From NCBI GenBank assembly GCA_029552745.1, contig JAKPDK010000152.1, positions 310,001 to 374,000 of the forward strand: a stretch of 64,000 nt of DNA, read 5' to 3'. This document shows positions 1-64,000 of this stretch, piece by piece. The first letter of the stretch is position 1. Each line of letters begins with the position of its first letter. The notes below the pieces were generated by a model. It saw only the letters and a list, made by a program, of their open reading frames with translations, made no database searches and was not told the origin of the DNA. Source of the DNA: Candidatus Hydrogenedentota bacterium. GTDB lineage: Bacteria; Hydrogenedentota; Hydrogenedentia; Hydrogenedentales; SLHB01. The position numbers and the translations under genes were made by a program.

Positions 1-80
1 AGGGAACAGTCACCCTCCGGTTTTCCGGAAAAAGCCGCTACGCTTACGCCCTGATCTTCCAAAAAACTGAACCGAAGCAT
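1..80 (-). CDS. Possible N-terminus of a gene running off the left edge
   Basis: An ATG at 78-80 (minus strand) opens a frame that stays open to the edge of the window, giving about 26 residues that begin MLRFSFLEDQG. It follows hslU by 17 bases on the same strand, so it could be the next gene of the operon. The start resembles the beginning of PgeF/YfiH (laccase-domain) proteins only loosely, and no good ribosome binding site is visible. It does not look like the start of HslV. Confidence 0.3.
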   Translation of the reverse strand, partial: MLRFSFLEDQGVSVAAFSGKPEGDCS

Positions 81-97
81 TCTGAGAAGAATCTTCG

Positions 98-1486
98 CTA
101 AAGGATGTACCTACCGATGTCTTGTTTTTCCAGAATGCCGCTGAGCTTTTCGCGAACATGTTGAGCATCAATCTGGACATTTTTAGGACAGTCGGGGGCT
201 TTATACAAGTACTCCTCTAGAAGACACTCCATAATGGTGTGAAGTCGCCGGGCCCCAATGTTTTCGGATTGTTCGTTGACCTGCTGACAGATACGAGCAA
301 TTTCCTTAATCGCATCTTCTGTAAAGGTAATTTCCACCCCTTCCGTTGCAAGCAAAGCTTGATATTGCTTGATCAAGGAATTTTCCGGTTCGCGTAGAAT
401 CCGCACAAAGTCTTCTTCTTTCAGACTGTGAAGTTCCACTCTGATAGGAAAACGTCCCTGCAATTCGGGAATCAGGTCGGATACCTTTGTCATATGAAAA
501 GCACCTGCGGCAATAAATAAGATATGGTCTGTTTTCACGGTGCCGTATTTTGTAACCACATTGCTACCTTCTACGATGGGAAGGATGTCCCGCTGTACCC
601 CTTCTCGAGATACATCAGGACCCGATCCCCCAGTCGAACCGCGAGACGCAATCTTGTCAATTTCATCCAAAAAAATGATCCCGGACGACTCGGTCCGCGC
701 AAGGGCTTCGCGAACTACTTCATCCATATCAATCAGATTACGGAGTTCCTCTTCCTGCAAAATCTTGCGAGCCTCCGCAATACGCATCTTGCGGCGGCGG
801 GTTCTGGGAGGAATGATTTTGCCAAACATCTCTTGAAGATTGAACCCCATTTCTTCCAAACCGCTGCTAGAAAAAACCTGCATCATGGGAGTAGTCACGG
901 TTTCACGCGTTTCCACCTCGACCTCTCTGTCTTCCAATTTCCCTTCCCGCAGTTTTTTGAGCAGGATTTCCCGTGTATGCTTTTCTGCGTCCGTATCTTC
1001 TGCTTCTACCGGGGCTTCGTCTCCCGCATTCGGATCATACGGACGAAAAGCGCGTTGGTGCCGTGCTCCCTGAGGCGGTAACAAAAGGTCAAGCAAACGC
1101 CGTTCTGCGAGTTCGTGGGCACGAGGTTCGAGTTCCCTTTCTTTTTCCGCCTTCACCATATGAACAGCAGTCTCGACCAACTCGCGCACCATCGACTCGC
1201 AGTCCCTGCCCACATAACCGACCTCAGTAAACTTCGACGCTTCCACTTTAATAAACGGTGCATCCGCCAAACGAGATAACCTGCGGGCGATTTCGGTTTT
1301 TCCAACCCCCGTGGGCCCTATCATGATGATATTTTTGGGCGCCACTTCATCACGTATTTCCTCGGGAAGACGCTGTCTACGCCAACGATTCCGCAAAGCG
1401 ATTGCCACCTTACGTTTCGCCTCTTCCTGGCCAATAATGTATTTGTCAAGTTCCGCAACGATTTCGCGTGGTGTTATGTCTTTCAT
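98..1486 (-). CDS. hslU: HslU, ATPase subunit of the HslVU protease
   Basis: HslU is the AAA+ unfoldase that feeds substrates to the HslV peptidase in the cytoplasm. The 462-residue protein has the usual length. Walker A GPTGVGKT is at residues 57-64, the pore loop GYVG at 90-93, the variable I-domain at about 110-235, and Walker B IIFLDE at 270-275. The C-terminus ends GRYIL, the type of tail that inserts into HslV to activate it. It lies 26 bases after rpiB on the same strand. HslV, normally directly upstream, is not in this window, so the peptidase must be encoded elsewhere. Confidence 0.97.
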
Positions 1487-1512
1487 GGCTACCCTTTGCT
1501 GGAGAAAACACG

Positions 1513-1956
1513 CTACCCCAATTTTTTGATTCGACGAATGTGACGCTCACCCTCACTAAAAGATGTACTTAGCCAAACATCTAAAATCTCGAGACATTCT
1601 TCTAGAGTCAGAAGCCGCCGACCAAGACAAAGCACATTAGCATCGTTGTGTTCCCGGGAAAGGCGGGCCGCCTCCGGCATTGTGCAAGGTGCCGCTCGAA
1701 TACCTTTGTGTCGGTTAGCTGCAATGCCCACTCCTATCCCCGTGCCGCATATTAGAACCCCGCGGTCGGCTTGACCTGTCAACAGTGCCTGGCACACTTT
1801 TTCTGCATAATCCGGATAATCTACCGAATCAGGTCCATCCGTTCCGCAGTCGATAACTTCGTGTCCTAAACGCTCCAGGTGAGCTATGACCGAAGGTTTG
1901 TAAAGTGGGGGAGGGGGCTCAAAACCAGCATGATCACTTCCTACCGCTATTCGCAT
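1513..1956 (-). CDS. rpiB: Ribose-5-phosphate isomerase B
   Basis: Interconverts ribose-5-phosphate and ribulose-5-phosphate in the pentose phosphate pathway (RpiB/LacAB family). Seen: SDHAGFE near the N-terminus, the catalytic-cysteine loop [14 protein letters not shown] at about 69-82, and the [13 protein letters not shown] segment carrying the active-site histidine. Length (147) is normal. Odd: where most relatives read DHAGFEL-K, this one reads [13 protein letters not shown], four prolines encoded by a C-rich tract at about 1903-1919, with a few extra residues before the first helix. This may be a real variation or a local indel pair. It sits between tsaC and hslU. Confidence 0.93.
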
Positions 1957-2033
1957 GTTCGCCTCCTGAATTCATATGTAACCCTGCATTTATCGAATAA
2001 GGATTTGGCCTAATAACCTGGCATTGCTATAAC

Positions 2034-2642
2034 CTACCCGATTCCTAGGCAATCAAATATATCTTCTTTGGGAATGACGCCCTCTCGAATGACCTGCCCC
2101 GTGTCCGGGTCGAAAATGGTCGAAGGTGGGGAATTTGGCAATTGCCCCGCATCGACACCTAGATCCACGGACAAGTGACTCACTTGGTTCAGTCGTACTG
2201 CTGGCGGTTCCCCGCTACGGTTGGCTGACGTGGACGTTATCGGGCCACCGAAGCACTCACAAAGCGCACGTGCAATATCGCTGCTCGGACATCTTACGCA
2301 AATCTTTTGCATTCCGGCAGTCAACATTTCCGGAAGCTTAGGATGACGGGGCAGCAATAGACTCAAGGGTCCAGGCCAGAAACGTTCAATACACCGCTCC
2401 GCGCGTTCCGAAATATCAACACAGATCTTTTCCAACTCGGTCTTGTCATAAACGATCACCAGAACGGGGTTGTTTTCAGGGCGTCCTTTGACCATCCAGA
2501 GTTTTTTCAAGGCGGAAATCGAAAAAGGGTCTACACCAAGCCCATACACAGTCTCCGTAGGGTACGCTACTACGCCGCCGCCTCGTAAAACAAGAGCCGC
2601 TTCCGCAATACCTTCTTTCGTCGCTGGAACAATTTTCATCAC
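2034..2642 (-). CDS. tsaC: Threonylcarbamoyl-AMP synthase (TsaC/Sua5/YwlC family)
   Basis: Makes threonylcarbamoyl-AMP from threonine, bicarbonate and ATP, the first step of t6A modification of ANN-decoding tRNAs. The 202-residue protein is a single YrdC domain. It shows PTETVYGLG near residue 27, KGRPENNPV near 52, and TSANRSGEP near 138, all family hallmarks. It lacks the C-terminal Sua5 domain, so it is the short TsaC/YwlC type. Its start overlaps the end of rdgB by 4 bases, implying translational coupling. The window also encodes TcdA (43.5 kb), which cyclises t6A. Confidence 0.95.
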   Translation of the reverse strand: MMKIVPATKEGIAEAALVLRGGGVVAYPTETVYGLGVDPFSISALKKLWMVKGRPENNPVLVIVYDKTELEKICVDISERAERCIERFWPGPLSLLLPRHPKLPEMLTAGMQKICVRCPSSDIARALCECFGGPITSTSANRSGEPPAVRLNQVSHLSVDLGVDAGQLPNSPPSTIFDPDTGQVIREGVIPKEDIFDCLGIG

Positions 2643-3235
2643 AGAGAACGTAAATAATCTCTAAGTTTGTGAAACGCCCGAGCCCGGTGGCTAATTGCCT
2701 TTTTTATTTCGGGGTCTAGCTCTCCAAAAGTCAGATTGTATCCCTCTGGGATAAACAGTGGATCATAGCCGAACCCGTGGTTGCCACGACAGCGGTCTGC
2801 AATTCTCCCTTCAACGGTACCTGTCTCTGCATGTATACGCCCATCGGGAAAACAAATCATAGCGCAACATACAAATCGCGCCCGACGGTCGTTTTCGGCG
2901 ACTCCACGCAGCTGCTCCAACAACTTTTCATTGTTACGCTCTGAAGAAGACGGCACACCAGCATATCGGGCTGAGTGCACCCCGGGAGCCCCATTCAGCG
3001 CCTCCACTTCAAGGCCGGAATCATCGCATACACAAGGCAATTTGAGCTCATGACAATAGTACAAGGCTTTCTTAAGAGCATTCTCGAAAAACGTTTTCCC
3101 ATCCTCCTCGGGTTCTGGAAGAGGCGGATAATCATTCAGACAACGAAAAACAAACGGGGCATCATCGCGAAGTAGTCCTTCTATCTCGCGAAACTTATCA
3201 CTGTTTGTTGTAGCGATGACAATCACATCACTCAT
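2639..3235 (-). CDS. rdgB: XTP/dITP diphosphatase (HAM1/RdgB)
   Basis: Hydrolyses non-canonical purine nucleoside triphosphates (dITP, XTP) to monophosphates, protecting DNA and RNA from deaminated bases. Family motifs are visible: [12 protein letters not shown] at the N-terminus, [11 protein letters not shown] near residue 70 with the catalytic aspartates, [18 protein letters not shown] near 155, and the C-terminal SHRARA. Length 198 is standard. It overlaps rph by 8 bases and tsaC by 4. The rph-rdgB pairing is common in bacteria and supports both calls. Confidence 0.96.
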
Positions 3236-3938
3236 GGGTCAATACGCTTCGCTGAATATCGAACAGCTTTGCAATACCTTTTTCACCGAGGTCGAGCATA
3301 CGCTGAAGCATTTCTCGAGAAAAAGCATCGCCTTCGGCGGTACATTGAACTTCAATAAACATCCCGTCACTGCGCATGACGAGGTTCATATCCACGTCCG
3401 CAACAACGTCTTCCTCGTAACATAGATCGAGACGTATTTCACCTTGCACAACGCCGACACTGACAGCAGCACATTGTCCCAACAAAGGCTCACGGCCAAT
3501 TACCCCAGACCGAACCAAACGAGACATAGCGTCTTTCAAAGCTACGTAAGAACCGGTTATCGCAGCTGTGCGAGTGCTTCCATCAGCTTGCAAAACGTCG
3601 CAATCTATGATGATTTGTCTTTCTCCCAATAATTCCAGATCAACAACAGCTCGAAGTGACCGCCCTATGAGACGGCTGATTTCCAATGCACGTCCTTTTT
3701 TGACGGAATCTCTTTGAATCCGTTCCCCGGCAGAACGAGGCAGCATGGCATATTCCGCGGTCACCCAACCTGTTCCCGAATCCTTCAAGAAGGGGGGAAC
3801 GTGTTCATCAACCGTGGCTGTACAGAGCACACGCGTGTCACCCAGACTGATAAGAGCGGAACCCTCGGCATACTTAGCTACACCACGCTCGATATGAACG
3901 GGGCGCATCTCCTCATTGGATCGATGATCAGGGCGCAT
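3228..3938 (-). CDS. rph: Ribonuclease PH
   Basis: Phosphorolytic 3'-5' exoribonuclease that trims tRNA precursors; acts as a hexamer in the cytoplasm. The 236-residue protein covers the whole RNase PH domain, with [20 protein letters not shown] at the N-terminus, [11 protein letters not shown] and the [10 protein letters not shown] segment whose arginines bind RNA and phosphate, and the D-x3-D acidic segment near DVDMNLVM. It starts 3 bases after the stop of ctpA and overlaps rdgB, so ctpA-rph-rdgB-tsaC is very likely one transcript. Confidence 0.96.
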
Positions 3939-3941
3939 AGC

Positions 3942-5372
3942 CTACTCCGTGGATTCAGCACCAGGCGCCGCAGTAGCGACTTGATCGGATGTTGCGCCAG
4001 CTTCTTTTTGCGTTTCTCGCACATCCTTGTGATATTTTGCCACTAACTTGCTGAAAACAGGCTCCTCTTGAAGAATCTCAACTGCACGTTTAAGTTGAAT
4101 GTCTTCCACCGTCTCAGCAGTTACCTCGTTGCCTGTTACACTTCCATGATTCTGCTCATTTTTCTTAGTGGGGTCATTCTCAATGGAACGAATCATTTGC
4201 TCTATTAGCCGAACAGACTCCTCCTTCGTCATGGGAACTTCAACATCCGGCAAAATACCCTGCTTATCAATTGTCACGCCCGCTGGCGTGTAATACAGCG
4301 CCGTTGTGAGCCGTATGGCACTTCCCTCAGGACTGCGCAACGGAATTATAGTTTGGACGCTGCCCTTCCCGTAGGTCTTTGTACCGACAACGATAGCTCT
4401 TGCCCAATATTCCAGAGCCCCCGTGACAATTTCGGCGGAACTTGCAGTGTACTCATTCACCAACAATACCACTGGAAAAGACTCGGGCAAAATAGGCTGC
4501 CGCTGGGTTTTCAGACGAATGCTCTCTGTTAGAGAGCCATCGGCTGTATTTCTGCCTTTTGTATATGTCACAAGAGACCCCTTCGGCAATAACAATTCTG
4601 CAACGTCTCGAGCTGCGTTGAATAAGCCACCGACATTCCACCGCAGGTCCAAAATAAGTGACTTCATCCCCTGATCTTTCAATAGATTTATTTTCTGCGT
4701 AATTTCCTCCGCTGTCGTCTTCTTAAAATCGGTAACGCGGATATAACCGATACCTCCGCTCAAAACCCGAGCTTCGGCGATACTCTCTAGCGGAATCTTA
4801 CCCCGTTCCACTTCGACATCGAACTCTTCGCCCTGCTGACGTTCTCCGTTTAACTCTCTATAAATGGTCAACCGAACCTTGGTTCCACTCGGACCGCGAA
4901 TCAAGTCACGGGCTTCGTCAAGCGACATACCTTTTGTCAAAACATCGTTTATTTTTACGATAACATCTCCGGCATGAAGACCGGCTTTCGCTGCCGGAGA
5001 CCCCATAATCGGCTGGAAAATGGCAACGTTCCCGTCCTTATTCAGGTGAATACTGACGCCAATTCCCTCGAATTCCCCTTCCGTGTCTTCGGTCATCTGT
5101 TCCAGCGCCTTCTTTGGAATGTAGGAACTATGTTCGTCCAAGGAGTTCATCATCCCTTTGATGGCGCCTTCGACAATTTTGTCGGGTTCTGGCTCTCGAA
5201 CATAGCTTCGCAAGATCTCGTCCAAAACCTCCGCCATAGGCCTGACCTGCTCATAAATATCCGTCTCCCGTCCCTGAGCAAAAATGCGTGCGATGTAACC
5301 ATTGCTCAGAACTAGTAAGGATATGAGCAAAAACAAAAACAACGACCGAAATTGGGAACGATAGTCCTTCAT
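3942..5372 (-). CDS. ctpA: C-terminal processing peptidase (S41 family, PDZ protease)
   Basis: Periplasmic serine protease that trims or degrades envelope proteins from their C-termini. Residues 1-33 form a hydrophobic signal/anchor ending near FAQG. A PDZ domain lies at about 95-190 (GIGVSIHL, GLHAGDVIVKINDV). The S41 core follows, with catalytic serine about 312 in SSAEIV and general-base lysine about 336 in TYGKGSVQ. The usual LDLRNNPGG segment reads LDLRWNVGG. The C-terminal 70 residues are low-complexity and charged. It is the first gene of the minus-strand housekeeping run. Confidence 0.95.
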   Translation of the reverse strand: MKDYRSQFRSLFLFLLISLLVLSNGYIARIFAQGRETDIYEQVRPMAEVLDEILRSYVREPEPDKIVEGAIKGMMNSLDEHSSYIPKKALEQMTEDTEGEFEGIGVSIHLNKDGNVAIFQPIMGSPAAKAGLHAGDVIVKINDVLTKGMSLDEARDLIRGPSGTKVRLTIYRELNGERQQGEEFDVEVERGKIPLESIAEARVLSGGIGYIRVTDFKKTTAEEITQKINLLKDQGMKSLILDLRWNVGGLFNAARDVAELLLPKGSLVTYTKGRNTADGSLTESIRLKTQRQPILPESFPVVLLVNEYTASSAEIVTGALEYWARAIVVGTKTYGKGSVQTIIPLRSPEGSAIRLTTALYYTPAGVTIDKQGILPDVEVPMTKEESVRLIEQMIRSIENDPTKKNEQNHGSVTGNEVTAETVEDIQLKRAVEILQEEPVFSKLVAKYHKDVRETQKEAGATSDQVATAAPGAESTE

Positions 5373-5620
5373 GTAAACCTCCGGAGACTAAATTTTCCGA
5401 TTACAGTACCAATCTCAGCAAACGGGGTACGGCGAAGTTGAAATCAACCCGCATTCTTTCTGAATTAAGAATGTGTTTTGAAAAACCAGCGACCCGTTTC
5501 GCATTCTTAAAGCATCATGTTAACAAAAAAAATAGATCTTAGGGAAATTCTCTGCAGGGGATCCATCTTTTATTCTTTGACTCGAAGTCGGACATTCTCG
5601 TGGAAAAAAGTCTAGAAAAC

Positions 5621-5650
5621 AAAAAGGCGGTCCTCCATGGACCGCCTCTG
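5621..5650 (-). terminator. Intrinsic terminator after the pseudopilin gene
   Basis: A perfect 8-bp inverted repeat (GGCGGTCC at 5626-5633 and GGACCGCC at 5639-5646) with a 5-base loop is followed, on the minus strand, by a run of five T. It lies 19 bases after the pseudopilin stop codon, so it should end that transcript ahead of ctpA. Confidence 0.85.
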
Positions 5651-5664
5651 ACGACTAAATTACA

Positions 5665-6609
5665 TCACGGATGGTGATGGTGTTCGTGGGTCGCTTCGTG
5701 GATGATTAATCCTCCACGATTGATAGGGAATTTCCCGCCATACAACCCGTTATAGCGGACAAACTCCACATGCCCATCCATGTACAACACGTTAGAGCCT
5801 CCGGGAACGTGGTTGAAGTGAGGCGGACCATCTTCTGCCTCTCCAATAGCGTCCCACATGATCGGCAACGTAGACTGTGCCGTGGATGCACCTGCAGGGT
5901 TATTGATGTCCGTTATGAAGAAGCGCTCAATACCCTCTTTCAGACGCGGGGCATTCGCTCTACCTCCAATAGTCACCGGAACGTTTGAATCGTTTCGAAA
6001 CGTCCAGTCGTTGTTCACCGTGTTTGCCGCAATAGCATAACCCGCAGGTCCTCCGAGGTCTTTTGCCTGGTCCAACACATGTACCATCCCTTCCACGGCT
6101 GCTTCAAAAGCGTCATAGGCTGCTTCGTTAACAAACATGGACTGCACCAGCCCCCAGCCGAGGTAGATGTAAGGATGGTCGAACACCTCACAAGGTTCCA
6201 CCTTGCCGTTGTTCGTGAAGCCAGGCACATTCTCCCACTGACTGGATTCCGTTTGACCTTTGTCCCACATGTCTATCGCGGTAGACGCAGATGGATTGCT
6301 CGGACAGATCAATACGTTCCAGTCGGTCAAGTATTCTGGGTAAATGCTATCTGGGTTACAAATGGCTGTGAATATCGTCGTTTCTCCAGCGCAATTCGTA
6401 AACTTCATCATGGGAAACCGGTCACGGTTTTCGCTGGAATACATCTTAAACACGAGCCCCATTTGTTTCAGATTGTTCTGACAGCTTGCGCGGCGTGCCG
6501 CTTCACGGGCACGGGCGAGCGCGGGCAGAAGAATTGCCGCCAAGATCGCGATAATGGCGATCACCACAAGCAGTTCTATTAGCGTAAATCCTTTTTTCAA
6601 AGATCTCAT
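5665..6609 (-). CDS. Type IV pilin-like (pseudopilin) protein with H-x9-DG motif
   Basis: Exported protein of the type II secretion/type IV pilus pseudopilin class. The N-terminus [10 protein letters not shown] is a class III prepilin signal, cleaved by PilD after the glycine, with glutamate +5 and a 20-residue hydrophobic helix to about residue 30. Near the C-terminus [17 protein letters not shown] carries the H-x9-DG motif that defines large paralogous families in Planctomycetes, Lentisphaerae and relatives. It ends with a histidine-rich tail ([11 protein letters not shown]), which is unusual and could bind metal. It is a single-gene unit with its own terminator. Its secretion partners are not in the window. 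Confidence 0.9.
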
Positions 6610-6780
6610 TTCATCATTCTCCTTCTAGCCGAATGCAGTACCGGCATTTTGATCCTCATGAGTTGTTAGGGGTTTAGTAAATCAGTCGTGAAATTTCGGT
6701 AGCCTTTTGAAGATCATTTGAAGTAACGGAGAAAAACAAGACCAAATCAGGCGCCGTTTTACTCGCGCACATCCAAAGAG

Positions 6781-7119
6781 TTAAGAGAGGTATGACAAAC
6801 AAGGAAGCGGGGGACCCCGATGGGATTCAGGTAATCTTATTTGGCGAGAAAAGAGAGGGGCACATTCTAAGATATGTTGATGCAGTTCCCCAAACTTGGG
6901 AACAACAGCAACCAACAAAACAAACCACAACGAAGAGGCGAAAAGTAAAACACACAAGCCGCACTCATCTTGATGATGTGGGGTGAGGGAAAGAAGTAAG
7001 CCTACTTCATGGCCTGCGGCTACGATATAAAGTGCGAAGACAGCCCAAGTAACCCAGCGGACAAAAACGTCTCGCCGCATTAGCACTCGTCTGGGTATAT
7101 TCCACGCGCACATTCTCAT
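6781..7119 (-). CDS. Small membrane protein, function unknown
   Basis: Not recognised. The frame encodes 112 residues with two likely membrane segments (about 24-45 and 58-77). They are separated by a short loop HHQDECGLC that has two histidines and a Cys-x2-Cys pair, compatible with metal binding. The arrangement vaguely recalls small DUF2946-type membrane proteins, but that is a guess. No convincing ribosome binding site precedes either the first ATG or the internal ATG near 7077. It lies 70 bases after pepF on the same strand and may be co-transcribed. Confidence 0.5.
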   Translation of the reverse strand: MRMCAWNIPRRVLMRRDVFVRWVTWAVFALYIVAAGHEVGLLLSLTPHHQDECGLCVLLFASSLWFVLLVAVVPKFGELHQHILECAPLFSRQIRLPESHRGPPLPCLSYLS

Positions 7120-7189
7120 GGCGATTAGGCACTCATTATGTGTATTACCTTATCATACCAAGTTGTAAAACGCAAGGAGAAAAACAGAA

Positions 7190-9001
7190 TCAGTTCTTGA
7201 GCAGGGCATCCAGCTGATTAACTCGTTGCTCAAGATGGCGCATGGCGGCGTAAATAGGTTCAGGTTTTTCCATATCGACACCAGCATCCCGCAACAATTC
7301 CAAAGGATACTTAGACCCACCGGCTTTCAGTAAGCGCAAATATACGTCGCGTTCTTTTTTCCCGCCAGACAGGACCTTTTCCGCCAAAGCAATCGCAGCG
7401 GACAATCCCGTGGCATATTTATAAACATAAAACGCATGGTAAAAATGAGGAATCCGCAATCCTTCCAAAGTCAAAGGCGGATCAATCACAAAAGTCTTAC
7501 CAAAATAGACTTGAAGAAGATTGCGATACTGTTCTCGTAGCGATTCCAATGTCAGAGGTTCGCCGGCCTCTGCCATTTCGTGGATGATCTTTTCGAACTC
7601 TGCAAACATGGTTTGTCGGACAAGCGTTCCACGGATTTCATCAATCTCCCGATTAATAAGAAACGCTTTCATTTGCGGATCGTCTGTCTGTGCTAACAAA
7701 AACTGTGTCAGCAGTTGCTCGTTGAATGTGGAGGCAACCTCCGCGACAAAAATCTCGTATTGGTAATATTGGAAAGGCTGGTTTCTAGCGCTATAGTACG
7801 TGTGCATGGAATGCCCCGCCTCGTGGGCTAAGGTGAATACACTGTCTATTGTATCATCGCGGTAGTTCATCAGGATGTAAGGAGGCCCGTAATATCCCCC
7901 AGCAGAAAAAGCGCCGCTGCGCTTACCCAAGTTCTCATAACGATCAACCCAGCGATCTAGCAGACCGTTCTTTAGCGTATCACAATACTCCTTGCCAAGA
8001 GGTTGCAGTGCCTCACAAATCAGCGACACGGCCTTCTCATAAGGTATGTCAATAGCCTTTGGTATTGCTAAGGGAACATACGTATCGTAAGCATGGAGCT
8101 CCGTAAGCCTCAGACATCTCCTGCGAACATCTAGATACCGGTAAACCGTTGGCAAAGATTCACGCACCGCAGCGATCAAGTTTTCATAAACCGATACAGG
8201 CACATTATCCGGAAACAGAGCCGCTTCTAACGAAGACGAGTATCTTCGAGCTCGCGCATAATATACGTCTTGCAGTACAGAAGCCTGCAGCGTTGCCGCC
8301 AGTGTATTGGCATGGGCTTCATATTGGGCATAATACTTCTGAAACGCTTCTTTCCGAACTCTTCTGTCCGGAGACTCCAGCAGACTTCGGAAGCTTGCAT
8401 GCGTCAGCGAAACACGGCGGCCGTGATGATCGATCACCTCGCCGAACTTCATATCTCCATCATTCAATTGTCCAAAAATCCGCGACATGGCGCCGGACAC
8501 TTCCCCTTGCATGGCAAGAAGCAACTCTTCCTTCGCCGACAAAATATGCGGTCTAAACCTCAAGATTTTTTCTAACATAAAACGAAATTCACGTAGCGCG
8601 GGCGATTCTAGAAAAACTTTCATGCGTTTGCGAGGTATGGCTTGGATTTCTGGGCAAATGAAACTCGAAGCCTCTTCCGCTCGAGTGGCGACGCGCGTAT
8701 ATTCTGCTATCATGCCTTGGTAGGTACTGTTCGTGAGATCCTCTGCAGATTTTAAGAAGGCATACGAACCGATTCTCTCTGCGGTTTTTTCAAAAGCAAC
8801 TTTATACTGGCAACAAGCCTTCAGCACACTGGGAGAAGTGCTAAGTTTTCCGCGAAACTTGTTAAACCCTTCAATTTGTCTTTCTAGTTTCTTCAAAGCA
8901 TGTCGCCATGCTTCGTCACTCTTAAAAAGAGGGGTCAAATCCCACGTATCACGAATAGCCACTTTCGAACGAGGTAATAGCTCTTGTTTTCTTTTTTTCA
9001 T
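7190..9001 (-). CDS. pepF: Oligoendopeptidase F (M3 family)
   Basis: Cytoplasmic zinc metallopeptidase that cuts short peptides, used in peptide recycling. The M3 zinc motif HEAGH lies in TLAHEAGHSMHTYY at about residue 400. The third ligand follows in FVAEVASTFNE, and the C-terminal FYVYKYATGLSAA block is typical of PepF. I place the start at 9001 (MKKRKQE), which has GAAAGGG 11 bases upstream. A start 16 codons earlier is possible but would add a cysteine/proline-rich leader without a ribosome site. Length about 603 is typical for the family. Confidence 0.95.
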   Translation of the reverse strand: MKKRKQELLPRSKVAIRDTWDLTPLFKSDEAWRHALKKLERQIEGFNKFRGKLSTSPSVLKACCQYKVAFEKTAERIGSYAFLKSAEDLTNSTYQGMIAEYTRVATRAEEASSFICPEIQAIPRKRMKVFLESPALREFRFMLEKILRFRPHILSAKEELLLAMQGEVSGAMSRIFGQLNDGDMKFGEVIDHHGRRVSLTHASFRSLLESPDRRVRKEAFQKYYAQYEAHANTLAATLQASVLQDVYYARARRYSSSLEAALFPDNVPVSVYENLIAAVRESLPTVYRYLDVRRRCLRLTELHAYDTYVPLAIPKAIDIPYEKAVSLICEALQPLGKEYCDTLKNGLLDRWVDRYENLGKRSGAFSAGGYYGPPYILMNYRDDTIDSVFTLAHEAGHSMHTYYSARNQPFQYYQYEIFVAEVASTFNEQLLTQFLLAQTDDPQMKAFLINREIDEIRGTLVRQTMFAEFEKIIHEMAEAGEPLTLESLREQYRNLLQVYFGKTFVIDPPLTLEGLRIPHFYHAFYVYKYATGLSAAIALAEKVLSGGKKERDVYLRLLKAGGSKYPLELLRDAGVDMEKPEPIYAAMRHLEQRVNQLDALLKN

Positions 9002-9057
9002 CGAAAAGTCCCTTTCGCTTGGACAACAAAGTGGATGAAGTATAGGCAATCGCCTGC

Positions 9058-9101
9058 TTCCCTATCCAGTTGCTTTGACCTGTTCAGTCTGACCTATTCA
9101 G
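9058..9101. repeat. Two near-identical 12-bp direct repeats, with a third weaker copy
   Basis: TGACCTGTTCAG (9076-9087) and TGACCTATTCAG (9090-9101) differ at one base. A weaker copy (9 of 12) lies at 9058-9069. They sit in the divergent spacer between pepF (minus) and the mannosidase gene (plus), close to a TATACT hexamer at 9117-9122. They could be an operator; nothing else supports this. Confidence 0.4.
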
Positions 9102-9270
9102 AGAGGTTTGCTGTTACTATACTGTTAAGTTTGAGGCACCTACGCCAAAAAACGATCTTGCCGATATGTGCAAAGGTTTAAACTGGCCTAATTGAACCCT
9201 CGGGCTGGAAAGAGTAATCTTATTAGCCAAATCGTTGAGATTTTGACTCATAAGAAAGAGAGGCAGACAG

Positions 9271-12200
9271 ATGCGTTCCAACAAACTTTCCGAATTGGCG
9301 ACTGGTGTACCCGTTCAAAACTGGCTCGTTTTAGGCCCCTTCATTGTACGCACCGGTGGACATTTTGAGCGGGAGTATCTCTACGAAAGAGACCGGATCT
9401 TAGAAATCGACTACTTGGCAGAAGATGGGGGAGAAACCCACGTTATCCCGGAACGTGGTCGTTTTCACCGCAATATAGGGATCGGTGCCAAGCAACTCGC
9501 TTGGTACGAATACCCAAATCCCGACCTGCACGGAACACACCTTGCCGGTGAAATCATTTATGAAACCGTGCAAAGAAATTGCGTTTTCTATGCCGCAGCC
9601 AACATCGAGTCTGACCAAGACTGTATAGCCCTTTTAGATGCTTATCATTCTGGAATGAAAGCGTGGGTGAACGGGGAACTAGTTTGCAATGAACCGTATG
9701 GAATGACCAAAGGTGTCCGCACCACGATGCCAAGCAAAATTATTCGTCTGAGGAAAGGAAACAACCTTCTCCTCGTTAAGTTTCGGCCCGGATATATCTG
9801 TGACGGCATTGATTTCTCTGTCCGGAACGTGTTGGTCTCACCGTTGGTTTCTCAACCGCACATCCCCATTGCCTTCGGAAGAATACGCCCCCTGTCTCGG
9901 TTCACGGGGTCCATAGAATCTCCTCGCCAAGTTTTTGAAACGGCAGTCGTCAATACATCGAATGTGGCCGTGAAAGCGACCGTTGCTGCACATATGACGT
10001 CTTTCCAGGGAGAAGATATTCGGGAAGTACTCTGCGAACCGGGCAAAGTGACTTTGGTGCGTTTGTCGTTACCTACACCTCAAGAAGCCGTCGGTCAAAC
10101 CGTATCTGCCATTTTCCGTGCCCGCGTTTATGGAAAAGAACTTGAAATCCCATTGGAATACAGGGCAGCGACGCCTCCCAAATACGATGGCACGGAAATG
10201 GTACTTACCAGTTTTCATTTCGACACGACCTATCATGAAGAACAACGTGTCTACGCCATGGGGGCATTTGACATCATGCGAGCATACTGTCAATTGCATC
10301 GCAGAGACCCGCTTTTCCGGTCGACAATTTCTGAAATTGACTATCTCAAGCCCTATTTTGACATGTTTCCAGCAGACCGAGAGATTTTGTTACAGGTGTT
10401 CCGTGAAAAGAAATCCAGCCCCGATGTAATGTATAACCAGCCAAATGAACAGAACTGTTCAGGGGAGGCTCTTGTACGGAACTTCCTCTATGGGCAACTC
10501 TTCCACGGAAAGGTCCTCGGAGGCATCTGTTACTGCTACGGTCCCGGCGATGTTTTCGGACATCCCAATCAACTATCGCAAATCGCCCGAAAAAGTGGCT
10601 GCATCGGCATTACGTGGGACAAGCATATCTTTAATTTCCCACCTTTCTTCAACCACCTTTCGCTCGACGGCTCTTCACTGCCGCATAAGAGAGGGGAGGC
10701 AAAATGGGACGAAGTCAATCGGATGGGGCTATCCGTGTGTACCACAAGCATCGACCAAACACCGCCCACGGACTGGCACCACACCCTCGTTCCAAAAGTG
10801 CAGCAAGCTACGTACTATGACCTTATGCAGGCTATCCATCATGATGTGGAGACAAAAGGGGCGCACCTTCCAGTAACATCACGTGACATGTCGCTTTATC
10901 ACGCGGCAACCTCCATGTCACGAATGGACTTAAAGATCGCAAACAGGCTGGGAGAAAATATCTTGCTAACGGCGGAAAAATTCGCCACACTAGCAAATCT
11001 GCTCGGTGCCGAATATCCGGAGAAAGCCCTCGACAAAGCCTGGCGTCAAGTCTTATGTGGTCAGCATCATGATTCTATAACAGGAACGCACAATGAAATC
11101 TCTTTCGTTGACTTGATGAACTCCTATCGGGAGATTCTTGAGCTTGGAACAGACGTACTGGAAAACTCCCTGGCTTTCTTGGGAAAAGCAATTGTCAGTA
11201 AAGACAAGGAATACCCTCTAACTGTTTTCAATAGTTTAGCTTGGGAACGTACCGATGTTGTTCGCGCTACGATAGACTGCAAAGACTTTGAGAAATTCAC
11301 ACTCGTGGATCACCGCGGCAAGAGCGTACCCTTTGAAGTTCTGAAGGTATCAAATCATCAAGACTCTCTCAAGGTCGAAATCCAGTTTATCGCAAAGAAT
11401 CTTCCTTCGCTCGGCTACCGGGTATATTCCATAAAACCGACGACGAAAAAATTACCTTCTCGAAAATTGAAAACAGGCGTTACTATTGAAAACGAGTATT
11501 ACCGGATCGAAATTGATCCGAGCCGTGGCGCCGGCATAGTCAGCTTGTTTGACAAAGAAGCACGAAAAGAGGTCATTGACGCCAAAACCCATCATGTCGG
11601 AAATGAATTGGCAATCTTAGAAGAAGTGCTGGACAGGGAAGAAACACAACACGAGTTCTATACGACGGGACTAGCTATGTTCTCTGCCGACAAGCCGGCT
11701 TTTGTGACTAAAGAGGAGGGCACCATCAGCGCCACACTTCGTTCAAGATATGCCATGGGGGAAATTTGTAACGTCATCCAAGAAATCACCCTTTATAGAG
11801 GAATCAAGAGAATTGATTTCACAACAATAATTGAAGATTACCAAGGTGAAGACAACCTCTTCTGTATCACATTTCCCACTACGCTCAAGGGAGCTGCTCC
11901 CATTTTCGACGAACGGTTCGGAGTGGTCACGCGCAACGATAGCAAGAATTACCTGGACTTCCGAACACATCGTCAAATCATGTTTAGCGATTGTGCAGTC
12001 TATGCAGCAAATAAGTGGATGGAATACGGAGTCAACGCACTTGTCCAGATTGGCCGGAACAAGTATCCCCTGGGTATGGTAGGTATGGTTACCCGCGACG
12101 ATCCGGAAGAGGTTGCTGTCGCTGAATCTCTGCAAAAAATCCTTGTCAAAAAAGGTGTTACCTGCACGCCCTGGTTTGATACGGGCGGACCGACGTGGGG

Positions 12201-13944
12201 TAGCTACTTGCCCCATATGGACGAGGATCTTCTTTACACAAGATTCCGTGTTTCCCTGGGCACGAAAGGAAAAAATGCTTACTCCAAAAAACTCTTGAAT
12301 AAACAAGCCGGCGAGATTCGAAAACGCTTCCACCAACAACTTCGTCAAAAGGGTTACGCATTTCTATTTGTAAAAGACGATGACCTTCGAGATACGTCCT
12401 GGCCCGCGCTGCCTGTCCTGATCATCGAAGCCAAGGATACTTCAAAGCTTCAAAAAGCCATCGAGCAGTTGACCCGTGATTTTGCACAAACCGCGACCCT
12501 CAAAGTGCCTGCCGATTCGAACGCCGTAAATGAAAAAGCTACCGTGGATGACTACGGTGTGGCTATTATCAACGAAGGCACCTACGCCAATAGTATTGAA
12601 AAAGGCGGCGTCATCTGCATGATGCTGGGGCATACGTGCAGGTGGTATGGCGGCACAAACAATTTCCCCGAAGGCTATCTAGTACCAGAGAACAAAAACC
12701 ATGTGTTCCGCTACGCCTTGTATCCTCATGCTGGCACATGGCGCGAAGCAGAAACACAACAGACCGCCTACGCCTTCAATTTCCCACTAATAGCAAGACG
12801 CACTTCTTCAACGAAGCATGCGTTTTTGCCGCCCGAACAGAGCTTCATCCGAGTCACACCGAGCAACGTCATCCTGGATGCCATGAAGCCGTACGGCAAC
12901 CCGATTGCAGGCTTCGAAAGAAATCAAATCTCTTCTGCGGAAAAAGGCATCATGTTGCGACTGTACGACACGAACGGAGAAGACTCTCAAGCCACCGTCG
13001 ATGTGTCGTTTGGCGTCGCTCGTGCCTGGACCGCCAATCTTCTGGAAGAGAAGTTAGAAGACTTGATTTCGGAAAGCAACAGAATCAAGCTGAATGTACC
13101 GGCTTTTTCTATTGAAACCGTTGGATTTGTCCCCGTGACGCCCCGCAAAAAACTTCCGACGGAAAAACTGGGGGTCGAAGCGGAACCTGTACAACCTGTT
13201 TGGGTCCGTTCCTGGGAACATGACGCAGAATCTATGCCCATGGGCTACGAAGCCGTGGTCTGTTCGCTAAGTCGAGAGGTTCATGAACAGGAAGATGGGC
13301 GTATACTTCAGATCACGGTGAATGCCGTCAATGATTACATTGACGCCCAGGTTTCGGGCATTGCCCGACTAATAATTCCAAATGACTGGTCATGTGACGG
13401 TTTGGAAATCCCATTCAACCTTCCCCCTTTGGGACATCAGACCACGGCCATCAGAATTAGGCGCCCCGACACCTCACGTTCAGGACAGATTAAGCTGCGT
13501 TACGAATTCGACGGACAAACCTTCCAGGATGTACTAGAAATCGGCAATGCGTTTGATCTGAACCTTGAGGCCGAGAACCGTGGTGAATGTATTGTTGTAA
13601 AGGTTACAAATCCAACAGATGAAACGGTAGAAGCGGAGGTTTGTTTGGTCTCCCCGATTGAGACGTGGCCTGGCACGCTGGCAGGACCCTATGCGTTACT
13701 CCAGATTGAGCCCCGTACTTATGGAATGTCGTTGGCGCCCCACACATCGGAAGAACGAGTGTTTTATGTTCACAATGCCAGCGCGGAAAAATATTCCTTG
13801 CCTGATTCCTACTGGGCGGTCGCCAAACTAATGAGCAACGGACGTATTCATCTCAAACGATGTGACCGTAGGCCTCCCCGTCGAACGCTCAGCGACCGTA
13901 CGTGGTGGGAGGCATTTCGGGAACGCATAAAGGAAACGGACTAA
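9271..13944 (+). CDS. GH38-type alpha-mannosidase, very large
   Basis: Predicted retaining alpha-mannosidase acting on mannose-containing glycans. No signal peptide, so probably cytoplasmic. Residues 1-210 look like a beta-sandwich (GPFI..., AWVNGELVC, KGNNLLLVKF). The GH38 core begins near 310: FHFDTTYHEEQ carries the zinc H-x-D pair, followed by NQPNEQNCSGEALVR, PGDVFGHPNQ near 424 with the candidate nucleophile aspartate, and GQHHDSITGT near 597 with the last zinc histidine. The beta domain EIDPSRGAGIVSLFDKEA follows at about 750. At 1557 residues it is roughly half again the usual 850-1100. The H-x-D-x2-W motif has Y in place of W. A ribosome site GAGAGG lies 9 bases before the ATG. Confidence 0.88.
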   Translation: MRSNKLSELATGVPVQNWLVLGPFIVRTGGHFEREYLYERDRILEIDYLAEDGGETHVIPERGRFHRNIGIGAKQLAWYEYPNPDLHGTHLAGEIIYETVQRNCVFYAAANIESDQDCIALLDAYHSGMKAWVNGELVCNEPYGMTKGVRTTMPSKIIRLRKGNNLLLVKFRPGYICDGIDFSVRNVLVSPLVSQPHIPIAFGRIRPLSRFTGSIESPRQVFETAVVNTSNVAVKATVAAHMTSFQGEDIREVLCEPGKVTLVRLSLPTPQEAVGQTVSAIFRARVYGKELEIPLEYRAATPPKYDGTEMVLTSFHFDTTYHEEQRVYAMGAFDIMRAYCQLHRRDPLFRSTISEIDYLKPYFDMFPADREILLQVFREKKSSPDVMYNQPNEQNCSGEALVRNFLYGQLFHGKVLGGICYCYGPGDVFGHPNQLSQIARKSGCIGITWDKHIFNFPPFFNHLSLDGSSLPHKRGEAKWDEVNRMGLSVCTTSIDQTPPTDWHHTLVPKVQQATYYDLMQAIHHDVETKGAHLPVTSRDMSLYHAATSMSRMDLKIANRLGENILLTAEKFATLANLLGAEYPEKALDKAWRQVLCGQHHDSITGTHNEISFVDLMNSYREILELGTDVLENSLAFLGKAIVSKDKEYPLTVFNSLAWERTDVVRATIDCKDFEKFTLVDHRGKSVPFEVLKVSNHQDSLKVEIQFIAKNLPSLGYRVYSIKPTTKKLPSRKLKTGVTIENEYYRIEIDPSRGAGIVSLFDKEARKEVIDAKTHHVGNELAILEEVLDREETQHEFYTTGLAMFSADKPAFVTKEEGTISATLRSRYAMGEICNVIQEITLYRGIKRIDFTTIIEDYQGEDNLFCITFPTTLKGAAPIFDERFGVVTRNDSKNYLDFRTHRQIMFSDCAVYAANKWMEYGVNALVQIGRNKYPLGMVGMVTRDDPEEVAVAESLQKILVKKGVTCTPWFDTGGPTWGSYLPHMDEDLLYTRFRVSLGTKGKNAYSKKLLNKQAGEIRKRFHQQLRQKGYAFLFVKDDDLRDTSWPALPVLIIEAKDTSKLQKAIEQLTRDFAQTATLKVPADSNAVNEKATVDDYGVAIINEGTYANSIEKGGVICMMLGHTCRWYGGTNNFPEGYLVPENKNHVFRYALYPHAGTWREAETQQTAYAFNFPLIARRTSSTKHAFLPPEQSFIRVTPSNVILDAMKPYGNPIAGFERNQISSAEKGIMLRLYDTNGEDSQATVDVSFGVARAWTANLLEEKLEDLISESNRIKLNVPAFSIETVGFVPVTPRKKLPTEKLGVEAEPVQPVWVRSWEHDAESMPMGYEAVVCSLSREVHEQEDGRILQITVNAVNDYIDAQVSGIARLIIPNDWSCDGLEIPFNLPPLGHQTTAIRIRRPDTSRSGQIKLRYEFDGQTFQDVLEIGNAFDLNLEAENRGECIVVKVTNPTDETVEAEVCLVSPIETWPGTLAGPYALLQIEPRTYGMSLAPHTSEERVFYVHNASAEKYSLPDSYWAVAKLMSNGRIHLKRCDRRPPRRTLSDRTWWEAFRERIKETD

Positions 13945-14010
13945 CCATTGTTTGATTTACGAATTACTAGAAATGTGCGCTTTTCGATACCAAGTTTCAG
14001 GCAAATATGA

Positions 14011-14016
14011 TATAGT
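14011..14016 (+). promoter_or_regulatory. Possible extended -10 promoter element
   Basis: TGATATAGT gives an extended -10 (TG-n-TATAGT) 33 bases before the next gene. No convincing -35 is seen at the proper distance. Confidence 0.35.
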
Positions 14017-14048
14017 AATGTTCAACCAAACAGCGGGAGGATAGCACG

Positions 14049-14678
14049 ATGATAAAACAGAGAGAATTTGGCTTTCGGTTCGCAATCTTTGTTGCAAGTG
14101 TCTTCGCTGCCGTAGCTGCATTTGGAGAAATCCAGGTTTCCGTAACCATTTCTGGAAGTTTGGAAGAAATGCTTCCGATTCTCATGCAGCTTAAAGAATC
14201 TGGTTCACAGATCAAACTGGAAAGTGACGATGAAGTACGTGTTCACGTTCATAGCGTGACAAGCGAGGAAGGGGACATGCACGTTGGTCAGGAGGCAGAA
14301 GAAGGTAAGGCACCGACTGCATCAAACCCGGCCTTTGTTGAACCCAAAATAGTGCCTGAAGCGGTAAAGGCGGGCGAAGAAATAACATTGACTGTGAAAT
14401 TGGCGGATCCTAACCGCGTGGTGGATACACTTAGTGCAGAGGTGGCGATTCCTAAACCGGTTACGGTTGATTTATTCGACAAGGGAGACGAAGGCGATGA
14501 AGTAGCCGGGGACAACATTTGGACGAGAAAGCTCATGATTCCTGCTGATACCCCAGTAGGTTCCTATGAAGTACGCATCAGCGCCTTTGACGCCGATGGC
14601 AAGCCCATCCAAATCGTAAAACCCGACGGGACTCAAGCACCCTTAATGATAACCACTTTGGTCAATGTGAATCCTTGA
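14049..14678 (+). CDS. Exported protein with Ig-like domain, unknown role
   Basis: The 209-residue product begins with a signal peptide (about residues 1-26, charged RFGFR-like start then FAIFVASVFAAVAAFG). Residues 95-209 look like a beta-sandwich of the Ig/filamin-like kind found in extracellular proteins. The segment KAGEEITLTVKLADPN is followed by LFDKGDEGDEVAGDNIWT and the closing PVGSYEVRISAFDADG, typical of bacterial surface proteins that precede or modulate hydrolases. A good GGGAGG ribosome site lies 9 bases before the ATG. It follows the mannosidase by 104 bases, and its end overlaps the end of the convergent TPR gene by 17 bases. Substrate or partner unknown. Confidence 0.75.
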   Translation: MIKQREFGFRFAIFVASVFAAVAAFGEIQVSVTISGSLEEMLPILMQLKESGSQIKLESDDEVRVHVHSVTSEEGDMHVGQEAEEGKAPTASNPAFVEPKIVPEAVKAGEEITLTVKLADPNRVVDTLSAEVAIPKPVTVDLFDKGDEGDEVAGDNIWTRKLMIPADTPVGSYEVRISAFDADGKPIQIVKPDGTQAPLMITTLVNVNP

Positions 14679-15525
14679 GGTTGTCATTAGGCTGAAGACT
14701 TTGTTGGGTTAGTGCCCGTAACCGTTCTGAAAAATCTGGCCTTTTGCGTAAAGGTTCGAGATGTGGATCATGGAGTGCCTCGGATTCAAATAGGGGGTCG
14801 AGGGTTATCGCCCTTCTCAAATAGTTAAATGCTTCTTCCTCTTTCCCCATCATGCTGGCAAGGCAAGCCAAATTGTAGAAGGGGGCGGGATGATTGGGAT
14901 CAAGGACACTAGCTTTACGATAGCATGCCGCTGCTTCTTCACACCTACCCAGAGCAAGAAGTAAATTTCCATAGTTGTTTTGAGCGGCGACATCCTCGGG
15001 CGCCAATTCAACGGCTCGCTCGGCTTCCGGCAAGGCTTCTTGAAGCCTGTTTTCGAGACGTAACATGACAGCCAAGTCATTATGAGCCCGACTTGACATG
15101 GGGTCTAGAATCGTGGCACGGCGCAATGCTTCTTCCGCTTCTTTCACTTTTCCAAGTCTATACAGCACACCTCCCAATCCATTGTACCCTCGAGCCCAAT
15201 CGGGCTTGAGTTGAACGCACTTCCCAAACGCATCCGCCGCTTCCGAGAGTCTTCCTTCAAGGCGAAGTTGGAGGCCCAATGCATAAAAGGCTTCGGCTGA
15301 CCGTGTATCACCAGTTTTCGCAAGAGTAGCCAGACGGTTTACCAACCCCTTTGTTTCGACATGTCGCAATTGAGGATCTTTGTCTACCGCTGCAAGAAAA
15401 GACCGTACCAGTTCATCCACATTGCTTGAAGAAGGCGCCTCGACCGTTTTTCGTATCGTGATAACGCCTATCGCACACAGTGAGGAGATAAACGCTACGT
15501 ACCATATCAGACGGTGATGCTTCAT
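14662..15525 (-). CDS. TPR-repeat protein with N-terminal anchor
   Basis: A membrane-anchored tetratricopeptide protein. One hydrophobic segment (WYVAFISSLCAIGVITI, residues 5-21) is followed by about five consecutive 34-residue TPR units from residue 78 (AEAFYALGLQLRLEGR, ARGYNGLGGVLYRLGK, SRAHNDLAVMLRLENR, AAQNNYGNLLLALGR, APFYNLACLASMMGK). It ends KRPDFSERLRAL, the usual closing of bacterial TPR scaffolds. I chose the ATG at 15525, which has GAGG 10 bases upstream, rather than the one seven codons earlier. Its role is probably scaffolding of an envelope complex; no specific partner is suggested by the neighbours. Confidence 0.82.
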   Translation of the reverse strand: MKHHRLIWYVAFISSLCAIGVITIRKTVEAPSSSNVDELVRSFLAAVDKDPQLRHVETKGLVNRLATLAKTGDTRSAEAFYALGLQLRLEGRLSEAADAFGKCVQLKPDWARGYNGLGGVLYRLGKVKEAEEALRRATILDPMSSRAHNDLAVMLRLENRLQEALPEAERAVELAPEDVAAQNNYGNLLLALGRCEEAAACYRKASVLDPNHPAPFYNLACLASMMGKEEEAFNYLRRAITLDPLFESEALHDPHLEPLRKRPDFSERLRALTQQSLQPNDNLKDSH

Positions 15526-15631
15526 AAAGGTTTTGCCTCGAAACACCCATCTCGTATGGTCATCGCAGGACCTAACACGCTGCCCCCAGAGAGAGCGAAG
15601 CCGACTGAGTTCCTTGGTATCGAGCAGAAGA

Positions 15632-16489
15632 TCATCGCAGTAGCCGCTCCAATCTGGGATAATGTTCTATCAAACTTTGAGAAACTTGCACCCGCTTTAT
15701 CTTGAGAGCGTGCTGTATCTCAAGGGCATTGACAACCGCTTGTCCGCGGTAGTGGTTGTTCGTGATGATAAATACATTCTCGGCACGCTGCGCTATCCTT
15801 TTTGCTTTCTCTACCCAAAACTGAATTTCTTCTTCCGAATATAAATAATCGTAACGCTGATCTCTCCCCGCGCCGTCTCGAAACCAGTTTTTAGCATTAC
15901 GACCGTGAAGCCGAATGTACGCAAGGTTTGACGTGACAATTTCTGTCGGTGGCAACGACCCCTCAAACAAAGGTTGATCTATATTACAGAAAGCAATATC
16001 CCTTGAGGTAAATTCACGGTGCACAGCCGAAACGTTCCACGAGTCGTGTCGAAATTCCACCGCCAGAGGATAACCAGAGAAAAGTTCAACGAGCCTCGCC
16101 AAGCGCAATCGATTCTTACGTTCACGACGAAAACCCCATGGGAATTGCAACAAAACCGCTCCCAAACGGCCGCATTTCACGAAAGCTTGTAATGCCTTGC
16201 AGAATTGGCTGACCTCGACGGGCTCCAGAGTGTCCGCATTTTCGTGAGTGAACTTCTGCCAAGCTTTAACAGTGAACATAAAATTCGGATTCGCCTCAAC
16301 TTGTTCGCACCAGGAAACCACCATCGACTCAGAAACGAGCCTATAGAAAGTCACATTGACCTCGACCGCGTCAAACAAGGCGGAGATCCATTCCAACGGT
16401 TTTATACGAATGCCACGAACGTAGACGATATCACGCCAGTCGTCGTACGACCATCCAGCAGGACCCACCCTAGTCATATGTTCTTTCAA
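15632..16489 (-). CDS. DUF72 (YecE-like) TIM-barrel protein
   Basis: Belongs to the widespread DUF72/YecE family, a TIM-barrel fold of unknown reaction. Family signatures are present: GPAGWSYDDW near the N-terminus, FDAVEVNVTFYRL, FTVKAWQKFTHE, LGAVLLQFPWGF, LAVEFRHDSW, AYIRLHGRN near residue 200, and NNHYRGQAVVNAL near 250. The 285-residue length is normal. It lies 106 bases upstream of the TPR gene on the same strand and diverges from the glycosyltransferase to its right. Confidence 0.9.
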   Translation of the reverse strand: MKEHMTRVGPAGWSYDDWRDIVYVRGIRIKPLEWISALFDAVEVNVTFYRLVSESMVVSWCEQVEANPNFMFTVKAWQKFTHENADTLEPVEVSQFCKALQAFVKCGRLGAVLLQFPWGFRRERKNRLRLARLVELFSGYPLAVEFRHDSWNVSAVHREFTSRDIAFCNIDQPLFEGSLPPTEIVTSNLAYIRLHGRNAKNWFRDGAGRDQRYDYLYSEEEIQFWVEKAKRIAQRAENVFIITNNHYRGQAVVNALEIQHALKIKRVQVSQSLIEHYPRLERLLR

Positions 16490-16593
16490 CCCAATAAAAG
16501 ATAATTACTATGTTCATTTTGGATATTCTATATACTCTGCATACAATGATTCATTGCCGCAACGTGAGAACTTTCCCTTATAGGAGCAGTTTT

Positions 16594-17358
16594 GTGAGTA
16601 AAGTCACCGTCTTGACACTCGTTCCCAACGCAGGGGATAGACTGGTACGCTGTCTTGAAAGCGTACAGTGGGCAGACGAAGTGTTTTGTGTGGTCGATCC
16701 TAAAACCACTGATGGATCCGATGAAGTCGCCCGACACTATGCCACACGAGTCGTAGTCCACGAATATGTCAATAAAGCCTCACAATGTTCTTGGGCGCTG
16801 CCGCAGATTCAAACCGAATGGACGCTCGTCCTCGATGCCGATGAATGGGTTTCGGAGCCCTTAGCAAAACGAATACGCGACGTGATCGCAACGGATGACG
16901 CCAACGATGGCTATGAAATACGCCGCCTTTCCTATTTTTTCGGGAAACTCATCAAAGGTTGCGGTTGGCAGCGAGACTACAATCTCAGATTGTTTAGGAC
17001 GAAAAAAGGGAAATATCTGGACCGACGGGTACATTCGCGCATCGTTGTCGACGGGAAAGTCGGACGAATCCATGAGCCCATGTTTCACGATACTTACCGG
17101 AGCTTTGAAGAGTATTTTTCAACCTTCCAACGATTCACCACATGGGGGGCTCAAGACCTATACGACGCGGGTAAACGGGCGCACCTTACAGATCTCACGT
17201 TTCGTCCCGCACTCCGTTTCCTGAAAATGTACATTGTACATGCGGGTTTCCGTGATGGACTCCACGGCGTCGTTCTTTGTGGACTGGGGGCATTCTCTGT
17301 ATTCACCAAATACGCCAAACTGTGGCATATCACGTTACAAGAGAAGAAGCAAGGATAG
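16594..17358 (+). CDS. Family 2 glycosyltransferase (WaaE/KdtX-like)
   Basis: GT-A glycosyltransferase resembling the LPS core beta-1,4-glucosyltransferases (WaaE/KdtX group). Seen: SKVTVLTLVPN at the N-terminus, the D-x-D-containing VLDADEWV near residue 83, and the family block GWQRDYNLRLFRTKKGKY plus VHSRIVVDGKVGRI. The C-terminal half contains one or two hydrophobic stretches that could touch the membrane. I chose the GTG at 16594 because AGGAG lies 8 bases before it. The upstream ATG at 16510 lacks such a site and would add 28 unrelated residues. Acceptor sugar unknown. Confidence 0.88.
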   Translation: MSKVTVLTLVPNAGDRLVRCLESVQWADEVFCVVDPKTTDGSDEVARHYATRVVVHEYVNKASQCSWALPQIQTEWTLVLDADEWVSEPLAKRIRDVIATDDANDGYEIRRLSYFFGKLIKGCGWQRDYNLRLFRTKKGKYLDRRVHSRIVVDGKVGRIHEPMFHDTYRSFEEYFSTFQRFTTWGAQDLYDAGKRAHLTDLTFRPALRFLKMYIVHAGFRDGLHGVVLCGLGAFSVFTKYAKLWHITLQEKKQG

Positions 17359-17402
17359 AGCCTCCTTACATGAAAACTAAAAGGACTGGAGACCACGCTT
17401 TG

Positions 17403-18098
17403 CTAGGCGTGTGCCTTGTCACCGCATGTTGAGGGTTTCACCCGGGCGGTGCCCCAGCGTGCCATGATATACGCGCCAACTGCTTCCAACGAATCAAAAA
17501 TGCCTTCGGGTTGCAAAGAGTCTAGTACAGAACGATCCTCATAGCCCAATGTCACACACAAGCATTTCATTCCAGCGTTCCGCGCAGCTAGAACGTCAAA
17601 TCTTGTATCTCCCACGAGGAGCATCTCATTCAAACTCACGCCCAAAATATCGGCAACTTTAATCAAGGGCTCCGGATCAGGTTTTGGTTTCTCGACATCT
17701 TCCCCGCCTACACGAGCTTCAAAAAAGTCCAGGATACCTAGACGCTGCAAAATTTGCTCTGCATAGTACCGGCGTTTTGAAGTTGCAAAGCCCAACAAAA
17801 ATCCTGCTGCACGCAATGTTGCTAAAATTTCCCTTGCACCGGGCATTAGTTGAGTCAACTCACAACAGACCCGACCATAGTATTCCCTATAAACCGTTGC
17901 GAATTTATGAGGATCATAGTCTGTCAGCTGTGCGATCTGATCTTCCAGAAGATATCCAATACTACCGATTATCGCCTTGCGGTCAGGACGTGGGATGCCC
18001 AACTTATCACACGCATAAAAAAATGACGCAACAATAGACTCGTCACTGTCAATAAGCGTTCCATCGAGATCAAAACAAACCGCCCTCAGTGTTGTCAT
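17403..18098 (-). CDS. HAD-family phosphatase (phosphoglycolate phosphatase-like)
   Basis: Haloacid-dehalogenase-type phosphomonoesterase. Motif I FDLDGTLID is at the N-terminus, motif II appears in GFATSKRR, motif III lysine in KPKPDPEPL, and motif IV in LLVGDTRFDVLAARNAG. The alpha-helical cap between motifs I and II has the Gph/PpaX size. Substrate cannot be fixed by sequence; phosphoglycolate or pyrophosphate are typical. The start is placed at 18098, preceded by AGGGA at a good distance. A longer reading would overlap the next gene by 28 bases. Confidence 0.88.
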   Translation of the reverse strand: MTTLRAVCFDLDGTLIDSDESIVASFFYACDKLGIPRPDRKAIIGSIGYLLEDQIAQLTDYDPHKFATVYREYYGRVCCELTQLMPGAREILATLRAAGFLLGFATSKRRYYAEQILQRLGILDFFEARVGGEDVEKPKPDPEPLIKVADILGVSLNEMLLVGDTRFDVLAARNAGMKCLCVTLGYEDRSVLDSLQPEGIFDSLEAVGAYIMARWGTARVKPSTCGDKAHA

Positions 18099-18157
18099 GA
18101 ACAAAATCCCTTTCTGGCGTAACGGAATCGTTGTTTTTGAGATTATGCAGCAAACGT

Positions 18158-21100
18158 TCAAGATTTCGGAACTACATAAAGCCAACGTCCCGAAACTTCT
18201 GGAGAGATCTCAAGGAACAATTGGCCCTCTTGCACGCGGGCAGAGACTTCATTGCCTCTACTTCCTGGGGTAGTCCCTTCCGCAAAAACTTGAACAGGGT
18301 CAAGTATACTCGTGACAGGTATTCGAACTTGTCCGGTTCCACGGATCAAGATTTGCATAACGGCGCCGCCAGGCACACTCCGTTTCGGTTCAACAGGACC
18401 CCAACCAATCTGAGGCAACGGTGCATCGGAAAAGACAAAAACGCGCCCGTCCACTGTGATTTGGTTAGTCTGGTTGCCAGCAAACGCGATGAGATTTCCT
18501 TCTTCATCCACTCGAAAAGCCATACTGCCTTTGCCTTTGTAATCAACCACATGGCCCTGCACTCGAAACGCAGACAATTCCAAATCATCCGAAGGCGGTG
18601 GTCTTCTTTCCAGGTATGCCGCATCTTCTTTGTCATTTCGAGCGAACCCACCGGGCCAACCTTCTTCATACGTCCGTAAGTGAGGCGCAAACGCCAGCGC
18701 ACCATTCGGAAACCTACAACACAAAACATTGCCTATCCTGGAAAGGTACTCTGTGTTATCATCTGGTACCCCGCTCGGGCCTGCGTAAGCGCCCAAAGCG
18801 CAAAGGACCTCAAACCAATTGCGGACGTCGTAACCGAGACTTTGAGACTGGTCATCGCGCGGTCTGTAGCCGAGAAATGTGTATGAACCTTTGCCTGATA
18901 AACTCTGCCGATAAGTGCCTACGATTCTATCTCTGACTTCGGCAACCTTTTGAGTACCCTCTCGCAAGGCAACAGGATAGATTCGGTCCACAAGAAAATC
19001 GGTAAGAATATACTGCGGTTTGACATCAGCCAAGACGCCTGAAAACACAACTTGACGCCCCGGCGCCATAAGTCCTTCTTCCACGCCCGGCACGTACTCA
19101 ACCCCGAACATTTCTTGCCACTCGTGCAAAACATTACTTCCTTCTCTACTCAATACAGGCGGAGGACCTGACCAAATAACTCTGCCCCCACCTTCAACAA
19201 ACTGTCGCATCATCTCAAGTAACTGGACAGACGGAAAAGGTTCAAAAAGGACAACCAGCGTGGTAAAAGAACGCCCAGCAACTTGTAAGGCGCCGCCTGA
19301 GACCTTGCCTCGTTCGAGTAACTTATCCGCGGTGATATAATTGGCGTAACCATATTGAGTCATCCAGCTTCCGAAACGCTCTTCTACGGCAACAAGATCT
19401 ATTGGGTACAGCATCAAAACATCAACATTCCGATGTTCCATTCCTTCCACTAAACCAAACAGTGGCTCAGCCGCCGCGCCGTAGGCATTGACCAAATAGT
19501 TGCGACGGCGCGCGATTTCATGAGGCATTCCCCAATGAGCTGCGTAGGAATAGGGAACTTCGTTGAGAATGCCCGTTGAACAAGCCAATGCAAGACCAAA
19601 GTAATTCCTATCGAGCCATCCGCCCTCACAATGATCATTACCATTGCCCGTTAGAAAATCACCCCATTTGAAATAATCAAAACAAGCCGAAGCTGCCTGA
19701 TGTACTGTGCAAGACCAGACAAAATTAGGCGTATATTCATATTGGTGGGGCGCATGAGGACCCGCATTGACCCTCCAATAATCTACGGTTGGACTTTCCG
19801 CCCATGTGGCATGGGCACGCGCCTCCAGTTTTCGGCCCATACGCAACTCCGCATAATGTTTCGCTGCAACAAACAAGTCTACTACGCCGTCCTGCAAAAG
19901 TCTGTAATAACGGGAACGGAAAAGAGCAGTTTCTCGGACTGCTTCGGGTGTATCGCCGAACACATGCATGACTCCGGATTTTGCTGTGAGATCGTTTGCA
20001 GCATCTTCCTGCCCATAGACGAAATACACCAAGTACTTGGCAAAGTCTCGGTACTGTTCCCCGTACAATTCTGAGAACCTCTTCGCAAAACCGTCGCTTA
20101 CGTACCGCAAAGCAAATTCTCCATGGTCATGATGGCTGAAATAGGCCCAGTCCTGTTGTATGTGCATTTCGTCGGAGTACAAACCGTTCAATTCCACGCC
20201 TGCTTCAGCATATCGGTCGATCAATTGTTTCAGAAACGGCAAGGCGTCCTCGCTGAAGTAATCCATTTCCGGTGTGCGATATTGCTGCACAACCAAAACA
20301 CGTGTTCTTTCGCCGCCAGCCGGAGAACTTTCAGCATAGTAGCGCACACGAACCGCTTTATAATCCCCCGCCTTTGACACGAGAGAATCCCATACTTCCG
20401 TTTTTACCGAATCCGTGATTTCAACGATATCTTCGGGCAACACTACACGATAGGGAGAACCCCGTAAGGGACGCTCGTTAAAAGCAAAAACTCGTACCCC
20501 GGCATCTTCTACATTTATCGGTCCTTTGTTGTTTGCCCAGCGTCGTTGCCGCCACATTTGCACACTGTACGCACCGGTCTTGGGATCACGTAAACCTTTC
20601 CGATAGTGCATCCACATACCTGATTGGCCTGTACGTTGCTGAAAAGCTGGGCCAATTTCCAAGGGACTTAAAAGGCTCAACTCCAGACGTAACCCATAAT
20701 CTTTTGCAAACCGACTGATCGCGGCGATATGTTGGATATATTCCTCCGTATCGGGCGTATACTTCCGAGGTTTACCTTCTTGACCGGGACGGTATTGACT
20801 AAAAAAATGGTCAAAAGCTAAGATAAGCGTGCGTTGGCCTGCAGCGCGTGCTCTTTCGCAAATTTGCCGTAAACTTGATTCATATTTGTCAAACGTTAAG
20901 CTCAAATCAAGTACGGCATCGGGGTCACTCAACCTCTCCAGCTCCTGATCCGAGACAAGAATAATATGAGACTTCCCGATCTGAAATGACCACGGTCCAG
21001 GATAAGCTACTAAATCTCCGGTGTAGACATCTTCTTTCGCATCTGACATGGATTGAACTCCTTCCTGAGCAAGACTTCCAGATCCAAAAAACAAAATCAT

Positions 21101-21214
21101 CAAAAACAGAGTAGTCAACACACACCTGGAAAAAGTATCTCGACAAGAGACAGTCTTATATGGTGCCATCACCCGATTTGAGATGCCCGAGTACTTCTTT
21201 GATGAGTTTGCCAT
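18158..21214 (-). CDS. Large exported putative glycoside hydrolase
   Basis: A 1018-residue exported protein, signal peptide at about 28-50 (CVLTTLFLMILFFGSGSLAQ). The middle looks like a TIM barrel with a candidate catalytic acid segment NGLYSDEMHI near 345. Around 600-690 there is a flavodoxin/trimerisation-like domain (VDVLMLYPIDLVAVEE, YITADKLLERGKV, FVEGGGRVIWSGPPP) as in GH42 and GH106 enzymes. The last 150 residues are beta-rich. The fold points to hydrolysis of rhamnose- or galactose-containing glycans, but the family is not certain. It starts 12 bases after the stop of the kinase/FGE gene, with AAAGG before the ATG, so the two are probably one operon. Confidence 0.7.
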   Translation of the reverse strand: MANSSKKYSGISNRVMAPYKTVSCRDTFSRCVLTTLFLMILFFGSGSLAQEGVQSMSDAKEDVYTGDLVAYPGPWSFQIGKSHIILVSDQELERLSDPDAVLDLSLTFDKYESSLRQICERARAAGQRTLILAFDHFFSQYRPGQEGKPRKYTPDTEEYIQHIAAISRFAKDYGLRLELSLLSPLEIGPAFQQRTGQSGMWMHYRKGLRDPKTGAYSVQMWRQRRWANNKGPINVEDAGVRVFAFNERPLRGSPYRVVLPEDIVEITDSVKTEVWDSLVSKAGDYKAVRVRYYAESSPAGGERTRVLVVQQYRTPEMDYFSEDALPFLKQLIDRYAEAGVELNGLYSDEMHIQQDWAYFSHHDHGEFALRYVSDGFAKRFSELYGEQYRDFAKYLVYFVYGQEDAANDLTAKSGVMHVFGDTPEAVRETALFRSRYYRLLQDGVVDLFVAAKHYAELRMGRKLEARAHATWAESPTVDYWRVNAGPHAPHQYEYTPNFVWSCTVHQAASACFDYFKWGDFLTGNGNDHCEGGWLDRNYFGLALACSTGILNEVPYSYAAHWGMPHEIARRRNYLVNAYGAAAEPLFGLVEGMEHRNVDVLMLYPIDLVAVEERFGSWMTQYGYANYITADKLLERGKVSGGALQVAGRSFTTLVVLFEPFPSVQLLEMMRQFVEGGGRVIWSGPPPVLSREGSNVLHEWQEMFGVEYVPGVEEGLMAPGRQVVFSGVLADVKPQYILTDFLVDRIYPVALREGTQKVAEVRDRIVGTYRQSLSGKGSYTFLGYRPRDDQSQSLGYDVRNWFEVLCALGAYAGPSGVPDDNTEYLSRIGNVLCCRFPNGALAFAPHLRTYEEGWPGGFARNDKEDAAYLERRPPPSDDLELSAFRVQGHVVDYKGKGSMAFRVDEEGNLIAFAGNQTNQITVDGRVFVFSDAPLPQIGWGPVEPKRSVPGGAVMQILIRGTGQVRIPVTSILDPVQVFAEGTTPGSRGNEVSARVQEGQLFLEISPEVSGRWLYVVPKS

Positions 21215-21226
21215 TTCTTAAACCTT

Positions 21227-22912
21227 TCATACATCTAGGTCACTATTTTTCCGAATTGTCCACACGCAGCGAAATCCAATGGTTGTATCCCGAGTCTCTG
21301 GAAAAACGCCCTTTCGGAAACTGGTCCTTAGTTCGTCCGGAGGCGAGTGCCACGAGCCACCGCGCACCACGCGTAGGGGAGGGTCGGGCGGCTCATCTCT
21401 TTCAGCTTGAGTAATACTGTAAGGCCTGAACCAGTCTTGAGTCCACTCAAATACATTCCCAGCCAGATCATGAATTCCTTCGGGAGTACACCCTTCTTCA
21501 TGCATTCCGACAATCGAGGGCATGTTTAGGTGGTCCGCGTAATTGGCACGTGTTGAATCGGGTTCGGAATTCCCCCACGGATATTTTCGGTTTTCTTTGC
21601 CACGGGCAGCAAACTCCCACTGAATCTCTGTAGGAAGTTCTTTTCCCGCCCAAACACAATAAGCCTGTGCATCCTCCCAAGATACGCCAACAACGGGCTG
21701 ATCTGGGTTGCTCAGATGCTCCTCGTTCCAAAACTTCGGAGGTTGACGCCCTGTCGCCTCTAGAAACTTACGGTATTGGGCAACGGTTACAGGAAATTTA
21801 TCCATATAAAAAGGAGACACATAAGCCTCAAACTGGGGCATTTCCTCTGGAACGGCATCGTTCCCCATGACAAAACTGCCGCCTTCCAGATAAACCATTC
21901 CTTCTGTATTGGGAATAGTCGTGGGATACCGTAGGGACACGTGGGAAGCTGTGGTCTGGTAAGAGGAGTGGAAAGCTGACAACAAAGCATGCCGAAACAT
22001 ACTCGCAGTCTGCCATCGACCATTCTTGTCCTCTTGCAATGCACGCTGCAAAACCTCATGGAGAGAAGGGGAGACGTCATTACGGATCGAGGAGACGACA
22101 CACTCTTCCTCTTTAGGGGTTCTGAGCGTCAGCAACTCGCGAAAAATAAGCCCTACTGAATATAGGTCCGAACGGTGATCAATTTCCTGACGTCTTTTTT
22201 GTTCGGGGGACGCATAAGCCTCTGTACCAATGACTCTGCCCGAACCAGCCCGCAATCCGTCATCCTTTACGTCAGAATCAACGGCCTTTGCAAGGCCAAA
22301 GTCAAGCACCTTAACCCACTCGCCCGGTAATATCAGTACATTCTCAGGCTTCATATCGCGATGAACAACACGATTGTGAGCATACGCCAGAGCATCCAGA
22401 ATCTGGGACACGATTCGCACGGCAAAACGCACAGTTGGCAACGTTTGCTTTGTCCGATACTCCTGAAGAATAGACCGCAATGACTTGCCCTTGACAAGTT
22501 CCATGGACAAATACAAAACTCCCTCAGGAAGTCTACCCACATCATGTACTGCTACGATATGGTCATGCCTAAGACGTCGCGCAATTTGTGCTTCCCGAAT
22601 AAAAAGCCTCTGCCCGGTTTGTGTTTGCAAGAGACGCGGATTCATAAACTTCAGGGCAACCGCTTCTCCTACTAAAAGGTCCTGTGCACTATAAACGACC
22701 CCCATGCCGCCGCGCCCCAGAAAATCAAGGACTCGGTAACGTCCGGAAAGCACAGTACCCTGTTTGAACTGTAGGTGATTTTGGGGAACCCCTGAACTCT
22801 TCACAGGAACCTGAATCGGACTTCCACAGGCGAAACACACACCTCGGTTACCCTGAACCGAGTCAGGAACGTAGATTTGAAGCCCACACTGTGGACAGAC
22901 CACTGGAAGCAT
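21227..22912 (-). CDS. Zinc-ribbon / Ser-Thr kinase / FGE-like domain protein
   Basis: Three parts in 561 residues. A zinc ribbon (CPQCG at 6-10, CFACG at 26-30) is followed by a Hanks-type kinase at about 58-310: glycine loop GRGGMG 66-71, lysine 88, HRD 184-186 in VVHRDMKPEN, DFG 204-206, and SPE in ASPEQ. An FGE/sulfatase-modifying-factor-like domain fills 335-555 (YLEGGSFVMGND, VSWEDAQAYCVWAG, DLAGNVFEWTQDW, VRGGSWHS, GFRCVW). No membrane segment is visible. The kinase should be active. The FGE-like part lacks the cysteine pair that true formylglycine-generating enzymes use after RGGSW, so it is more likely a binding module. Operonic with the large exported hydrolase. Confidence 0.92.
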   Translation of the reverse strand: MLPVVCPQCGLQIYVPDSVQGNRGVCFACGSPIQVPVKSSGVPQNHLQFKQGTVLSGRYRVLDFLGRGGMGVVYSAQDLLVGEAVALKFMNPRLLQTQTGQRLFIREAQIARRLRHDHIVAVHDVGRLPEGVLYLSMELVKGKSLRSILQEYRTKQTLPTVRFAVRIVSQILDALAYAHNRVVHRDMKPENVLILPGEWVKVLDFGLAKAVDSDVKDDGLRAGSGRVIGTEAYASPEQKRRQEIDHRSDLYSVGLIFRELLTLRTPKEEECVVSSIRNDVSPSLHEVLQRALQEDKNGRWQTASMFRHALLSAFHSSYQTTASHVSLRYPTTIPNTEGMVYLEGGSFVMGNDAVPEEMPQFEAYVSPFYMDKFPVTVAQYRKFLEATGRQPPKFWNEEHLSNPDQPVVGVSWEDAQAYCVWAGKELPTEIQWEFAARGKENRKYPWGNSEPDSTRANYADHLNMPSIVGMHEEGCTPEGIHDLAGNVFEWTQDWFRPYSITQAERDEPPDPPLRVVRGGSWHSPPDELRTSFRKGVFPETRDTTIGFRCVWTIRKNSDLDV

Positions 22913-23004
22913 TTCGTAACATTTCCAAAAAGTTATCCCGAAAAGTCACGAGATCGTACCACGACCTTAGTATTCTTAACAACGCGTAAATCTTCGTATC
23001 TAAG

Positions 23005-23033
23005 TTGACCGTTTTTGTATTGCACTCTATAGT
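23005..23033 (+). promoter_or_regulatory. Sigma-70-type promoter for the UroD-like gene
   Basis: -35 TTGACC (23005-23010), 17-base spacer, -10 TATAGT (23028-23033); five of six consensus bases in each. The expected start is near 23040, about 50 bases before the ATG. Confidence 0.7.
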
Positions 23034-23090
23034 GGTAAGGGAAAAAGTATTAAATGACAGGTTCGAATCATCAAAGTCGGAGGGTACCGA

Positions 23091-24152
23091 ATGGTATCGC
23101 GAGAACGATTTGCGCGCATGTTTGAACATAAAGAGGCTGATCGCATCCCTATCATCGACAGTCCATGGACAACCACTATTGAACGTTGGCAACGGGAGGG
23201 TATGCCAAAAGACGTAGACTGGGTAGATTTTTTTGATATTGACCATGTTAGCAACGTCGGCGCGGACATAAGCCCAAGGTATGAAAGAAAAATTCTTGAA
23301 GATACCGCGGAATACCGAATTGAGACAACCTCATGGGGCGCCACGGTAAAAAACTTTAAGCACACCACTTCCACCCCTGAATTCATTGATTTTATGGTTA
23401 AAACGCCGGATGATTGGAAACAGGCAAAATTAAGAATGACACCCAGCAGGGACCGGATCAATTGGGAACATCTGAACCAGAATTACTCAAAATGGAAAGA
23501 ACGGGGCGACTGGATAATAGGCGGACTTTGGTTCGGTTTTGATGTGACTCATTCCCATTTCGTCGGTACAGAGCGACTACTTACTGCCCTCATGACTGAC
23601 CCGGACTGGTGTGTTGACATGTTTAATCATTTTCTCGACATGGGGATCGCCCATTTAGAGATGCTCTGGGCAGAGGGATACACATTTGACGCCGTATCAT
23701 GGCCTGACGACCTTGGCTATCGAAACGGCACATTCTTTTCCTTAGAAACCTATCGAGAACTCTTGAAGCCTGTACAAAAACGGGCGGTGGAGTGGGCACA
23801 TGCCAAAGGGATTAAGGCGCATCTACACTCTTGCGGAAATGTCTCCAGCTTGGTACCCGAGTTTATTGAAATAGGAATCGACGCGCTTAATCCGCTCGAG
23901 GTGAAAGCCGGCATGGACACTGTAAAACTGAAAAAAGAATACGGAGACCTTCTTGTCTTACATGGGGGTATCAATGCCGTGCTCTGGGATGATCTCCAAG
24001 CGATCGAGGAAGAAATGCGAGCCAAACTTCCCATCTTAAAAGAGGGAGGCGGCTATATCTTTTCGTCAGACCACTCGATCCCATCTAGTGTCAGCTTAGA
24101 GGGTTTCAAGCATATTGTTTCGTTGGCAAAATCTCTGGGTTCTTACGTATGA
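23091..24152 (+). CDS. Uroporphyrinogen decarboxylase-like protein (UroD/MtaA superfamily)
   Basis: TIM-barrel protein of the UroD superfamily, which includes haem-pathway UroD and corrinoid methyltransferases (MtaA, MtbA). The segment HLHSCGNVSSLVPEFIEIGIDALNPLE near 245-272 has the His-x-Cys pair that binds zinc in the methyltransferase branch, followed by the usual glycine-rich GGGYIFSSDHSIP. The N-terminus differs from HemE (no RQAGR motif), so haem synthesis is unlikely. Many copies occur in Planctomycetes-type and Hydrogenedentes genomes with unknown substrate. It has a strong promoter and a GGAGG ribosome site, and overlaps the next glycosyltransferase by 4 bases. Confidence 0.88.
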   Translation: MVSRERFARMFEHKEADRIPIIDSPWTTTIERWQREGMPKDVDWVDFFDIDHVSNVGADISPRYERKILEDTAEYRIETTSWGATVKNFKHTTSTPEFIDFMVKTPDDWKQAKLRMTPSRDRINWEHLNQNYSKWKERGDWIIGGLWFGFDVTHSHFVGTERLLTALMTDPDWCVDMFNHFLDMGIAHLEMLWAEGYTFDAVSWPDDLGYRNGTFFSLETYRELLKPVQKRAVEWAHAKGIKAHLHSCGNVSSLVPEFIEIGIDALNPLEVKAGMDTVKLKKEYGDLLVLHGGINAVLWDDLQAIEEEMRAKLPILKEGGGYIFSSDHSIPSSVSLEGFKHIVSLAKSLGSYV

Positions 24153-24862
24153 CTGCTCCCAACATGAACACTTCCGTAAAACTCTCGGTTGTGATACCGC
24201 TTTATAATGAAGTGAATACGTTAGAACACGTGGTCGAAAAGGTACTCGCCGCGCCTTTTGACAAAGAAATCCTCATTGTTGATGACGGGTCTTCCGACGG
24301 AAGCGGCGCTGTCGCCGATCGGCTGGAGGGACAACACGCAGAAATCCGTGTGTTTCATCACACCATTAACCGAGGGAAGGGTGCTGCGCTGCGCACCGCA
24401 TTTAATGAAGTAACGGGCGACATCATCATCATTCAAGATGCAGATTTGGAATACGACCCCGCGGACTATCGTAGTCTGCTGGCGCCTCTGCTAGAAAATA
24501 AAGCCGACATCGTATATGGATCGCGATTTCTCGGAGGACCGCGTCGCGTCCTGTTTTTCTGGCATATGGTCGGGAACACCTTTCTCACCCTTTTCTCAAA
24601 CATGTTGACCAATCTCAATCTGACAGATATGGAGACCGGCTATAAAGCCTTTCGTAAAAATGTGTTGGATAGACTGGTAATTCGCTCAAACCGATTCGGT
24701 GTAGAGCCCGAGCTCACGGCGAAATTTGCCAAGGGTCGCTGGAGAATTTACGAAGTGCCCATCAGTTACGCTGGCAGAGGCTACCATGAAGGCAAGAAAA
24801 TCACGTGGGTCGATGGATTGAAAGCCTTTTTTGCTATCCTTTGGTTCAGGTTTTTTGATTAA
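24149..24862 (+). CDS. Family 2 glycosyltransferase, dolichol/polyprenyl-phosphate mannosyl type
   Basis: GT-A glycosyltransferase resembling dolichol-phosphate mannosyltransferase. Signatures: SVVIPLYNEVNTLE, VDDGSSDGS near residue 48, NRGKGAALRTAF near 76, QDADLEYDP with the metal-binding DAD, DMETGYKAFR near 154 and RFGVEPELTAKFAK. It is short (237) with only a weak C-terminal hydrophobic stretch, as in catalytic-only DPM1 homologues. It probably transfers a sugar to a polyprenyl phosphate at the inner face of the membrane. It is translationally coupled to the UroD-like gene upstream. Confidence 0.9.
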   Translation: MTAPNMNTSVKLSVVIPLYNEVNTLEHVVEKVLAAPFDKEILIVDDGSSDGSGAVADRLEGQHAEIRVFHHTINRGKGAALRTAFNEVTGDIIIIQDADLEYDPADYRSLLAPLLENKADIVYGSRFLGGPRRVLFFWHMVGNTFLTLFSNMLTNLNLTDMETGYKAFRKNVLDRLVIRSNRFGVEPELTAKFAKGRWRIYEVPISYAGRGYHEGKKITWVDGLKAFFAILWFRFFD

Positions 24863-24877
24863 CAATAAGGTTGTCCT

Positions 24878-25498
24878 GTGCGCATTGCAAATACCCCAAA
24901 TCAAGTAACCCGCGGATATGGCGCCTGCGAGCGTTTCTTGGCAACAAGACGTGCGCATCTAGCTGACAAGTTAATACCAAGTGAATTAAGAGAAGGACTG
25001 TTGATTGACATTGGCTGCGGTGCGTGGCCTCTCTTCCTGTGTTCCGCGAAGTTCCACAAACGCATCGGGATAGACAAGACCATAGACAAACATACAAGAA
25101 GCCAATTACAGGGTATGGATGTGACTGTCATCCCTTATGATGCCGAGCGGTATCCTTCTTTACCCTTTGCATCGGACGTCGCCTCTGCGATTACGTTACT
25201 GGCTGTTATGGAACACATGGAAAAGTCCACGATTGGTGTCCTCTTTTTAGAAATAAAAAGGGTTCTTAAGAAAGGAGGCCTATTCATTGTCACCACCCCA
25301 GCGGCATGGACAAGACCAATTCTGACGACATTATCAAAGATGAGACTTGTAAGTCCTGCGGAAATCGCCGAACATAAACACTACTATACAAAGAAAGAAC
25401 TACATGAAGTCCTCTTAAATACCGGATACGAAAAAAGAAACATTCAAAGTGGTGTTTTTGAGCTTGGCTGTAACCTTTGGGCTACTGCCAGAAAGTAG
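24878..25498 (+). CDS. SAM-dependent methyltransferase (class I)
   Basis: Class I Rossmann-fold methyltransferase. LLIDIGCGAWPLFL near residues 41-54 is motif I, IGIDKT gives the acidic ribose contact, LPFASDVASAITLLAVMEHM is the post-motif region, and EIKRVLKKGGLFIVTTP is the usual motif IV-V block. Start is a GTG with AAGG 7 bases upstream, 15 bases after the glycosyltransferase stop. Substrate cannot be read from the sequence; the neighbouring glycosyltransferase suggests modification of a lipid-linked or surface sugar (inference). Confidence 0.88.
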   Translation: MRIANTPNQVTRGYGACERFLATRRAHLADKLIPSELREGLLIDIGCGAWPLFLCSAKFHKRIGIDKTIDKHTRSQLQGMDVTVIPYDAERYPSLPFASDVASAITLLAVMEHMEKSTIGVLFLEIKRVLKKGGLFIVTTPAAWTRPILTTLSKMRLVSPAEIAEHKHYYTKKELHEVLLNTGYEKRNIQSGVFELGCNLWATARK

Positions 25499-25559
25499 CA
25501 ACGGGTTGGTAATCTTAGGAAGCGTTCTAGGACATAATTCTCCGAAATAGGAGTCGAGA

Positions 25560-26243
25560 ATGTTGTTGCTCACTATAGGACTGCTAAGCGCATCTTGGAT
25601 GCTGCCGACGATTCAAGAGACTTCACCGCGGATCATCCAACGGCAAGAATATTCCTTTGAAATACCCGAAGGTTGGCGTTTGGCTACCCAAGAAGAATTA
25701 AGCAGAGCAGCGGAAAAAACAGGAAAAGACTTAAAGCATATTGAAGCCTTACTTGTGAACACGTCTTCCGAGTCGGACACTTTTGTGGAGAACATAACCG
25801 TCCTTTTGACAAGACATGACGCGCGAAACAGAAATAATACGCTTCCCTACTATACGCAACAATACAAGGAAAGCCTTGGCGGCAACGCCTTCTTGTACGA
25901 GCCCATTGAGGCTAAGATAATTCCTCGAAAAGACCTGTCCTATTTTTCCATTCAGCACCGCTTGCAACTCTCAGAAAATGCGCCCACCTTACGCCAATGG
26001 ATTGCCATTTTGCCATCAACTAGACTCGATTATGTGCTCACGTATACGGTGGAAGAGAGCCTCTTCCAGTCCCATTCCCCTGCATTTGAGCAATTCGTAG
26101 CGAAATTTAAACCGGCGGAAGATAACCGATACGGCTATCCGCCCGCCGGTCTTTTTTGGGAACTTTGTCTTTTCTTAGGGTCGATTTCGGTGGTTCTTTT
26201 TGCGCTCAAACGCGTTAGAGCCGGGAGAACACCAAGTTCGTAA
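25560..26243 (+). CDS. Membrane-anchored protein with PsbP/DcrB-like domain
   Basis: Not assigned to a function. The N-terminus MLLLTIGLLSASWMLP is a signal-like hydrophobic stretch. The segment YSFEIPEGWRLAT near 31 opens a domain of the PsbP/DcrB/DUF1795 type, and the C-terminus has one membrane helix (LFWELCLFLGSISVVLFALK, about 200-219) followed by positive residues. So a periplasmic domain appears tethered to the inner membrane by its C-terminus. It follows the methyltransferase by 61 bases and converges on glmS. Confidence 0.7.
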   Translation: MLLLTIGLLSASWMLPTIQETSPRIIQRQEYSFEIPEGWRLATQEELSRAAEKTGKDLKHIEALLVNTSSESDTFVENITVLLTRHDARNRNNTLPYYTQQYKESLGGNAFLYEPIEAKIIPRKDLSYFSIQHRLQLSENAPTLRQWIAILPSTRLDYVLTYTVEESLFQSHSPAFEQFVAKFKPAEDNRYGYPPAGLFWELCLFLGSISVVLFALKRVRAGRTPSS

Positions 26244-26310
26244 CTTTACTATGTACTCTGCTCACTTGCCTAAACACACTCGAAAAGCCAACAACCATTA
26301 ACAGGTCTCA

Positions 26311-28146
26311 TTATTCTACGGTCACACTTTTTGCCAGATTTCTGGGCTGATCCACGTCACAACCGCGGTTTGCCGCAACATAATAGGCAAACAGTTGCAA
26401 CGGAACAGCGACTACGATCGGGCTAAATGGTTCGTAGCAAGGCGGCACATAGAAGATGTCATGGCTGTGCGCTCGGATGTCTTCATCGCCCAGTGTTGCA
26501 ACAGTCAAAACGATACCTTTGCGCGCCCGAATCTCCTGAATGTTGGACACCATCTTGTCGTAGGTATCCCCTTGAACCGCGATGCACACCACGGGCAGTT
26601 TATCGGTCACAAGAGCGATCGGACCGTGCTTCATCTCACCCGCCGCGTACCCTTCTGCATGGATATAGGAAATCTCCTTCAGTTTCAGGGCTCCTTCTAG
26701 TGCGCTGGGGAAGTTGAAACTTCTTCCCAGATACAAGGCACTTTCCGCTTCCAAGTATTTCGGGTCTTTGGCACAACGTACGATATCTTCCTGGTTGTCC
26801 AATACCCACTGGATTTTTTCAGGTATTTCGCGCAAATAGGCGATTAATTCTTTTGCCTGGCTCTTTGACATCAAGCCCCGAGTTTCAGCGAGCCAAATGG
26901 CAAACAATGCGAACGCCGTGCATTGAGATGTATATGCTTTGGTGGATGCCACGCCAATTTCGGGACCCGCTTGTTGATAAATTACACCATGAGACTCGCG
27001 CGCAACGCTGGAACCCACCACATTCACGATCGAAGCGACTTTCGCGCCGCGCTTCTTAGCAATTCGAATTGCCTCCAACGTATCCGCTGTTTCACCTGAC
27101 TGGGAAACGGGAATCATCAAGGTGTTCTTTGGAACGATTGGGTCGCGGTACCTGTACTCGGAAGCCAAGTCGAGTTCCACAGGAGTTCGGGCGAATTTTT
27201 CAATCAGGTATTTCCCGACCATGCCCGCATGCCACGCCGTACCGCACGCCACAATCACAATTTTCTCGAACGCCTTGAGCTCCTCTTCCGAAATGTTCAT
27301 GTCTCTGAGAATCACCTGGTCGGAGCCCTCTTCCACTCTGCCACGCAACGTGTTCCTAATCACGTCGGGCTGCTGGTTGATCTCTTTCAGCATGAAATGC
27401 GGATAACCTTCTTTTTCCGCAGCGGCGTCGTCCCAGTCGACATGCTGTAGCGTCAGTGTGACCGGTTTGCCTTGAATATCCTCCACACGATAACCGTCAC
27501 GTCGGATTTCGCAGACCTGCCCATTGTCCAGATAAAGTACTTTGCGCGTGTATTTCATGATTGCCGGCACATCAGATGCAATAAAGCCTTCCTGATCACC
27601 CAGTCCAACAATAAGTGGACTGCCATGTCGGGCAGCAACTAGTACATCTGGATTGTGCTTACACACGACGCCAATGGCATAAGCCCCCGTGACATCTTGT
27701 AAAGCGCGCTGAACAGCCCGGAAAAGATCGCCCTTATAGTACTTACGCACTAGGTGAGCAATGGTCTCGGTGTCGGTCTGACTACGGAAGGTGACGCCTT
27801 CTTTTTGAAGTTGTTCCCTCAGTTCCTGATAGTTCTCGATAATGCCGTTGTGTACAACCGCAATTTCCATTTGCATGTCGAAATGCGGGTGAGAATTCGT
27901 TTCGCTGGGAACCCCGTGAGTCGCCCAACGTGTATGACCAATACCCAAAGGACCATTCAGAGGCTTTTCTTCCAGTTTTTTGTCAAGGGCCGTCAATTTT
28001 CCTAGACTTTTCACCCACTCTAGATTGCCGTCACGGACTACGGCGACTCCGGCAGAGTCGTAGCCCCGGTATTCTAGTCGGTGCAGACCCGCCAAAATGA
28101 CCTCTACTGCGTTTTTAGACCCGATATAACCCACAATACCGCACAT
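26311..28146 (-). CDS. glmS: Glutamine-fructose-6-phosphate aminotransferase (isomerising)
   Basis: Makes glucosamine-6-phosphate from fructose-6-phosphate and glutamine, the entry to UDP-GlcNAc, peptidoglycan and LPS. MCGIVGYIG starts the class II glutaminase domain, with Cys2 as nucleophile after Met removal. The two SIS sugar-binding domains follow (ACGTAWHAGMVGKY, PVSQSGETADTLEA, and GRSFNFPSALEGALKLKEISYIHAEGY). It ends NLAKSVTVE as usual. Length 611 is standard. An AGGAG site precedes the ATG. The 48-base leader is too short for a glmS ribozyme. It follows the COG2426 gene and surE on the same strand. Confidence 0.97.
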   Translation of the reverse strand: MCGIVGYIGSKNAVEVILAGLHRLEYRGYDSAGVAVVRDGNLEWVKSLGKLTALDKKLEEKPLNGPLGIGHTRWATHGVPSETNSHPHFDMQMEIAVVHNGIIENYQELREQLQKEGVTFRSQTDTETIAHLVRKYYKGDLFRAVQRALQDVTGAYAIGVVCKHNPDVLVAARHGSPLIVGLGDQEGFIASDVPAIMKYTRKVLYLDNGQVCEIRRDGYRVEDIQGKPVTLTLQHVDWDDAAAEKEGYPHFMLKEINQQPDVIRNTLRGRVEEGSDQVILRDMNISEEELKAFEKIVIVACGTAWHAGMVGKYLIEKFARTPVELDLASEYRYRDPIVPKNTLMIPVSQSGETADTLEAIRIAKKRGAKVASIVNVVGSSVARESHGVIYQQAGPEIGVASTKAYTSQCTAFALFAIWLAETRGLMSKSQAKELIAYLREIPEKIQWVLDNQEDIVRCAKDPKYLEAESALYLGRSFNFPSALEGALKLKEISYIHAEGYAAGEMKHGPIALVTDKLPVVCIAVQGDTYDKMVSNIQEIRARKGIVLTVATLGDEDIRAHSHDIFYVPPCYEPFSPIVVAVPLQLFAYYVAANRGCDVDQPRNLAKSVTVE

Positions 28147-28194
28147 AATTACCTACCGCTCCTTTCTAAAGTGTTAAAATGTTTTTTTAACGTT

Positions 28195-28719
28195 TTAATT
28201 CAATGTATGACTCAGCCCCACCAGACGGATTACCAATTCACGCGCAAAAAGGGAAGCTGTCGACATGACAATACCCGCACCACACACCCCCAGAAAACAA
28301 GCCACCAGATTCTTTTTTTTGTCCAGTCCGAAAATATGGCCTGCCATAGCACCAGTCCACGCGCCTGTCATAGGTAGCGGGATAGCCACAAAAATAACCA
28401 AACCCCAAAACTCGTACTTTTCTATGTTCTTTCCTTTGCGCCTTGTCCGAGCAAACAACCAATCAACAAATCTTTCCCCAGTTTTCCAACGTTTCGCGAA
28501 ATTCGTTAAGGGTTCGAGAAACCAAATAATAACGGGAATGGGTAACATGTTCCCGATCACAGCAATCGGAAAAGCGTACCACAAGGGTAGTGGCTTTGAC
28601 CACAACAAAGCAAGCGGCAACGCTCCTCGTAACTCAACAATCGGCAAGGTAGCCAACAAAAATGTTGCCACAGGCAACGAAAAGTGATTGGCTATTGCCG
28701 TGACTAGCCATTCTTTCAC
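28195..28719 (-). CDS. COG2426 small multi-drug export family membrane protein
   Basis: Integral membrane protein of the family named small multi-drug export (PF06695); actual transport function unproven. The 174 residues have about four membrane segments. The signature ATLPIVELRGALPLAL sits near residue 25, followed by NMLPIPVIIWFL and VAIPLPMTGAWTGAMAGHIFGL. It overlaps surE by 4 bases and precedes glmS by 48 bases. Confidence 0.9.
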   Translation of the reverse strand: MKEWLVTAIANHFSLPVATFLLATLPIVELRGALPLALLWSKPLPLWYAFPIAVIGNMLPIPVIIWFLEPLTNFAKRWKTGERFVDWLFARTRRKGKNIEKYEFWGLVIFVAIPLPMTGAWTGAMAGHIFGLDKKKNLVACFLGVCGAGIVMSTASLFARELVIRLVGLSHTLN

Positions 28720-29489
28720 AGTGTTTCTCCAATGGTTAACCCATTAAACAACCCGCGAAGTTGGTCAAGAACATCGTAGTGCGTTATATCCCTGTGCAAT
28801 GGAGTCACACTGATACAGTCATGCTCAATTGCATCAAAATCGGTACCTATTTCTCGAACATGGGAGGGAGCAGCCCCGCCAATCCAGTAATATCTCACTC
28901 CACGGGGGTCTTCTCGAGAAATGATCTCATCTTGATAGTCCCGTTTTCCCATCCGCGTTATCCTTATCCCACGAACGCTTGACAGGGGTAGGTCAGGTAC
29001 ATTTACGTTGAGAACCGTGTCTGTGGGTAAGCCCTCTCGCAGTATAACAGCTGCCATTTTTGCCGCAACTACCCCAGCAGTGGTCAAATGCCTTGGTTGA
29101 CGCGAAACCACTGATATTGCAAAAGAATCCACGCCCAACAACATACCCTCGTAAGCCCCCGCCACCGTGCCAGAATAGGTGACATCGTCCCCAAGATTAG
29201 GACCAGCGTTGATACCTGAAACGACTAGGTCGGGTCGACGCGGCAGCAGGCTGCGTACGGCAAGCATTACGCAGTCCGTTGGAGTACCATCTACCATATA
29301 CTGCCGTTCCCCCACCTGGGTGACGCGTAGGGGACGATGTAATGAGACTCCGTGTCCTACGGCGCTCTGTTCGCGGTCTGGTGCATACACCCAGACTTCA
29401 CCGTAGGGTTCGAGCATTTTAGCCAGTTCGGCTATGCCGGCGGAATATATGCCATCGTCATTTGTCACCAAAATCAGCGGGGCACTCAT
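28716..29489 (-). CDS. surE: 5'/3'-nucleotidase SurE
   Basis: Metal-dependent nucleotidase that dephosphorylates nucleoside 5'- and 3'-monophosphates. LVTNDDGIYS carries the metal-binding DD pair near residues 9-10, SAVGHG, VVSGINAGPNLGDDVTYSGTVAGA near 85-108, and GTDFDAIEHDCISVTPL at the C-terminus are all SurE motifs. I place the start at 29489 (MSAPLILVTNDDG) with GGAAA 9 bases upstream, rather than 14 codons earlier. It diverges from the orphan receiver protein; the 217-base AT-rich spacer holds the promoters. Confidence 0.96.
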   Translation of the reverse strand: MSAPLILVTNDDGIYSAGIAELAKMLEPYGEVWVYAPDREQSAVGHGVSLHRPLRVTQVGERQYMVDGTPTDCVMLAVRSLLPRRPDLVVSGINAGPNLGDDVTYSGTVAGAYEGMLLGVDSFAISVVSRQPRHLTTAGVVAAKMAAVILREGLPTDTVLNVNVPDLPLSSVRGIRITRMGKRDYQDEIISREDPRGVRYYWIGGAAPSHVREIGTDFDAIEHDCISVTPLHRDITHYDVLDQLRGLFNGLTIGETL

Positions 29490-29639
29490 TGCATGAATTT
29501 CCAAGCGAGGACTATAAATATGAAAAGGCAACTGATTAACAGAGATGAAATATTACCACAGGTTTTCATGTTGGATCAAAATGATCGAATTTTCCATAAA
29601 CAGCCTAAAAAATTTTGTATTGTAAAGCAATTCTTGGTG

Positions 29640-29645
29640 TATAAT
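29640..29645 (+). promoter_or_regulatory. -10 element before the receiver gene
   Basis: A consensus TATAAT stands 61 bases before the GTG start in a very AT-rich spacer. The -35 is poor at 17 bases (TATTGT). Confidence 0.5.
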
Positions 29646-29658
29646 ATAGTTGAAAACC

Positions 29659-29677
29659 AAATAGCAAAGTGCTATTT
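29659..29677. promoter_or_regulatory. Perfect palindrome, candidate operator
   Basis: AAATAGCA and TGCTATTT form a perfect 8-bp inverted repeat with a 3-base centre. It begins about 7 bases after the expected transcription start of the receiver gene, a position suited to a repressor or a leader hairpin. A further half-site-like GCTATTT follows at 29680-29686. Confidence 0.5.
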
Positions 29678-29706
29678 ATGCTATTTAACTAAAAAGGCTT
29701 ATTCCT

Positions 29707-30069
29707 GTGAGTAATAAGCGGATTCTTATAGTGGACGATGAGGAAAACATTAGGTTCGCACTCAAACGATGGTTCGAGTGGAACGGCTATGAAGTCGACG
29801 TGGCGGACGATGGAGATGTCGCGGTTGAAAAATGTCGGTCGTCAGCATACGACGTTGTGACACTAGACATTGAAATGCCTAGGATGAATGGAAAACACGC
29901 GCTAAAAGTCATCCGTGAATGTCGTCCCGAGACAAAAGTGATCGTTTTGACAGGGTATTCTGAAGAGTTGACTGATCCAGCCCTTCAAGGTGCGCAGAAG
30001 ATCATGATCAAACCAGTGAGTTTAACCGTCTTAGAAAAAGAAGTTCGCGAACTCATCGAAACTCCGTAG
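29707..30069 (+). CDS. Stand-alone response-regulator receiver domain
   Basis: A CheY-like receiver with no output domain (120 residues). RILIVDDEENIR supplies the acidic pocket (D10, D11), DVVTLDIEMPRMNG has the phospho-acceptor aspartate near 53, VLTGYSE the conserved threonine, and IMIKPVS the lysine. It should receive phosphate from a histidine kinase and act by protein contact. The nearest kinase gene is 24 kb away (53.8 kb); no partner adjoins it. Start is GTG with AAGG upstream. Confidence 0.92.
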   Translation: MSNKRILIVDDEENIRFALKRWFEWNGYEVDVADDGDVAVEKCRSSAYDVVTLDIEMPRMNGKHALKVIRECRPETKVIVLTGYSEELTDPALQGAQKIMIKPVSLTVLEKEVRELIETP

Positions 30070-30088
30070 TCTTTCCTCTGAAATCACC

Positions 30089-30955
30089 CTATTCTTTGAT
30101 ACCGGTCAGGACAATCCCCTTTACAAAATACTGTTGTGCGGAAAAGAAGATGATAATAACAGGGATAACCGCTACCAAGCTGGCTGCCATGATGTAGTTC
30201 GCAAACATCGCCTCCGCGCTCTTAAACATATAAATCCCCATGGAAATGGGGTATTTCACGTAATCGTTCAGATAGATCAGAGGACCTTCAAAATTGTTCC
30301 ATATCCCGATGAAACTGAGGACGCATATGGTGGCTACGGCGGGTTTTGATAGAGGGACCATGATGGTTAGAAAAATTCGCCACGTAGAGCATCCGTCTAT
30401 GCGGGCAGCATCCTCAAGGGCTGTAGGTATGGTCTTGAAAAACTGCCTCATCAGAAAAATGTTGAAGACCCCGCCCCCGAAATAGGCTGGCACAATTAGC
30501 GGCAGCCAAGTGTTCACCCATCCAATCTTATTAAAAAGAATAAAGATGGGAATCATTGTCACTTGTCCCGGCAGCATGATGGTACTGAGAAGGACCACAA
30601 ACAAGAAGTCTCGGAAGGGCCAGCGCAACCTTGCGAAACTGTATCCGACCAAACAGGAACTAAGAACCATTCCAAAGAGCGCTAACCCAGTAATAATGAA
30701 CGTATTGATTATGAAAATGTGGAATGGCAAAACCCGGAAAATTTCGACATAATTGCTAAACCGGGGTGGGTTTGGTATCCACACCCGCGGCACCTTATAA
30801 ATTTCATAAAACGTTTTCAGGCTGTCGCCCAACGTGATGAAAAAAGGTATCGCAAACAAAAAAGACAAAACGATCAGCACAATCAAGCCAAGGGCACGTT
30901 CCACGCGCCTTGTCCACTTCATGCTGCCTTTGAGATCAGATTTCTCCATTGACAC
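30089..30955 (-). CDS. Sugar ABC transporter permease (MalG/CUT1 type)
   Basis: Inner-membrane permease of a CUT1-type carbohydrate importer. Six hydrophobic segments span the 288 residues. The EAA loop reads ALEDAARIDGCSTWRIFLTIMVPLSKPA near 190-217 and contacts the ATPase. It begins with GTG, sharing one base with the stop of the fused binding-protein/permease gene upstream (TAGTG); ATG at 30947-30949 is an alternative. No ATPase gene lies in the window, so a shared MsmX/UgpC-like ATPase encoded elsewhere is expected. Confidence 0.94.
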   Translation of the reverse strand: MSMEKSDLKGSMKWTRRVERALGLIVLIVLSFLFAIPFFITLGDSLKTFYEIYKVPRVWIPNPPRFSNYVEIFRVLPFHIFIINTFIITGLALFGMVLSSCLVGYSFARLRWPFRDFLFVVLLSTIMLPGQVTMIPIFILFNKIGWVNTWLPLIVPAYFGGGVFNIFLMRQFFKTIPTALEDAARIDGCSTWRIFLTIMVPLSKPAVATICVLSFIGIWNNFEGPLIYLNDYVKYPISMGIYMFKSAEAMFANYIMAASLVAVIPVIIIFFSAQQYFVKGIVLTGIKE

Positions 30956-33489
30956 TACGCTTTCTTTTCACCTTCATAATAAACCCAGACCGCACTCGAA
31001 CGAATGACAAGCATCGTCATTGCCAAGATAATTACGAAAAGGATCCATGCCAGGGCAGAGGCATACCCCATCTCGTAGTGAACAAACGCCTTGATATACA
31101 AATGTACGACATAGAAAAGCAACGAATTGTCTATACCCCCGGTGCCATTTGTAATGATGAAAGCCTGCATGAATATCTGTAGAGAGCCTATCATACCCAT
31201 AATGAGGTTAAAATAGATGGTGGGAGTCAACATCGGAAGAGTGATATTCCAGAACTTCCTTAACCGACTTGCTCCGTCCAAGTCAGCCACTTCGTAGAGT
31301 TGGTCGGGGACACCCTGAAGTCCGGCTAGAAAAATGAGCATACCTCCACCACCCGCGCCCCATAACCGCATGATTATCATTGCCGGCTTTGCCCATGCTG
31401 GGTCGCTTAACCATTGGGGAACCGGTAAATCGATAAAAGCGAAGATTACCGATTTATCGAGCATGTAGTTAAGCCAACGAAGAAATGCGTTTAGTGGCCC
31501 ATTAATAGGATTAAAAATATACATCCACAGGATGACCGTAGCCACACCTGCCACAATACTAGGTAAGTAAAACGTAGTGCGGAAAATGGTGATGCCCCGT
31601 ATCTTTTGATTTAACAAAAGGGCAAGCCCCAAGGACAAGGCTAGATTCAAAGGAACAGAAAAAACAGCAAAATAGAAGGTATTATAGAGCGCTTTTCGTA
31701 CCAGGGGATCTCCGTGGACGGGATCACTTGAAAAGGCACGGATAAAATTACTCAACCCGATAAACTCAATCTTGTCCAGCGATTTGTACGGGTCCCATTC
31801 ACAAAAACTGAGCAAAATACTGAATGCGATGGGGAATGCCGTGAACAAAAATAATCCGATAATCCAAGGTGACGCAAATAGGAAACCTTCGAGTGCCTCT
31901 TGCCGCATCATGCGGCTCTTGAGCATATGAACACTCTCCTGGCATTCCTGAAGAAAATGTTTTCTGATGGGCGGGACAAGCATAAACCCGCCCACAATAA
32001 ACATTAGAATAATCAACGTGAGCCCGGACGCTTTTTGCCAGGAATAAGGGTCATGCTTTTTGGGTGGGGCGCCCCATTCCTCCAAGTCCTTCTCTAAAAC
32101 TTGGTTAACCAAAGGTTCCAATTTAGGAATCCAGAGAGCAGGAGATGTGTCTTCTTTACGAGCGTCTGCTGTGTTCAGAACATCAAAGACTTTTTGCATA
32201 GCATCGCGAAGTTCCAAGTATCTCGGCGTGAGAGGTGTCAGTTTTCCATAATCAAATGCCTCGATAGCAACTTCCTCTCTCGCAGGAGTTTCTGGATTAG
32301 GATACGTTTCTTCTGCAATCTTCCGCCGAACCGGAACCCCGCGTTGATTCCCCCCAATATCTCTCTGGATTTCATCGCTGAGCAAAAGCTTTATGAAACG
32401 CCAGCCGATTTCTTTCATCTCCGGACTTGCGTGAGCATTCAACGAGATACCGTCCCAAGTCACACGTGTATACCTGTCTCCATGCGGTCCAATAGGCATG
32501 TGTGCTACATCCCACCGCATGGCGTCTTTCACACGATTCAGCGTCGGAATCATGTAGGACCCTGCCGGTACCATCGCCAACCTGCCTGTCAAGATCTGAA
32601 CTTCGGTGCCAAAACCCTCCATTTCACCCGACCATGCAATGGAATGGTCTTTGTACTTCATGTCATAAATGAACTGTGCAGCTTCGACGCTTCGTGGCCC
32701 ATGTATGGCACTTTTTGTGAAGTCCTCGTTTAGAACCTCTCCTCCAAAACTCCAGAGAAACGGCTCAAAACCCAAAAAACCGAAGGCCAGATTTGTACCG
32801 AATTGGTCCAGATTACCGTCGCCATCGACATCTTTCGTTAATCGCCGCGCAATGTCTCTAAACTCATCATAGGTCCAATTATCATGTGGATAGGGAATTC
32901 CCTCGGCATCAAAAATGTCTTTGTTGTAAAACATGATGATAGAATTGCCATCCCACGGAAGTCCGCCTTGAAACCCGCGATAATTGAAACTTGCCAAGGC
33001 AGTGGGCAGATACACTCTCTCGAAATTGGGGTCACGTTTTTCTTCTGGAGTCTCCATGTACTCCAGTTCATCGGCTAGGTCTTGTTCTATTTTGTCGCTC
33101 CGACGCATGATATAGGGGCGCAAGTCCTCCAAATATCCTCGAATCGCATAGGTAGGAAATATTTCATCATCCATAAGGATAATTTCGGGGGCAGTATTGG
33201 TCACGAGTACAAGCTGAAGCTTGCGGCCATAATCGCCCACATACCACTCTCGTTTGACACGAATTCCAGGATTTTCTTCCTCAAACTGCTCACAGACCCT
33301 TCGAAAGAAATCGTTGTCAACAAAGTTCGCCCAGTAACAGAACCGGATTTGCTTTTCCTGGGCGCTGGCAACACCCCCAACCGCGGACAAAAGACAGAGA
33401 ACCCATATTGTAATTACAATGTGTCGCACCTTATGAAACCCCAGTAATTCGACTATCTCCAAAAATGGCACACTACAATAACAAGTCAC
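30955..33489 (-). CDS. Sugar-binding protein fused to ABC permease (MalE-MalF type)
   Basis: One 844-residue polypeptide combines two importer parts usually made separately. A signal sequence (about 22-43, HIVITIWVLCLLSAVGGVASAQ) leads into a family 1 extracellular solute-binding domain (about 46-475: FCYWANFVDNDFF, NTAPEIILMDDE, FYNKDIFDAEGIPYP). A membrane helix at about 488-508 and a cytoplasmic stretch follow. Then comes a MalF-like permease (about 535-840) with EAA loop EVADLDGASRLRKFWNITLP near 727. The reading frame is continuous, so the fusion is not an obvious assembly artefact. Start could be GTG at 33429 instead. Ligand unknown, presumably a sugar or oligosaccharide. Confidence 0.9.
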   Translation of the reverse strand: MTCYCSVPFLEIVELLGFHKVRHIVITIWVLCLLSAVGGVASAQEKQIRFCYWANFVDNDFFRRVCEQFEEENPGIRVKREWYVGDYGRKLQLVLVTNTAPEIILMDDEIFPTYAIRGYLEDLRPYIMRRSDKIEQDLADELEYMETPEEKRDPNFERVYLPTALASFNYRGFQGGLPWDGNSIIMFYNKDIFDAEGIPYPHDNWTYDEFRDIARRLTKDVDGDGNLDQFGTNLAFGFLGFEPFLWSFGGEVLNEDFTKSAIHGPRSVEAAQFIYDMKYKDHSIAWSGEMEGFGTEVQILTGRLAMVPAGSYMIPTLNRVKDAMRWDVAHMPIGPHGDRYTRVTWDGISLNAHASPEMKEIGWRFIKLLLSDEIQRDIGGNQRGVPVRRKIAEETYPNPETPAREEVAIEAFDYGKLTPLTPRYLELRDAMQKVFDVLNTADARKEDTSPALWIPKLEPLVNQVLEKDLEEWGAPPKKHDPYSWQKASGLTLIILMFIVGGFMLVPPIRKHFLQECQESVHMLKSRMMRQEALEGFLFASPWIIGLFLFTAFPIAFSILLSFCEWDPYKSLDKIEFIGLSNFIRAFSSDPVHGDPLVRKALYNTFYFAVFSVPLNLALSLGLALLLNQKIRGITIFRTTFYLPSIVAGVATVILWMYIFNPINGPLNAFLRWLNYMLDKSVIFAFIDLPVPQWLSDPAWAKPAMIIMRLWGAGGGGMLIFLAGLQGVPDQLYEVADLDGASRLRKFWNITLPMLTPTIYFNLIMGMIGSLQIFMQAFIITNGTGGIDNSLLFYVVHLYIKAFVHYEMGYASALAWILFVIILAMTMLVIRSSAVWVYYEGEKKA

Positions 33490-33544
33490 ATAGGATTGCT
33501 GTCAAGTTTTGCCTTTCGTTGCTTCGTGAATGAACTTCAAAATA

Positions 33545-34591
33545 TCACTTCCTTTCAATATTCGGACTAACGAGACGTTCGGCACTTGTGCGTCGGCGTA
33601 GCACGATTCGGTCGCTTGTAAACTGATAACCAAAATCGTTCACGAGCCATTGACGAATCAACAGGTCTAACACAGTGCGTATAGAAACCCCATGGAAAGC
33701 CACCGGATTTATTGGAATTTCTTTCATCCCTTCTTCAGCGGTAACAAGTATGCCGAGTTGATCGGATAAGCTCGGCAAGACTTCTCTCAACGGAACAGCA
33801 TGAGGTTCGAGACGTATCTTACCTTGTTCCCTGGGTGCTTGGGGTAGAATGACCTTAACTTTTGTTTCCAGATAGTTCCGCTGGCGATCGTCTAATGTTT
33901 CGGGATTCAACAAGCAAGAACGAGGATTAGGATTCCCAGGTGCCGAGATGAACAAATAATCTTCCGTGCAATCCACTTCAAGTGCTGCAACACGTGCCGA
34001 CTTGAGAATTGCTTCAATTGCCTCATGAAGCGGGATATCCCTTAATGCAATTTCGCCACATCTCGCTTCAGCTACCGCATTATCTGCGACAATGGTTGTG
34101 CCAAGTGCTTGTCCCAGCCAGGAAAAAACGGCATACAAAGGCATCCCGTTGCCGAAAGCAATCACGTCCACCTTTTGTACAAATTGTGGATAGGAAATTG
34201 AGGACAAGGAAATATTCATGAGCTGTTCATAGCCGGGCCAATAAAAAAAGAAATACGAAGGGCATTGCTGCAACGCACATTTAGTTTCTTTAGATAGTTT
34301 TTCGGCAACGGTTTTGAAATCAGCGTTTGAAAAACGGACTTGCGCAACCTGAATATCTTCTAGACCGTTCATCACAGCGAAACGCCCGCCGGCTTTTTCT
34401 CCGATCTTTTTTACAATATCAGCCAACGTCACATCTTCGAGTGAAATCGTAACGCGGTCAGAGAAGGTTGAAGGGTTAGGGGAAGAAACAGCTTCTGAAA
34501 CTTCTGGCTTTTGCTTTTTGGCAGAACTTGCACAAGAAAACACAAGCAAACAAACACAGGTGACAAAGACTATCTCGCTTTTTGCGAACAT
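33545..34591 (-). CDS. Lipoprotein with STN/secretin-N-like repeats
   Basis: The N-terminus ends with a lipobox, LLVFSC, near residue 20, so this should be a lipoprotein. Residues 50-110 (VTLADIVKKIGEKAGGRF) and about 150-195 (GMPLYAVFSWLGQALGTTIV, IPLHEAIEAIL) look like STN or secretin-N beta-alpha units. Another pair lies at 270-330 (VPLREVLPSLSDQLGILV, VSIRTVLDLLIRQW). Such units occur in secretins and TonB receptors, but no beta-barrel or secretin pore follows here. It may be a pilotin-like or assembly partner of a secretin encoded elsewhere. It lies just upstream of the ABC importer on the same strand, across a 55-base spacer. Confidence 0.72.
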   Translation of the reverse strand: MFAKSEIVFVTCVCLLVFSCASSAKKQKPEVSEAVSSPNPSTFSDRVTISLEDVTLADIVKKIGEKAGGRFAVMNGLEDIQVAQVRFSNADFKTVAEKLSKETKCALQQCPSYFFFYWPGYEQLMNISLSSISYPQFVQKVDVIAFGNGMPLYAVFSWLGQALGTTIVADNAVAEARCGEIALRDIPLHEAIEAILKSARVAALEVDCTEDYLFISAPGNPNPRSCLLNPETLDDRQRNYLETKVKVILPQAPREQGKIRLEPHAVPLREVLPSLSDQLGILVTAEEGMKEIPINPVAFHGVSIRTVLDLLIRQWLVNDFGYQFTSDRIVLRRRTSAERLVSPNIERK

Positions 34592-34731
34592 GTCTTGGTT
34601 CTCTCCAAACCTAACGCCGTCATTTCGCGCCCTCGCTGTGAACGTTGATGAACGGTTCGTTATATCGCGTCTATTCCTAGACCATCGTCCTGAAAGTTGT
34701 CAAACGCTCGGCTATCCACTATACTTTGTGT

Positions 34732-35334
34732 ATGGTTCTCAGTGCCATATTTTTCTACCTTTTTTCGGCAGCTTCAAATCCTGAAACGGATTCGCTGCCC
34801 GTGTATGTTTTCCATGTCTCCAAAGCCAACCGGGAGGAAACGCTTCACGGAAAAATCCTTGAGGAAGGAGCTCGCCACTACAAGATTCTCCTGGACTACC
34901 CTTGGCAAGACTCGAATCGTACGCGCACGGTTTTTAAGAGCGACTTGAAAGGCAATCCGGTAATTGAACTTCGGTCAGATAGAGAAGCGCGCCTTCAAAA
35001 AGGCTGGAAAGATTTTTATGAATCGCGTGCCGAAGTCAATATCGGAACCATAGATGACCCGAAGCCCGTACCCAAACAAGCCTTTGAACTTGCTAATCGT
35101 GCCCGAGAATTAGCGAAAACGGCGGAGGAAACTTACGCGGCAACGTTTCGAGCCATACCGATTTCCTACGATAAGCTTGAAACTGCACAGTCTTCGAACG
35201 CTACTTCCTCGAAAACAATCCCCCCGGGGACCAGAAGGCTTCTTGCCGTAGTTATTATCGTGGCGATGATTATCGCAATTGCGCTCATTGCGAGGACGTT
35301 CGTGTCAGAAGAGTCCTCCCAGACACAATCTTGA
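34732..35334 (+). CDS. Membrane protein of unknown function
   Basis: Not recognised. The 200-residue product starts with a hydrophobic signal-like segment (MVLSAIFFYLFSAAS) and ends with a single membrane helix (LLAVVIIVAMIIAIALIARTF, about 168-188). Between them is a soluble domain with alternating strands (LPVYVFHVSKAN, HYKILLDYPW) and a helical ELANRARELAKTAEETYAATF. The topology suggests a periplasmic domain held by a C-terminal anchor. I chose the ATG at 34732; a TTG two codons earlier is possible. It is transcribed toward the minus-strand cyclase gene. Confidence 0.65.
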   Translation: MVLSAIFFYLFSAASNPETDSLPVYVFHVSKANREETLHGKILEEGARHYKILLDYPWQDSNRTRTVFKSDLKGNPVIELRSDREARLQKGWKDFYESRAEVNIGTIDDPKPVPKQAFELANRARELAKTAEETYAATFRAIPISYDKLETAQSSNATSSKTIPPGTRRLLAVVIIVAMIIAIALIARTFVSEESSQTQS

Positions 35335-35343
35335 GGGGTACAG

Positions 35344-36999
35344 TCAATCTTGACTCCACCCGACCTCAAAAGCACGTACGGGCAACTCCTTGCCCTTCAA
35401 GGCGACTGTCCCTATCCTTCTACATAGAAACCTATCATCGAGATATTGGCGCGTGGTTTCGCAAATGATGATTTGTCCCGGCGCTGCCAACGAACATAAT
35501 CGGCGAGCGGTATTCACACGATCTCCGACCACCGTAAAATCCATACGTTGCGGTGATCCGACCAATCCTGCAATAACTTCACCTGTGGCAATTCCAATCC
35601 CCATTTCAAAAACAGGCTGACCCCGGATCGTTCTCGTTTGATTAAGCTCTCTGTTCTTCAATTGCATTTCCACTGCCGTGCAAACCGCACGTTCCGGATC
35701 ATCCTCATGAGAGAGAGGCGCGCCGAACAGTGCCATGATTTCATCCCCAATGAACTTATCGAGTGTTCCCTGAAACTTGAACACGATTTCCACCATCGCC
35801 GTAAAATGCTCATTGAGTAAATAAAGTAAATCACCAGGAGCCAGACGCTCCGCCAGCGGAGTAAATCCACGAATGTCACAGAACAACGTTGCAACCGTCT
35901 GTTTTCTTCCCCCCAGTTCCGGCTCCTTGTCTTCCGTCATAATGGTTTCCACGACCGAGGGAGACAGGAAACGTCCCAGCGTTGCCCTTTTTTTCTCCGC
36001 CTCGATCATCCGTCGGTAAAGCCGAACGTTGTCCACCGCCAACGCGGACTGAGAAGCCACTGATGCAAAAAGTTCCAGGTCTTGTTCCGTGAAAGAAAAA
36101 TCTGGCCTTCGGGTGTCGACGTATATCGATCCGAGTATACGGTCTTCCACATTCAAAGGGGCACACATAGCGCTGCTGATTCGCTGACGGATAATACTTT
36201 CTCGTTCCGCAAATTCACGATCCCGTTGCGCATCGCGCATCAATACTGGCTTACCTGTCTCCGCCGCACGTCCCGCAATACCCATGCTGGGTGACCCTGC
36301 CTGCAAATCTTGCCCCATTTTTCGCGCCGTATGAACGCGCAAAGCCCCTGTTTGCTCATCGCGCAACATAATAAATCCCCGTTCCGCCCCTGTAACTTCA
36401 ATAGCCACATCCAATACTTTGGAGAGCCTATCCGGAAGCTCCGCATTCGAGGCAATCAACTTGCTCACTTCCGTATTTGCCTTATAGAGAGAAGCCAAAC
36501 GAGCATATGCTCTCCCGAGTTCTTGTAGCTCAAGCCCTGCAACCAGACCTTGTCCTGTTTCCACCTGTATAGGTCCAGCCGTTGTCTTTCCTAACAGGGT
36601 CATATTTCTTCCTAAGCGGTCAAGGTCTGCCCGAATCGAGTCCACATCTACATCGGTGGATACATACAGATCGCCCTCGTCGGCTACCTTGGACTGATTA
36701 TCAACAGCACGATCATCGTGAAAAACGAGTTTGCACTTGCTGCCCAACCATATTTCATCCCTGTCGGTCAGGGAGCGTTCTATGACCCGTTGCCCGTTTA
36801 CATACGTGCCGTTGAGACTGTTCAAATCGATGATGAGAAACCTGTTCGCGCGGGCGACTACCTTTGCATGGTGGCGTGACACTTCGTCCGCTACGAGAAT
36901 GATACTGTTGTCCTCTGCCCGCCCTAACGTGGTCTCACTCCCGCGCAAAGGCGCACGTATGATGGGTACACCGGGTTGTTCAATCATGAAATAGGGCAT
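35344..36999 (-). CDS. FHA-GAF-adenylate cyclase (class III)
   Basis: A soluble signalling enzyme. The FHA domain (about 20-95; GRAEDNSI, SRHHA 41-45, NGTYVNG 63-69) binds phosphothreonine peptides. A GAF domain (190-330) senses a small ligand. The class III cyclase domain (365-545) has metal aspartates D375 (LFCDIRGFT) and D419 (FIGDEIM), base-selecting K415 and D493, and N496/R500 for the transition state, so it should make cAMP. A Ser/Thr kinase such as the one at 21.2 kb could act on its FHA partner (inference). It is the last of a series of minus-strand genes from trxB onward. Confidence 0.95.
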   Translation of the reverse strand: MPYFMIEQPGVPIIRAPLRGSETTLGRAEDNSIILVADEVSRHHAKVVARANRFLIIDLNSLNGTYVNGQRVIERSLTDRDEIWLGSKCKLVFHDDRAVDNQSKVADEGDLYVSTDVDVDSIRADLDRLGRNMTLLGKTTAGPIQVETGQGLVAGLELQELGRAYARLASLYKANTEVSKLIASNAELPDRLSKVLDVAIEVTGAERGFIMLRDEQTGALRVHTARKMGQDLQAGSPSMGIAGRAAETGKPVLMRDAQRDREFAERESIIRQRISSAMCAPLNVEDRILGSIYVDTRRPDFSFTEQDLELFASVASQSALAVDNVRLYRRMIEAEKKRATLGRFLSPSVVETIMTEDKEPELGGRKQTVATLFCDIRGFTPLAERLAPGDLLYLLNEHFTAMVEIVFKFQGTLDKFIGDEIMALFGAPLSHEDDPERAVCTAVEMQLKNRELNQTRTIRGQPVFEMGIGIATGEVIAGLVGSPQRMDFTVVGDRVNTARRLCSLAAPGQIIICETTRQYLDDRFLCRRIGTVALKGKELPVRAFEVGWSQD

Positions 37000-37104
37000 T
37001 GCCTAAATACTCCAAACAAATCATAACAAGCACATGATATAGCTTCAAAGACTACAGCATGTACATTGGGAGAGGTGAGAGGGGCAGCCAACGAGAATAT
37101 TGAA

Positions 37105-37623
37105 CTATCTTTTGAATCCAGAATCAAAAGCGGCGAGAAGTTCACGATGAGCCTGAAATGCTAATGGAGGACGTTCGTTGGGCGCGAAAAAACCAAGTTG
37201 TAGCGCATCGGAATGGGGACGGGGAATCCCATCCCATTCCTCTACGTAATATGCCAGAATAATCACTGTGCCAGAATACTTACTGTTCTGAGTATTCGTT
37301 CCCACAAGACGCAGACGTCTCCCTACTATGTTTGTTTCCTCATAGAGCTCGCGGAGGGCACCCTCTTCGGCAGTCTCGCCTAGTTCCATAAACCCGCCCG
37401 GCAAGGTCCATTGACCTCGGCACGGCTCGATTGCACGCTGAACCAGCAGTAGTTCATCGCCCTTCAAAACAAAACAACACGTAGCCGGAACAGGGTTAAA
37501 ATAATAAAAACGCACACACGTTTCACAAAACGGGCGCTGGTTTTCGCCATCGAAGCACATTTTTAGAAGATTCCCACATTGAGGACAATACTTCCACTGA
37601 AAAGGGGGTTTCGCGTCATGCAT
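37105..37623 (-). CDS. Nudix hydrolase with zinc ribbon
   Basis: Nudix pyrophosphohydrolase of the NudC-like/ADP-ribose type. N-terminal zinc ribbon CPQCG ... CETC (about 15-36), then the Nudix box from GGFMELGETAEEG to REL-x-EET at about 76-98, matching GX5EX7REUXEEXGU. Substrate could be NADH, ADP-ribose or another nucleoside diphosphate derivative. Length 172 fits a single-domain Nudix with ribbon. It lies between the cyclase and the nitroreductase genes on the same strand. Confidence 0.92.
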   Translation of the reverse strand: MHDAKPPFQWKYCPQCGNLLKMCFDGENQRPFCETCVRFYYFNPVPATCCFVLKGDELLLVQRAIEPCRGQWTLPGGFMELGETAEEGALRELYEETNIVGRRLRLVGTNTQNSKYSGTVIILAYYVEEWDGIPRPHSDALQLGFFAPNERPPLAFQAHRELLAAFDSGFKR

Positions 37624-37668
37624 GGTATAGTCCTATTGATGTAAAAGAAAGAACAAAAGCGTCAAAAA

Positions 37669-38160
37669 TCAATACTTTTCCCAATGCAACACTTCGGAGA
37701 GAGGCCGTTTGTTGGGACTGTCCACGTGTGCTGGTTTTCCAATAGCAATGAGACTGACCAGCTTATAATCTTGCGGCGCACCGACGAGGGAGCAGATAGT
37801 TTCCGCGTACGGCTTCTTGTCACCGGCAACCCAGCAAGAACCCAAACCGTGTGCTCTCGCTGCGACCAAAATGTTCTGCGTTGCCGCACTACCGTCTTCT
37901 AGAAAGTATTTTGTTTCCTTGCAAAGTACCACCACACAAACAGGGGCATCGGCAATGAACGGTCCGTGATCTGTTGTCTGGGCGATTCTGCGCCTGGTTT
38001 CAAGATCCGTGACCACGACGAATTCCCAAGGCTGAAGATTGATTGCCGTTGCTGCCAACCTGCCGCAGTCAATAATATCCTCAATTACCTCCCTGGGTAT
38101 TGGATCTGGTAGATAACGCCTTACCGACCGTCTTGTTTTCAGCGCCTCGATAGCATCCAT
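37669..38160 (-). CDS. Nitroreductase-family flavoprotein
   Basis: FMN-dependent oxidoreductase of the nitroreductase superfamily. MDAIEALKTRRSVRRYLPDPI is the FMN-phosphate-binding N-terminus. AATAINLQPWEFVVVTD, GSAATQNILVAARAHGLGSCWV and the C-terminal IGKPAHVDSPNKRPLSEVLHW complete the pattern. The ATG at 38160 has GGAGG 9 bases upstream. A longer reading would run into trxB. The natural electron acceptor cannot be told. It follows trxB by 34 bases and may share its transcript. Confidence 0.92.
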   Translation of the reverse strand: MDAIEALKTRRSVRRYLPDPIPREVIEDIIDCGRLAATAINLQPWEFVVVTDLETRRRIAQTTDHGPFIADAPVCVVVLCKETKYFLEDGSAATQNILVAARAHGLGSCWVAGDKKPYAETICSLVGAPQDYKLVSLIAIGKPAHVDSPNKRPLSEVLHWEKY

Positions 38161-38194
38161 AACTGTTTCCTCCCGTGTGGTTCTTTTGTTACCC

Positions 38195-39142
38195 CTAATG
38201 TTCCTGAGACTCCAACCAACGCACACAATCAATTGCTGCCATACATCCGGAACCCGCAGCCGTAATAGCCTGACGATATACTTTGTCTTGAACATCTCCA
38301 GCAGCGAAAACCCCTTCGATGTTGGTTTTGCTGGAACCCGATTGAGTGATCAGATAACCGGTTTCATCCATTTCGAGCACGCCGCGAAACAGGTCCGTGT
38401 TTGGCTTATGTCCAATGGCAGCGAAGTAACCAGAACAGCTGATTTCGCGTGTCGAACCGGTTACCACATCTCTTAGACGAACCGCCGTGACACCCTCCTT
38501 GTCGTTACCCAAAATCTCTTCGACAACACTATTCCATTCCACGGAAATTTTGGGATTTGCCAGCACCCTGTCTGCCATGATCCTGCTGGCGCGGAACTTG
38601 TCACGCCGGTGAACAACGTGAACGCGACTTGCAAAATTCGTCAAGAACAAAGCCTCTTCCATCGCCGTATCGCCACCACCCACAACGACTACAGGTTTGT
38701 TGCGAAAGCGTGGCAAAGCGCCGTCACAGGTCGCACATGCGGAGACTCCGCGATTCATGAAACGTGTCTCCGATTCCAAACCCAAATATTTCGCATTGGC
38801 GCCGGTAGCGATTATGACAGCCTTCGTTTCAAACTTTTCGGCATCGCAATGTATGATAAAAGGGCAAGTTCCGAAATCCACCTTGGTTGCCGTTTTCGAA
38901 ACCATACGAGCTCCGAACTTTTCTGCCTGTTGTTTCATCCGCGCCACCAATTCGGGACCAGTAATTCCGTCCGGGAATCCCGGGTAGTTTTCCACTTCGG
39001 TAGTGGTCATGAGTTGCCCACCGGGCAAAATCTCAGCACTGAGTTCACCCTCAAGAACCAGTGGAGCCAAATTTGCCCTTCCGGTATAGAGAGCTGCCGT
39101 ATATGCGGCCGGTCCCGATCCAATTATGATCACATTTTCCAT
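38195..39142 (-). CDS. trxB: Thioredoxin reductase
   Basis: FAD/NADPH enzyme that reduces thioredoxin in the cytoplasm. IIGSGPAAYTAALYTGRA at the N-terminus binds FAD, SACATCDGALPRF near 131-143 holds the redox-active Cys-x2-Cys, VVVGGGDTAMEEALFL binds NADPH, and GVFAAGDVQDKVYRQAITAAGSGCMAA closes the FAD site. Length 315 is standard. It precedes the nitroreductase on the same strand. Confidence 0.97.
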   Translation of the reverse strand: MENVIIIGSGPAAYTAALYTGRANLAPLVLEGELSAEILPGGQLMTTTEVENYPGFPDGITGPELVARMKQQAEKFGARMVSKTATKVDFGTCPFIIHCDAEKFETKAVIIATGANAKYLGLESETRFMNRGVSACATCDGALPRFRNKPVVVVGGGDTAMEEALFLTNFASRVHVVHRRDKFRASRIMADRVLANPKISVEWNSVVEEILGNDKEGVTAVRLRDVVTGSTREISCSGYFAAIGHKPNTDLFRGVLEMDETGYLITQSGSSKTNIEGVFAAGDVQDKVYRQAITAAGSGCMAAIDCVRWLESQEH

Positions 39143-39256
39143 TTTTCAGCCTTTCGTAATTTGCCAAAGCCTAAAAACAAGCACCCGGTAAACTCAACGA
39201 ATCATGCCCAACACATACGCCAAGTATTATGTAACAAACAGCGGTGAGAACGAAAT

Positions 39257-41431
39257 TCATTTCCGAGCATTCGCAATAACTTTTTTTAATGCAGCAGCCA
39301 CTTGGTGGACATGTCGTTCCTCCATTAGCGGAAAGAGCGGCAATGAGAGCATATCCATGGACGCCGCAGTAGCATAGGGTAAATCCTCCGGACGCCAACC
39401 AAAACATTCTCGGTAGAACTTATGGAGATGAAGCCCATAGAAATGCAGCCCGGTCCCTATATTTTCCTTACGCAAGTCTTCTCGGATTTCATCTCGCGTC
39501 TTACGAAGTTTTTCAAGTTTCAGTCGAACGATCATAAGATGCCAAGCATGCTCGATGTTTTCCAAAACTCGAGGTAAACGGATTTCCTCAATATCCGCCA
39601 AAGCCACGGCATAAAGTCGGGCAAGCCGTGTGCGGGCTGTTTTGAATGCAGGAAACTTCTTGAGTTGTTCTATGCCTATCGCGGCGTTTACGTCACTCAA
39701 TCTGTATTTGAAACCAGGAATGGTCACTTCATCTGGCGTTTGAGCCGCGCTTCGACCATAACGATCCCAGGCGGATTTTGACAGTCCATGATGGGCAAGT
39801 ACCGCGAGAGCCGATGCCGCCTCTTCGTTTTTTAGGGTAATGGCACCACCATCGATGGTGGTAATGTTCTTGATCGCGTAAAAGCTGAAACAGGTGTACT
39901 CACCATAGGACCCTATGGGAACACCTTTGTAAGAGGCGCCCAAAGCATGGGCGGCGTCCTCTATGACAACCACCTTATGTTTCCGTGCAATTTCGTAAAT
40001 TGGATCGAGATCACAAGGTTGTCCAGCCAAATGAACAGGGATTATTGCGCGGGTTTTTGGGGTGATAGCTTGTTCCAAAGCTTTGGGGTCCATGTTCAGC
40101 GTGTCGTCGCACACATCCACGAAAACAGGTGTTGCTCCCATGTTGACTATCGTGTTCGCTGTCGAGGCCCACGTCAAAGGACTCGTAATTACTTCATCTC
40201 CCGGTTTTACGCCAGCATAGACAAGACATAAATGAAGGGCGGCCGTACAAGAGATAACGGCTACTGCGTGGTTAGCGCCGACGCTTTCCGCCAGAAGCTT
40301 TTCAAACACAGGGACACGCGCAGCAGAGGTTAACCAACCACTCCGGAGTGTTTCGACAACAGCCCGCTCCTCTTCTTGTCCCAAGGTGGGACGATACAAC
40401 GGCACAAATCGCGGCGGAACGGGTTCTCCGCCTTCATCTACAGGTAAATCAAGCAGTCGCCTCAGAGTACGTACGTTGTAGTAAATATCATCTGTCCAGT
40501 CGCTCTGGTGGTTGGAAGCCCATTCTTGAAGTTCCTGAATGCCTTGTTCCAATGAGAAAACGGCCTTGAAATCCAGCCTTTGCAGCAGCTTGTCAAAAGA
40601 AACGTGAAAAGTTCGCTGATCATCGTCGTCTCGCGCCACTTCCAAGGCAACTCCGGGGAAAAATTGCTGGATCCTCTCAGCAAGCGCCCTTATCTGAAGA
40701 TTCCCTTCATTTACACCGACGTTGAAAACCTCGCCCCCGACAATAGAAGAGGGTGCATCTAGGAGGAGAAGCATCGCACGGGCGGCATCCTGAACATGAA
40801 GAAATGGACGCCACTGATTGCCTCCGCCTAGCAAATATATTCGCTTCTGGTGAACAGCCGTAGCAACCATCTGGTTCACCGCTAAATCCAACCGCATCCG
40901 AGGAGACACACCAAACAAAGTTGCCAGTCGAGCCACCACGGGCGAGAACTTTTCATTATGCAGAGGCAGCAGCGCTTGTTCCGCGCGCAGACTTGTCGCA
41001 CCGTAGGGTGATACCGGCGCCGGCGGGCTCGCCTCATCGAGAAAAGGAAACATGCCACGACCATATACGGCACAGGTAGACGCTAGAACAAAGCGGGAAA
41101 TACCGTGCAACATGGCTTGATGCGCTAACTCACGAACGCTGTCGACGTTAATGTCTTCGGTCCGTTCCTCGTCCAGGGCACACGAGGGATCATTGGACAA
41201 AGCGGCTAAGTGGATTATCGCTTCGACACCTTCAAAAAGGCCAGCCGCTTCTTGGAGACGCCGGACGTCTCCTTTGACGATCTCAAAGTCTGGATGACTT
41301 TTCACATGGTCGGACAGCCGGTTACCAAAGCAGAAACGGTCAAAAACCCGCACCGCATGGCCACGTTCGAGCAATTGCTTCACTACATGGCAACCCAAGT
41401 ACCCTGCGCCGCCGGTCACCAACACTTTCAT
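39257..41431 (-). CDS. Epimerase/dehydratase fused to DegT/DnrJ aminotransferase
   Basis: A 724-residue fusion likely acting on nucleotide sugars. Residues 1-310 form an extended SDR domain (VTGGAGYLGCHV, HLAALS, VYGRGMFP). The catalytic Tyr is present at 143, but the lysine of YxxxK is serine (YGATS), so dehydrogenase/epimerase activity is doubtful. Residues 340-720 are a DegT/DnrJ/EryC1 PLP aminotransferase (VPLYRPTLGQEEE, GWLTSA, EDAAHALGASYKG) with the PLP lysine at about 521 in FYAIKNITTIDGGA. It would place an amino group on a keto sugar for surface glycans. The frame runs unbroken through the linker. Confidence 0.92.
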   Translation of the reverse strand: MKVLVTGGAGYLGCHVVKQLLERGHAVRVFDRFCFGNRLSDHVKSHPDFEIVKGDVRRLQEAAGLFEGVEAIIHLAALSNDPSCALDEERTEDINVDSVRELAHQAMLHGISRFVLASTCAVYGRGMFPFLDEASPPAPVSPYGATSLRAEQALLPLHNEKFSPVVARLATLFGVSPRMRLDLAVNQMVATAVHQKRIYLLGGGNQWRPFLHVQDAARAMLLLLDAPSSIVGGEVFNVGVNEGNLQIRALAERIQQFFPGVALEVARDDDDQRTFHVSFDKLLQRLDFKAVFSLEQGIQELQEWASNHQSDWTDDIYYNVRTLRRLLDLPVDEGGEPVPPRFVPLYRPTLGQEEERAVVETLRSGWLTSAARVPVFEKLLAESVGANHAVAVISCTAALHLCLVYAGVKPGDEVITSPLTWASTANTIVNMGATPVFVDVCDDTLNMDPKALEQAITPKTRAIIPVHLAGQPCDLDPIYEIARKHKVVVIEDAAHALGASYKGVPIGSYGEYTCFSFYAIKNITTIDGGAITLKNEEAASALAVLAHHGLSKSAWDRYGRSAAQTPDEVTIPGFKYRLSDVNAAIGIEQLKKFPAFKTARTRLARLYAVALADIEEIRLPRVLENIEHAWHLMIVRLKLEKLRKTRDEIREDLRKENIGTGLHFYGLHLHKFYRECFGWRPEDLPYATAASMDMLSLPLFPLMEERHVHQVAAALKKVIANARK

Positions 41432-41457
41432 AAAGTTGTCTCCTCAAAAACGCTTTC

Positions 41458-42651
41458 TTAGCATGAAATATCAGACTTGCCCACTTCTGTATTTCTGCCA
41501 AGAACTTTGGCCAGATCAACTTGAGGCAGCATGGGAGTCGCGGTCACTATTTCTTTCGTACCGTCCGGCAGCAAAATAAAGGTATCTTCAGACTTGACGC
41601 CAGGCGCGGAAGGGTTCCATGCAAATGCCATCCCGAAAGGCACCTCTTCACCAAGGACGTTCTTAACATCTTTGCTCCATTGCGGATCGACTATCGGAAA
41701 TGATTCTCCCGGAGCCCCTTTACAAGTTCTACCTGCGTAACCCGTCGCACCACCTTGATGATGATGATGCCATTCGTTAACAGAAAACCCCAACGCAGGA
41801 TAAGCCTGCTGACATGCGGCAAATACATCGCCGAGCGTTTTTCCCGGCAAAGTAGCCTCCTGCACAAGGGCATCCACACCACAGATTCGGCAATAGGCAT
41901 CATGTATTTCCTTAGAAACCTCTCTCACCTTCTTGAAACGGGTCAAAGAAACTACAAGACCTTCCCTCAAAAAACAGCCCACAACCATGACGTAGGTCCG
42001 TACGCAATTTTGGGAAGCATGATTACTCAGCAGCGGCGTTACGGTAGGAAGAGGATGTCGATATCTGGCGATACGTTCATCTGCCGCAACCAAAACAACA
42101 GGAACATGACACTGCCTCTTCCATCCCTCCGCCACAAGACGAGCGGCGATGTCAGCCTCCGTCATACCCGTGGAAATCGATTTAAGTGTTTCGCACATGG
42201 CTTCGGCAGCCAGTTTTCCCAAATGACGGTATTTTTCAAGTTCATACGTTGTGAGTGCGGCACGCAGTCTTGCAAGATCCCCGTTGACATTTGGTCCCAA
42301 AGAGCCATCATCTGAAACAAAGTTGCCGGCGAATTTTTTGCGGACAGCATTGGCAGCTGAGTCTGCAAACCAAAGAAACTCGATGGGCGCCTCGCAAGGA
42401 AGGTCAAACAACTCCTCGTCGCGTTGTCGCGGTGATTCAATCGTATTTCCCACAAAGACTGCCTTGCCTTCCTTGGTGACAAATAATGAATTCGCTCCAA
42501 CGTCTGAATAGGTATAGATGAAGTTTCTCCTTCCCCCGGTAGCCATGGCGTAGTTGTCACTGCGACTAAGTAGTATCCCGTCGTATCCGTTTTGAAGGAG
42601 AAAAGATTGCAGTAGGGCAAGGCGAATTGAAAATAGTTTGGATTGTTCCAT
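41458..42651 (-). CDS. M24 (Xaa-Pro aminopeptidase-like) family protein, metal site degenerate
   Basis: Pita-bread-fold protein of the M24 family. The N-terminal creatinase-type domain (ALLQSFLLQNGYDGILL) is followed by the M24 domain. Of the five metal ligands of aminopeptidase P, the two aspartates read V and S (YVMVVGC, VVSLTRF) and the first glutamate is N (AWNPSA). One histidine (HHHHQGGATGY near 298) and the last glutamate (KSEDTF) remain. So it is probably not a metallopeptidase; creatinase shows that the fold can work without metal. The start at 42651 has AAGGA 8 bases upstream. Same strand as the fusion gene, 26 bases before it. Confidence 0.85.
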   Translation of the reverse strand: MEQSKLFSIRLALLQSFLLQNGYDGILLSRSDNYAMATGGRRNFIYTYSDVGANSLFVTKEGKAVFVGNTIESPRQRDEELFDLPCEAPIEFLWFADSAANAVRKKFAGNFVSDDGSLGPNVNGDLARLRAALTTYELEKYRHLGKLAAEAMCETLKSISTGMTEADIAARLVAEGWKRQCHVPVVLVAADERIARYRHPLPTVTPLLSNHASQNCVRTYVMVVGCFLREGLVVSLTRFKKVREVSKEIHDAYCRICGVDALVQEATLPGKTLGDVFAACQQAYPALGFSVNEWHHHHQGGATGYAGRTCKGAPGESFPIVDPQWSKDVKNVLGEEVPFGMAFAWNPSAPGVKSEDTFILLPDGTKEIVTATPMLPQVDLAKVLGRNTEVGKSDISC

Positions 42652-42756
42652 AAGTAATGTCCTTATTTTTTCGATGAACAAGAACTTGCTAGACTACGAA
42701 AATAGAATATAGCAAACTCTTTAGTCGTCGTGATAGTTCCATGAGAAGGTTTTTTG

Positions 42757-43527
42757 ATGAGGTTGGTTGATGCTCATTGTCATCTTTCCTGCGCGGAATT
42801 TCGTCATAATGAGTCAAGAATTGTCGAAGATGCTAAACGCGTGGGGATAGTCGGCATGATTTCTGCCGCAACAAAAAGGGAAGAATGGGAAGAGGTTTTT
42901 CATCTTGCCCGGAGGTTCCCTGAAGTGTATGCCGCTTGGGGGGTACACCCTTGGTATGTAACTCCTGAAGATGTTACGGAGATTGCTGCACTGCAAACCG
43001 CCCAGGTGAATGGTATAACCGCCATAGGCGAAATTGGCTTGGATAGGAAAATAAGTACGCCACCGTTTAAACTGCAGCTAGAGGTCTTCGAAGAACAACT
43101 AAAAATTGCGCGGGAATTAAACCTGCCCGTCGTGGTACATTGCCGCGGAGCTTTTAATACCCTAATTGATTCTGTCCGCCAGATTGGACTACCCAAAGCC
43201 GGTGGAATTGTTCATGCCTATTCGGGAAGCCTTGAGATAACAGAGGAACTAATAAAGCTGGGATTCAGCTTTTCCATGGGACGAGCCCTAACCTATCGTA
43301 ACAGTCCCAAACGTGTTGAAGTTTTGAAACGCATTTATCCCGAAAGGTTTTTATTAGAAACCGACAGTCCCGACTTGCCCCCTGTAGAATTACAAGGCAT
43401 GGTAAACGTGCCCGCAAATCTAACCTACATGCTACGTGCTTCAGCCGAATTGTTGGAATTGCCCGAGGAAGAAATCGCTGAAAAAACCACAGAAAATGCC
43501 ATCCGTTTGTTTGGACTGAATGCATGA
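42757..43527 (+). CDS. tatD: TatD-family deoxyribonuclease / metal hydrolase
   Basis: TatD-type metal-dependent hydrolase (amidohydrolase fold), often a 3'-5' DNase. Metal ligands are visible: DAHCH at residues 5-9, GEIGLD near 91, VVHCRG near 127, HAYSG near 152, and ETDSPDLPP near 203. Start ATG at 42757 has GAAGG upstream. It overlaps tcdA by 4 bases. Confidence 0.93.
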   Translation: MRLVDAHCHLSCAEFRHNESRIVEDAKRVGIVGMISAATKREEWEEVFHLARRFPEVYAAWGVHPWYVTPEDVTEIAALQTAQVNGITAIGEIGLDRKISTPPFKLQLEVFEEQLKIARELNLPVVVHCRGAFNTLIDSVRQIGLPKAGGIVHAYSGSLEITEELIKLGFSFSMGRALTYRNSPKRVEVLKRIYPERFLLETDSPDLPPVELQGMVNVPANLTYMLRASAELLELPEEEIAEKTTENAIRLFGLNA

Positions 43528-44255
43528 ACATACATGAACGAACCCGCCTGTTGATAGGAGACCAGGGCATTCAACGCCTACGGGAATCTTCCGTCGCGGT
43601 TTACGGACTTGGCGGAGTGGGGGGATATGCTTTTGAAGCTTTGGTCCGAGCAGGGGTGGGGAAACTGTACGTTGTCGATTGTGACATTGTTGAGCCGTCT
43701 AATCTCAATCGACAAATTCTCGCTACTCAGGAAACCATCGGTCGTAAGAAAGTGGATGTCGCTATGGAACGTGCAAAAGCCATTTGTCCTGATATCATCA
43801 TTGTGCCCGTTTACGAGAGAATCCTTCCTGAAAACGTTCATCAGCTGGTACCCAATGACATCACCTACGCAATCGAAGCGATTGATTCTTTAGGTGCAAA
43901 AGTGTCGTTGATCGCGGAAAATTATAGAAGGGGGAATATTTTCGTCTCTTGTATGGGCGCTGCTCGCCGACTGAATCCGGAAATGGTTCGTGCAGCCGAC
44001 ATCAGCGAGACGTTTGGGTGTCCCTTGGCAAAACGAGTAAGAACCGCTCTAAGAAAACAGGGCATTGTTCGCGGAGTACGCTGCGTTTTTTCTGCGGAAC
44101 CGCCCGTGGTGCAATACCAACAACCCAACGAAACAACGGGAGACAACGCCCTCGTCAAAAGACCCCAAGGCTCTTTGTCTTACATACCAGGAATGCTAGG
44201 ATTGTTCGCCGCGGGACTCATCCTTTCAGAGATTCTAAAAGGCGCGCTTCACTGA
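43524..44255 (+). CDS. tcdA: tRNA threonylcarbamoyladenosine dehydratase (TcdA/CsdL)
   Basis: E1-like ThiF-family enzyme that dehydrates t6A37 of tRNA to the cyclic ct6A form using ATP. VAVYGLGGVGGYAFEALVRAG near residues 25-45 is the nucleotide-binding loop. DCDIVEPSNLNRQILAT has the DxxxxxNxxRQ motif. KRVRTALRKQGI, VFSAEPP and GSLSYIPGMLGLFAAG are typical of TcdA rather than MoeB/ThiF (no CXXC zinc ribbon). It depends on tsaC (2.0 kb). Coupled to tatD and converging on exbB with 12 bases between them. Confidence 0.93.
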   Translation: MNIHERTRLLIGDQGIQRLRESSVAVYGLGGVGGYAFEALVRAGVGKLYVVDCDIVEPSNLNRQILATQETIGRKKVDVAMERAKAICPDIIIVPVYERILPENVHQLVPNDITYAIEAIDSLGAKVSLIAENYRRGNIFVSCMGAARRLNPEMVRAADISETFGCPLAKRVRTALRKQGIVRGVRCVFSAEPPVVQYQQPNETTGDNALVKRPQGSLSYIPGMLGLFAAGLILSEILKGALH

Positions 44256-44267
44256 AAGCCGCGCGGC

Positions 44268-44891
44268 TCACTCGGAACCTCTCCGTTTCTGGCTGGCAAG
44301 CAGACGAACAACAAATGCTGTGGCACGTTCCTGCATTTCAGTAGCGTAATCGTCCACTTTATGTGCCAGCCAACTGTGGCACGCCACGGCTGGGATAGCC
44401 ACACATAATCCCGCCACGGTTGTAATAAGGGCCTCGGCAATGCCTGAAGACAAAACTTGAGGATTTCCAATACCTTTAGCAGTGATTGCATTAAAAACAC
44501 GAATCATACCCAACACCGTTCCCAATAACCCCAACAAAGGACTCACCCCCGCCACAATTTCCAGTATGTTCAGTCCTCTCTCCAGCCCGGCAATTTGAGT
44601 TCTGCCCGATGCGTGCATCGTTTCGATGATTTGGTCGTGTTCCAGATGCTTTACCCGAAGACATTCTTCAATCAGACGGGCAAAAGCCCCATGAGCTTGG
44701 CGACAAACCGCTAACGCGGCATCCGGCGAAGTCTTTTCCGAAAAACCTTCCGTGAGACGCAACACCCGCTCATCGAAAACAAGCCCGCGTCGGAGAGCGA
44801 TAAACCGTTCCACAACGATGGTCAACCCCACCAACGAGCATAGACCGATGGGTATCATCATCACCCCGCCTTGCACAAGCGTATGAAACAT
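44268..44891 (-). CDS. exbB: MotA/TolQ/ExbB-type proton channel protein
   Basis: Inner-membrane subunit that couples proton flow to TonB-dependent transport or to Tol function. Three membrane segments are visible: MIPIGLCSLVGLTIVVERF near the N-terminus, then GLNILEIVAGVSPLLGLLGTVLGMI and ALITTVAGLCVAIPAVACHSWLA. The conserved threonine-rich helices match the ExbB/TolQ family. It follows the TonB-like gene by 24 bases. No ExbD/TolR gene is next to it. Confidence 0.9.
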   Translation of the reverse strand: MFHTLVQGGVMMIPIGLCSLVGLTIVVERFIALRRGLVFDERVLRLTEGFSEKTSPDAALAVCRQAHGAFARLIEECLRVKHLEHDQIIETMHASGRTQIAGLERGLNILEIVAGVSPLLGLLGTVLGMIRVFNAITAKGIGNPQVLSSGIAEALITTVAGLCVAIPAVACHSWLAHKVDDYATEMQERATAFVVRLLASQKRRGSE

Positions 44892-44915
44892 CCGAGCCTC
44901 CCTAAAGTTACGTTC

Positions 44916-45866
44916 TTACATAAAAAACGAAAATGTCCACCGAATCTCAATATTCTGAGAACGGAAAAAAGCAGGCACTTCCACCGGAAACTTGCCAAAA
45001 GGACCGCTTTGCTCTATCGCCTCTTTACACAAATAGGCGTACGTGGGGGAATCGCCGGGGTCCACCACACGCACATAAACCAAATTTCCGTCCGGACCAA
45101 TCGCACAATCCAGCACTGCCTGAGTAGACGCTGTCCCGGAATACCGAGTCTGTAAAATTGCTTTCCAACGATTCTCGACCTTTTGACGTACCTTCTGCAA
45201 GTACGGCGCCATCGCATGGCGGTGCGCTTCAAAACTTAAAATCCCAGTTTCCTTTGCGCCTCCTTCCACTCGCGCACGAGCAACGCGCCCCGACTGGGAC
45301 TCTTTCGGTTGATTCTGCAATGGGGTATTTGGGGGCTGCTTTTGCTCGGTATCTGGTTCTGATTCCAAAGAGGGCTCAGACATAGGCACTTTTAGGCTAG
45401 CAACCTGTTTCTTCTCCGGGGCTGGTGACTTTGGAGATTGAGGCACTTTTTGCTCGGGCGGCGTCTCCTCCGTTAAAGGCGCTCTGCGCGGTGGTGAAGG
45501 TGAGTTGGAAAGACCCACAGCACCGGTTTCTTCAAATTCCGCTTTTTGAGGCGTGTGGGGGACACGCACATCCCCCGGACTTTCTTCCGTATCAGCGGCG
45601 TTTGAGTCTTGCTCAGCGATCAGTTCTGTCGTCGCATCCACAGGGCGCTCCGCCGGCAGGACATTTTCCACCAATCGTTTTGGGGACTCGGGGCGTGAAA
45701 GATGCAGGACGAGAGGTTCGGCTTTCTTGGACAGGATAGCCCCTGAAACAGGTCCATGAATTGCACAAAAAGAAAACAAAATCATCACCACCCCATGTAT
45801 GACGCATGAGGTGATAGCAGAAAGGGTCAGTCGCCTTTGATAATCCAAGTCAATTCTACGGTACAT
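44916..45866 (-). CDS. TonB-like energy transducer
   Basis: The N-terminal membrane helix (LTLSAITSCVIHGVVMILFSFCA, about 13-35) is followed by a long proline/glutamate/lysine-rich linker (about 60-200) that would span the periplasm, and a C-terminal TonB/TolA-like domain (about 215-315: QKVRQKVENRWKAILQ, TQAVLDCAIGPDGNLVYVRVVDPG). The architecture is that of TonB or TolA. It lies upstream of exbB. Start at 45866 (MYRRIDLDYQRRL) is my choice; a GTG 18 codons earlier exists. The name tonB is not used because TolA cannot be ruled out. Confidence 0.85.
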   Translation of the reverse strand: MYRRIDLDYQRRLTLSAITSCVIHGVVMILFSFCAIHGPVSGAILSKKAEPLVLHLSRPESPKRLVENVLPAERPVDATTELIAEQDSNAADTEESPGDVRVPHTPQKAEFEETGAVGLSNSPSPPRRAPLTEETPPEQKVPQSPKSPAPEKKQVASLKVPMSEPSLESEPDTEQKQPPNTPLQNQPKESQSGRVARARVEGGAKETGILSFEAHRHAMAPYLQKVRQKVENRWKAILQTRYSGTASTQAVLDCAIGPDGNLVYVRVVDPGDSPTYAYLCKEAIEQSGPFGKFPVEVPAFFRSQNIEIRWTFSFFM

Positions 45867-46010
45867 AAACTCGTCATATTGTAACAAAACTAGGAGGAAT
45901 ATAACGTACATGGCGTTCACGACAAGGGAATTCCCTTAACCGCATAGTGAACTGGGGGCCTACTGCAGAGGTCGAACTTCAAACCGGAGTTCCTAAAGGG
46001 ATTGCCATCT

Positions 46011-46143
46011 CGTGCCTGTCAACACTCCACGCAGTGACACGAGTGGGGGCGTAGCGGAAAAAGGGGAGTGCGAATGCCAGTAATCCACGAGTTCGTGAGG
46101 GGCTCCACACGTCGTGCCTGTCCACACACTCCTCGCAATGACA
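46011..46143. repeat. Degenerate repeats of the GCAATGACA type (two copies)
   Basis: Two copies of a 29-31 base element beginning CGTGCCTGTC and ending with GCARTGACA lie at 46011-46039 and 46113-46143. The pattern resembles dispersed intergenic repeats, common in many bacterial genomes, that carry TGTCATTGCGAG on the other strand. A third piece (TGTCATTGCGAG, 46335-46346) lies in the opposite orientation. Confidence 0.6.
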
Positions 46144-46182
46144 ACGCGAGGGACACCCAACGTGACTAGACGCAGGAGAACC

Positions 46183-46274
46183 CGTCCCATCCATCTCCTC
46201 GTGGGGACGAGGCTTGCTTCTTATATTCCGAAATAGGACCACGCGTCCCATCAATCTCCTTGTAGGGGCGAGGC
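46183..46274. repeat. Pair of 31-base hairpin repeats, 61 bases apart
   Basis: 46183-46213 and 46244-46274 agree at 27 of 31 bases. Each starts CGTCCCAT and ends in a hairpin. The first is perfect (CCTCGTGGGGACGAGG); the second, CCTTGTAGGGGCGAGG, keeps the stem through G-U pairs. The conserved fold suggests a structured repeat rather than chance. Confidence 0.6.
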
Positions 46275-46456
46275 AGTGACTCACCCTCCACATCTCCGCC
46301 TAAGACCATGCCTTTTCCGCCCTGTGCCCTCTGATGTCATTGCGAGTAGCAGAGTCCCCGACGCGACGAAGTCAATAAACGAAGGTGCATTTTCTTTGGA
46401 AAATGTGTATCCTTTTGCGGCTGGTTTTTCTTATCAACCCCCGAAAGGTAAAAGAG

Positions 46457-47947
46457 ATGGACATGAGTGGGATACGAGTGCGCATTGCGCCGTCTCCGAC
46501 AGGTTTTTTTCATATTGGTAATGCCAAAACGGCATTGATAAATTGGCTGTTTGCCCGGAGCAAGGGTGGCACGTTTATCCTCCGTCTCGAAGATACGGAT
46601 ACAGAGCGAAGCAAACCGGAATATGCCGATATTGTGTGCGAAGCGTTGAAATGGTTGGGTATCGACTGGGACGAGGGACCGTCTTTTCGCGATGAACCTG
46701 AACGAGGCGCTTATGGCCCGTACCGGCAGTCAGAAAGAAAACATCTGTATTTACAGGAAGCAAATCGTCTCTTGAAAGAGGGAAAGGCATACAAGTGCTT
46801 TTGTTCCAAAGAAGAACTCGACGCAGAACGGGAACGTGCCAGAATCGAGAAACGCCCGCCCCGTTACAGTGGAAAATGCAGGAACTTGACCGAAAAGGAA
46901 ATCCGCGCCAAAGAAGGCCTGCCTTATTCAATACGCTTCAAAGTTCCGCCAGGCGTCACGGAAATTGATGACCTCATTCAAGGAAAGGTTGTAACCGACC
47001 ATACAGAGTTTGACGACTTTATTATCGTCAAACCCAACGGAGATGCTGTTTTCCACCTTGCCGTGGTCGTCGATGATGGCTTGATGAAAATTACCCATGT
47101 CATACGAGGCGATGACCACCTCACCAACGCAACGCGTCATGTTATGCTTTTTCGAGCATTGGGCTATGAATTACCCCAGTTTGCCCATCTCCCGATGGTT
47201 CTGGATGAAAAGGGACAAAAGTACAGCAAACGACTACACGGAGCAAACGTGTTGGATTGGAGAGAGGACGGTTTTCTCCCGGAAGCGCTGGTTAACTACT
47301 TGGTTCTTTTAGGATGGACGCCCGGCGACGATCGGGAGGTCTTCTCTCGTGAGGAACTGATAGAGGCTTTTACCATCGAACGCCTGGGAAAATCTCCCGG
47401 TAAGTTTGATTATAAGCGCCTCCTCTGGTTAAACGGCCAGCACATTCGGAAACTTACCGCCGCAGAACTTTGTGAACGCGTATTACCCATACTGCGAAAA
47501 GCCGGTTTTGATGTTGATGCTTTCCCAAAAGAGTGGCTTATTCAAATGACGGCTATCTGCCAAGATCGTATCCCGACACTTAACGACATCATCGGTTACA
47601 CGGACTTCTTCTTTGTGGAGCCTCAATCTTACGAAGAAAAAGCCGTAAACAAACACTGGCGAAAAGAACCCCAAAATGCCGTTCAAACCCTTGAAAAAAT
47701 TCGCAACATGATAGAAGAGACTTCAGACTTTTCCCATGATGGGTTGAAAGCCACCTTTGAGCAGAAGGCTGCTGCAGAAGGCGTTCCTGTGGCCCACTTC
47801 ATTCATCCGACACGGTTAGCCCTGACAGGGAAAAGTGTGGGACCCGGGCTGTTTGAGTTGGCAGCCCTGTTGGGCAAAGAAAAATGTTTGCAAAGAATAG
47901 AACGGGCATTGGCGTTTGTACGAACGATCGAGGAAACTAAAATATGA
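46457..47947 (+). CDS. gltX: Glutamate-tRNA ligase
   Basis: Charges tRNA-Glu with glutamate. RIAPSPTGFFHIGNAKTAL near the N-terminus is the class I HIGH motif, KYSKRLHG near 235 the KMSKS counterpart, and RLEDTDTERSK the glutamate-binding segment. The C-terminal half is the alpha-helical anticodon cage of bacterial GltX. About 496 residues. The start at 46457 has AAAGG 7 bases upstream; an earlier ATG at 46385 would add a hydrophobic leader that GltX does not have. It overlaps the ROK kinase gene by 4 bases. Confidence 0.96.
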   Translation: MDMSGIRVRIAPSPTGFFHIGNAKTALINWLFARSKGGTFILRLEDTDTERSKPEYADIVCEALKWLGIDWDEGPSFRDEPERGAYGPYRQSERKHLYLQEANRLLKEGKAYKCFCSKEELDAERERARIEKRPPRYSGKCRNLTEKEIRAKEGLPYSIRFKVPPGVTEIDDLIQGKVVTDHTEFDDFIIVKPNGDAVFHLAVVVDDGLMKITHVIRGDDHLTNATRHVMLFRALGYELPQFAHLPMVLDEKGQKYSKRLHGANVLDWREDGFLPEALVNYLVLLGWTPGDDREVFSREELIEAFTIERLGKSPGKFDYKRLLWLNGQHIRKLTAAELCERVLPILRKAGFDVDAFPKEWLIQMTAICQDRIPTLNDIIGYTDFFFVEPQSYEEKAVNKHWRKEPQNAVQTLEKIRNMIEETSDFSHDGLKATFEQKAAAEGVPVAHFIHPTRLALTGKSVGPGLFELAALLGKEKCLQRIERALAFVRTIEETKI

Positions 47948-48918
47948 GCGATGTACTTATAGGCGTAGACCTGGGGGGAACAAACATCAAGTCAGCAGCC
48001 GTGTCACGTGACGGCAGAGTACTGGGGAAAGACTCGCGTCCAACGGAAGCTGAACTCGGTTTGGAAGGCGTTCTCAAAAACATAGACGCTTCTGTGAGGT
48101 CTGTGCTGGAAAAGGCAGGAATCCCGTTTCAAGACGTCATTGCTGCCGGTGTTGGGGCACCAGGTCCCATGAATTGGCAAACGGGGGTTGTATTCAGTCC
48201 GCCAAATCTGCCCGGCTGGAAAGATGTGCCGCTTGCTGACCTACTCAGCCAGCGCTGGCATGTGCCCTGTTTTGTAGACAATGATGCCAACGTAGCCTGT
48301 TACGGTGAGTTCTGGCTCGGTGCTGGTAGGGAAGTAGACAGCATGGTACTGTTGACCTTGGGCACTGGAGTAGGGGGCGGCATTGTGGTGATGGGTCAGT
48401 TGTTGCGTGGGCCAGACGGTACAGCCGGCGAAATCGGGCATTTGTGTGTGAGCCGCGGTGGCAGACAGTGCAATTGTGGGGCGAAAGGCTGTCTGGAAAC
48501 GTATGCCTCTGTGACTGGTATGGTTCGCACGGCCTTGGAAGGAATCCAACAAGGGGAAAATACCATCTTGAAAGAGATGTGCGGTGGCGATTACTCAGGG
48601 TTGACTGGAAAAATGATCTCCGATGCGGCGGCAGCAGGAGATGAGTTCGCTTTGTGGGTAGTTCAGGAGACTGGGAAATGGTTGGGTACTGCCATCGGTA
48701 GCCTCATCAACCTTCTCAACCCAGAAAAAGTTGTGCTGTCGGGAGGAATGATAGCTGCTGGAGACCTCCTCTTTGCTCCTTTACGCGAAACAGCACTTCG
48801 ACAATCCTTTGAAGTGCCCGGTAAGCGAGCGATGATTGTACCGGCGGCATTGGATCCTGATTCGGGAGTGATCGGAGCCGCTGGTTGCGCATTAGAACGC
48901 CTGAACAAGGATAGCTGA
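47944..48918 (+). CDS. glk: ROK-family glucokinase
   Basis: Phosphorylates glucose with ATP, first step of glycolysis. IGVDLGGTNIKSAAV at the N-terminus is the phosphate-binding loop, VDNDANVACYGEF has the catalytic aspartate, GTGVGGGIV follows, and EIGHLCVSRGGRQCNCGAKGCLE carries the ROK zinc motif (H and three C). Length 324 is typical. Fructose or other hexoses are possible. It is coupled to gltX. Confidence 0.93.
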   Translation: MSDVLIGVDLGGTNIKSAAVSRDGRVLGKDSRPTEAELGLEGVLKNIDASVRSVLEKAGIPFQDVIAAGVGAPGPMNWQTGVVFSPPNLPGWKDVPLADLLSQRWHVPCFVDNDANVACYGEFWLGAGREVDSMVLLTLGTGVGGGIVVMGQLLRGPDGTAGEIGHLCVSRGGRQCNCGAKGCLETYASVTGMVRTALEGIQQGENTILKEMCGGDYSGLTGKMISDAAAAGDEFALWVVQETGKWLGTAIGSLINLLNPEKVVLSGGMIAAGDLLFAPLRETALRQSFEVPGKRAMIVPAALDPDSGVIGAAGCALERLNKDS

Positions 48919-48952
48919 ATATTCCTTTTCAAGAGATTCAGTTACCCGGGAA

Positions 48953-48981
48953 TTGATCGCGTGCGTGACGTTTTCTAAAAT
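48953..48981 (+). promoter_or_regulatory. Sigma-70-type promoter for the sigma-factor gene
   Basis: -35 TTGATC (48953-48958), 17-base spacer, -10 TAAAAT (48976-48981). It lies about 85 bases before the sigma factor start. Confidence 0.6.
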
Positions 48982-49066
48982 GATGCTGTGACGTTACGAC
49001 GGGAGATGTGTTTCTTAATTGTGGGTTGCAGTCAGAGGCCGCGGTTTGTTTATGTGGGGTTGACGC

Positions 49067-49894
49067 ATGGCGGATGAGAAAGAAATGGGATTAAGCGCCT
49101 ACCTCGCGGAAATCTCCAAGATTCCGCTTCTTTCCGCCGCCGAAGAAATCGAACTGGCAAAAGCGGCTCGTAAGGGGGATGCTGCGGCACGACGTAAATT
49201 GATCGTCGCCAACCTGCGCCTCGTCGTAAGTATCGCAAAAAAATACCTTTATTATGGGTTACCCCTTCAGGACCTGATCGAAGAAGGCAATATCGGTCTT
49301 ATGAAAGCCGTGGAACGTTTTGACCCCAATCGCGGCTGCAAGTTTTCAACCTACGCAACTTGGTGGATTCGACAAGCCATTACTCGTGCGCTCTCCAACT
49401 ATGGCCGTACCGTGAGAATACCGGTTTATGTGACCGATAATGTTGCCAAGTACAAAAAGACTGCCGAGGAGCTTTATACCAAGACCGGCAAGCAACCGGA
49501 ACCGGAAGAAGTGGCAAAGGTCATGGGTATAAAGATCAACGAAGCCAGAAAACTTCATGAATACAGTCAAGAAATCGCCCCTCTCGACAATCTCGAGTCG
49601 GCCACGGACGACGGGCGCGGCATTCCAGAAAGTATCGAACCACGCAAAACAGATACAGCAATCATAAACCTCGAAAGAGACCAGGAGTTAGAAGAGATTC
49701 TAAAACAGCTCAGCAAGCGAGAAGCCGATATTTTAAAATATCGTTACGGGCTCCTGGACTATAAGGCACACACTTTGGAGGAAACCGGCCGGAAGTTCAA
49801 TCTCACTCGAGAACGTATCCGCCAGATTGAAAACGATGCCATGAAGCGTCTTCGGGAATTTGTAAAGGAAAAAGAAGACTTTAAAAAGACGTAA
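49067..49894 (+). CDS. Sigma-70 factor, RpoD/RpoS-like, without region 1.1
   Basis: A 275-residue sigma factor with regions 1.2 to 4.2. Region 2 shows [38 protein letters not shown] and [17 protein letters not shown]; region 3 begins [16 protein letters not shown]; region 4 reads [18 protein letters not shown] with the DNA-binding [18 protein letters not shown]. It is far shorter than a typical RpoD and lacks the 1.1 and non-conserved domains, so it is either a compact primary sigma or a group 2 factor like RpoS/SigB. It has its own promoter. Confidence 0.92.
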
Positions 49895-49914
49895 TCGTGT
49901 CAGAGGTAGAGACT

Positions 49915-50436
49915 ATGGACTTTGAGTCGATCATAAGGAATATTCCTGATTTTCCAAAACCGGGCATACAATTTAAGGACATCACCACATTACTTAAGAA
50001 CGCTGAAGCGTTTCACGAAGTAATTGACATTTGGAAAAGTCGTTATACTGGCAAAAACATAGATGCCATAGTTGGAGCCGAAGCCCGGGGATTCATCTTT
50101 GGTGCCGCCTTGGCATACGCTATGGGGCTACCTTTCATTCCGGTGAGAAAACCTGGAAAACTGCCTGCGGAAACTATACGTGAGAATTTTGAGCTGGAGT
50201 ATGGCACGGACTCATTGGAAATACACATAGATGCGCTTAAAAAAGGGGACCGGGTCGTTCTCGTGGATGACCTATTGGCCACGGGCGGCACCATGGCGGC
50301 GATTTGCCGTATGATGGAACGCTTGGGGGCGGAAATAGAAGAAATCGTGTTCTTAATTGAACTGGTACCTCTTAAAGGGCGGGAACGCCTTGCACCATAT
50401 CCTGTGTATGCCCTAGTCCAGACTATGTTGGCATGA
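49915..50436 (+). CDS. apt: Adenine phosphoribosyltransferase
   Basis: Salvages adenine to AMP with PRPP. IPDFPKPGIQFKDITTLL is the N-terminus, GAEARGFIFGAALAYA near 54, and VVLVDDLLATGGTMAA near 120 is the PRPP-binding motif. Length about 173 is standard. I chose the ATG at 49915, with AGAGG about 8 bases upstream, because relatives start with MD-x-IR-IPDFP; a GTG 6 codons earlier is possible. It lies 20 bases after the sigma factor gene. Confidence 0.95.
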   Translation: MDFESIIRNIPDFPKPGIQFKDITTLLKNAEAFHEVIDIWKSRYTGKNIDAIVGAEARGFIFGAALAYAMGLPFIPVRKPGKLPAETIRENFELEYGTDSLEIHIDALKKGDRVVLVDDLLATGGTMAAICRMMERLGAEIEEIVFLIELVPLKGRERLAPYPVYALVQTMLA

Positions 50437-50553
50437 CCCTTTCTTCCAAACAGAACAGTTCACGGTGAATAACAGGTCTTGTCGTTTCGTCTCTATATCC
50501 GACCAAGTTTGAACGAGAAACGTGCCGAACCTTATGAACGGAGACGAAAGACA

Positions 50554-50907
50554 GTGAAACAGGAATATGCTTTTGCTGTAATACTACTGGGGGTCGCAAT
50601 ACTCGGCTCAGCTTGCAACACAACCCCTGTGCAGGAAGGCGCTGTTATTGGTGGCATGTTAGGCGCGGCAACAGGAGCCATTGTCGGCCATCAGAGCGGA
50701 AAACAAGGTGAGGGAGCCCTGATCGGAGCGGGACTAGGCGCTTTAGCAGGAGCCTTGGTCGGGGATCAAGTTGCGGAGGCGGGGCGGGGTACCCATTCAA
50801 CTGTACCTTCTGCCTCGAACCCTTCATGCGGGCATTATGAGACCCGCGTGTTACGATCGCCCTCTGGGGAAAGATACGAAGAAAGAGTATGGGTTCCGAC
50901 GAATTGA
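50554..50907 (+). CDS. Glycine-zipper lipoprotein
   Basis: Small envelope lipoprotein of the glycine-zipper type. The start is GTG with GGAGA 9 bases upstream. The lipobox is LGSAC near residue 21. A run of small residues follows, with GGMLGAATGAIVGHQSG and GAGLGALAGALVGDQ as two glycine-zipper helices, as in SlyB/OmpA-associated proteins. The C-terminus has a small Cys-containing domain. The exact role is unknown; these proteins often stabilise the outer membrane. Confidence 0.82.
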   Translation: MKQEYAFAVILLGVAILGSACNTTPVQEGAVIGGMLGAATGAIVGHQSGKQGEGALIGAGLGALAGALVGDQVAEAGRGTHSTVPSASNPSCGHYETRVLRSPSGERYEERVWVPTN

Positions 50908-50956
50908 TTCTGGTATAATGTAATAGGTTTTTTAAGAAAGGGATGTTAAGCAGCAC

Positions 50957-51286
50957 GTGGTTAAACAGATCCACTGGCGAATCGGAGCAGCCTTTGCGCT
51001 CTTCGTATGTGCGATGATGGCGATGCTCGGCGTAGAGTGGGAGGCTTTGCGCCTGTTTTTACGACAGTCGGTTTGGTTCTTTTTGGGGTATTGGTCTCTA
51101 TTCTTCTTTTCGCTTTTTGCCGCGTTGTATATCGCTCTCATTGATATCCGATATATCCGCTTGCAGTACTATGCTGAAAAACGGGCGATTTTCCGCGAAA
51201 CACTCGGGGACGAGCTTCTGAGGAACGCGTTGAATGAAGCGCTGCGGAAACGCCAAACAGACCTGCTGAAAAGCCGCAGAAACTAA
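50957..51286 (+). CDS. Small two-helix membrane protein
   Basis: Unknown protein with two membrane helices (about 9-25 and 37-60) and a C-terminal alpha-helical, basic tail (ETLGDELLRNALNEALRKRQTDLLKSRRN). The start is a GTG, with an AAGGGA 15 bases upstream, which is rather far, so the exact start is uncertain. It follows the lipoprotein gene by 49 bases. Confidence 0.6.
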   Translation: MVKQIHWRIGAAFALFVCAMMAMLGVEWEALRLFLRQSVWFFLGYWSLFFFSLFAALYIALIDIRYIRLQYYAEKRAIFRETLGDELLRNALNEALRKRQTDLLKSRRN

Positions 51287-51306
51287 CCAAAACGCTCACC
51301 CAGACG

Positions 51307-51348
51307 ACAACTTAAGCCTCAGAAGGTGAACTTTTCGGCTTAAGTTGT
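51307..51348. repeat. 12-bp perfect inverted repeat
   Basis: ACAACTTAAGCC (51307-51318) and GGCTTAAGTTGT (51337-51348) are a perfect 12-bp inverted repeat around an 18-base loop. No T-run follows, so it is not a standard terminator. It lies between the small membrane gene and the next lipoprotein gene and could be a transcript-stabilising hairpin or a protein site. Confidence 0.6.
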
Positions 51349-51429
51349 TATGATTACGCAAAACAAAACTCGCGTGTGCTCGTATTGACGGTGTTTTTCG
51401 ACATGTTGATAGGGAGGTTTTTGACAACC

Positions 51430-52167
51430 ATGAAAACGTTTTGCGTTCCTATTCTAATAGCAGTATTGCTCTGCTCGTGCTTGCCTTCTGGACAAACCCC
51501 GAGCAATAACCAAACCCCTTCTCCGTCTGCTAAACCCAGCGAGTCATCAGCGGCACCCGCACCCGTCAAACCTGTACCCAAGAACATTGGGGATGTGGAG
51601 CAAACCGTCTTCATTAATGTGAAGGTGGCCGACAAGTCTAAGTCTCCGAAGGTTCTGGAAGAACCAAAAGCGGACGCTCTGGATAGGACACGCCTTTTGA
51701 CACTGGATATCTTGCCACCGTTTCCAGAGGAATTGTGGCTGGATGTCGAATGTCAGTGCCGAGAGAATTATGATGAAGCTCCGGTAGTTATACGTGGAAA
51801 TTTCGCGATCGACGGCAAACCGACGCCAGAAGGGTTGAGCATTGTTCTGGGTGAACGGAGCAACCAGACGCATCCGTTGCCGCCAGTAGAAGTAATGCAT
51901 CTAATTGGAAACCCGCCCCCCGAAACAGTTCTCATTAGTTTAAACCTCGAAGGGCTTTTGTTGCCCGTTGGTACTGACCCTGACAGCGTGAATCCACTTA
52001 CTGCAGAGACCACACCCGACCGGACTTCTCGGGCTGTTCTCGGGACCGCAGTCCGTATCAACTTCAGGAAAGAGGGCTTTGGCAAACCTGTTGAGCCGAC
52101 TCCGGGACCGCCGTTAAATGAGTCTGGCGAGCCTAAAACAGAGCAGACCAGCACATCCAAAAACTAA
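51430..52167 (+). CDS. Putative lipoprotein, unknown function
   Basis: A 245-residue predicted lipoprotein. The signal MKTFCVPILIAVLLCSC is followed by a long proline/serine/lysine-rich linker (about 20-60), then a beta-rich domain (TVFINVKVADKSKS, LDILPPFPEELWLDVECQC, VVIRGNFAIDGKPTPEG). I do not recognise the family. The start at 51430 has GGAGG 13 bases upstream, longer than ideal. It precedes the PIG-L gene by 17 bases. Confidence 0.7.
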   Translation: MKTFCVPILIAVLLCSCLPSGQTPSNNQTPSPSAKPSESSAAPAPVKPVPKNIGDVEQTVFINVKVADKSKSPKVLEEPKADALDRTRLLTLDILPPFPEELWLDVECQCRENYDEAPVVIRGNFAIDGKPTPEGLSIVLGERSNQTHPLPPVEVMHLIGNPPPETVLISLNLEGLLLPVGTDPDSVNPLTAETTPDRTSRAVLGTAVRINFRKEGFGKPVEPTPGPPLNESGEPKTEQTSTSKN

Positions 52168-52184
52168 CGCCGTTGGGCAATACG

Positions 52185-52988
52185 ATGAACATAGTTTGCA
52201 TTGGAGCACATCCGGACGACTGCGAGTTCTTCGCCGGCGGTACCGCCCTAAAATGGGTTCAGCAAGGCGCAAATGTCTTGTTTGTGTCGCTGACCAACGG
52301 TGATAAAGGACACTTTGAAATCCTGGGACCTGAATTGGCGCGCAGACGGATTAAAGAGACTGAGGCTTCGGCTAAGATTGCCGGTGTAACCACGATGGTG
52401 CTTGACATCCCAGACGGTGAGCTCATGCCGACGCTAGAGTTGCGGAAAAAGGTAGTCGATATTATCCGACAACATGACGCCGACGTAGTTTTGACTCATC
52501 GTCCCAACGACTACCACCCTGACCATCGCTATACGTCGCTTCTCGTCCAAGATGCAGCCTTCATGGTTACCGTGCCCGGGTTTTCTCCCGATACCCCTCG
52601 GTGTGCATCCAATCCGTTTTTCTTTTATTTTCAAGACTTGTTTACAAAACCAACGCCTTTTTCTCCCGATGTTTCGGTCTCCATTGACGACGTTATAGAA
52701 ACAAAATGGCTGATGTTGGCTGCCATGGAATCGCAAGTTTATGAGTGGTTGCCATGGTTGGACAACAAATTGGACGAAGTTCCAAAGAGCCAACCAGAAC
52801 GTCTGGAGTGGCTGAAGAAAACCTGGCGTCCGTTTTTTGCAGAATTCGCTCAGCATAGTTTTGCTGGTCTTGAACGTCGGTACGGTACGGAAAAAGCTCA
52901 AAAAGTTCAGTTTGCGGAATCCTTCGAGATATGCGAATACGGCAGAAAACCAACTCCCGAAGATTTGGAAAGTCTTTTCCCCCTATGA
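52185..52988 (+). CDS. PIG-L/LmbE-family deacetylase
   Basis: Zinc-dependent N-acetylsugar deacetylase of the PIG-L/LmbE family. CIGAHPDDCEFFAGGTALKW at the N-terminus and RPNDYHPDHRYTS near 107 supply the zinc ligands (HPDD, HPDH). It acts on GlcNAc-containing molecules such as GlcNAc-inositol or bacillithiol precursors in other bacteria. The substrate is not evident here, and no bshA, mshA or similar gene lies nearby. Start at ATG 52185. About 267 residues. Confidence 0.88.
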   Translation: MNIVCIGAHPDDCEFFAGGTALKWVQQGANVLFVSLTNGDKGHFEILGPELARRRIKETEASAKIAGVTTMVLDIPDGELMPTLELRKKVVDIIRQHDADVVLTHRPNDYHPDHRYTSLLVQDAAFMVTVPGFSPDTPRCASNPFFFYFQDLFTKPTPFSPDVSVSIDDVIETKWLMLAAMESQVYEWLPWLDNKLDEVPKSQPERLEWLKKTWRPFFAEFAQHSFAGLERRYGTEKAQKVQFAESFEICEYGRKPTPEDLESLFPL

Positions 52989-53005
52989 ACACGAAGGAGG
53001 GTCTA

Positions 53006-53731
53006 ATGCAGTACTCAGGCGGCGTCGTTCTGTATATTGCGTTATCCAGTGTACTCTTGAGCCATCCCGCGTATGCACAAACCCAACCAGTTTCTCAACA
53101 GTCCATTGAAGCCAAAGGAGAATTCAACTTCAGCGTAGATCCCGAGTGTGCAGACTTTGATTTCGAAAAAACGGCTGGGGTCGTGAACATCCTAGCGGCG
53201 CAAGAACTGTCAGTAAATTTCGAAAAGCAAGTGCGAGAGCAACTCACGCTATCGGAGTTAGCGCCGTCGGAGATAGAAGGCTATGCCGTAGAGATTTACA
53301 GTCGTGCTTTGTCAAAATCCCAGGTACCTCCGCAGTCTGCAAAACCGCTGGAGGCTAGACTTAGGGTCCGCATACGTTTCTCGCTTGCTGATTTGGGAAA
53401 AACGGAAGAACAATCCGAAGCGCTAGCAAGAATCTATGATAAGTTACGGAATATCGCTGCGGCCTTACAATGCCGCGTCAGTCTTCCGCGTTTGGGATTG
53501 TTTGAGCCTGTTTCGGCTGAGCGTACAGCCATCGGCAAAGCGGTAGAAGCGGCGTATCCGCACGGTGAGGCTGCTGCAGATATCATGCGGGTCCACATCG
53601 TTGCAGTCCAAAAGGTGCAAGTGGAAGAGGTAACATGGTTGAATCCATGTCAAGAGGGGGAACATGGGTTTCGATATGGGCCGCTGACGTGCCGTGCTCG
53701 TGTCGTAGTTACTTACCTCATCTCGCCTTGA
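53006..53731 (+). CDS. Exported protein, SIMPL-like
   Basis: Exported 241-residue protein. The signal peptide (YIALSSVLLSHPAYAQ) is followed by a region of the periplasmic SIMPL/DUF541 kind (IEAKGEFNFSVDPECADFDF, strands alternating with helices). The family match is weak. An excellent AAGGAGG stands 5 bases before the ATG. It follows the PIG-L gene by 17 bases. Confidence 0.65.
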   Translation: MQYSGGVVLYIALSSVLLSHPAYAQTQPVSQQSIEAKGEFNFSVDPECADFDFEKTAGVVNILAAQELSVNFEKQVREQLTLSELAPSEIEGYAVEIYSRALSKSQVPPQSAKPLEARLRVRIRFSLADLGKTEEQSEALARIYDKLRNIAAALQCRVSLPRLGLFEPVSAERTAIGKAVEAAYPHGEAAADIMRVHIVAVQKVQVEEVTWLNPCQEGEHGFRYGPLTCRARVVVTYLISP

Positions 53732-53800
53732 AGATAGATTATTTTCTGCCGAACGTGGGGTAGAGGCAGCGGCGTTTTTCCCGCCACAACCCTCATGAAA

Positions 53801-54505
53801 TCACGCCCGATTCAAATGACGATTGTGATAAGGCAACAGAATGACGAACCCTCGCTCGGGCTGGTAGAATATAGTCCCATCGTGTTCCTGAACTATAGTT
53901 TGTGCCAGCGAAAGCCCCAGTCCAAAATGGAGTTCACTTTTTGTCGTGAAATAGGGCTCAAAGATTTTTTGGTGAAGCTCAGTGGGTATGGGTTCGCCAG
54001 AATCCCAAATGGCAAACTCTACTGAATCGCCATTCTTGCAAACGGACATGCGTAGAAGTTTGTGCTCAACGCCTTGGATCGAATCAAGCGCATTCATTAG
54101 CAGGTAAACCAAAGCCAAGGTGATTTTGGGCAAGTCTACCGCAACCGTGCCCAAATCTCCTTGGAAATTGCGCTCAATGTTAACCCCTTGGGTGCGAATA
54201 GTGTACTGCAAGAGACTCAGAGCACGTTCCGCCAGTTGAGCAGGGTCAATGATTCGGATGTCTGTTCTCTCTTTACGGGCAATATCCGTGAGTGCGCCTA
54301 CTAACAAAGTGGCTTTTCGCACAGCAGAGATGATTTCCCGTAACATTCGCTGGGATTCAACAGAAATACTAGGATCAACTGAAAGCAGTTCCGAGTAAGC
54401 CAATATGACCCCCAACAAATTATTTACGTCGTGAGAGACACTATTGACACACATGCCGACTTGCGCATAGCGGAACAATTTGGCTATTCGTTCATCATCC
54501 GTCAT
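53801..54505 (-). CDS. Soluble histidine kinase
   Basis: Cytoplasmic sensor kinase without a membrane segment. The H box VNSVSHDVNNLLGVI near 20-34 carries the phospho-acceptor His. The HATPase domain has N box LALVYLLMNALDSI, G1 IWDSGEPIP, F box IFEPYFTTK and G2 HFGLGLSLAQ. The N-terminal 20 residues are too short for a sensing domain, so it may act through a partner. Start at 54505 has AAGGAA 7 bases upstream. The nearest receiver is the orphan at 29.7 kb. It lies downstream of the triple ribbon-helix-helix gene. Confidence 0.92.
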   Translation of the reverse strand: MTDDERIAKLFRYAQVGMCVNSVSHDVNNLLGVILAYSELLSVDPSISVESQRMLREIISAVRKATLLVGALTDIARKERTDIRIIDPAQLAERALSLLQYTIRTQGVNIERNFQGDLGTVAVDLPKITLALVYLLMNALDSIQGVEHKLLRMSVCKNGDSVEFAIWDSGEPIPTELHQKIFEPYFTTKSELHFGLGLSLAQTIVQEHDGTIFYQPERGFVILLPYHNRHLNRA

Positions 54506-54623
54506 CTCATTTCCTTCTATATTTGATACCCTATTCGGCACCCCTGCATGCGTTATTTTTGTCCAAAAAGATCCCCCGCGTCAAAACTTTTTTGAGAAGC
54601 AAAAAAAGAAAACTAGAAGATGC

Positions 54624-55583
54624 TCAGAAACCCTGCGTATCTTCTGGCGATAACGGAATGATTGCGTCAGGCTTAACTATCTGTTGCTGAGGGCGCCCTA
54701 GTTCATCTTGGGCTACTACCAAGGCCCACTCAGGACCTGAAGCCGCTGGCAAAGGAAATAGCATCGGTTGGATAGGTGGGGAGAACAGACCGATATCTTT
54801 CCCGCGACGTGCCGGTATAGACATTCTTGCATGATCGTCGTCTTCTTCGGAAGAAAAGAGGTCGAGCGGAAAACCTTGAGAAGCATCCTCAGATCCTATC
54901 TTGAGTTTCTTCTTTCTTTTTTTGAACCATTGAATCTGATTCCTAAGCATATGAGCCACGAGGCTCCTGGTCGGCAGATTTTGCTCACCAGCTAGTTTTT
55001 GGACTTGTTCCACCAAATCCCTAGGAAGTGTTAGCGAAACATAGTTTGCCTGCCTTTTTTTTCTATGAGACACGGCTTCCGCAGGCGATTGTGTCGATTT
55101 GTCGTCATCGTCTTTCCAAGGAATTGTAATGGGTATTTGAAGTTGGTCGTTGCTTGGAGAAATTGCCACCACTTCAAAGCGGGCACGTTTCATTTCGACC
55201 ACAGTTAAATAGTCTTCCAGCGCCTGTCTAATGACTTTCGAACGGTTTCTTTGGGTGGTAATCGCACAGATAGCTTCGATTTCTTTCTCATCTGAAGGAG
55301 AGATGCGAATCTCGAAAGAAGCCTCAGCCGGTTCTTTGGTTCCTTTACTCGTGGGAACGGGGTTACTTTGGTTATTGAAATCAGACATCTCACCCGTTTC
55401 GGCTTTCAAAAACGCCACCCGAAACCCCCGCGACTTAACCACAACAAGCGAGTAATACACTGATAGAGCCGCCCGTACCGCGCGGCTGCGTGTCCTCAGA
55501 TTGGTAACAGACATTAGAAAATCAAGTCGCTCTAAATCGCATTTCCTGAGGCGAACTCTAAACCTTCTTGACGGATGCTTCAT
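54624..55583 (-). CDS. Protein with three ribbon-helix-helix-like units
   Basis: A 319-residue predicted DNA-binding protein. Three segments fit the Arc/CopG pattern (a polar beta strand then two helices with the second starting R-S or T-R-S): about residues 6-46 (RRFRVRL ... RTRSRAVRAALSVY), 88-127 (ASFEIRI ... RNRSKVIRQALEDY) and 179-220 (NYVSLTLP ... PTRSLVAHML). The first two are each followed by a similar extra strand (RGFRVAFL; ARFEVVAI), showing an internal duplication. The C-terminal 100 residues are acidic and proline-rich. The start at 55583 is preceded by GAGG at 8 bases. It lies upstream of the kinase gene. Targets unknown. Confidence 0.78.
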   Translation of the reverse strand: MKHPSRRFRVRLRKCDLERLDFLMSVTNLRTRSRAVRAALSVYYSLVVVKSRGFRVAFLKAETGEMSDFNNQSNPVPTSKGTKEPAEASFEIRISPSDEKEIEAICAITTQRNRSKVIRQALEDYLTVVEMKRARFEVVAISPSNDQLQIPITIPWKDDDDKSTQSPAEAVSHRKKRQANYVSLTLPRDLVEQVQKLAGEQNLPTRSLVAHMLRNQIQWFKKRKKKLKIGSEDASQGFPLDLFSSEEDDDHARMSIPARRGKDIGLFSPPIQPMLFPLPAASGPEWALVVAQDELGRPQQQIVKPDAIIPLSPEDTQGF

Positions 55584-55668
55584 CCTGCGAACCTCGGTTG
55601 TTTCGGAGAGGCCTTCCAGATAATTCTGAAAACAACTTGCCAGTTTCCCATCGAAGCTACTGAACCCT

Positions 55669-55674
55669 ATTATA
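55669..55674 (-). promoter_or_regulatory. -10 element (TATAAT) for the triple RHH gene
   Basis: Consensus TATAAT on the minus strand about 86 bases before the chosen start; the -35 is weak. Confidence 0.45.
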
Positions 55675-55859
55675 GTCTCCTTCAAATAAAACAAAAAGCG
55701 TGTTGCCGTCAGGAAGTGTGCAGCATGGGACTCTGTTAAGGAAAGAGCTCATGGTGAGCCCAACGTAAGCTACTCAGCACGAATAATGCATCACGTTCCG
55801 TGCTTTTGCGCGGCTTTACAAAGGTTGCTACTTATTCTTACCTTAAATCTTCGGACTCT

Positions 55860-56633
55860 TTACCAAGCCTGTGGTGGCGGGTTGGAAGGTGCCCCTCCAG
55901 GCCCAGGCGGAGGTGGAGGAACAGTGTCTTTTGCTGGCGGCGGCGGACTACCATCATGAGGAATTGGGTTCCCCGGAAGTTCATTTCGGCGACCTCCGTT
56001 CCATTCCTGGATACGTTTCCTAAGTTCACCCCGGATGGCTTCTTTGTCTCCACCTTGGAACTCGCGGGCACGCTCAAGAAGCTTACGCATGTCGCGCTCG
56101 AAATCTTGCATAAAAAGAAGAAGTTTCGCGCGTTGCGTTATAGTTAAGTCTTGCCCGGCCTTTTTCAACAAGTCTCTTCGTGCGTAGAAGCTCTCCTCCT
56201 CCAGTTTACTGAGGTCATTTAAAACCTGCTCTATTTCCGCTTCGGGCGCATTTTTGTTGACCTTGTCTCGCAATTGCTCCATCATCTGGTTACGTTTTTC
56301 CCAAAGATCTGAAATTTGCTTCTTCAGATCATCATATCGCCGCATCAGCATTACGGTTTGCTCATCCGTCAACTCTAGAGCGCGGGACAGTCGGAAAATC
56401 CTAACCGTGTCTATGAGCTCTTTAAGGTCTTTATCTTCCCAATCCGGTCCCATAGGACCCTTGTGCCCCTTAGGTCCTCCCATCCCAGGCCCCATTCCTT
56501 CATGTTTGCCCGGCGGTTTTGGACCTGGCGCAGGACTGCCCACAGGCGGCGGCTCCTGGGCGTACATACTTTGCGCCAGTGCAACACTCAACATAATGAC
56601 AACTCCAACCAAGACGCGAATACTACGTTCCAT
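55860..56633 (-). CDS. Spy/CpxP-like periplasmic protein (LTxxQ)
   Basis: Exported helical protein of the Spy/CpxP family, which act as periplasmic chaperones or stress sensors. Signal peptide VLVGVVIMLSVALAQSMYAQ, a proline/glycine-rich stretch, then helices with LELTDEQTVMLMRR near 86-99 and LTITQRAKLLLFMQ near 163-176, which are the two LTxxQ-like motifs. The last 40 residues are rich in proline. It is the third gene of a sigma factor/anti-sigma/Spy operon (starting 3 bases after the anti-sigma stop), which suggests it is the output of an envelope-stress regulon. Confidence 0.85.
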   Translation of the reverse strand: MERSIRVLVGVVIMLSVALAQSMYAQEPPPVGSPAPGPKPPGKHEGMGPGMGGPKGHKGPMGPDWEDKDLKELIDTVRIFRLSRALELTDEQTVMLMRRYDDLKKQISDLWEKRNQMMEQLRDKVNKNAPEAEIEQVLNDLSKLEEESFYARRDLLKKAGQDLTITQRAKLLLFMQDFERDMRKLLERAREFQGGDKEAIRGELRKRIQEWNGGRRNELPGNPIPHDGSPPPPAKDTVPPPPPGPGGAPSNPPPQAW

Positions 56634-56636
56634 CGC

Positions 56637-57278
56637 TCAACCCTCCAACACGTATTCCGCAAGCAAATCACGCATGGCGCCCACCTCACCATTCTCCAGC
56701 GAGTCTATAACCGTATAAAAATCCGATTCCTCTTCCAAGGTAGCAAGCATCCGACCAAAAACCTCCGGAGAGTATATGGAAGCATCAGCTATTTCGTATT
56801 CAACCTCACTCCCACTGGTATTGGGCTCGAACATATCGAAGGCCTCGCCTTGCCAAGGCAGCTCCTCCCCCTGTGCAATACGTGTGACAATTACCTCCGA
56901 TAAAACATCGGGATCTATCGCCGTAAATTGAGATTGAGTGTTCGAACCGGAACGTGTATCTTGTTTATAGACCTCAAAGAATAGGACTGTCGCTATGACA
57001 AGGAGCGCGGCCGCGGCGGCCGGCAGCCCAACCCATTGCCAACGCGGCCGGACGCGCTCCATGTCTAATTGAGCAACATTTTGCATAACCCGTACCGAAA
57101 AATCGGGCGAAACACTTGGCGACGGTAAAGAACGCAACTGAGACGACAAAGCCTGTAGTTCTTGGAAATATGCAGCTGCCTCGGGGTCGGTCTGAATCAG
57201 TTCTCGAACTCTCTCAGGATGACGGGATTTCCCATCGTAGTACTCTGAAACAAGACGACGTAACCGTTTCTTTCTCAT
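56637..57278 (-). CDS. Putative anti-sigma factor
   Basis: Single-pass inner-membrane protein in the position of an anti-sigma factor, overlapping the ECF gene by 4 bases. About residues 1-75 form a helical cytoplasmic domain (RLVSEYYDGK, DPEAAAYFQELQALSSQLRSLPSP), the helix at about 83-102 (VGLPAAAAALLVIATVLFFEVY) crosses the membrane, and the C-terminus is acidic and periplasmic. It lacks the His-x3-Cys-x2-Cys of zinc anti-sigma factors. Function is inferred from position and topology. Confidence 0.75.
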   Translation of the reverse strand: MRKKRLRRLVSEYYDGKSRHPERVRELIQTDPEAAAYFQELQALSSQLRSLPSPSVSPDFSVRVMQNVAQLDMERVRPRWQWVGLPAAAAALLVIATVLFFEVYKQDTRSGSNTQSQFTAIDPDVLSEVIVTRIAQGEELPWQGEAFDMFEPNTSGSEVEYEIADASIYSPEVFGRMLATLEEESDFYTVIDSLENGEVGAMRDLLAEYVLEG

Positions 57279-57868
57279 GGTTCATTTCCTCCCAACTCCA
57301 TCAAACGTAAACGGAGTTGTTCCCGAGCACGCGACAAACGACTCTTGACCGTGCCGACCAATGTCCCAGTTACTCGCGCAATCTCCTCATAGTCCATTTG
57401 TTCCACCTCTCGTAACAGGATAACTTCTCTATGTTCCGGCGCCAATGCCAACAATGATCTTTGTATTTTCTCGTCCAGTTCGCCCATCTCCGCCGTTCTT
57501 CTCGGGTCTTGCCTCTCATCGGGCAGATACCATTCACCTTTTTCAAGGTCTCCTGCCAAAGAAAATGTTTTGCTTCGCCCGCGCCTTTCGGCATCCCGTA
57601 TCGCGTTCAACGTCAAATTGCGGGCTATGCCGAACAAGACCGTTGTGAACTTAGCTTTGGGTTTCAACTGTGGCAAAACTCGGTACAGCCGAACAAAACA
57701 CTCTTGCGCGACGTCCTCAGCATCCTGCAACGACCCGATCATTCGTTGGCAAAAATGAACTACTGGGGTCTGATAACGTCTCAGCAATTCCTCAAAGGCT
57801 CGCATTTCACCATTTTTGGCACGTTCAACTAAATCCCAGTCGGGAATTTCTGCGATGTCCTGGGACAT
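57275..57868 (-). CDS. ECF-family RNA polymerase sigma factor
   Basis: Extracytoplasmic-function sigma factor (197 residues). Region 2 reads FEELLRRYQTPVVHFCQRMIGSLQDAEDVAQECFVRLYRVLP near 23-65; region 4 reads LALAPEHREVILLREVEQMDYEEIARVTG, then VGTVKSRLSRAREQLR. Heads an operon with the anti-sigma and Spy-like genes. The likely stimulus is envelope damage or metal, inferred from the Spy-like gene. Confidence 0.93.
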   Translation of the reverse strand: MSQDIAEIPDWDLVERAKNGEMRAFEELLRRYQTPVVHFCQRMIGSLQDAEDVAQECFVRLYRVLPQLKPKAKFTTVLFGIARNLTLNAIRDAERRGRSKTFSLAGDLEKGEWYLPDERQDPRRTAEMGELDEKIQRSLLALAPEHREVILLREVEQMDYEEIARVTGTLVGTVKSRLSRAREQLRLRLMELGGNEP

Positions 57869-57952
57869 GTTTCACCTTATATAACACCAGTTTCGATAGC
57901 GAGTTCCAAAGAAATGACGAGTGACCACACAATACTTGGTCTAGCCGAGACG

Positions 57953-58363
57953 TTAATGCCGCTCTTCCCGGGACTCTGCGTCAAGTGATTGCCTTGCTTT
58001 GAGATACATCCCATCAAGTGCGGCAAATAGCGAGCCTGCTTCCAGAACAAAACCCGAGATTTCACCCTCAGGCAACAGACCCGTGTGTTCGACAAGTCGA
58101 AGTAGGTGTTGCAGATGTCGCGCTGATTGACGTGCTGAGGAAATGTGACTCAAATAAGACCGTTTACTGGAAGTCACCAGTGCGTCTCCAGTATCTTCCG
58201 ATAAAGAAATGGCCGCCACAGCAATCTGGTCAAGCAGAGGCCCCGGAAACACGTCCTTGACTTGCACAATCCAGCGTAACAGGTCCGCCGCGAATTTCAT
58301 CGAACGTTGTGGCACATCCCGCGGACGAATTTCCTTTATGTCGGCAGTTCTTGTAAGTCGCAT
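57953..58363 (-). CDS. Four-helix-bundle protein (S23-like)
   Basis: 136-residue all-helical protein matching the small four-helix-bundle/S23 ribosomal-IVP family (SMKFAADLLRWIVQVKDVFPGPLLDQIAVAAISLSEDTGDAL, SSKRSYLSHISSARQSARHLQHLL). The family is widespread, of unknown function, and often linked with 23S rRNA intervening sequences or mobile regions. Here it stands alone between the ECF operon and cysS. Confidence 0.82.
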   Translation of the reverse strand: MRLTRTADIKEIRPRDVPQRSMKFAADLLRWIVQVKDVFPGPLLDQIAVAAISLSEDTGDALVTSSKRSYLSHISSARQSARHLQHLLRLVEHTGLLPEGEISGFVLEAGSLFAALDGMYLKARQSLDAESREERH

Positions 58364-58409
58364 GATGTAGCCCCTCCCCAGAAACCCATGTTTAGGAATG
58401 CAAGCTTTC

Positions 58410-59813
58410 CTAGGTTCTTTTTTTCAAATTAGGACCGTTTGGCGTATCTTCAACAATCCATCCCAACTCTAATAGTTTCGCGCGAATTTCGTCTGCACGA
58501 GCAAAGTTCTTGTGCCGTCGTGCGGCAGCGCGTTCTTCAACCAAAGCGATAATCTGTTCCGGAATAGGTTCTGCTTGTAAAGGCGGAAAAAGCCCTGTAG
58601 CCTCGTGAAGTCGGTCAAGAAGCGCTGTTATTTCTTGGACGCCGTCTTTGCCGACGCGGTCATCATCCAACAACTTATTGGTCTGACGGATAAACTCGAA
58701 AACAACTGCGAGAGCCGCCGAGATATTCAGATCATCGTCCATCGCATCGCAGAATGCCTTTTCACAGGCCTCAACTTCGGGTTTCACATCTACGCCTTGA
58801 GCCCGCTTTACCTGTTGCAAACGCCGCCGAAAATCCCAAATACGTTGTAACGCTTCTTTTGCCGAAGCAAGGCCCTCTTCAGAAAAATTCGACGGCTGCC
58901 TATAATGCGTGGTACAAAGCGCCCAACGGATGACGCGAGGGTCGTGACCTCGTTCCAATAGGTCTCGTAGAGTTATCACGTTCCCTAATGATTTCGAAAT
59001 CTTTTTGCCATCGATGTTCAAATGCGCGGCATGAAGCCAATACTTGACAAAGGGCTTTCCTGTGCACGCCTCGGCCTGAGCGATTTCGTTCTCATGATGA
59101 GGAAATATGAGGTCGACTCCTCCGCAGTGGATATCAAATGTCTCGCCAAGATATTTCATGCTCATGGCGGAGCATTCAATGTGCCAGCCTGGTCGGCCTT
59201 TCCCGATGGGAGTTTCCCAAAAAACGTCGCCATCGTCTTCGTCGTAACCTTTCCACAAAGCGAAATCTTTGGCGTTTTCCGTCTCGTATTCGTCCGAGTC
59301 GACTCGTCCACTGGCACCGACCTCCAAAGACTCCACATCGAAATGACTTAACTTACCGTAGTCAGAAAAGGATGTCAGACGGAAATAGATACTATCACCT
59401 GCACGATAGGCATAACCCTTCGCCATCAATTGCTGGATCAACTCGACCATTTCACGAATGTGTTCAGTCGCTTTAGGAGTATGATGGGGCTTCAACGCTC
59501 CCAGAACGTCCAAATCCTCAAAGAACGCCTGAATATACCGGTGGGTCAATTCTTCACGCGATTGCCCGGTTTGCCGACAAGCACGAATTATCTTGTCTTC
59601 AACGTCGGTTATGTTCATCACATGGGTAACACGATAACCTCGGTAGGTGAGATGACGTCGTAGAATATCTTCAAAAAGGAATGTTCGTAAGTTCCCAATG
59701 TGAGCATAGTTATAAACGGTCGGGCCACAAGCATAGATGCCCACATCAGGTGGCCGCAAAGGCTCAAAAACTTCTTTTTTCCTGGTCAGGGTGTTATAAA
59801 AACGAATTGCCAT
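58410..59813 (-). CDS. cysS: Cysteine-tRNA ligase
   Basis: Charges tRNA-Cys. [18 protein letters not shown] near 26-43 includes the first zinc cysteine and [17 protein letters not shown] and [14 protein letters not shown] provide further zinc ligands, and KKISKSLGN near 268 is KMSKS. The C-terminal DALR-like helical domain is present. Length 467 is standard. It diverges from the isomerase-like gene. Confidence 0.97.
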
Positions 59814-60026
59814 AGTCTGTCTGTTCCGTGCTCCAGTATCAGTTAAGTTTTGTTGATTCTATATTTGTTAAGGCAGAACTTCAATTCGGCCGTGAATCTA
59901 CTCGACATTTGGTTTTACTTCTTTTCTGCTGTAGGATAGTTATGTTAGTTTGTCAAGAAGGCTGCTTGGGTGGTTTTTCATCAAGAGTCTACAGGAACCT
60001 ATCGTTCAAATAAGGAGTCCAAGACT

Positions 60027-60806
60027 ATGAAGTTGGGCATGGTAACCTATAACATGGGCAAGGACATGACCTTGCCCGAACTGATCGATTTTTGTCAAAA
60101 GACAGGACTGGAAGGGGTGGAGCTGAGGACCTCCCACAAGCATGGTGTAGAACTGGAACTTAGTAAGGAGGAACGAGCTAACGTCCGAGCAATGTTCGCC
60201 GACAGCCCCGTAACTCTTGCCGGATTAGGTTCTACCTATGAATTTCACAATCCCGACCCAGTAAAAGTCAAGGAAAACATCGAAGGGGCCATTGCCTATG
60301 CCCAGCTTGCCGCTGACGTCGGAGCCCAAGGGATTAAGGTGCGCCCAAACGGTCTGCCGGAAGGAGTACCGGTGGAAAAGACTTGCGAACAGATAGGAAA
60401 AGCTTTGAGACAGATAGCTACTTTTGCGGAGGGCATTGGAGTACAAGTCCGATTGGAAGTGCACGGGAAGGGCTCGAGCGACCCCGGCCTGGTCCGGAAA
60501 ATGATGGACTATGCGGATCACCCTAATGCCTTGGTTTGTTGGAATTCTAATGCCTCGGACATGGATGAAAACAAAAGCATCGACAAAAGTTTTGAATTGT
60601 TAAAGCATAAAATAGCCCTTGTACACATAACCGATATCGGCATTTACCAATACCCATGGCAAGACCTATTTAACAAGCTGAAGAGTATTAATTATCAGGG
60701 CTTTTGTTTGGCTGAGATTTCTTACAACGAGCAGCCCGAACGTTTCATGAAATACTATCGCACCCTTTTTGACCTGTATACGGGCCGTTATCACTGGCCG
60801 CAGTAA
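60027..60806 (+). CDS. Sugar phosphate isomerase/epimerase (TIM barrel)
   Basis: Xylose-isomerase-like TIM barrel of the IolE/Hyi group. The N-terminus MKLGMVTYNMGKDMTLPELIDFCQKTGLEGVEL is followed by VQVRLEVHGKGSSDPGL with a metal-type glutamate and histidine, VCWNSNASDMDEN, IALVHITDIG with a histidine/aspartate, and FCLAEISYNEQP with a final glutamate. Substrate unknown; myo-inositol or hydroxypyruvate derivatives are known for relatives. Start 60027 with AAGGAG 9 bases upstream. Confidence 0.85.
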   Translation: MKLGMVTYNMGKDMTLPELIDFCQKTGLEGVELRTSHKHGVELELSKEERANVRAMFADSPVTLAGLGSTYEFHNPDPVKVKENIEGAIAYAQLAADVGAQGIKVRPNGLPEGVPVEKTCEQIGKALRQIATFAEGIGVQVRLEVHGKGSSDPGLVRKMMDYADHPNALVCWNSNASDMDENKSIDKSFELLKHKIALVHITDIGIYQYPWQDLFNKLKSINYQGFCLAEISYNEQPERFMKYYRTLFDLYTGRYHWPQ

Positions 60807-60832
60807 GACAAGATGACGACGAGAGTAAGGCA

Positions 60833-62914
60833 GTGAGAATCCAAGAGGATGCTGGACCTAGTTCAGCGGATGCCTTTTGGGGGGCTTCACCACAGACTTT
60901 GCCAGGTATCGGCGAAAAACGTGCCGAATTATTCCACCAAGCAGGTATAAAATGTCTTGGCGACCTGCTTTTTTATTTTCCTCGAGATTACTCCGATCGA
61001 ACGACCCTCAACTGCATCAAAGACGCTACCTTAGGCAGGACGCTTACATTTGTCGGAGAGGCAGTCCATACCCGAACAGTAAGATTGAGACGGAATCTTG
61101 TGCTTGTCGAAACCCTCTTTCGTGACACAACGGGTGAAATTAGGGCGATATGGTTCGGGAGACCTTTTTTGCAGCAGGTATTTCGTCCGAACACCCGAGC
61201 TTTATTGACAGGCAATATTACCGAACGTAAGGGGCTTGTTCTTTCAAATCCCGAATATGAACTTTTGTCCGAAGAAGACGAGAAGGATGAAGATCTGGGA
61301 CGAATTGTGCCGATTTACCGTTTGTCAGGAGGGCTGACCCAACGCTTGCTTCGCCGAACAATTGCGCTGGCTTTGGATAAGCTTCCAAACCCTATTCCGG
61401 AAACACTGCCCGATGACCTCAGACTAAAACACGGTTATCCCTGCATACGAGAAGCGCTTTTTGACGTACACTTCCCGGCAACCTTACAAAAGGCAAAAAC
61501 TGCGCGCGACCGGTTCGCCTACGAAGAGCTACTGGCTATCCAGCTTGGCATTCTTATGTCGCGACGCGAAAGAATTGAACAAGAAAAGGGCATCTGTCAT
61601 ACGGTTAATGGCCCTTTGCTGACACAATTTCGGAAGAAGCTCCCGTTTGCATTGACGACAGCCCAGCAACGTGCCGTGAAGGATCTTCTGACTGACATGA
61701 CCTCACCGCGGCCCATGGCGCGGCTGTTACACGGAGACGTCGGGTGTGGCAAAACAATTGTGGCAATTCATGCGGTTTTAGCAGCTGTTGATGGGGGATA
61801 TCAGACCGCCGTCATGGCGCCGACAGAGATACTCGCCGAACAACACTACTATACTTTACAAAGATACCTGAAGCCGTTAGGAGTTCCCGTTGCTTTGCTG
61901 ACAGGAAGTGTTTCGAATCCCGCCCTGTTGCGACAAGAAATGAGAGAAGGAAAATATCCGGTTGTCGTAGGAACCCACGCGCTCGTCCAAGAGACAACAG
62001 AATTTTCAAGACTCGGTCTCGTGGTAGTCGACGAACAACATCGCTTTGGGGTGGTGCAAAGAGAGAAACTTGTTTCAAAGGGTTATAGACCAGACGTTCT
62101 CCACATGACTGCCACGCCGATACCCAGAACTCTGGCGCTGACCGTCTACGGTGGGATGGACATAACGGTTGTTGATGAAATGCCCCCGGGGCGAAGCCCC
62201 GTGAAAACCATACATGTACAAAAAAAAGACCTTCCGCGACTTTACGAATTTGTTAAAAAGGAAATTGCTCAAGGATTTCAAGCTTATTATGTTTGCCCGT
62301 TAATAGAAGAATCGCAAAATCGGAACTCCGCCGCACTCACAAAACATTATAGAGAAATGTCGCAAGGGGTATTTGCTGGATTGCGCACGGCAATGATACA
62401 TGGTCGCATGACGAGACAAGAAAAAGAAATGCTAATGGAGCAATTTCGGCGACGTGAGTTGGACATCCTCTTCAGTACAAGCGTTGTAGAGGTAGGGATA
62501 GACTGCCCGAATGCAACCATAATGATAATAGAAGACGCCCCGCACTTCGGCCTGTCCCAGTTACATCAGCTTCGCGGACGCGTGGGAAGAAGCAACCGTC
62601 CATCTTACTGTTTCTTGCTTGGAACCCCCAGGACATCGGAAGGCAAAAAGCGGATCGACGTGATGTGCAAAACTTCAAACGGCTTCGAAATCGCAGAAGA
62701 AGACCTCAAATTGCGGGGACCGGGAGAGTTTACCGGCGTCCGCCAAACAGGTCTAAGCGATCTCCAAATTGCTGACTTAATCCGCGATACTCGCTTGTTG
62801 GAGTCGGCAAGAAAAGACGCCGAAGCGATCCTCATGAGTAGTAGGGCCGAAATCATGAGCAAATTCCTCACGCTATGGGAAAAGGCCGAACGATTTAGAA
62901 GACTAAGTTTGTAA
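60833..62914 (+). CDS. recG: ATP-dependent DNA helicase RecG
   Basis: Remodels stalled replication forks and Holliday junctions. The N-terminal wedge contains an OB fold (about 70-150; LTFVGEAVHTRTVRLRRNL). The helicase core has Walker A HGDVGCGKT near 302, VVVDEQHRFGVVQ as motif II (DEQH), MTATPIPRTLAL as motif III, and QLRGRVGRSNRPSY as motif VI. The C-terminal block LKLRGPGEFTGVRQTGL is RecG-specific. GTG start. Follows the isomerase-like gene by 26 bases. Confidence 0.96.
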   Translation: MRIQEDAGPSSADAFWGASPQTLPGIGEKRAELFHQAGIKCLGDLLFYFPRDYSDRTTLNCIKDATLGRTLTFVGEAVHTRTVRLRRNLVLVETLFRDTTGEIRAIWFGRPFLQQVFRPNTRALLTGNITERKGLVLSNPEYELLSEEDEKDEDLGRIVPIYRLSGGLTQRLLRRTIALALDKLPNPIPETLPDDLRLKHGYPCIREALFDVHFPATLQKAKTARDRFAYEELLAIQLGILMSRRERIEQEKGICHTVNGPLLTQFRKKLPFALTTAQQRAVKDLLTDMTSPRPMARLLHGDVGCGKTIVAIHAVLAAVDGGYQTAVMAPTEILAEQHYYTLQRYLKPLGVPVALLTGSVSNPALLRQEMREGKYPVVVGTHALVQETTEFSRLGLVVVDEQHRFGVVQREKLVSKGYRPDVLHMTATPIPRTLALTVYGGMDITVVDEMPPGRSPVKTIHVQKKDLPRLYEFVKKEIAQGFQAYYVCPLIEESQNRNSAALTKHYREMSQGVFAGLRTAMIHGRMTRQEKEMLMEQFRRRELDILFSTSVVEVGIDCPNATIMIIEDAPHFGLSQLHQLRGRVGRSNRPSYCFLLGTPRTSEGKKRIDVMCKTSNGFEIAEEDLKLRGPGEFTGVRQTGLSDLQIADLIRDTRLLESARKDAEAILMSSRAEIMSKFLTLWEKAERFRRLSL

Positions 62915-62973
62915 GTTTCTTTTCCTTTTCAAAAAATTGCATAAGGCTCTCCAACACTTGAAGGAATTAATGT

Positions 62974-64000
62974 ATGGAGTTTCTGAATAGTCTGCTTGAA
63001 AGTATTAGTAGCTGGGTATGGGGGCCCCCGATGTTGCTCCTTTTGATGGGCACGCACATCTTTCTCACCGTGCGCTTGAAGGGCATACAAAGAGAACTAC
63101 CCACCGCCATACGGCTTTCTTTGAAACGCAATGCTGAGGGGAAAGGGGACATCAGCCACTTTGCTGCGCTCACCACCGCGCTGGCGGCAACCATTGGCAC
63201 GGGAAATATCATTGGAGTCGCCACTGCAATAACAGCTGGTGGACCGGGGGCGGTATTTTGGATGTGGATAACGGGAGTACTTGGGATTCCAACAAAATAT
63301 GCTGAGGCTTTGTTGGCAGTTAAGTATCGGGTTACAACTCACAGTGGCGAACAGGCAGGGGGTCCCATGTATGTGATCGAGAGAGGATTGGGATGGAAAT
63401 GGCTCGGAATCGCGTTTGCCGTGTTCACAGCTTTTGCTGCCTTTGGTATTGGCAACACCGTTCAAGCAAATGCGATTGCTGATATGGCGCGTATCTCTTT
63501 TGGTATTCCGCCGATCACAACGGGGGTGGTATTGAGTTTTCTTACAGGCCTGGTGATACTGGGTGGTATTCGTTCTATCGCGCGGGTCTGCCAATTGCTG
63601 GTTCCGGTGATGGCATTGGTTTACATTGCCGGATGCTTTCTGCTTCTTATTAGAAATTTCTTCTCTTTACCTGACAGCATTCTCCTGATAGGGAAAGGGG
63701 CTTTTTCGGGGCAAGCAGCAGTAGGCGGTTTTCTGGGAGCAGGGGTAAGGGAAGCGGTACGTTACGGTGTGGCGCGAGGTCTTTTTTCGAATGAATCAGG
63801 CCTGGGTAGTGCTCCAATCGTTGCGGCAGCGGCACAGACGAACGACCCAGTTCGGCAGGCTTTAGTCTCCTCCACAGGAACGTTTTGGGACACCGTAGTC
63901 ATATGTTTCATCACGGGACTTGTGCTGGTGAACTCAGGGCACTGGCAAGACGGTTTGTCAGCGACAGAACTATCCAAGGCAGCTTTTGGCGAGTTGAAAG
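62974..64000 (+). CDS. Sodium:alanine symporter (AGCS family), partial
   Basis: N-terminal 342 residues of an amino-acid/sodium symporter; the gene runs off the right end. Seen: MGTHIFLTVRLKGIQ, the family signature AALTTALAATIGTGNIIGVATAI near 67-89, GGPGAVFWMWITG, GGPMYVIERGL, GLFSNESGLGSAPIVAAAA near 291, and at least seven membrane helices. It imports alanine or glycine with sodium. Start at 62974 with AAGGA 8 bases upstream. Confidence 0.93.
   Translation, partial: MEFLNSLLESISSWVWGPPMLLLLMGTHIFLTVRLKGIQRELPTAIRLSLKRNAEGKGDISHFAALTTALAATIGTGNIIGVATAITAGGPGAVFWMWITGVLGIPTKYAEALLAVKYRVTTHSGEQAGGPMYVIERGLGWKWLGIAFAVFTAFAAFGIGNTVQANAIADMARISFGIPPITTGVVLSFLTGLVILGGIRSIARVCQLLVPVMALVYIAGCFLLLIRNFFSLPDSILLIGKGAFSGQAAVGGFLGAGVREAVRYGVARGLFSNESGLGSAPIVAAAAQTNDPVRQALVSSTGTFWDTVVICFITGLVLVNSGHWQDGLSATELSKAAFGELK

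Follow-up and report, generated by a model that had tools for sequence, protein, structure and literature searches.

A sugar-binding protein and a MalF-like permease in one reading frame: a probable tethered oligosaccharide importer of Hydrogenedentota and its fused and split relatives

Introduction

A free sugar-binding protein (SBP) may be present in many times the amount of its transporter, and the reason for tethering the SBP in some importers is an open question. It is raised in concrete form by a locus in a 64,000-nucleotide stretch of a Candidatus Hydrogenedentota genome (contig JAKPDK010000152.1; the whole stretch is called the window below), where an SBP and a MalF-like permease share one open reading frame that overlaps the gene of a MalG-like permease. 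Is the product truly a single chain, how would it work, and how widespread is the arrangement?

Results

Reading frame and domains of the fusion gene

The features of the locus are:

30955..33489, minus strand: SBP–MalF fusion gene, 844 residues in its longest reading (ORF call and Pfam)
33427..33429, minus strand: GTG at residue 21, the likelier start codon (signal-peptide position and orthologue N-termini)
33361..33429, minus strand: predicted signal peptide, residues 21–43, ending in ASA before QE, with no lipobox cysteine (hydropathy peak at 24–42 and A-x-A rule)
32074..33360, minus strand: oligosaccharide-binding domain, residues 44–472 (Pfam, AlphaFold2 and fold comparison)
31966..32043, minus strand: predicted extra transmembrane helix (TM0), about residues 483–508 (hydropathy and AlphaFold2)
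31870..31965, minus strand: predicted link on the cytoplasmic side, residues 509–540, including a helix ahead of permease TM1 (orientation deduced)
30958..31896, minus strand: MalF-like permease core, residues 532–844 (Pfam, AlphaFold2 and fold comparison)
31228..31293, minus strand: EAA loop EVADLDGASRLRKFWNITLPML, residues 733–754, expected ATPase contact (motif search; role as in type I importers)
30089..30955, minus strand: MalG-like permease, 288 residues, ordinary length, its start sharing one base with the fusion stop (ORF call)

The frame at 30955–33489 runs without interruption for 844 codons from the first GTG. Both SBP_bac_1 (E 4.3e-25, residues 55–375) and BPD_transp_1 (E 1e-11, residues 635–826) were matched by Pfam in this one chain, which bears out the in-frame fusion of an SBP to a MalF-like permease proposed in the initial annotation. 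Translation may in fact begin at the GTG of residue 21, giving a precursor of 824 residues. This codon is likelier than the first GTG because the predicted signal peptide begins there and the orthologues start nearby; a G-rich stretch lies immediately 5' of it, as judged by eye. The A-x-A rule describes signal-peptide cleavage and places the end of the signal peptide after residue 43.

The binding domain is modelled with confidence in the full-chain AlphaFold2 prediction (pLDDT 75–97 for most ten-residue blocks). It superposes on proteins that bind different sugars, i.e. cycloalternan (5f7v, Z 42.3 over 384 residues), beta-1,2-gluco-oligosaccharide (5ysd, Z 41.0) and arabino-oligosaccharides (6rjy, Z 39.0), followed by the Bdellovibrio MalE domain (6ffl, Z 36.8 over 375 residues at 20% identity). 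Thus, an oligosaccharide SBP fold is present by Pfam and by structural superposition alike, and we infer an oligosaccharide as the substrate class. The Z scores lie too close together for the fold to name the sugar. Nor can the substrate be named from protein families, since neither the fusion nor the MalG reached the NCBIfam cut-offs for named transporters.

The extra helix and the permease half

The additional membrane helix that the initial annotation had placed between the two domains is predicted by two approaches: the hydropathy peak at 490–508 (KD 2.44) coincides with a region that forms a helix at 483–503 in the AlphaFold2 model. The charge bias across TM0 is weak in the window fusion, +1 on the inner and 0 on the outer side. 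In the full-chain model the permease is poor, with pLDDT under 55 for most ten-residue blocks, because just two alignment rows cover it. Residues 465–844 were modelled apart on 26 rows (mean pLDDT 86), and the resulting permease superposes on 7cag_A of LpqY-SugABC with Z 26.9 and on the MalF chain 9bcr_H with Z 25.5. TM0 falls outside the range spanned by at least a fifth of the rows in that comparison. In an alignment mixing fused rows with separate SBP and permease rows, the C-lobe of the separately encoded SBPs was wrongly aligned to the permease, and this alignment was not used for folding. The EAA loop is the ATPase contact in type I importers, and the motif pattern finds it in the fusion as EVADLDGAS.

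TM0 is a constant companion of the fusion. A hydrophobic stretch separates the SBP from permease TM1 in all 63 fused frames sampled from the phylum (see below), at KD >= 1.6 in 60 and >= 1.2 in every one, and none precedes TM1 in the 33 split permeases, the highest KD being 0.58. The segment following TM0 is more positive than the one preceding it in 59 of the 63, and a helix between the domains is predicted in all 16 fused genes of Auribacterota as well. The added helix and the positive segment behind it fit a chain that has to return to the cytoplasm ahead of the permease, since the N-terminus of MalF lies inside.

Partner subunit, surroundings and ATPase

Two different permease subunits, one MalF-like and one MalG-like by Pfam and fold comparison, are encoded at the locus. 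The stop of the fusion (TAG) and the start of malG (GTG) have one base in common in the sequence TAGTG, as the initial annotation had read it. An EAA loop, EDAARIDGCS, was recognised by eye in the MalG, which the strict motif pattern does not match. Inspection by eye of the ORFs next to the pair found no ATPase gene, no sugar-metabolism gene hinting at the substrate and no free SBP gene. A response-regulator-like gene adjoins malG on the opposite strand (29707–30069, by eye).

A MalK-type ATPase is present elsewhere. The genome gives one OB_MalK and one TOBE_2 match at E <= 0.001, both in the same 370-residue ATPase on another contig, which has Walker A and LSGGQ motifs; the two families were matched in 10 and 13, respectively, of 14 control genomes. 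Presumably, this lone detected MalK-type ATPase serves the CUT1 importers of the genome.

Fused and split relatives in Hydrogenedentota

Full-length homologues with both domains, which bear directly on whether the fusion is genuine, are not hard to find: the search of 68 Hydrogenedentota genomes returned a near-full-length, one-frame orthologue of 48–66% identity in nine others (G046, G049, G042, G044, G001, G003, G041, G040 and G015), and the frames of all nine hold both domains with a hydrophobic stretch between them. The locus L031 is apparently the same record as L131, both contigs being 77,332 nucleotides long, and was not counted as a further genome.

The orthologue clade comprises 12 rows, ten fused in ten genomes and two split, L129 (G049) and L130 (G050), so that G049 holds both forms (L131 fused, L129 split). 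The SBP of the split pair ends where the fused proteins continue into TM0, and the permease starts with the cytoplasmic link, without TM0. A lipobox-like cysteine, the motif of lipoproteins, was seen by eye in the SBPs of L129 and L130 and in four fused ones (L136–L139); it is absent from the window protein. The initial annotation had held that separate genes in close relatives would speak against the fusion. Such genes do exist, in the two split rows of the clade. Since the other ten rows are fused and come from ten genomes, the separate genes point to gain or loss of the fusion and not to an artefact. The presence of two split relatives inside the orthologue clade suggests that the fusion was gained or lost more than once. 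Separate trees of the SBP and the permease concur on the main clades, and a single origin of the fusion for the clade of 12 is not rejected (AU p 0.094 for the permease, 0.108 for the SBP), so that either fission in L129 and L130 or two fusions may account for this clade.

The fusion is common in the phylum. A profile of 16 fused proteins gave matches at E <= 1e-140 in 30 of the 68 genomes, and most, not all, of the matches listed span both domains. Loci were fetched by score from the phylum matches listed, and removal of 17 duplicates left a sample of 120 MalF-type frames. Sixty-three of these, the window's own frame included, are fused, 33 have a separate adjacent SBP gene, 20 have no recognised SBP nearby and 4 are cut by the end of the stretch. 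Within the window's own genome, five of the 11 MalF-type frames fetched are fused (the window fusion, L110, L125, L126 and L127), the remainder (L115, L116, L117, L119, L120 and L128) being split or without clear SBP assignment. The fusions spread over several clades. The initial annotation knew of few tethered sugar importers; this one does not stand alone, with 63 of 120 sampled frames fused in Hydrogenedentota and further fusions in a second phylum.

Other phyla

That second phylum is Auribacterota, with 44 genomes searched: the loci fetched contain 16 fused genes, confirmed by checking of the frames, from 12 of these genomes; a confinement of the fusion to Hydrogenedentota is thereby ruled out. 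Among 79 loci from a broad contig search, the only fused one was L031, itself from Hydrogenedentota. The 16-row profile listed matches to both domains in Chloroflexota (17 in 201 genomes), Bacillota (6 in 299), Spirochaetota (1 in 198) and Actinomycetota (7 in 296), and none of these 31 listed spanning matches is a fusion, SBP and permease occupying separate frames. For the 299 genomes of Pseudomonadota no match reached the threshold of the profile, a result that is uninformative. The larger phylum searches scored 3 to 5 candidates per genome under strict thresholds with a Hydrogenedentota-derived profile, so rarer or more distant fusions, e.g. of the Bdellovibrio type, would be missed. Phyla other than Auribacterota, Bacillota and Hydrogenedentota were assigned from organism names.

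A long open frame or a spanning match proved unsuitable as a sign of fusion: none of nine such regions holds a fused frame, eight having separate SBP and permease frames and one (L231) no SBP frame that could be found. Conversely, a single stop within a match does not speak against a fusion, since it can be the regular end of the fused gene (L177, L258). Because open-frame length and stop count are thus unreliable, the frames of all 31 spanning matches were checked.

Gain and loss of the fusion, and the MalG partners

On a quick tree restricted to fused and split permeases (79 and 54, from Hydrogenedentota, Auribacterota and others), the label has to change at least 9 times, and well-supported branches force 4 of these changes. 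When unassigned rows were kept, 6 changes between fused and split were counted without Auribacterota, or 9. Forced counts of 5–6, obtained with unassigned rows or Auribacterota scored as lacking the fusion, are too high. Long-branch warnings apply to the trees, and the change counts cannot separate gain from loss.

The MalG partners differ between systems. Two predicted helices of MalG are set more than 250 residues apart in 27 of the 49 fused rows for which a MalG was found, in none of 30 split rows, in none of 12 without a recognised SBP and in one more among 3 cut rows with a MalG. Most of the 27 inserts fall in one clade, which implies few events. The MalG of the window is ordinary, in contrast to these long-gap sister proteins. 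Pfam GH42 matches were obtained in the MalG of two sister systems, and a glycoside hydrolase inside these proteins was considered as a candidate. The matching stretches are short and look, by eye, like repeats of one helical motif, and no PDB glycosidase chain matched the sister MalG stretch at E <= 0.1. For these two reasons a catalytic domain is not claimed.

For Hydrogenedentota and Auribacterota together, we regard the chances as evenly balanced that tethering has been gained or lost repeatedly, always with the added helix and in two lineages with a large extracytoplasmic MalG domain; many sugar importers of these bacteria would then be self-contained, each carrying its own binding domain instead of drawing on a pool of free SBP.

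Discussion

Proposed working and alternatives

The fusion is most probably one half of a CUT1 oligosaccharide importer. Its single binding domain would be tethered to MalF, MalG would be its partner, and the one MalK-type ATPase detected would supply the energy. We infer topology, choice of partner and import itself as follows. The signal peptide would export the N-terminal, two-lobed binding domain. TM0 would then run from the outer to the inner side of the membrane and allow the six-helix MalF core, which needs a cytoplasmic N-terminus, to start in its usual orientation. The fusion would pair with the product of the overlapping malG-like gene and with two copies of the distant MalK-type ATPase. 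The binding domain, staying near the pore, would catch an oligosaccharide, dock and transfer the sugar upon ATP-driven closure of the ATPase dimer. Each transporter would have one binding domain in place of an excess of free binding protein; the initial annotation had expected this ratio, and one binding domain per MalF is what the gene encodes.

Could two genes that are separate in the cell have been joined by a sequencing or assembly error, as the two relatives with separate genes (L129 and L130) might suggest? No sign of a frameshift, one possibility named in the initial annotation, was seen. Nine other assemblies have the two domains joined in frame in this way, again with a hydrophobic helix in between; a slip would not create a helix every time, and the genome has four further SBP–MalF fusions. 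An error is scarcely credible on these grounds. It is more conceivable, yet still unlikely, that the chain is made fused and then cut, for instance in the link after TM0, into an anchored SBP and an ordinary MalF. TM0 alone would anchor the binding domain, and the lipoprotein-like appearance of the SBP in the split relatives means that anchoring may be a common need. However, none of the results presented here points to a cut, and a single frame kept in many lineages would gain little if its product were always cut.

The cell might also make both forms, with an internal start giving extra free MalF or another locus supplying free SBP that would feed this permease as well. The genome does have free SBP genes beside other permeases, but none adjoins the pair, and the concurrence of SBP and permease trees on the main clades suits inheritance as a unit; we consider this reading improbable. 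Finally, the lack of an adjoining ATPase gene and the response-regulator-like neighbour of malG would suit a sensor whose binding domain signals through the permease instead of importing. Yet the fusion retains its EAA loop, its core is modelled as an ordinary MalF, the gene of a MalG-like partner overlaps it and the genome encodes a MalK-type ATPase; distant MalK-type ATPases common to several importers are known elsewhere, MsmK being an example. A sensor is accordingly very unlikely. The tethered importer half remains the preferred reading.

Within one phylum, and in G049 even within one genome, closely related sugar importers occur in both a fused and a split version. Such matched pairs make the costs and benefits of tethering testable in terms of speed, affinity, economy and loss of SBP to the medium.

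Comparison with known systems

The subunit types are those of E. coli MalEFGK2, and the permease core superposes on a MalF chain (9bcr_H, above), whereas MalE is a separate protein there. According to PMC9045158, E. coli MalE is in 30 to 50-fold excess over the membrane parts. The closest permease fold is that of Mycobacterium LpqY-SugABC (7cag_A). LpqY is a separate lipoprotein, unlike the tethered SBP described here.

The architecture of a MalE–MalF fusion and its basic working are already known: the title of Licht et al. 2019 (Res Microbiol 170:1–12; a reference in PMC9045158 and PMC7756565) describes the fusion of a single MalE domain to MalF in a maltose/maltodextrin importer. The window fusion carries SBP and MalF in one chain, with the SBP N-terminal. 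We take the earlier fusion to be a Bdellovibrio bacteriovorus protein, in which the SBP reportedly lies at the N-terminus, and 6ffl presumably is its MalE domain, which fits the molecule name 'transport permease homologue'. The two proteins are alike in having a CUT1-type binding domain fused to MalF and a single domain per transporter; they differ in that the Bdellovibrio protein is distant in sequence (phmmer E 2.9e-7) and belongs to a characterised maltose/maltodextrin importer. Among the best-ranked papers of a literature search that covered few subscription papers, none dealt with SBP–MalF fusions in Hydrogenedentota or Auribacterota. The present analysis contributes the frequency of the fusion, its apparently repeated gain or loss, the constant presence of TM0 and the occurrence of fused and split forms side by side.

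OpuA and GlnPQ share the covalent binding domain and, in principle, a similar working. They belong to different families, in which the membrane subunits form homodimers and each complex bears at least two binding domains. The window system differs from both in its separate MalG-like partner and in having sugar importers as its best relatives. For OpuA, two binding domains are given in the title of a reference in PMC8276074; the MalF/MalG pair of the window system, by contrast with OpuA and GlnPQ, would carry one.

Large inserts in the MalG partners

In the MalG-like permeases at L110, a further fusion locus of the window's own genome, at L141, L153 and L161, likewise loci of fused MalF, and at others, two predicted helices near the N-terminus are separated by ~320–600 residues, and the inserted region of these fused-MalF partners probably lies outside the membrane. 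Across the MalG partners of MalF-type frames fetched from Hydrogenedentota, large inserts were found only in 27 proteins accompanying a fused MalF and in 1 whose MalF frame is cut by the end of its stretch. A Pfam search of the L110 and L141 inserts returned no domain for either. In two further own-genome MalG proteins (L125:3226-6135 and L126:5273-7339) the inserts carry short, apparently repeated helical motifs resembling a stretch of GH42 glycosidases; despite this likeness, there is no evidence for a catalytic domain in these two inserts.

A large insert is also present in the single MalG at each of the loci L255, L257 and L259, from the group titled Candidatus Auribacterota, where the gene is flanked by two fused SBP–MalF genes on one strand. 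Two MalF types may therefore share one MalG, as judged from this gene arrangement.

Additions to the fused binding proteins and the ATPase

The fused binding protein L126:2655-5417 contains a cysteine-rich, zinc-ribbon-like insertion at residues about 255–357 (Pfam DZR, E 0.00084, below the family cut-off), which is odd for an exported domain. In the 1165-residue fusion L127:1655-5152, a TPR-like region (Pfam TPR matches, below cut-off) precedes the binding domain.

Only one MalK-type ATPase (G000:C106:143073-143444) was detected in the genome, compared with about eleven MalF-type permeases.

By eye, an N-terminal lipobox-like cysteine is apparently kept in L136, L137, L138 and L139, fused members of the window protein's orthologue clade; if real, it would give the binding domain an anchor at each end.

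Follow-up and report, generated by a model that had tools for sequence, protein, structure and literature searches.

Results

Gene and domain layout at the locus

The stretch of DNA analysed here (64,000 nucleotides, referred to as the window) carries on its reverse strand a gene for a protein with ribbon-helix-helix (RHH) units. The features of the gene and of its immediate surroundings are as follows.

54624..55583, (-) strand: complete coding sequence, ATG at 55583 and stop at 54624; 319 aa
55380..55568, (-) strand: unit 1, with ribbon 6-12, helices 14-26 and 32-51 and an extra hairpin 55-60 and 66-68 (AF2, alignment)
55131..55322, (-) strand: unit 2, with ribbon 88-94, helices 96-109 and 114-133 and an extra hairpin 136-141 and 147-151 (Pfam RHH_1, AF2, homology to unit 1)
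54906..55046, (-) strand: unit 3 (residues 180-226), with ribbon-like YVSLTLP, two helices and a basic C-terminal end, KKRKKK (sub-cut-off Pfam matches, profile match, AF2 helices)
54732..54905, (-) strand: linker (residues 227-284), disordered, mildly acidic and proline-containing (AF2 block pLDDT 31-47, composition)
54651..54728, (-) strand: conserved C-terminal motif (residues 286-311), WALV[VL]AQD..G.P....V.PD..IPL, a possible beta hairpin
55669..55674, (-) strand: exact TATAAT hexamer, 85 nt before the ATG
53801-54541, (-) strand: histidine kinase gene (HisKA and HATPase), next gene downstream of the RHH gene

An in-frame TTG at 55694, 5′ of the ATG, gives a longer start option. The ATG was preferred because the five homologues described below align with the protein from this same starting point. 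The G+C content of the gene (0.476) and of its third codon positions (0.45) is near the values of its neighbours. These values give no sign that the gene was acquired recently.

Pfam RHH_1 (PF01402) matched the protein with E=4.5e-10 in three stretches, the best of them at residues 91-126. A typical CopG / RHH_1 protein contains a single unit and forms its dimer from two chains. The initial annotation had proposed three RHH-type units in one chain, and the three RHH_1 stretches agree with this layout; the third unit is the weaker one and was seen as helices only in AF2.

A family of six proteins in Hydrogenedentota

A search among relatives identified five homologues at 30-33% identity. The family is thus present in 6 of the 68 Hydrogenedentota genomes searched, all 68 of which belong to one order. 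All six members come from one taxonomic family, where they account for 6 of 25 genomes. The scan of the collection by alignment used three rows. A profile built from all six proteins revealed no further members in the 68 genomes of the phylum, and no relative of the RHH protein was found in the viral contigs, phages and plasmids searched. The other RHH_1 proteins of the phylum, as far as they were read, are NikR-like or small antitoxin-like and fall outside the three-unit family. This set of proteins is a new family of tandem RHH proteins that is specific to Hydrogenedentota.

Two forms of the family are distinguished by the C-terminal region. Form A (the window protein and the homologues of genomes G013 and G023) has the conserved C-terminal motif; form B (G012, G007 and G010) has a different, longer C-terminal region. 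The reading frame of the G012 homologue (L015, 8320-10155 (+)) extends to 612 aa and thereby overlaps murG, which is on the opposite strand; this suggests either a frameshift in the assembly or an extension that overlaps.

Units 1 and 2 as products of an internal duplication

AF2 was run on alignments of three sequences rather than all six. In both unit 1 and unit 2 the prediction gave a strand and two helices followed by a small hairpin, and most blocks had a pLDDT of 81-91. For unit 2 the first helix was also called as 96-108 and the last strand as 147-149. The strand-helix-helix order of the RHH superfamily (MetJ/Arc/CopG) was thus seen in both units by Pfam as well as AF2, and the monomer prediction called for by the initial annotation returned this order in two of the three segments. 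When the family profiles of unit 1 (residues 1-75) and unit 2 (residues 84-160) were compared, hhalign gave a probability of 98.3 and a score of 72.6 over 59 columns; the best of 60 column shuffles scored 15.6. The extra strands alone gave a weak match (15.3 versus 13.9 for shuffles), and their common origin is judged by their position inside the duplicated unit rather than from their own sequence. For units 1 and 2, both sequence profiles and structure prediction support an RHH fold. Judged by these profiles, units 1 and 2 are true RHH units derived from an internal duplication, which includes the extra strands, as was proposed earlier.

Predicted pairing of units 1 and 2 within one chain

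The pairing of the two ribbons was considered in an AF2 model of residues 1-156 alone (pTM 0.77, mean pLDDT 80). A pTM of 0.77 for two similar halves indicates a confident prediction of how the halves are placed relative to each other. In this single-chain model DSSP assigned ribbons 6-12 and 88-94 both as strands, seven residues each. A strand call by DSSP requires hydrogen bonding. Since both ribbons were called strands and the later hairpins are self-partnered, the ribbons would most simply be bonded to each other within the one chain. The antiparallel pairing of two ribbons into a DNA-reading sheet, characteristic of the RHH superfamily, is predicted here inside the chain, from the pTM and the equal length of the two strands. 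The intrachain pairing anticipated in the initial annotation is supported, by prediction.

The residues of the ribbons point in the same direction. Ribbon 1 reads S-[KR]-R-x-R-x-R in all six proteins, with R7, R9 and R11 invariant, and ribbon 2 reads E-x-R (S/F-x-E-x-R), also in all six, with E91 and R93 invariant. These residues are kept among proteins of about 30% identity. The charged residues alternate like one face of a strand, and the polar and basic residues expected on the exposed ribbon face of the RHH superfamily were found (R7/R9/R11 and E91/R93). In an antiparallel RHH ribbon the central R9 would be near E91, and their opposite charges would make 1-2 pairing more likely than pairing of like units (1-1 or 2-2). 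The two ribbons are unlike (R-x-R-x-R versus E-x-R), and the reading head is therefore predicted to be asymmetric. A search for an operator by repeats 5′ of the gene gave no shared element.

A domain-swapped dimer, in which units 1 and 2 of different chains pair with each other to give two heads with unit 3 as an accessory, would show the same strand contacts in a monomer model, as AF2 folded one chain only. However, the linker between units 1 and 2, residues 69-87 or about 19 in all, seems sufficient for the two to pair in the same chain, and the known tandem RHH proteins TraY (PMC12117103) and AvtR (PMC5569661) act as monomers. The swapped arrangement is thus considered quite unlikely.

A fold search of the PDB with the 1-156 model (Foldseek), blind to the hypothesis, bore on intrachain pairing. 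The first-ranked match was chain 9f0x_G of the F relaxosome (probability 0.87, TM by target 0.65, with a weak E of 0.63 and rmsd 9.4), which was identified as TraY by a sequence check. DndE (4lrv) ranked second (E 0.71, also weak; rmsd 4.9). Chains of the same relaxosome entries made up 11 of the 50 matches listed. The outcome of the search supports the model by the rank and kind of the matches and is not a proof of it. Both top matches, TraY and DndE, carry tandem RHH units in a single chain, and units 1 and 2 therefore most likely pair as an intramolecular pseudo-dimer. When the full-length model was used for the fold search, the disordered tail swamped the result.

Unit 3 and the C-terminal region

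The fragment of the window protein that contains unit 3 scored 23.1 bits with Pfam CopG_antitoxin and 18.4 bits with RHH_1, both below cut-off. The corresponding segments of the five relatives gave no RHH match of weight in Pfam. A unit 3 profile of these five relatives, with the window protein left out, was compared with a profile of other RHH proteins from the phylum; the score was 26.6 against a shuffle maximum of 13.3, and the match begins only at the end of the ribbon and continues from there. Direct profile comparison gave no match of unit 3 to units 1 and 2. From these comparisons, unit 3 appears to be a weaker but detectable RHH relative, RHH-like in its helices, and apparently separate in origin from the 1-2 duplication. 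The search of related genomes recommended by the initial annotation yielded five homologues in which the unit 3 ribbon is not recognisable.

Unit 3 could also be a degenerate two-helix remnant that makes protein contacts or serves as a basic DNA anchor, a reading compatible with the 1-2 pseudo-dimer. The ribbon pattern is lost in five of the six members and, in AF2, helices 188-200 and 205-228 were predicted at pLDDT of about 60-70 while residues 180-186 were not called a strand. However, the absent strand is no argument by itself against a ribbon, because a lone ribbon cannot show in a single-chain model, and the window protein retains YVSLTLP together with the sub-threshold CopG_antitoxin and RHH_1 signals. 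The chances of the remnant are put at slightly short of even.

The region after unit 3 had been described as a long acidic, proline-rich tail. This holds for residues 227-284, with a net charge of -4 and 8 Pro in 58 residues; the description missed the conserved motif in which the tail ends. In the three homologues that carry this motif (window, G013 and G023), 16 of 43 columns are invariant. AF2 predicted strands at 287-292 and 298-303 with pLDDT of about 47. Elsewhere in the phylum the motif was not found, save for one weak partial match. A partner probably docks at this motif.

Gene neighbourhood and promoter

The TATAAT reported upstream of the gene is exact and is placed 85 nt before the ATG as listed above. 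There are 13 exact copies in the 64 kb window and the hexamer, being too common, is uninformative as a promoter on its own. No full promoter was scored at the TATAAT (55674-55669) on the strand of the gene.

Downstream, the histidine kinase gene follows (54541-53801) as had been noted. The kinase lacks a sensor region, and a response regulator was not seen next to it. Upstream of the RHH gene are an uncharacterised gene, an anti-sigma-like gene and an ECF sigma factor. The contig is 410 kb in length and has ordinary chromosomal genes nearby (cysS, PIG-L family). The neighbours of the relatives are unrelated: murC-ftsQ, murG, a flagellin-like gene and others. No gene in these five neighbourhoods is shared with the window, and none of the relatives has a histidine kinase beside it. 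A link to the kinase was rejected on this ground; the two genes most likely lie side by side by chance. The cell-wall-gene setting (murC-ftsQ, murG) of two relatives was also considered and is not common to the others. Since the relatives have unrelated neighbours, the protein appears to be a stand-alone regulator that acts in trans.

The structural match to TraY raises the question of a conjugation accessory protein, a relaxosome factor like TraY, in place of a transcription regulator. TraY is the closest structural match, and a MobA/VirD2-type relaxase domain is encoded in the same genome on a separate contig (L057, G000:C157:1143-1526). Against such a role, the gene is on a 410 kb contig among ordinary chromosomal neighbours, searches detected neither a TrwC/TraI-type relaxase domain nor a relative on plasmids or phages, and the relatives adjoin murC-ftsQ, murG or flagellar genes. 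This role is very improbable. The weak match of unit 3 to the CopG_antitoxin profile might likewise indicate that the protein, with its extra RHH units, is the antitoxin in a toxin-antitoxin pair. However, the neighbours are the histidine kinase and the ECF sigma/anti-sigma cluster with no adjacent small toxin gene, the protein has 319 aa, and the PADLOC match was only E=0.025; an antitoxin is extremely improbable.

Two other genes were noted. The G013 homologue is adjoined by a divergent gene for 537 aa (L018, 5218-6828 (+)) that has no Pfam match and is unrelated to the window kinase by BLASTP. In the window, 57953-58363 (-) matches the four-helix-bundle / 23S rRNA intervening sequence protein family, with TIGR02436 just over and PF05635 under the cut-off.

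Discussion

The protein is a probable bacterial DNA-binding protein; DNA binding itself and the regulation of transcription are assumed from the fold. In the model proposed, units 1 and 2 would fold on each other within the chain to form one RHH pseudo-dimer, whose two unlike ribbons would insert into the major groove and recognise a non-palindromic sequence. Unit 3 would be an RHH-like segment gained separately and carried on a flexible linker; it would most likely hold two chains together or increase the affinity for DNA. A dimer would set two pseudo-dimer heads on neighbouring sites, and the C-terminal motif would dock a partner. The model as a whole, i.e., a stand-alone regulator with a 1-2 pseudo-dimer, an added unit 3 and a docking tail, is regarded as moderately probable. 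Alternatively, unit 3 may form a conventional RHH head between chains. The dimer would then have three heads in a row, two asymmetric ones around a symmetric one, on a long composite operator; this arrangement is unlikely.

F TraY is a monomer with the RHH dimer fold within one polypeptide (PMC12117103). Units 1 and 2 resemble it in having two RHH units in a single chain, by prediction, and TraY is the best fold match of residues 1-156. TraY differs in its size, about 131-133 aa, which leaves no room for a third unit or a long tail, and in working in the relaxosome at oriT. The oriT, relaxase and transfer gene setting of TraY was not seen at the locus, where the neighbours are ordinary chromosomal genes, and TraY was not returned when the family profile was compared with PDB sequences. 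DndE, the second structural match (4lrv), has two divergent RHH domains in one chain, for which asymmetric DNA reading has been proposed (PMC10853773). It shares the tandem RHH in a single chain but is part of phosphorothioate modification systems and is without a third unit. AvtR of Acidianus filamentous virus 6 is a monomer with two linker-joined tandem RHH motifs that acts as repressor and activator (PMC5569661). It differs in being an 11.9 kDa viral protein without a third unit, and was not among the 50 fold-search matches listed for 1-156. The likeness to CopG / RHH_1 (PF01402) consists of the three RHH_1 stretches.

A new DNA-binding arrangement had been suggested for the protein. The single-chain RHH pseudo-dimer is, however, already known in TraY, AvtR and DndE, and no new principle of DNA binding is involved. 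No protein with three RHH units was found described in the open-access full-text literature searched. Tandem RHH proteins are few. With an odd number of RHH units, a protein must choose between pairing within the chain and pairing between chains, and the family is therefore a natural test of the shift from symmetric to asymmetric DNA reading by RHH proteins. It also provides a candidate regulator in Hydrogenedentota, a little-studied phylum in which, to our knowledge, almost no regulators have been characterised.

A viral protein of 326 aa, BFVD entry Q684E8, was matched by the full model over 139 columns (4.4 A, probability 0.96, TM 0.28) and is possibly another tandem RHH protein.
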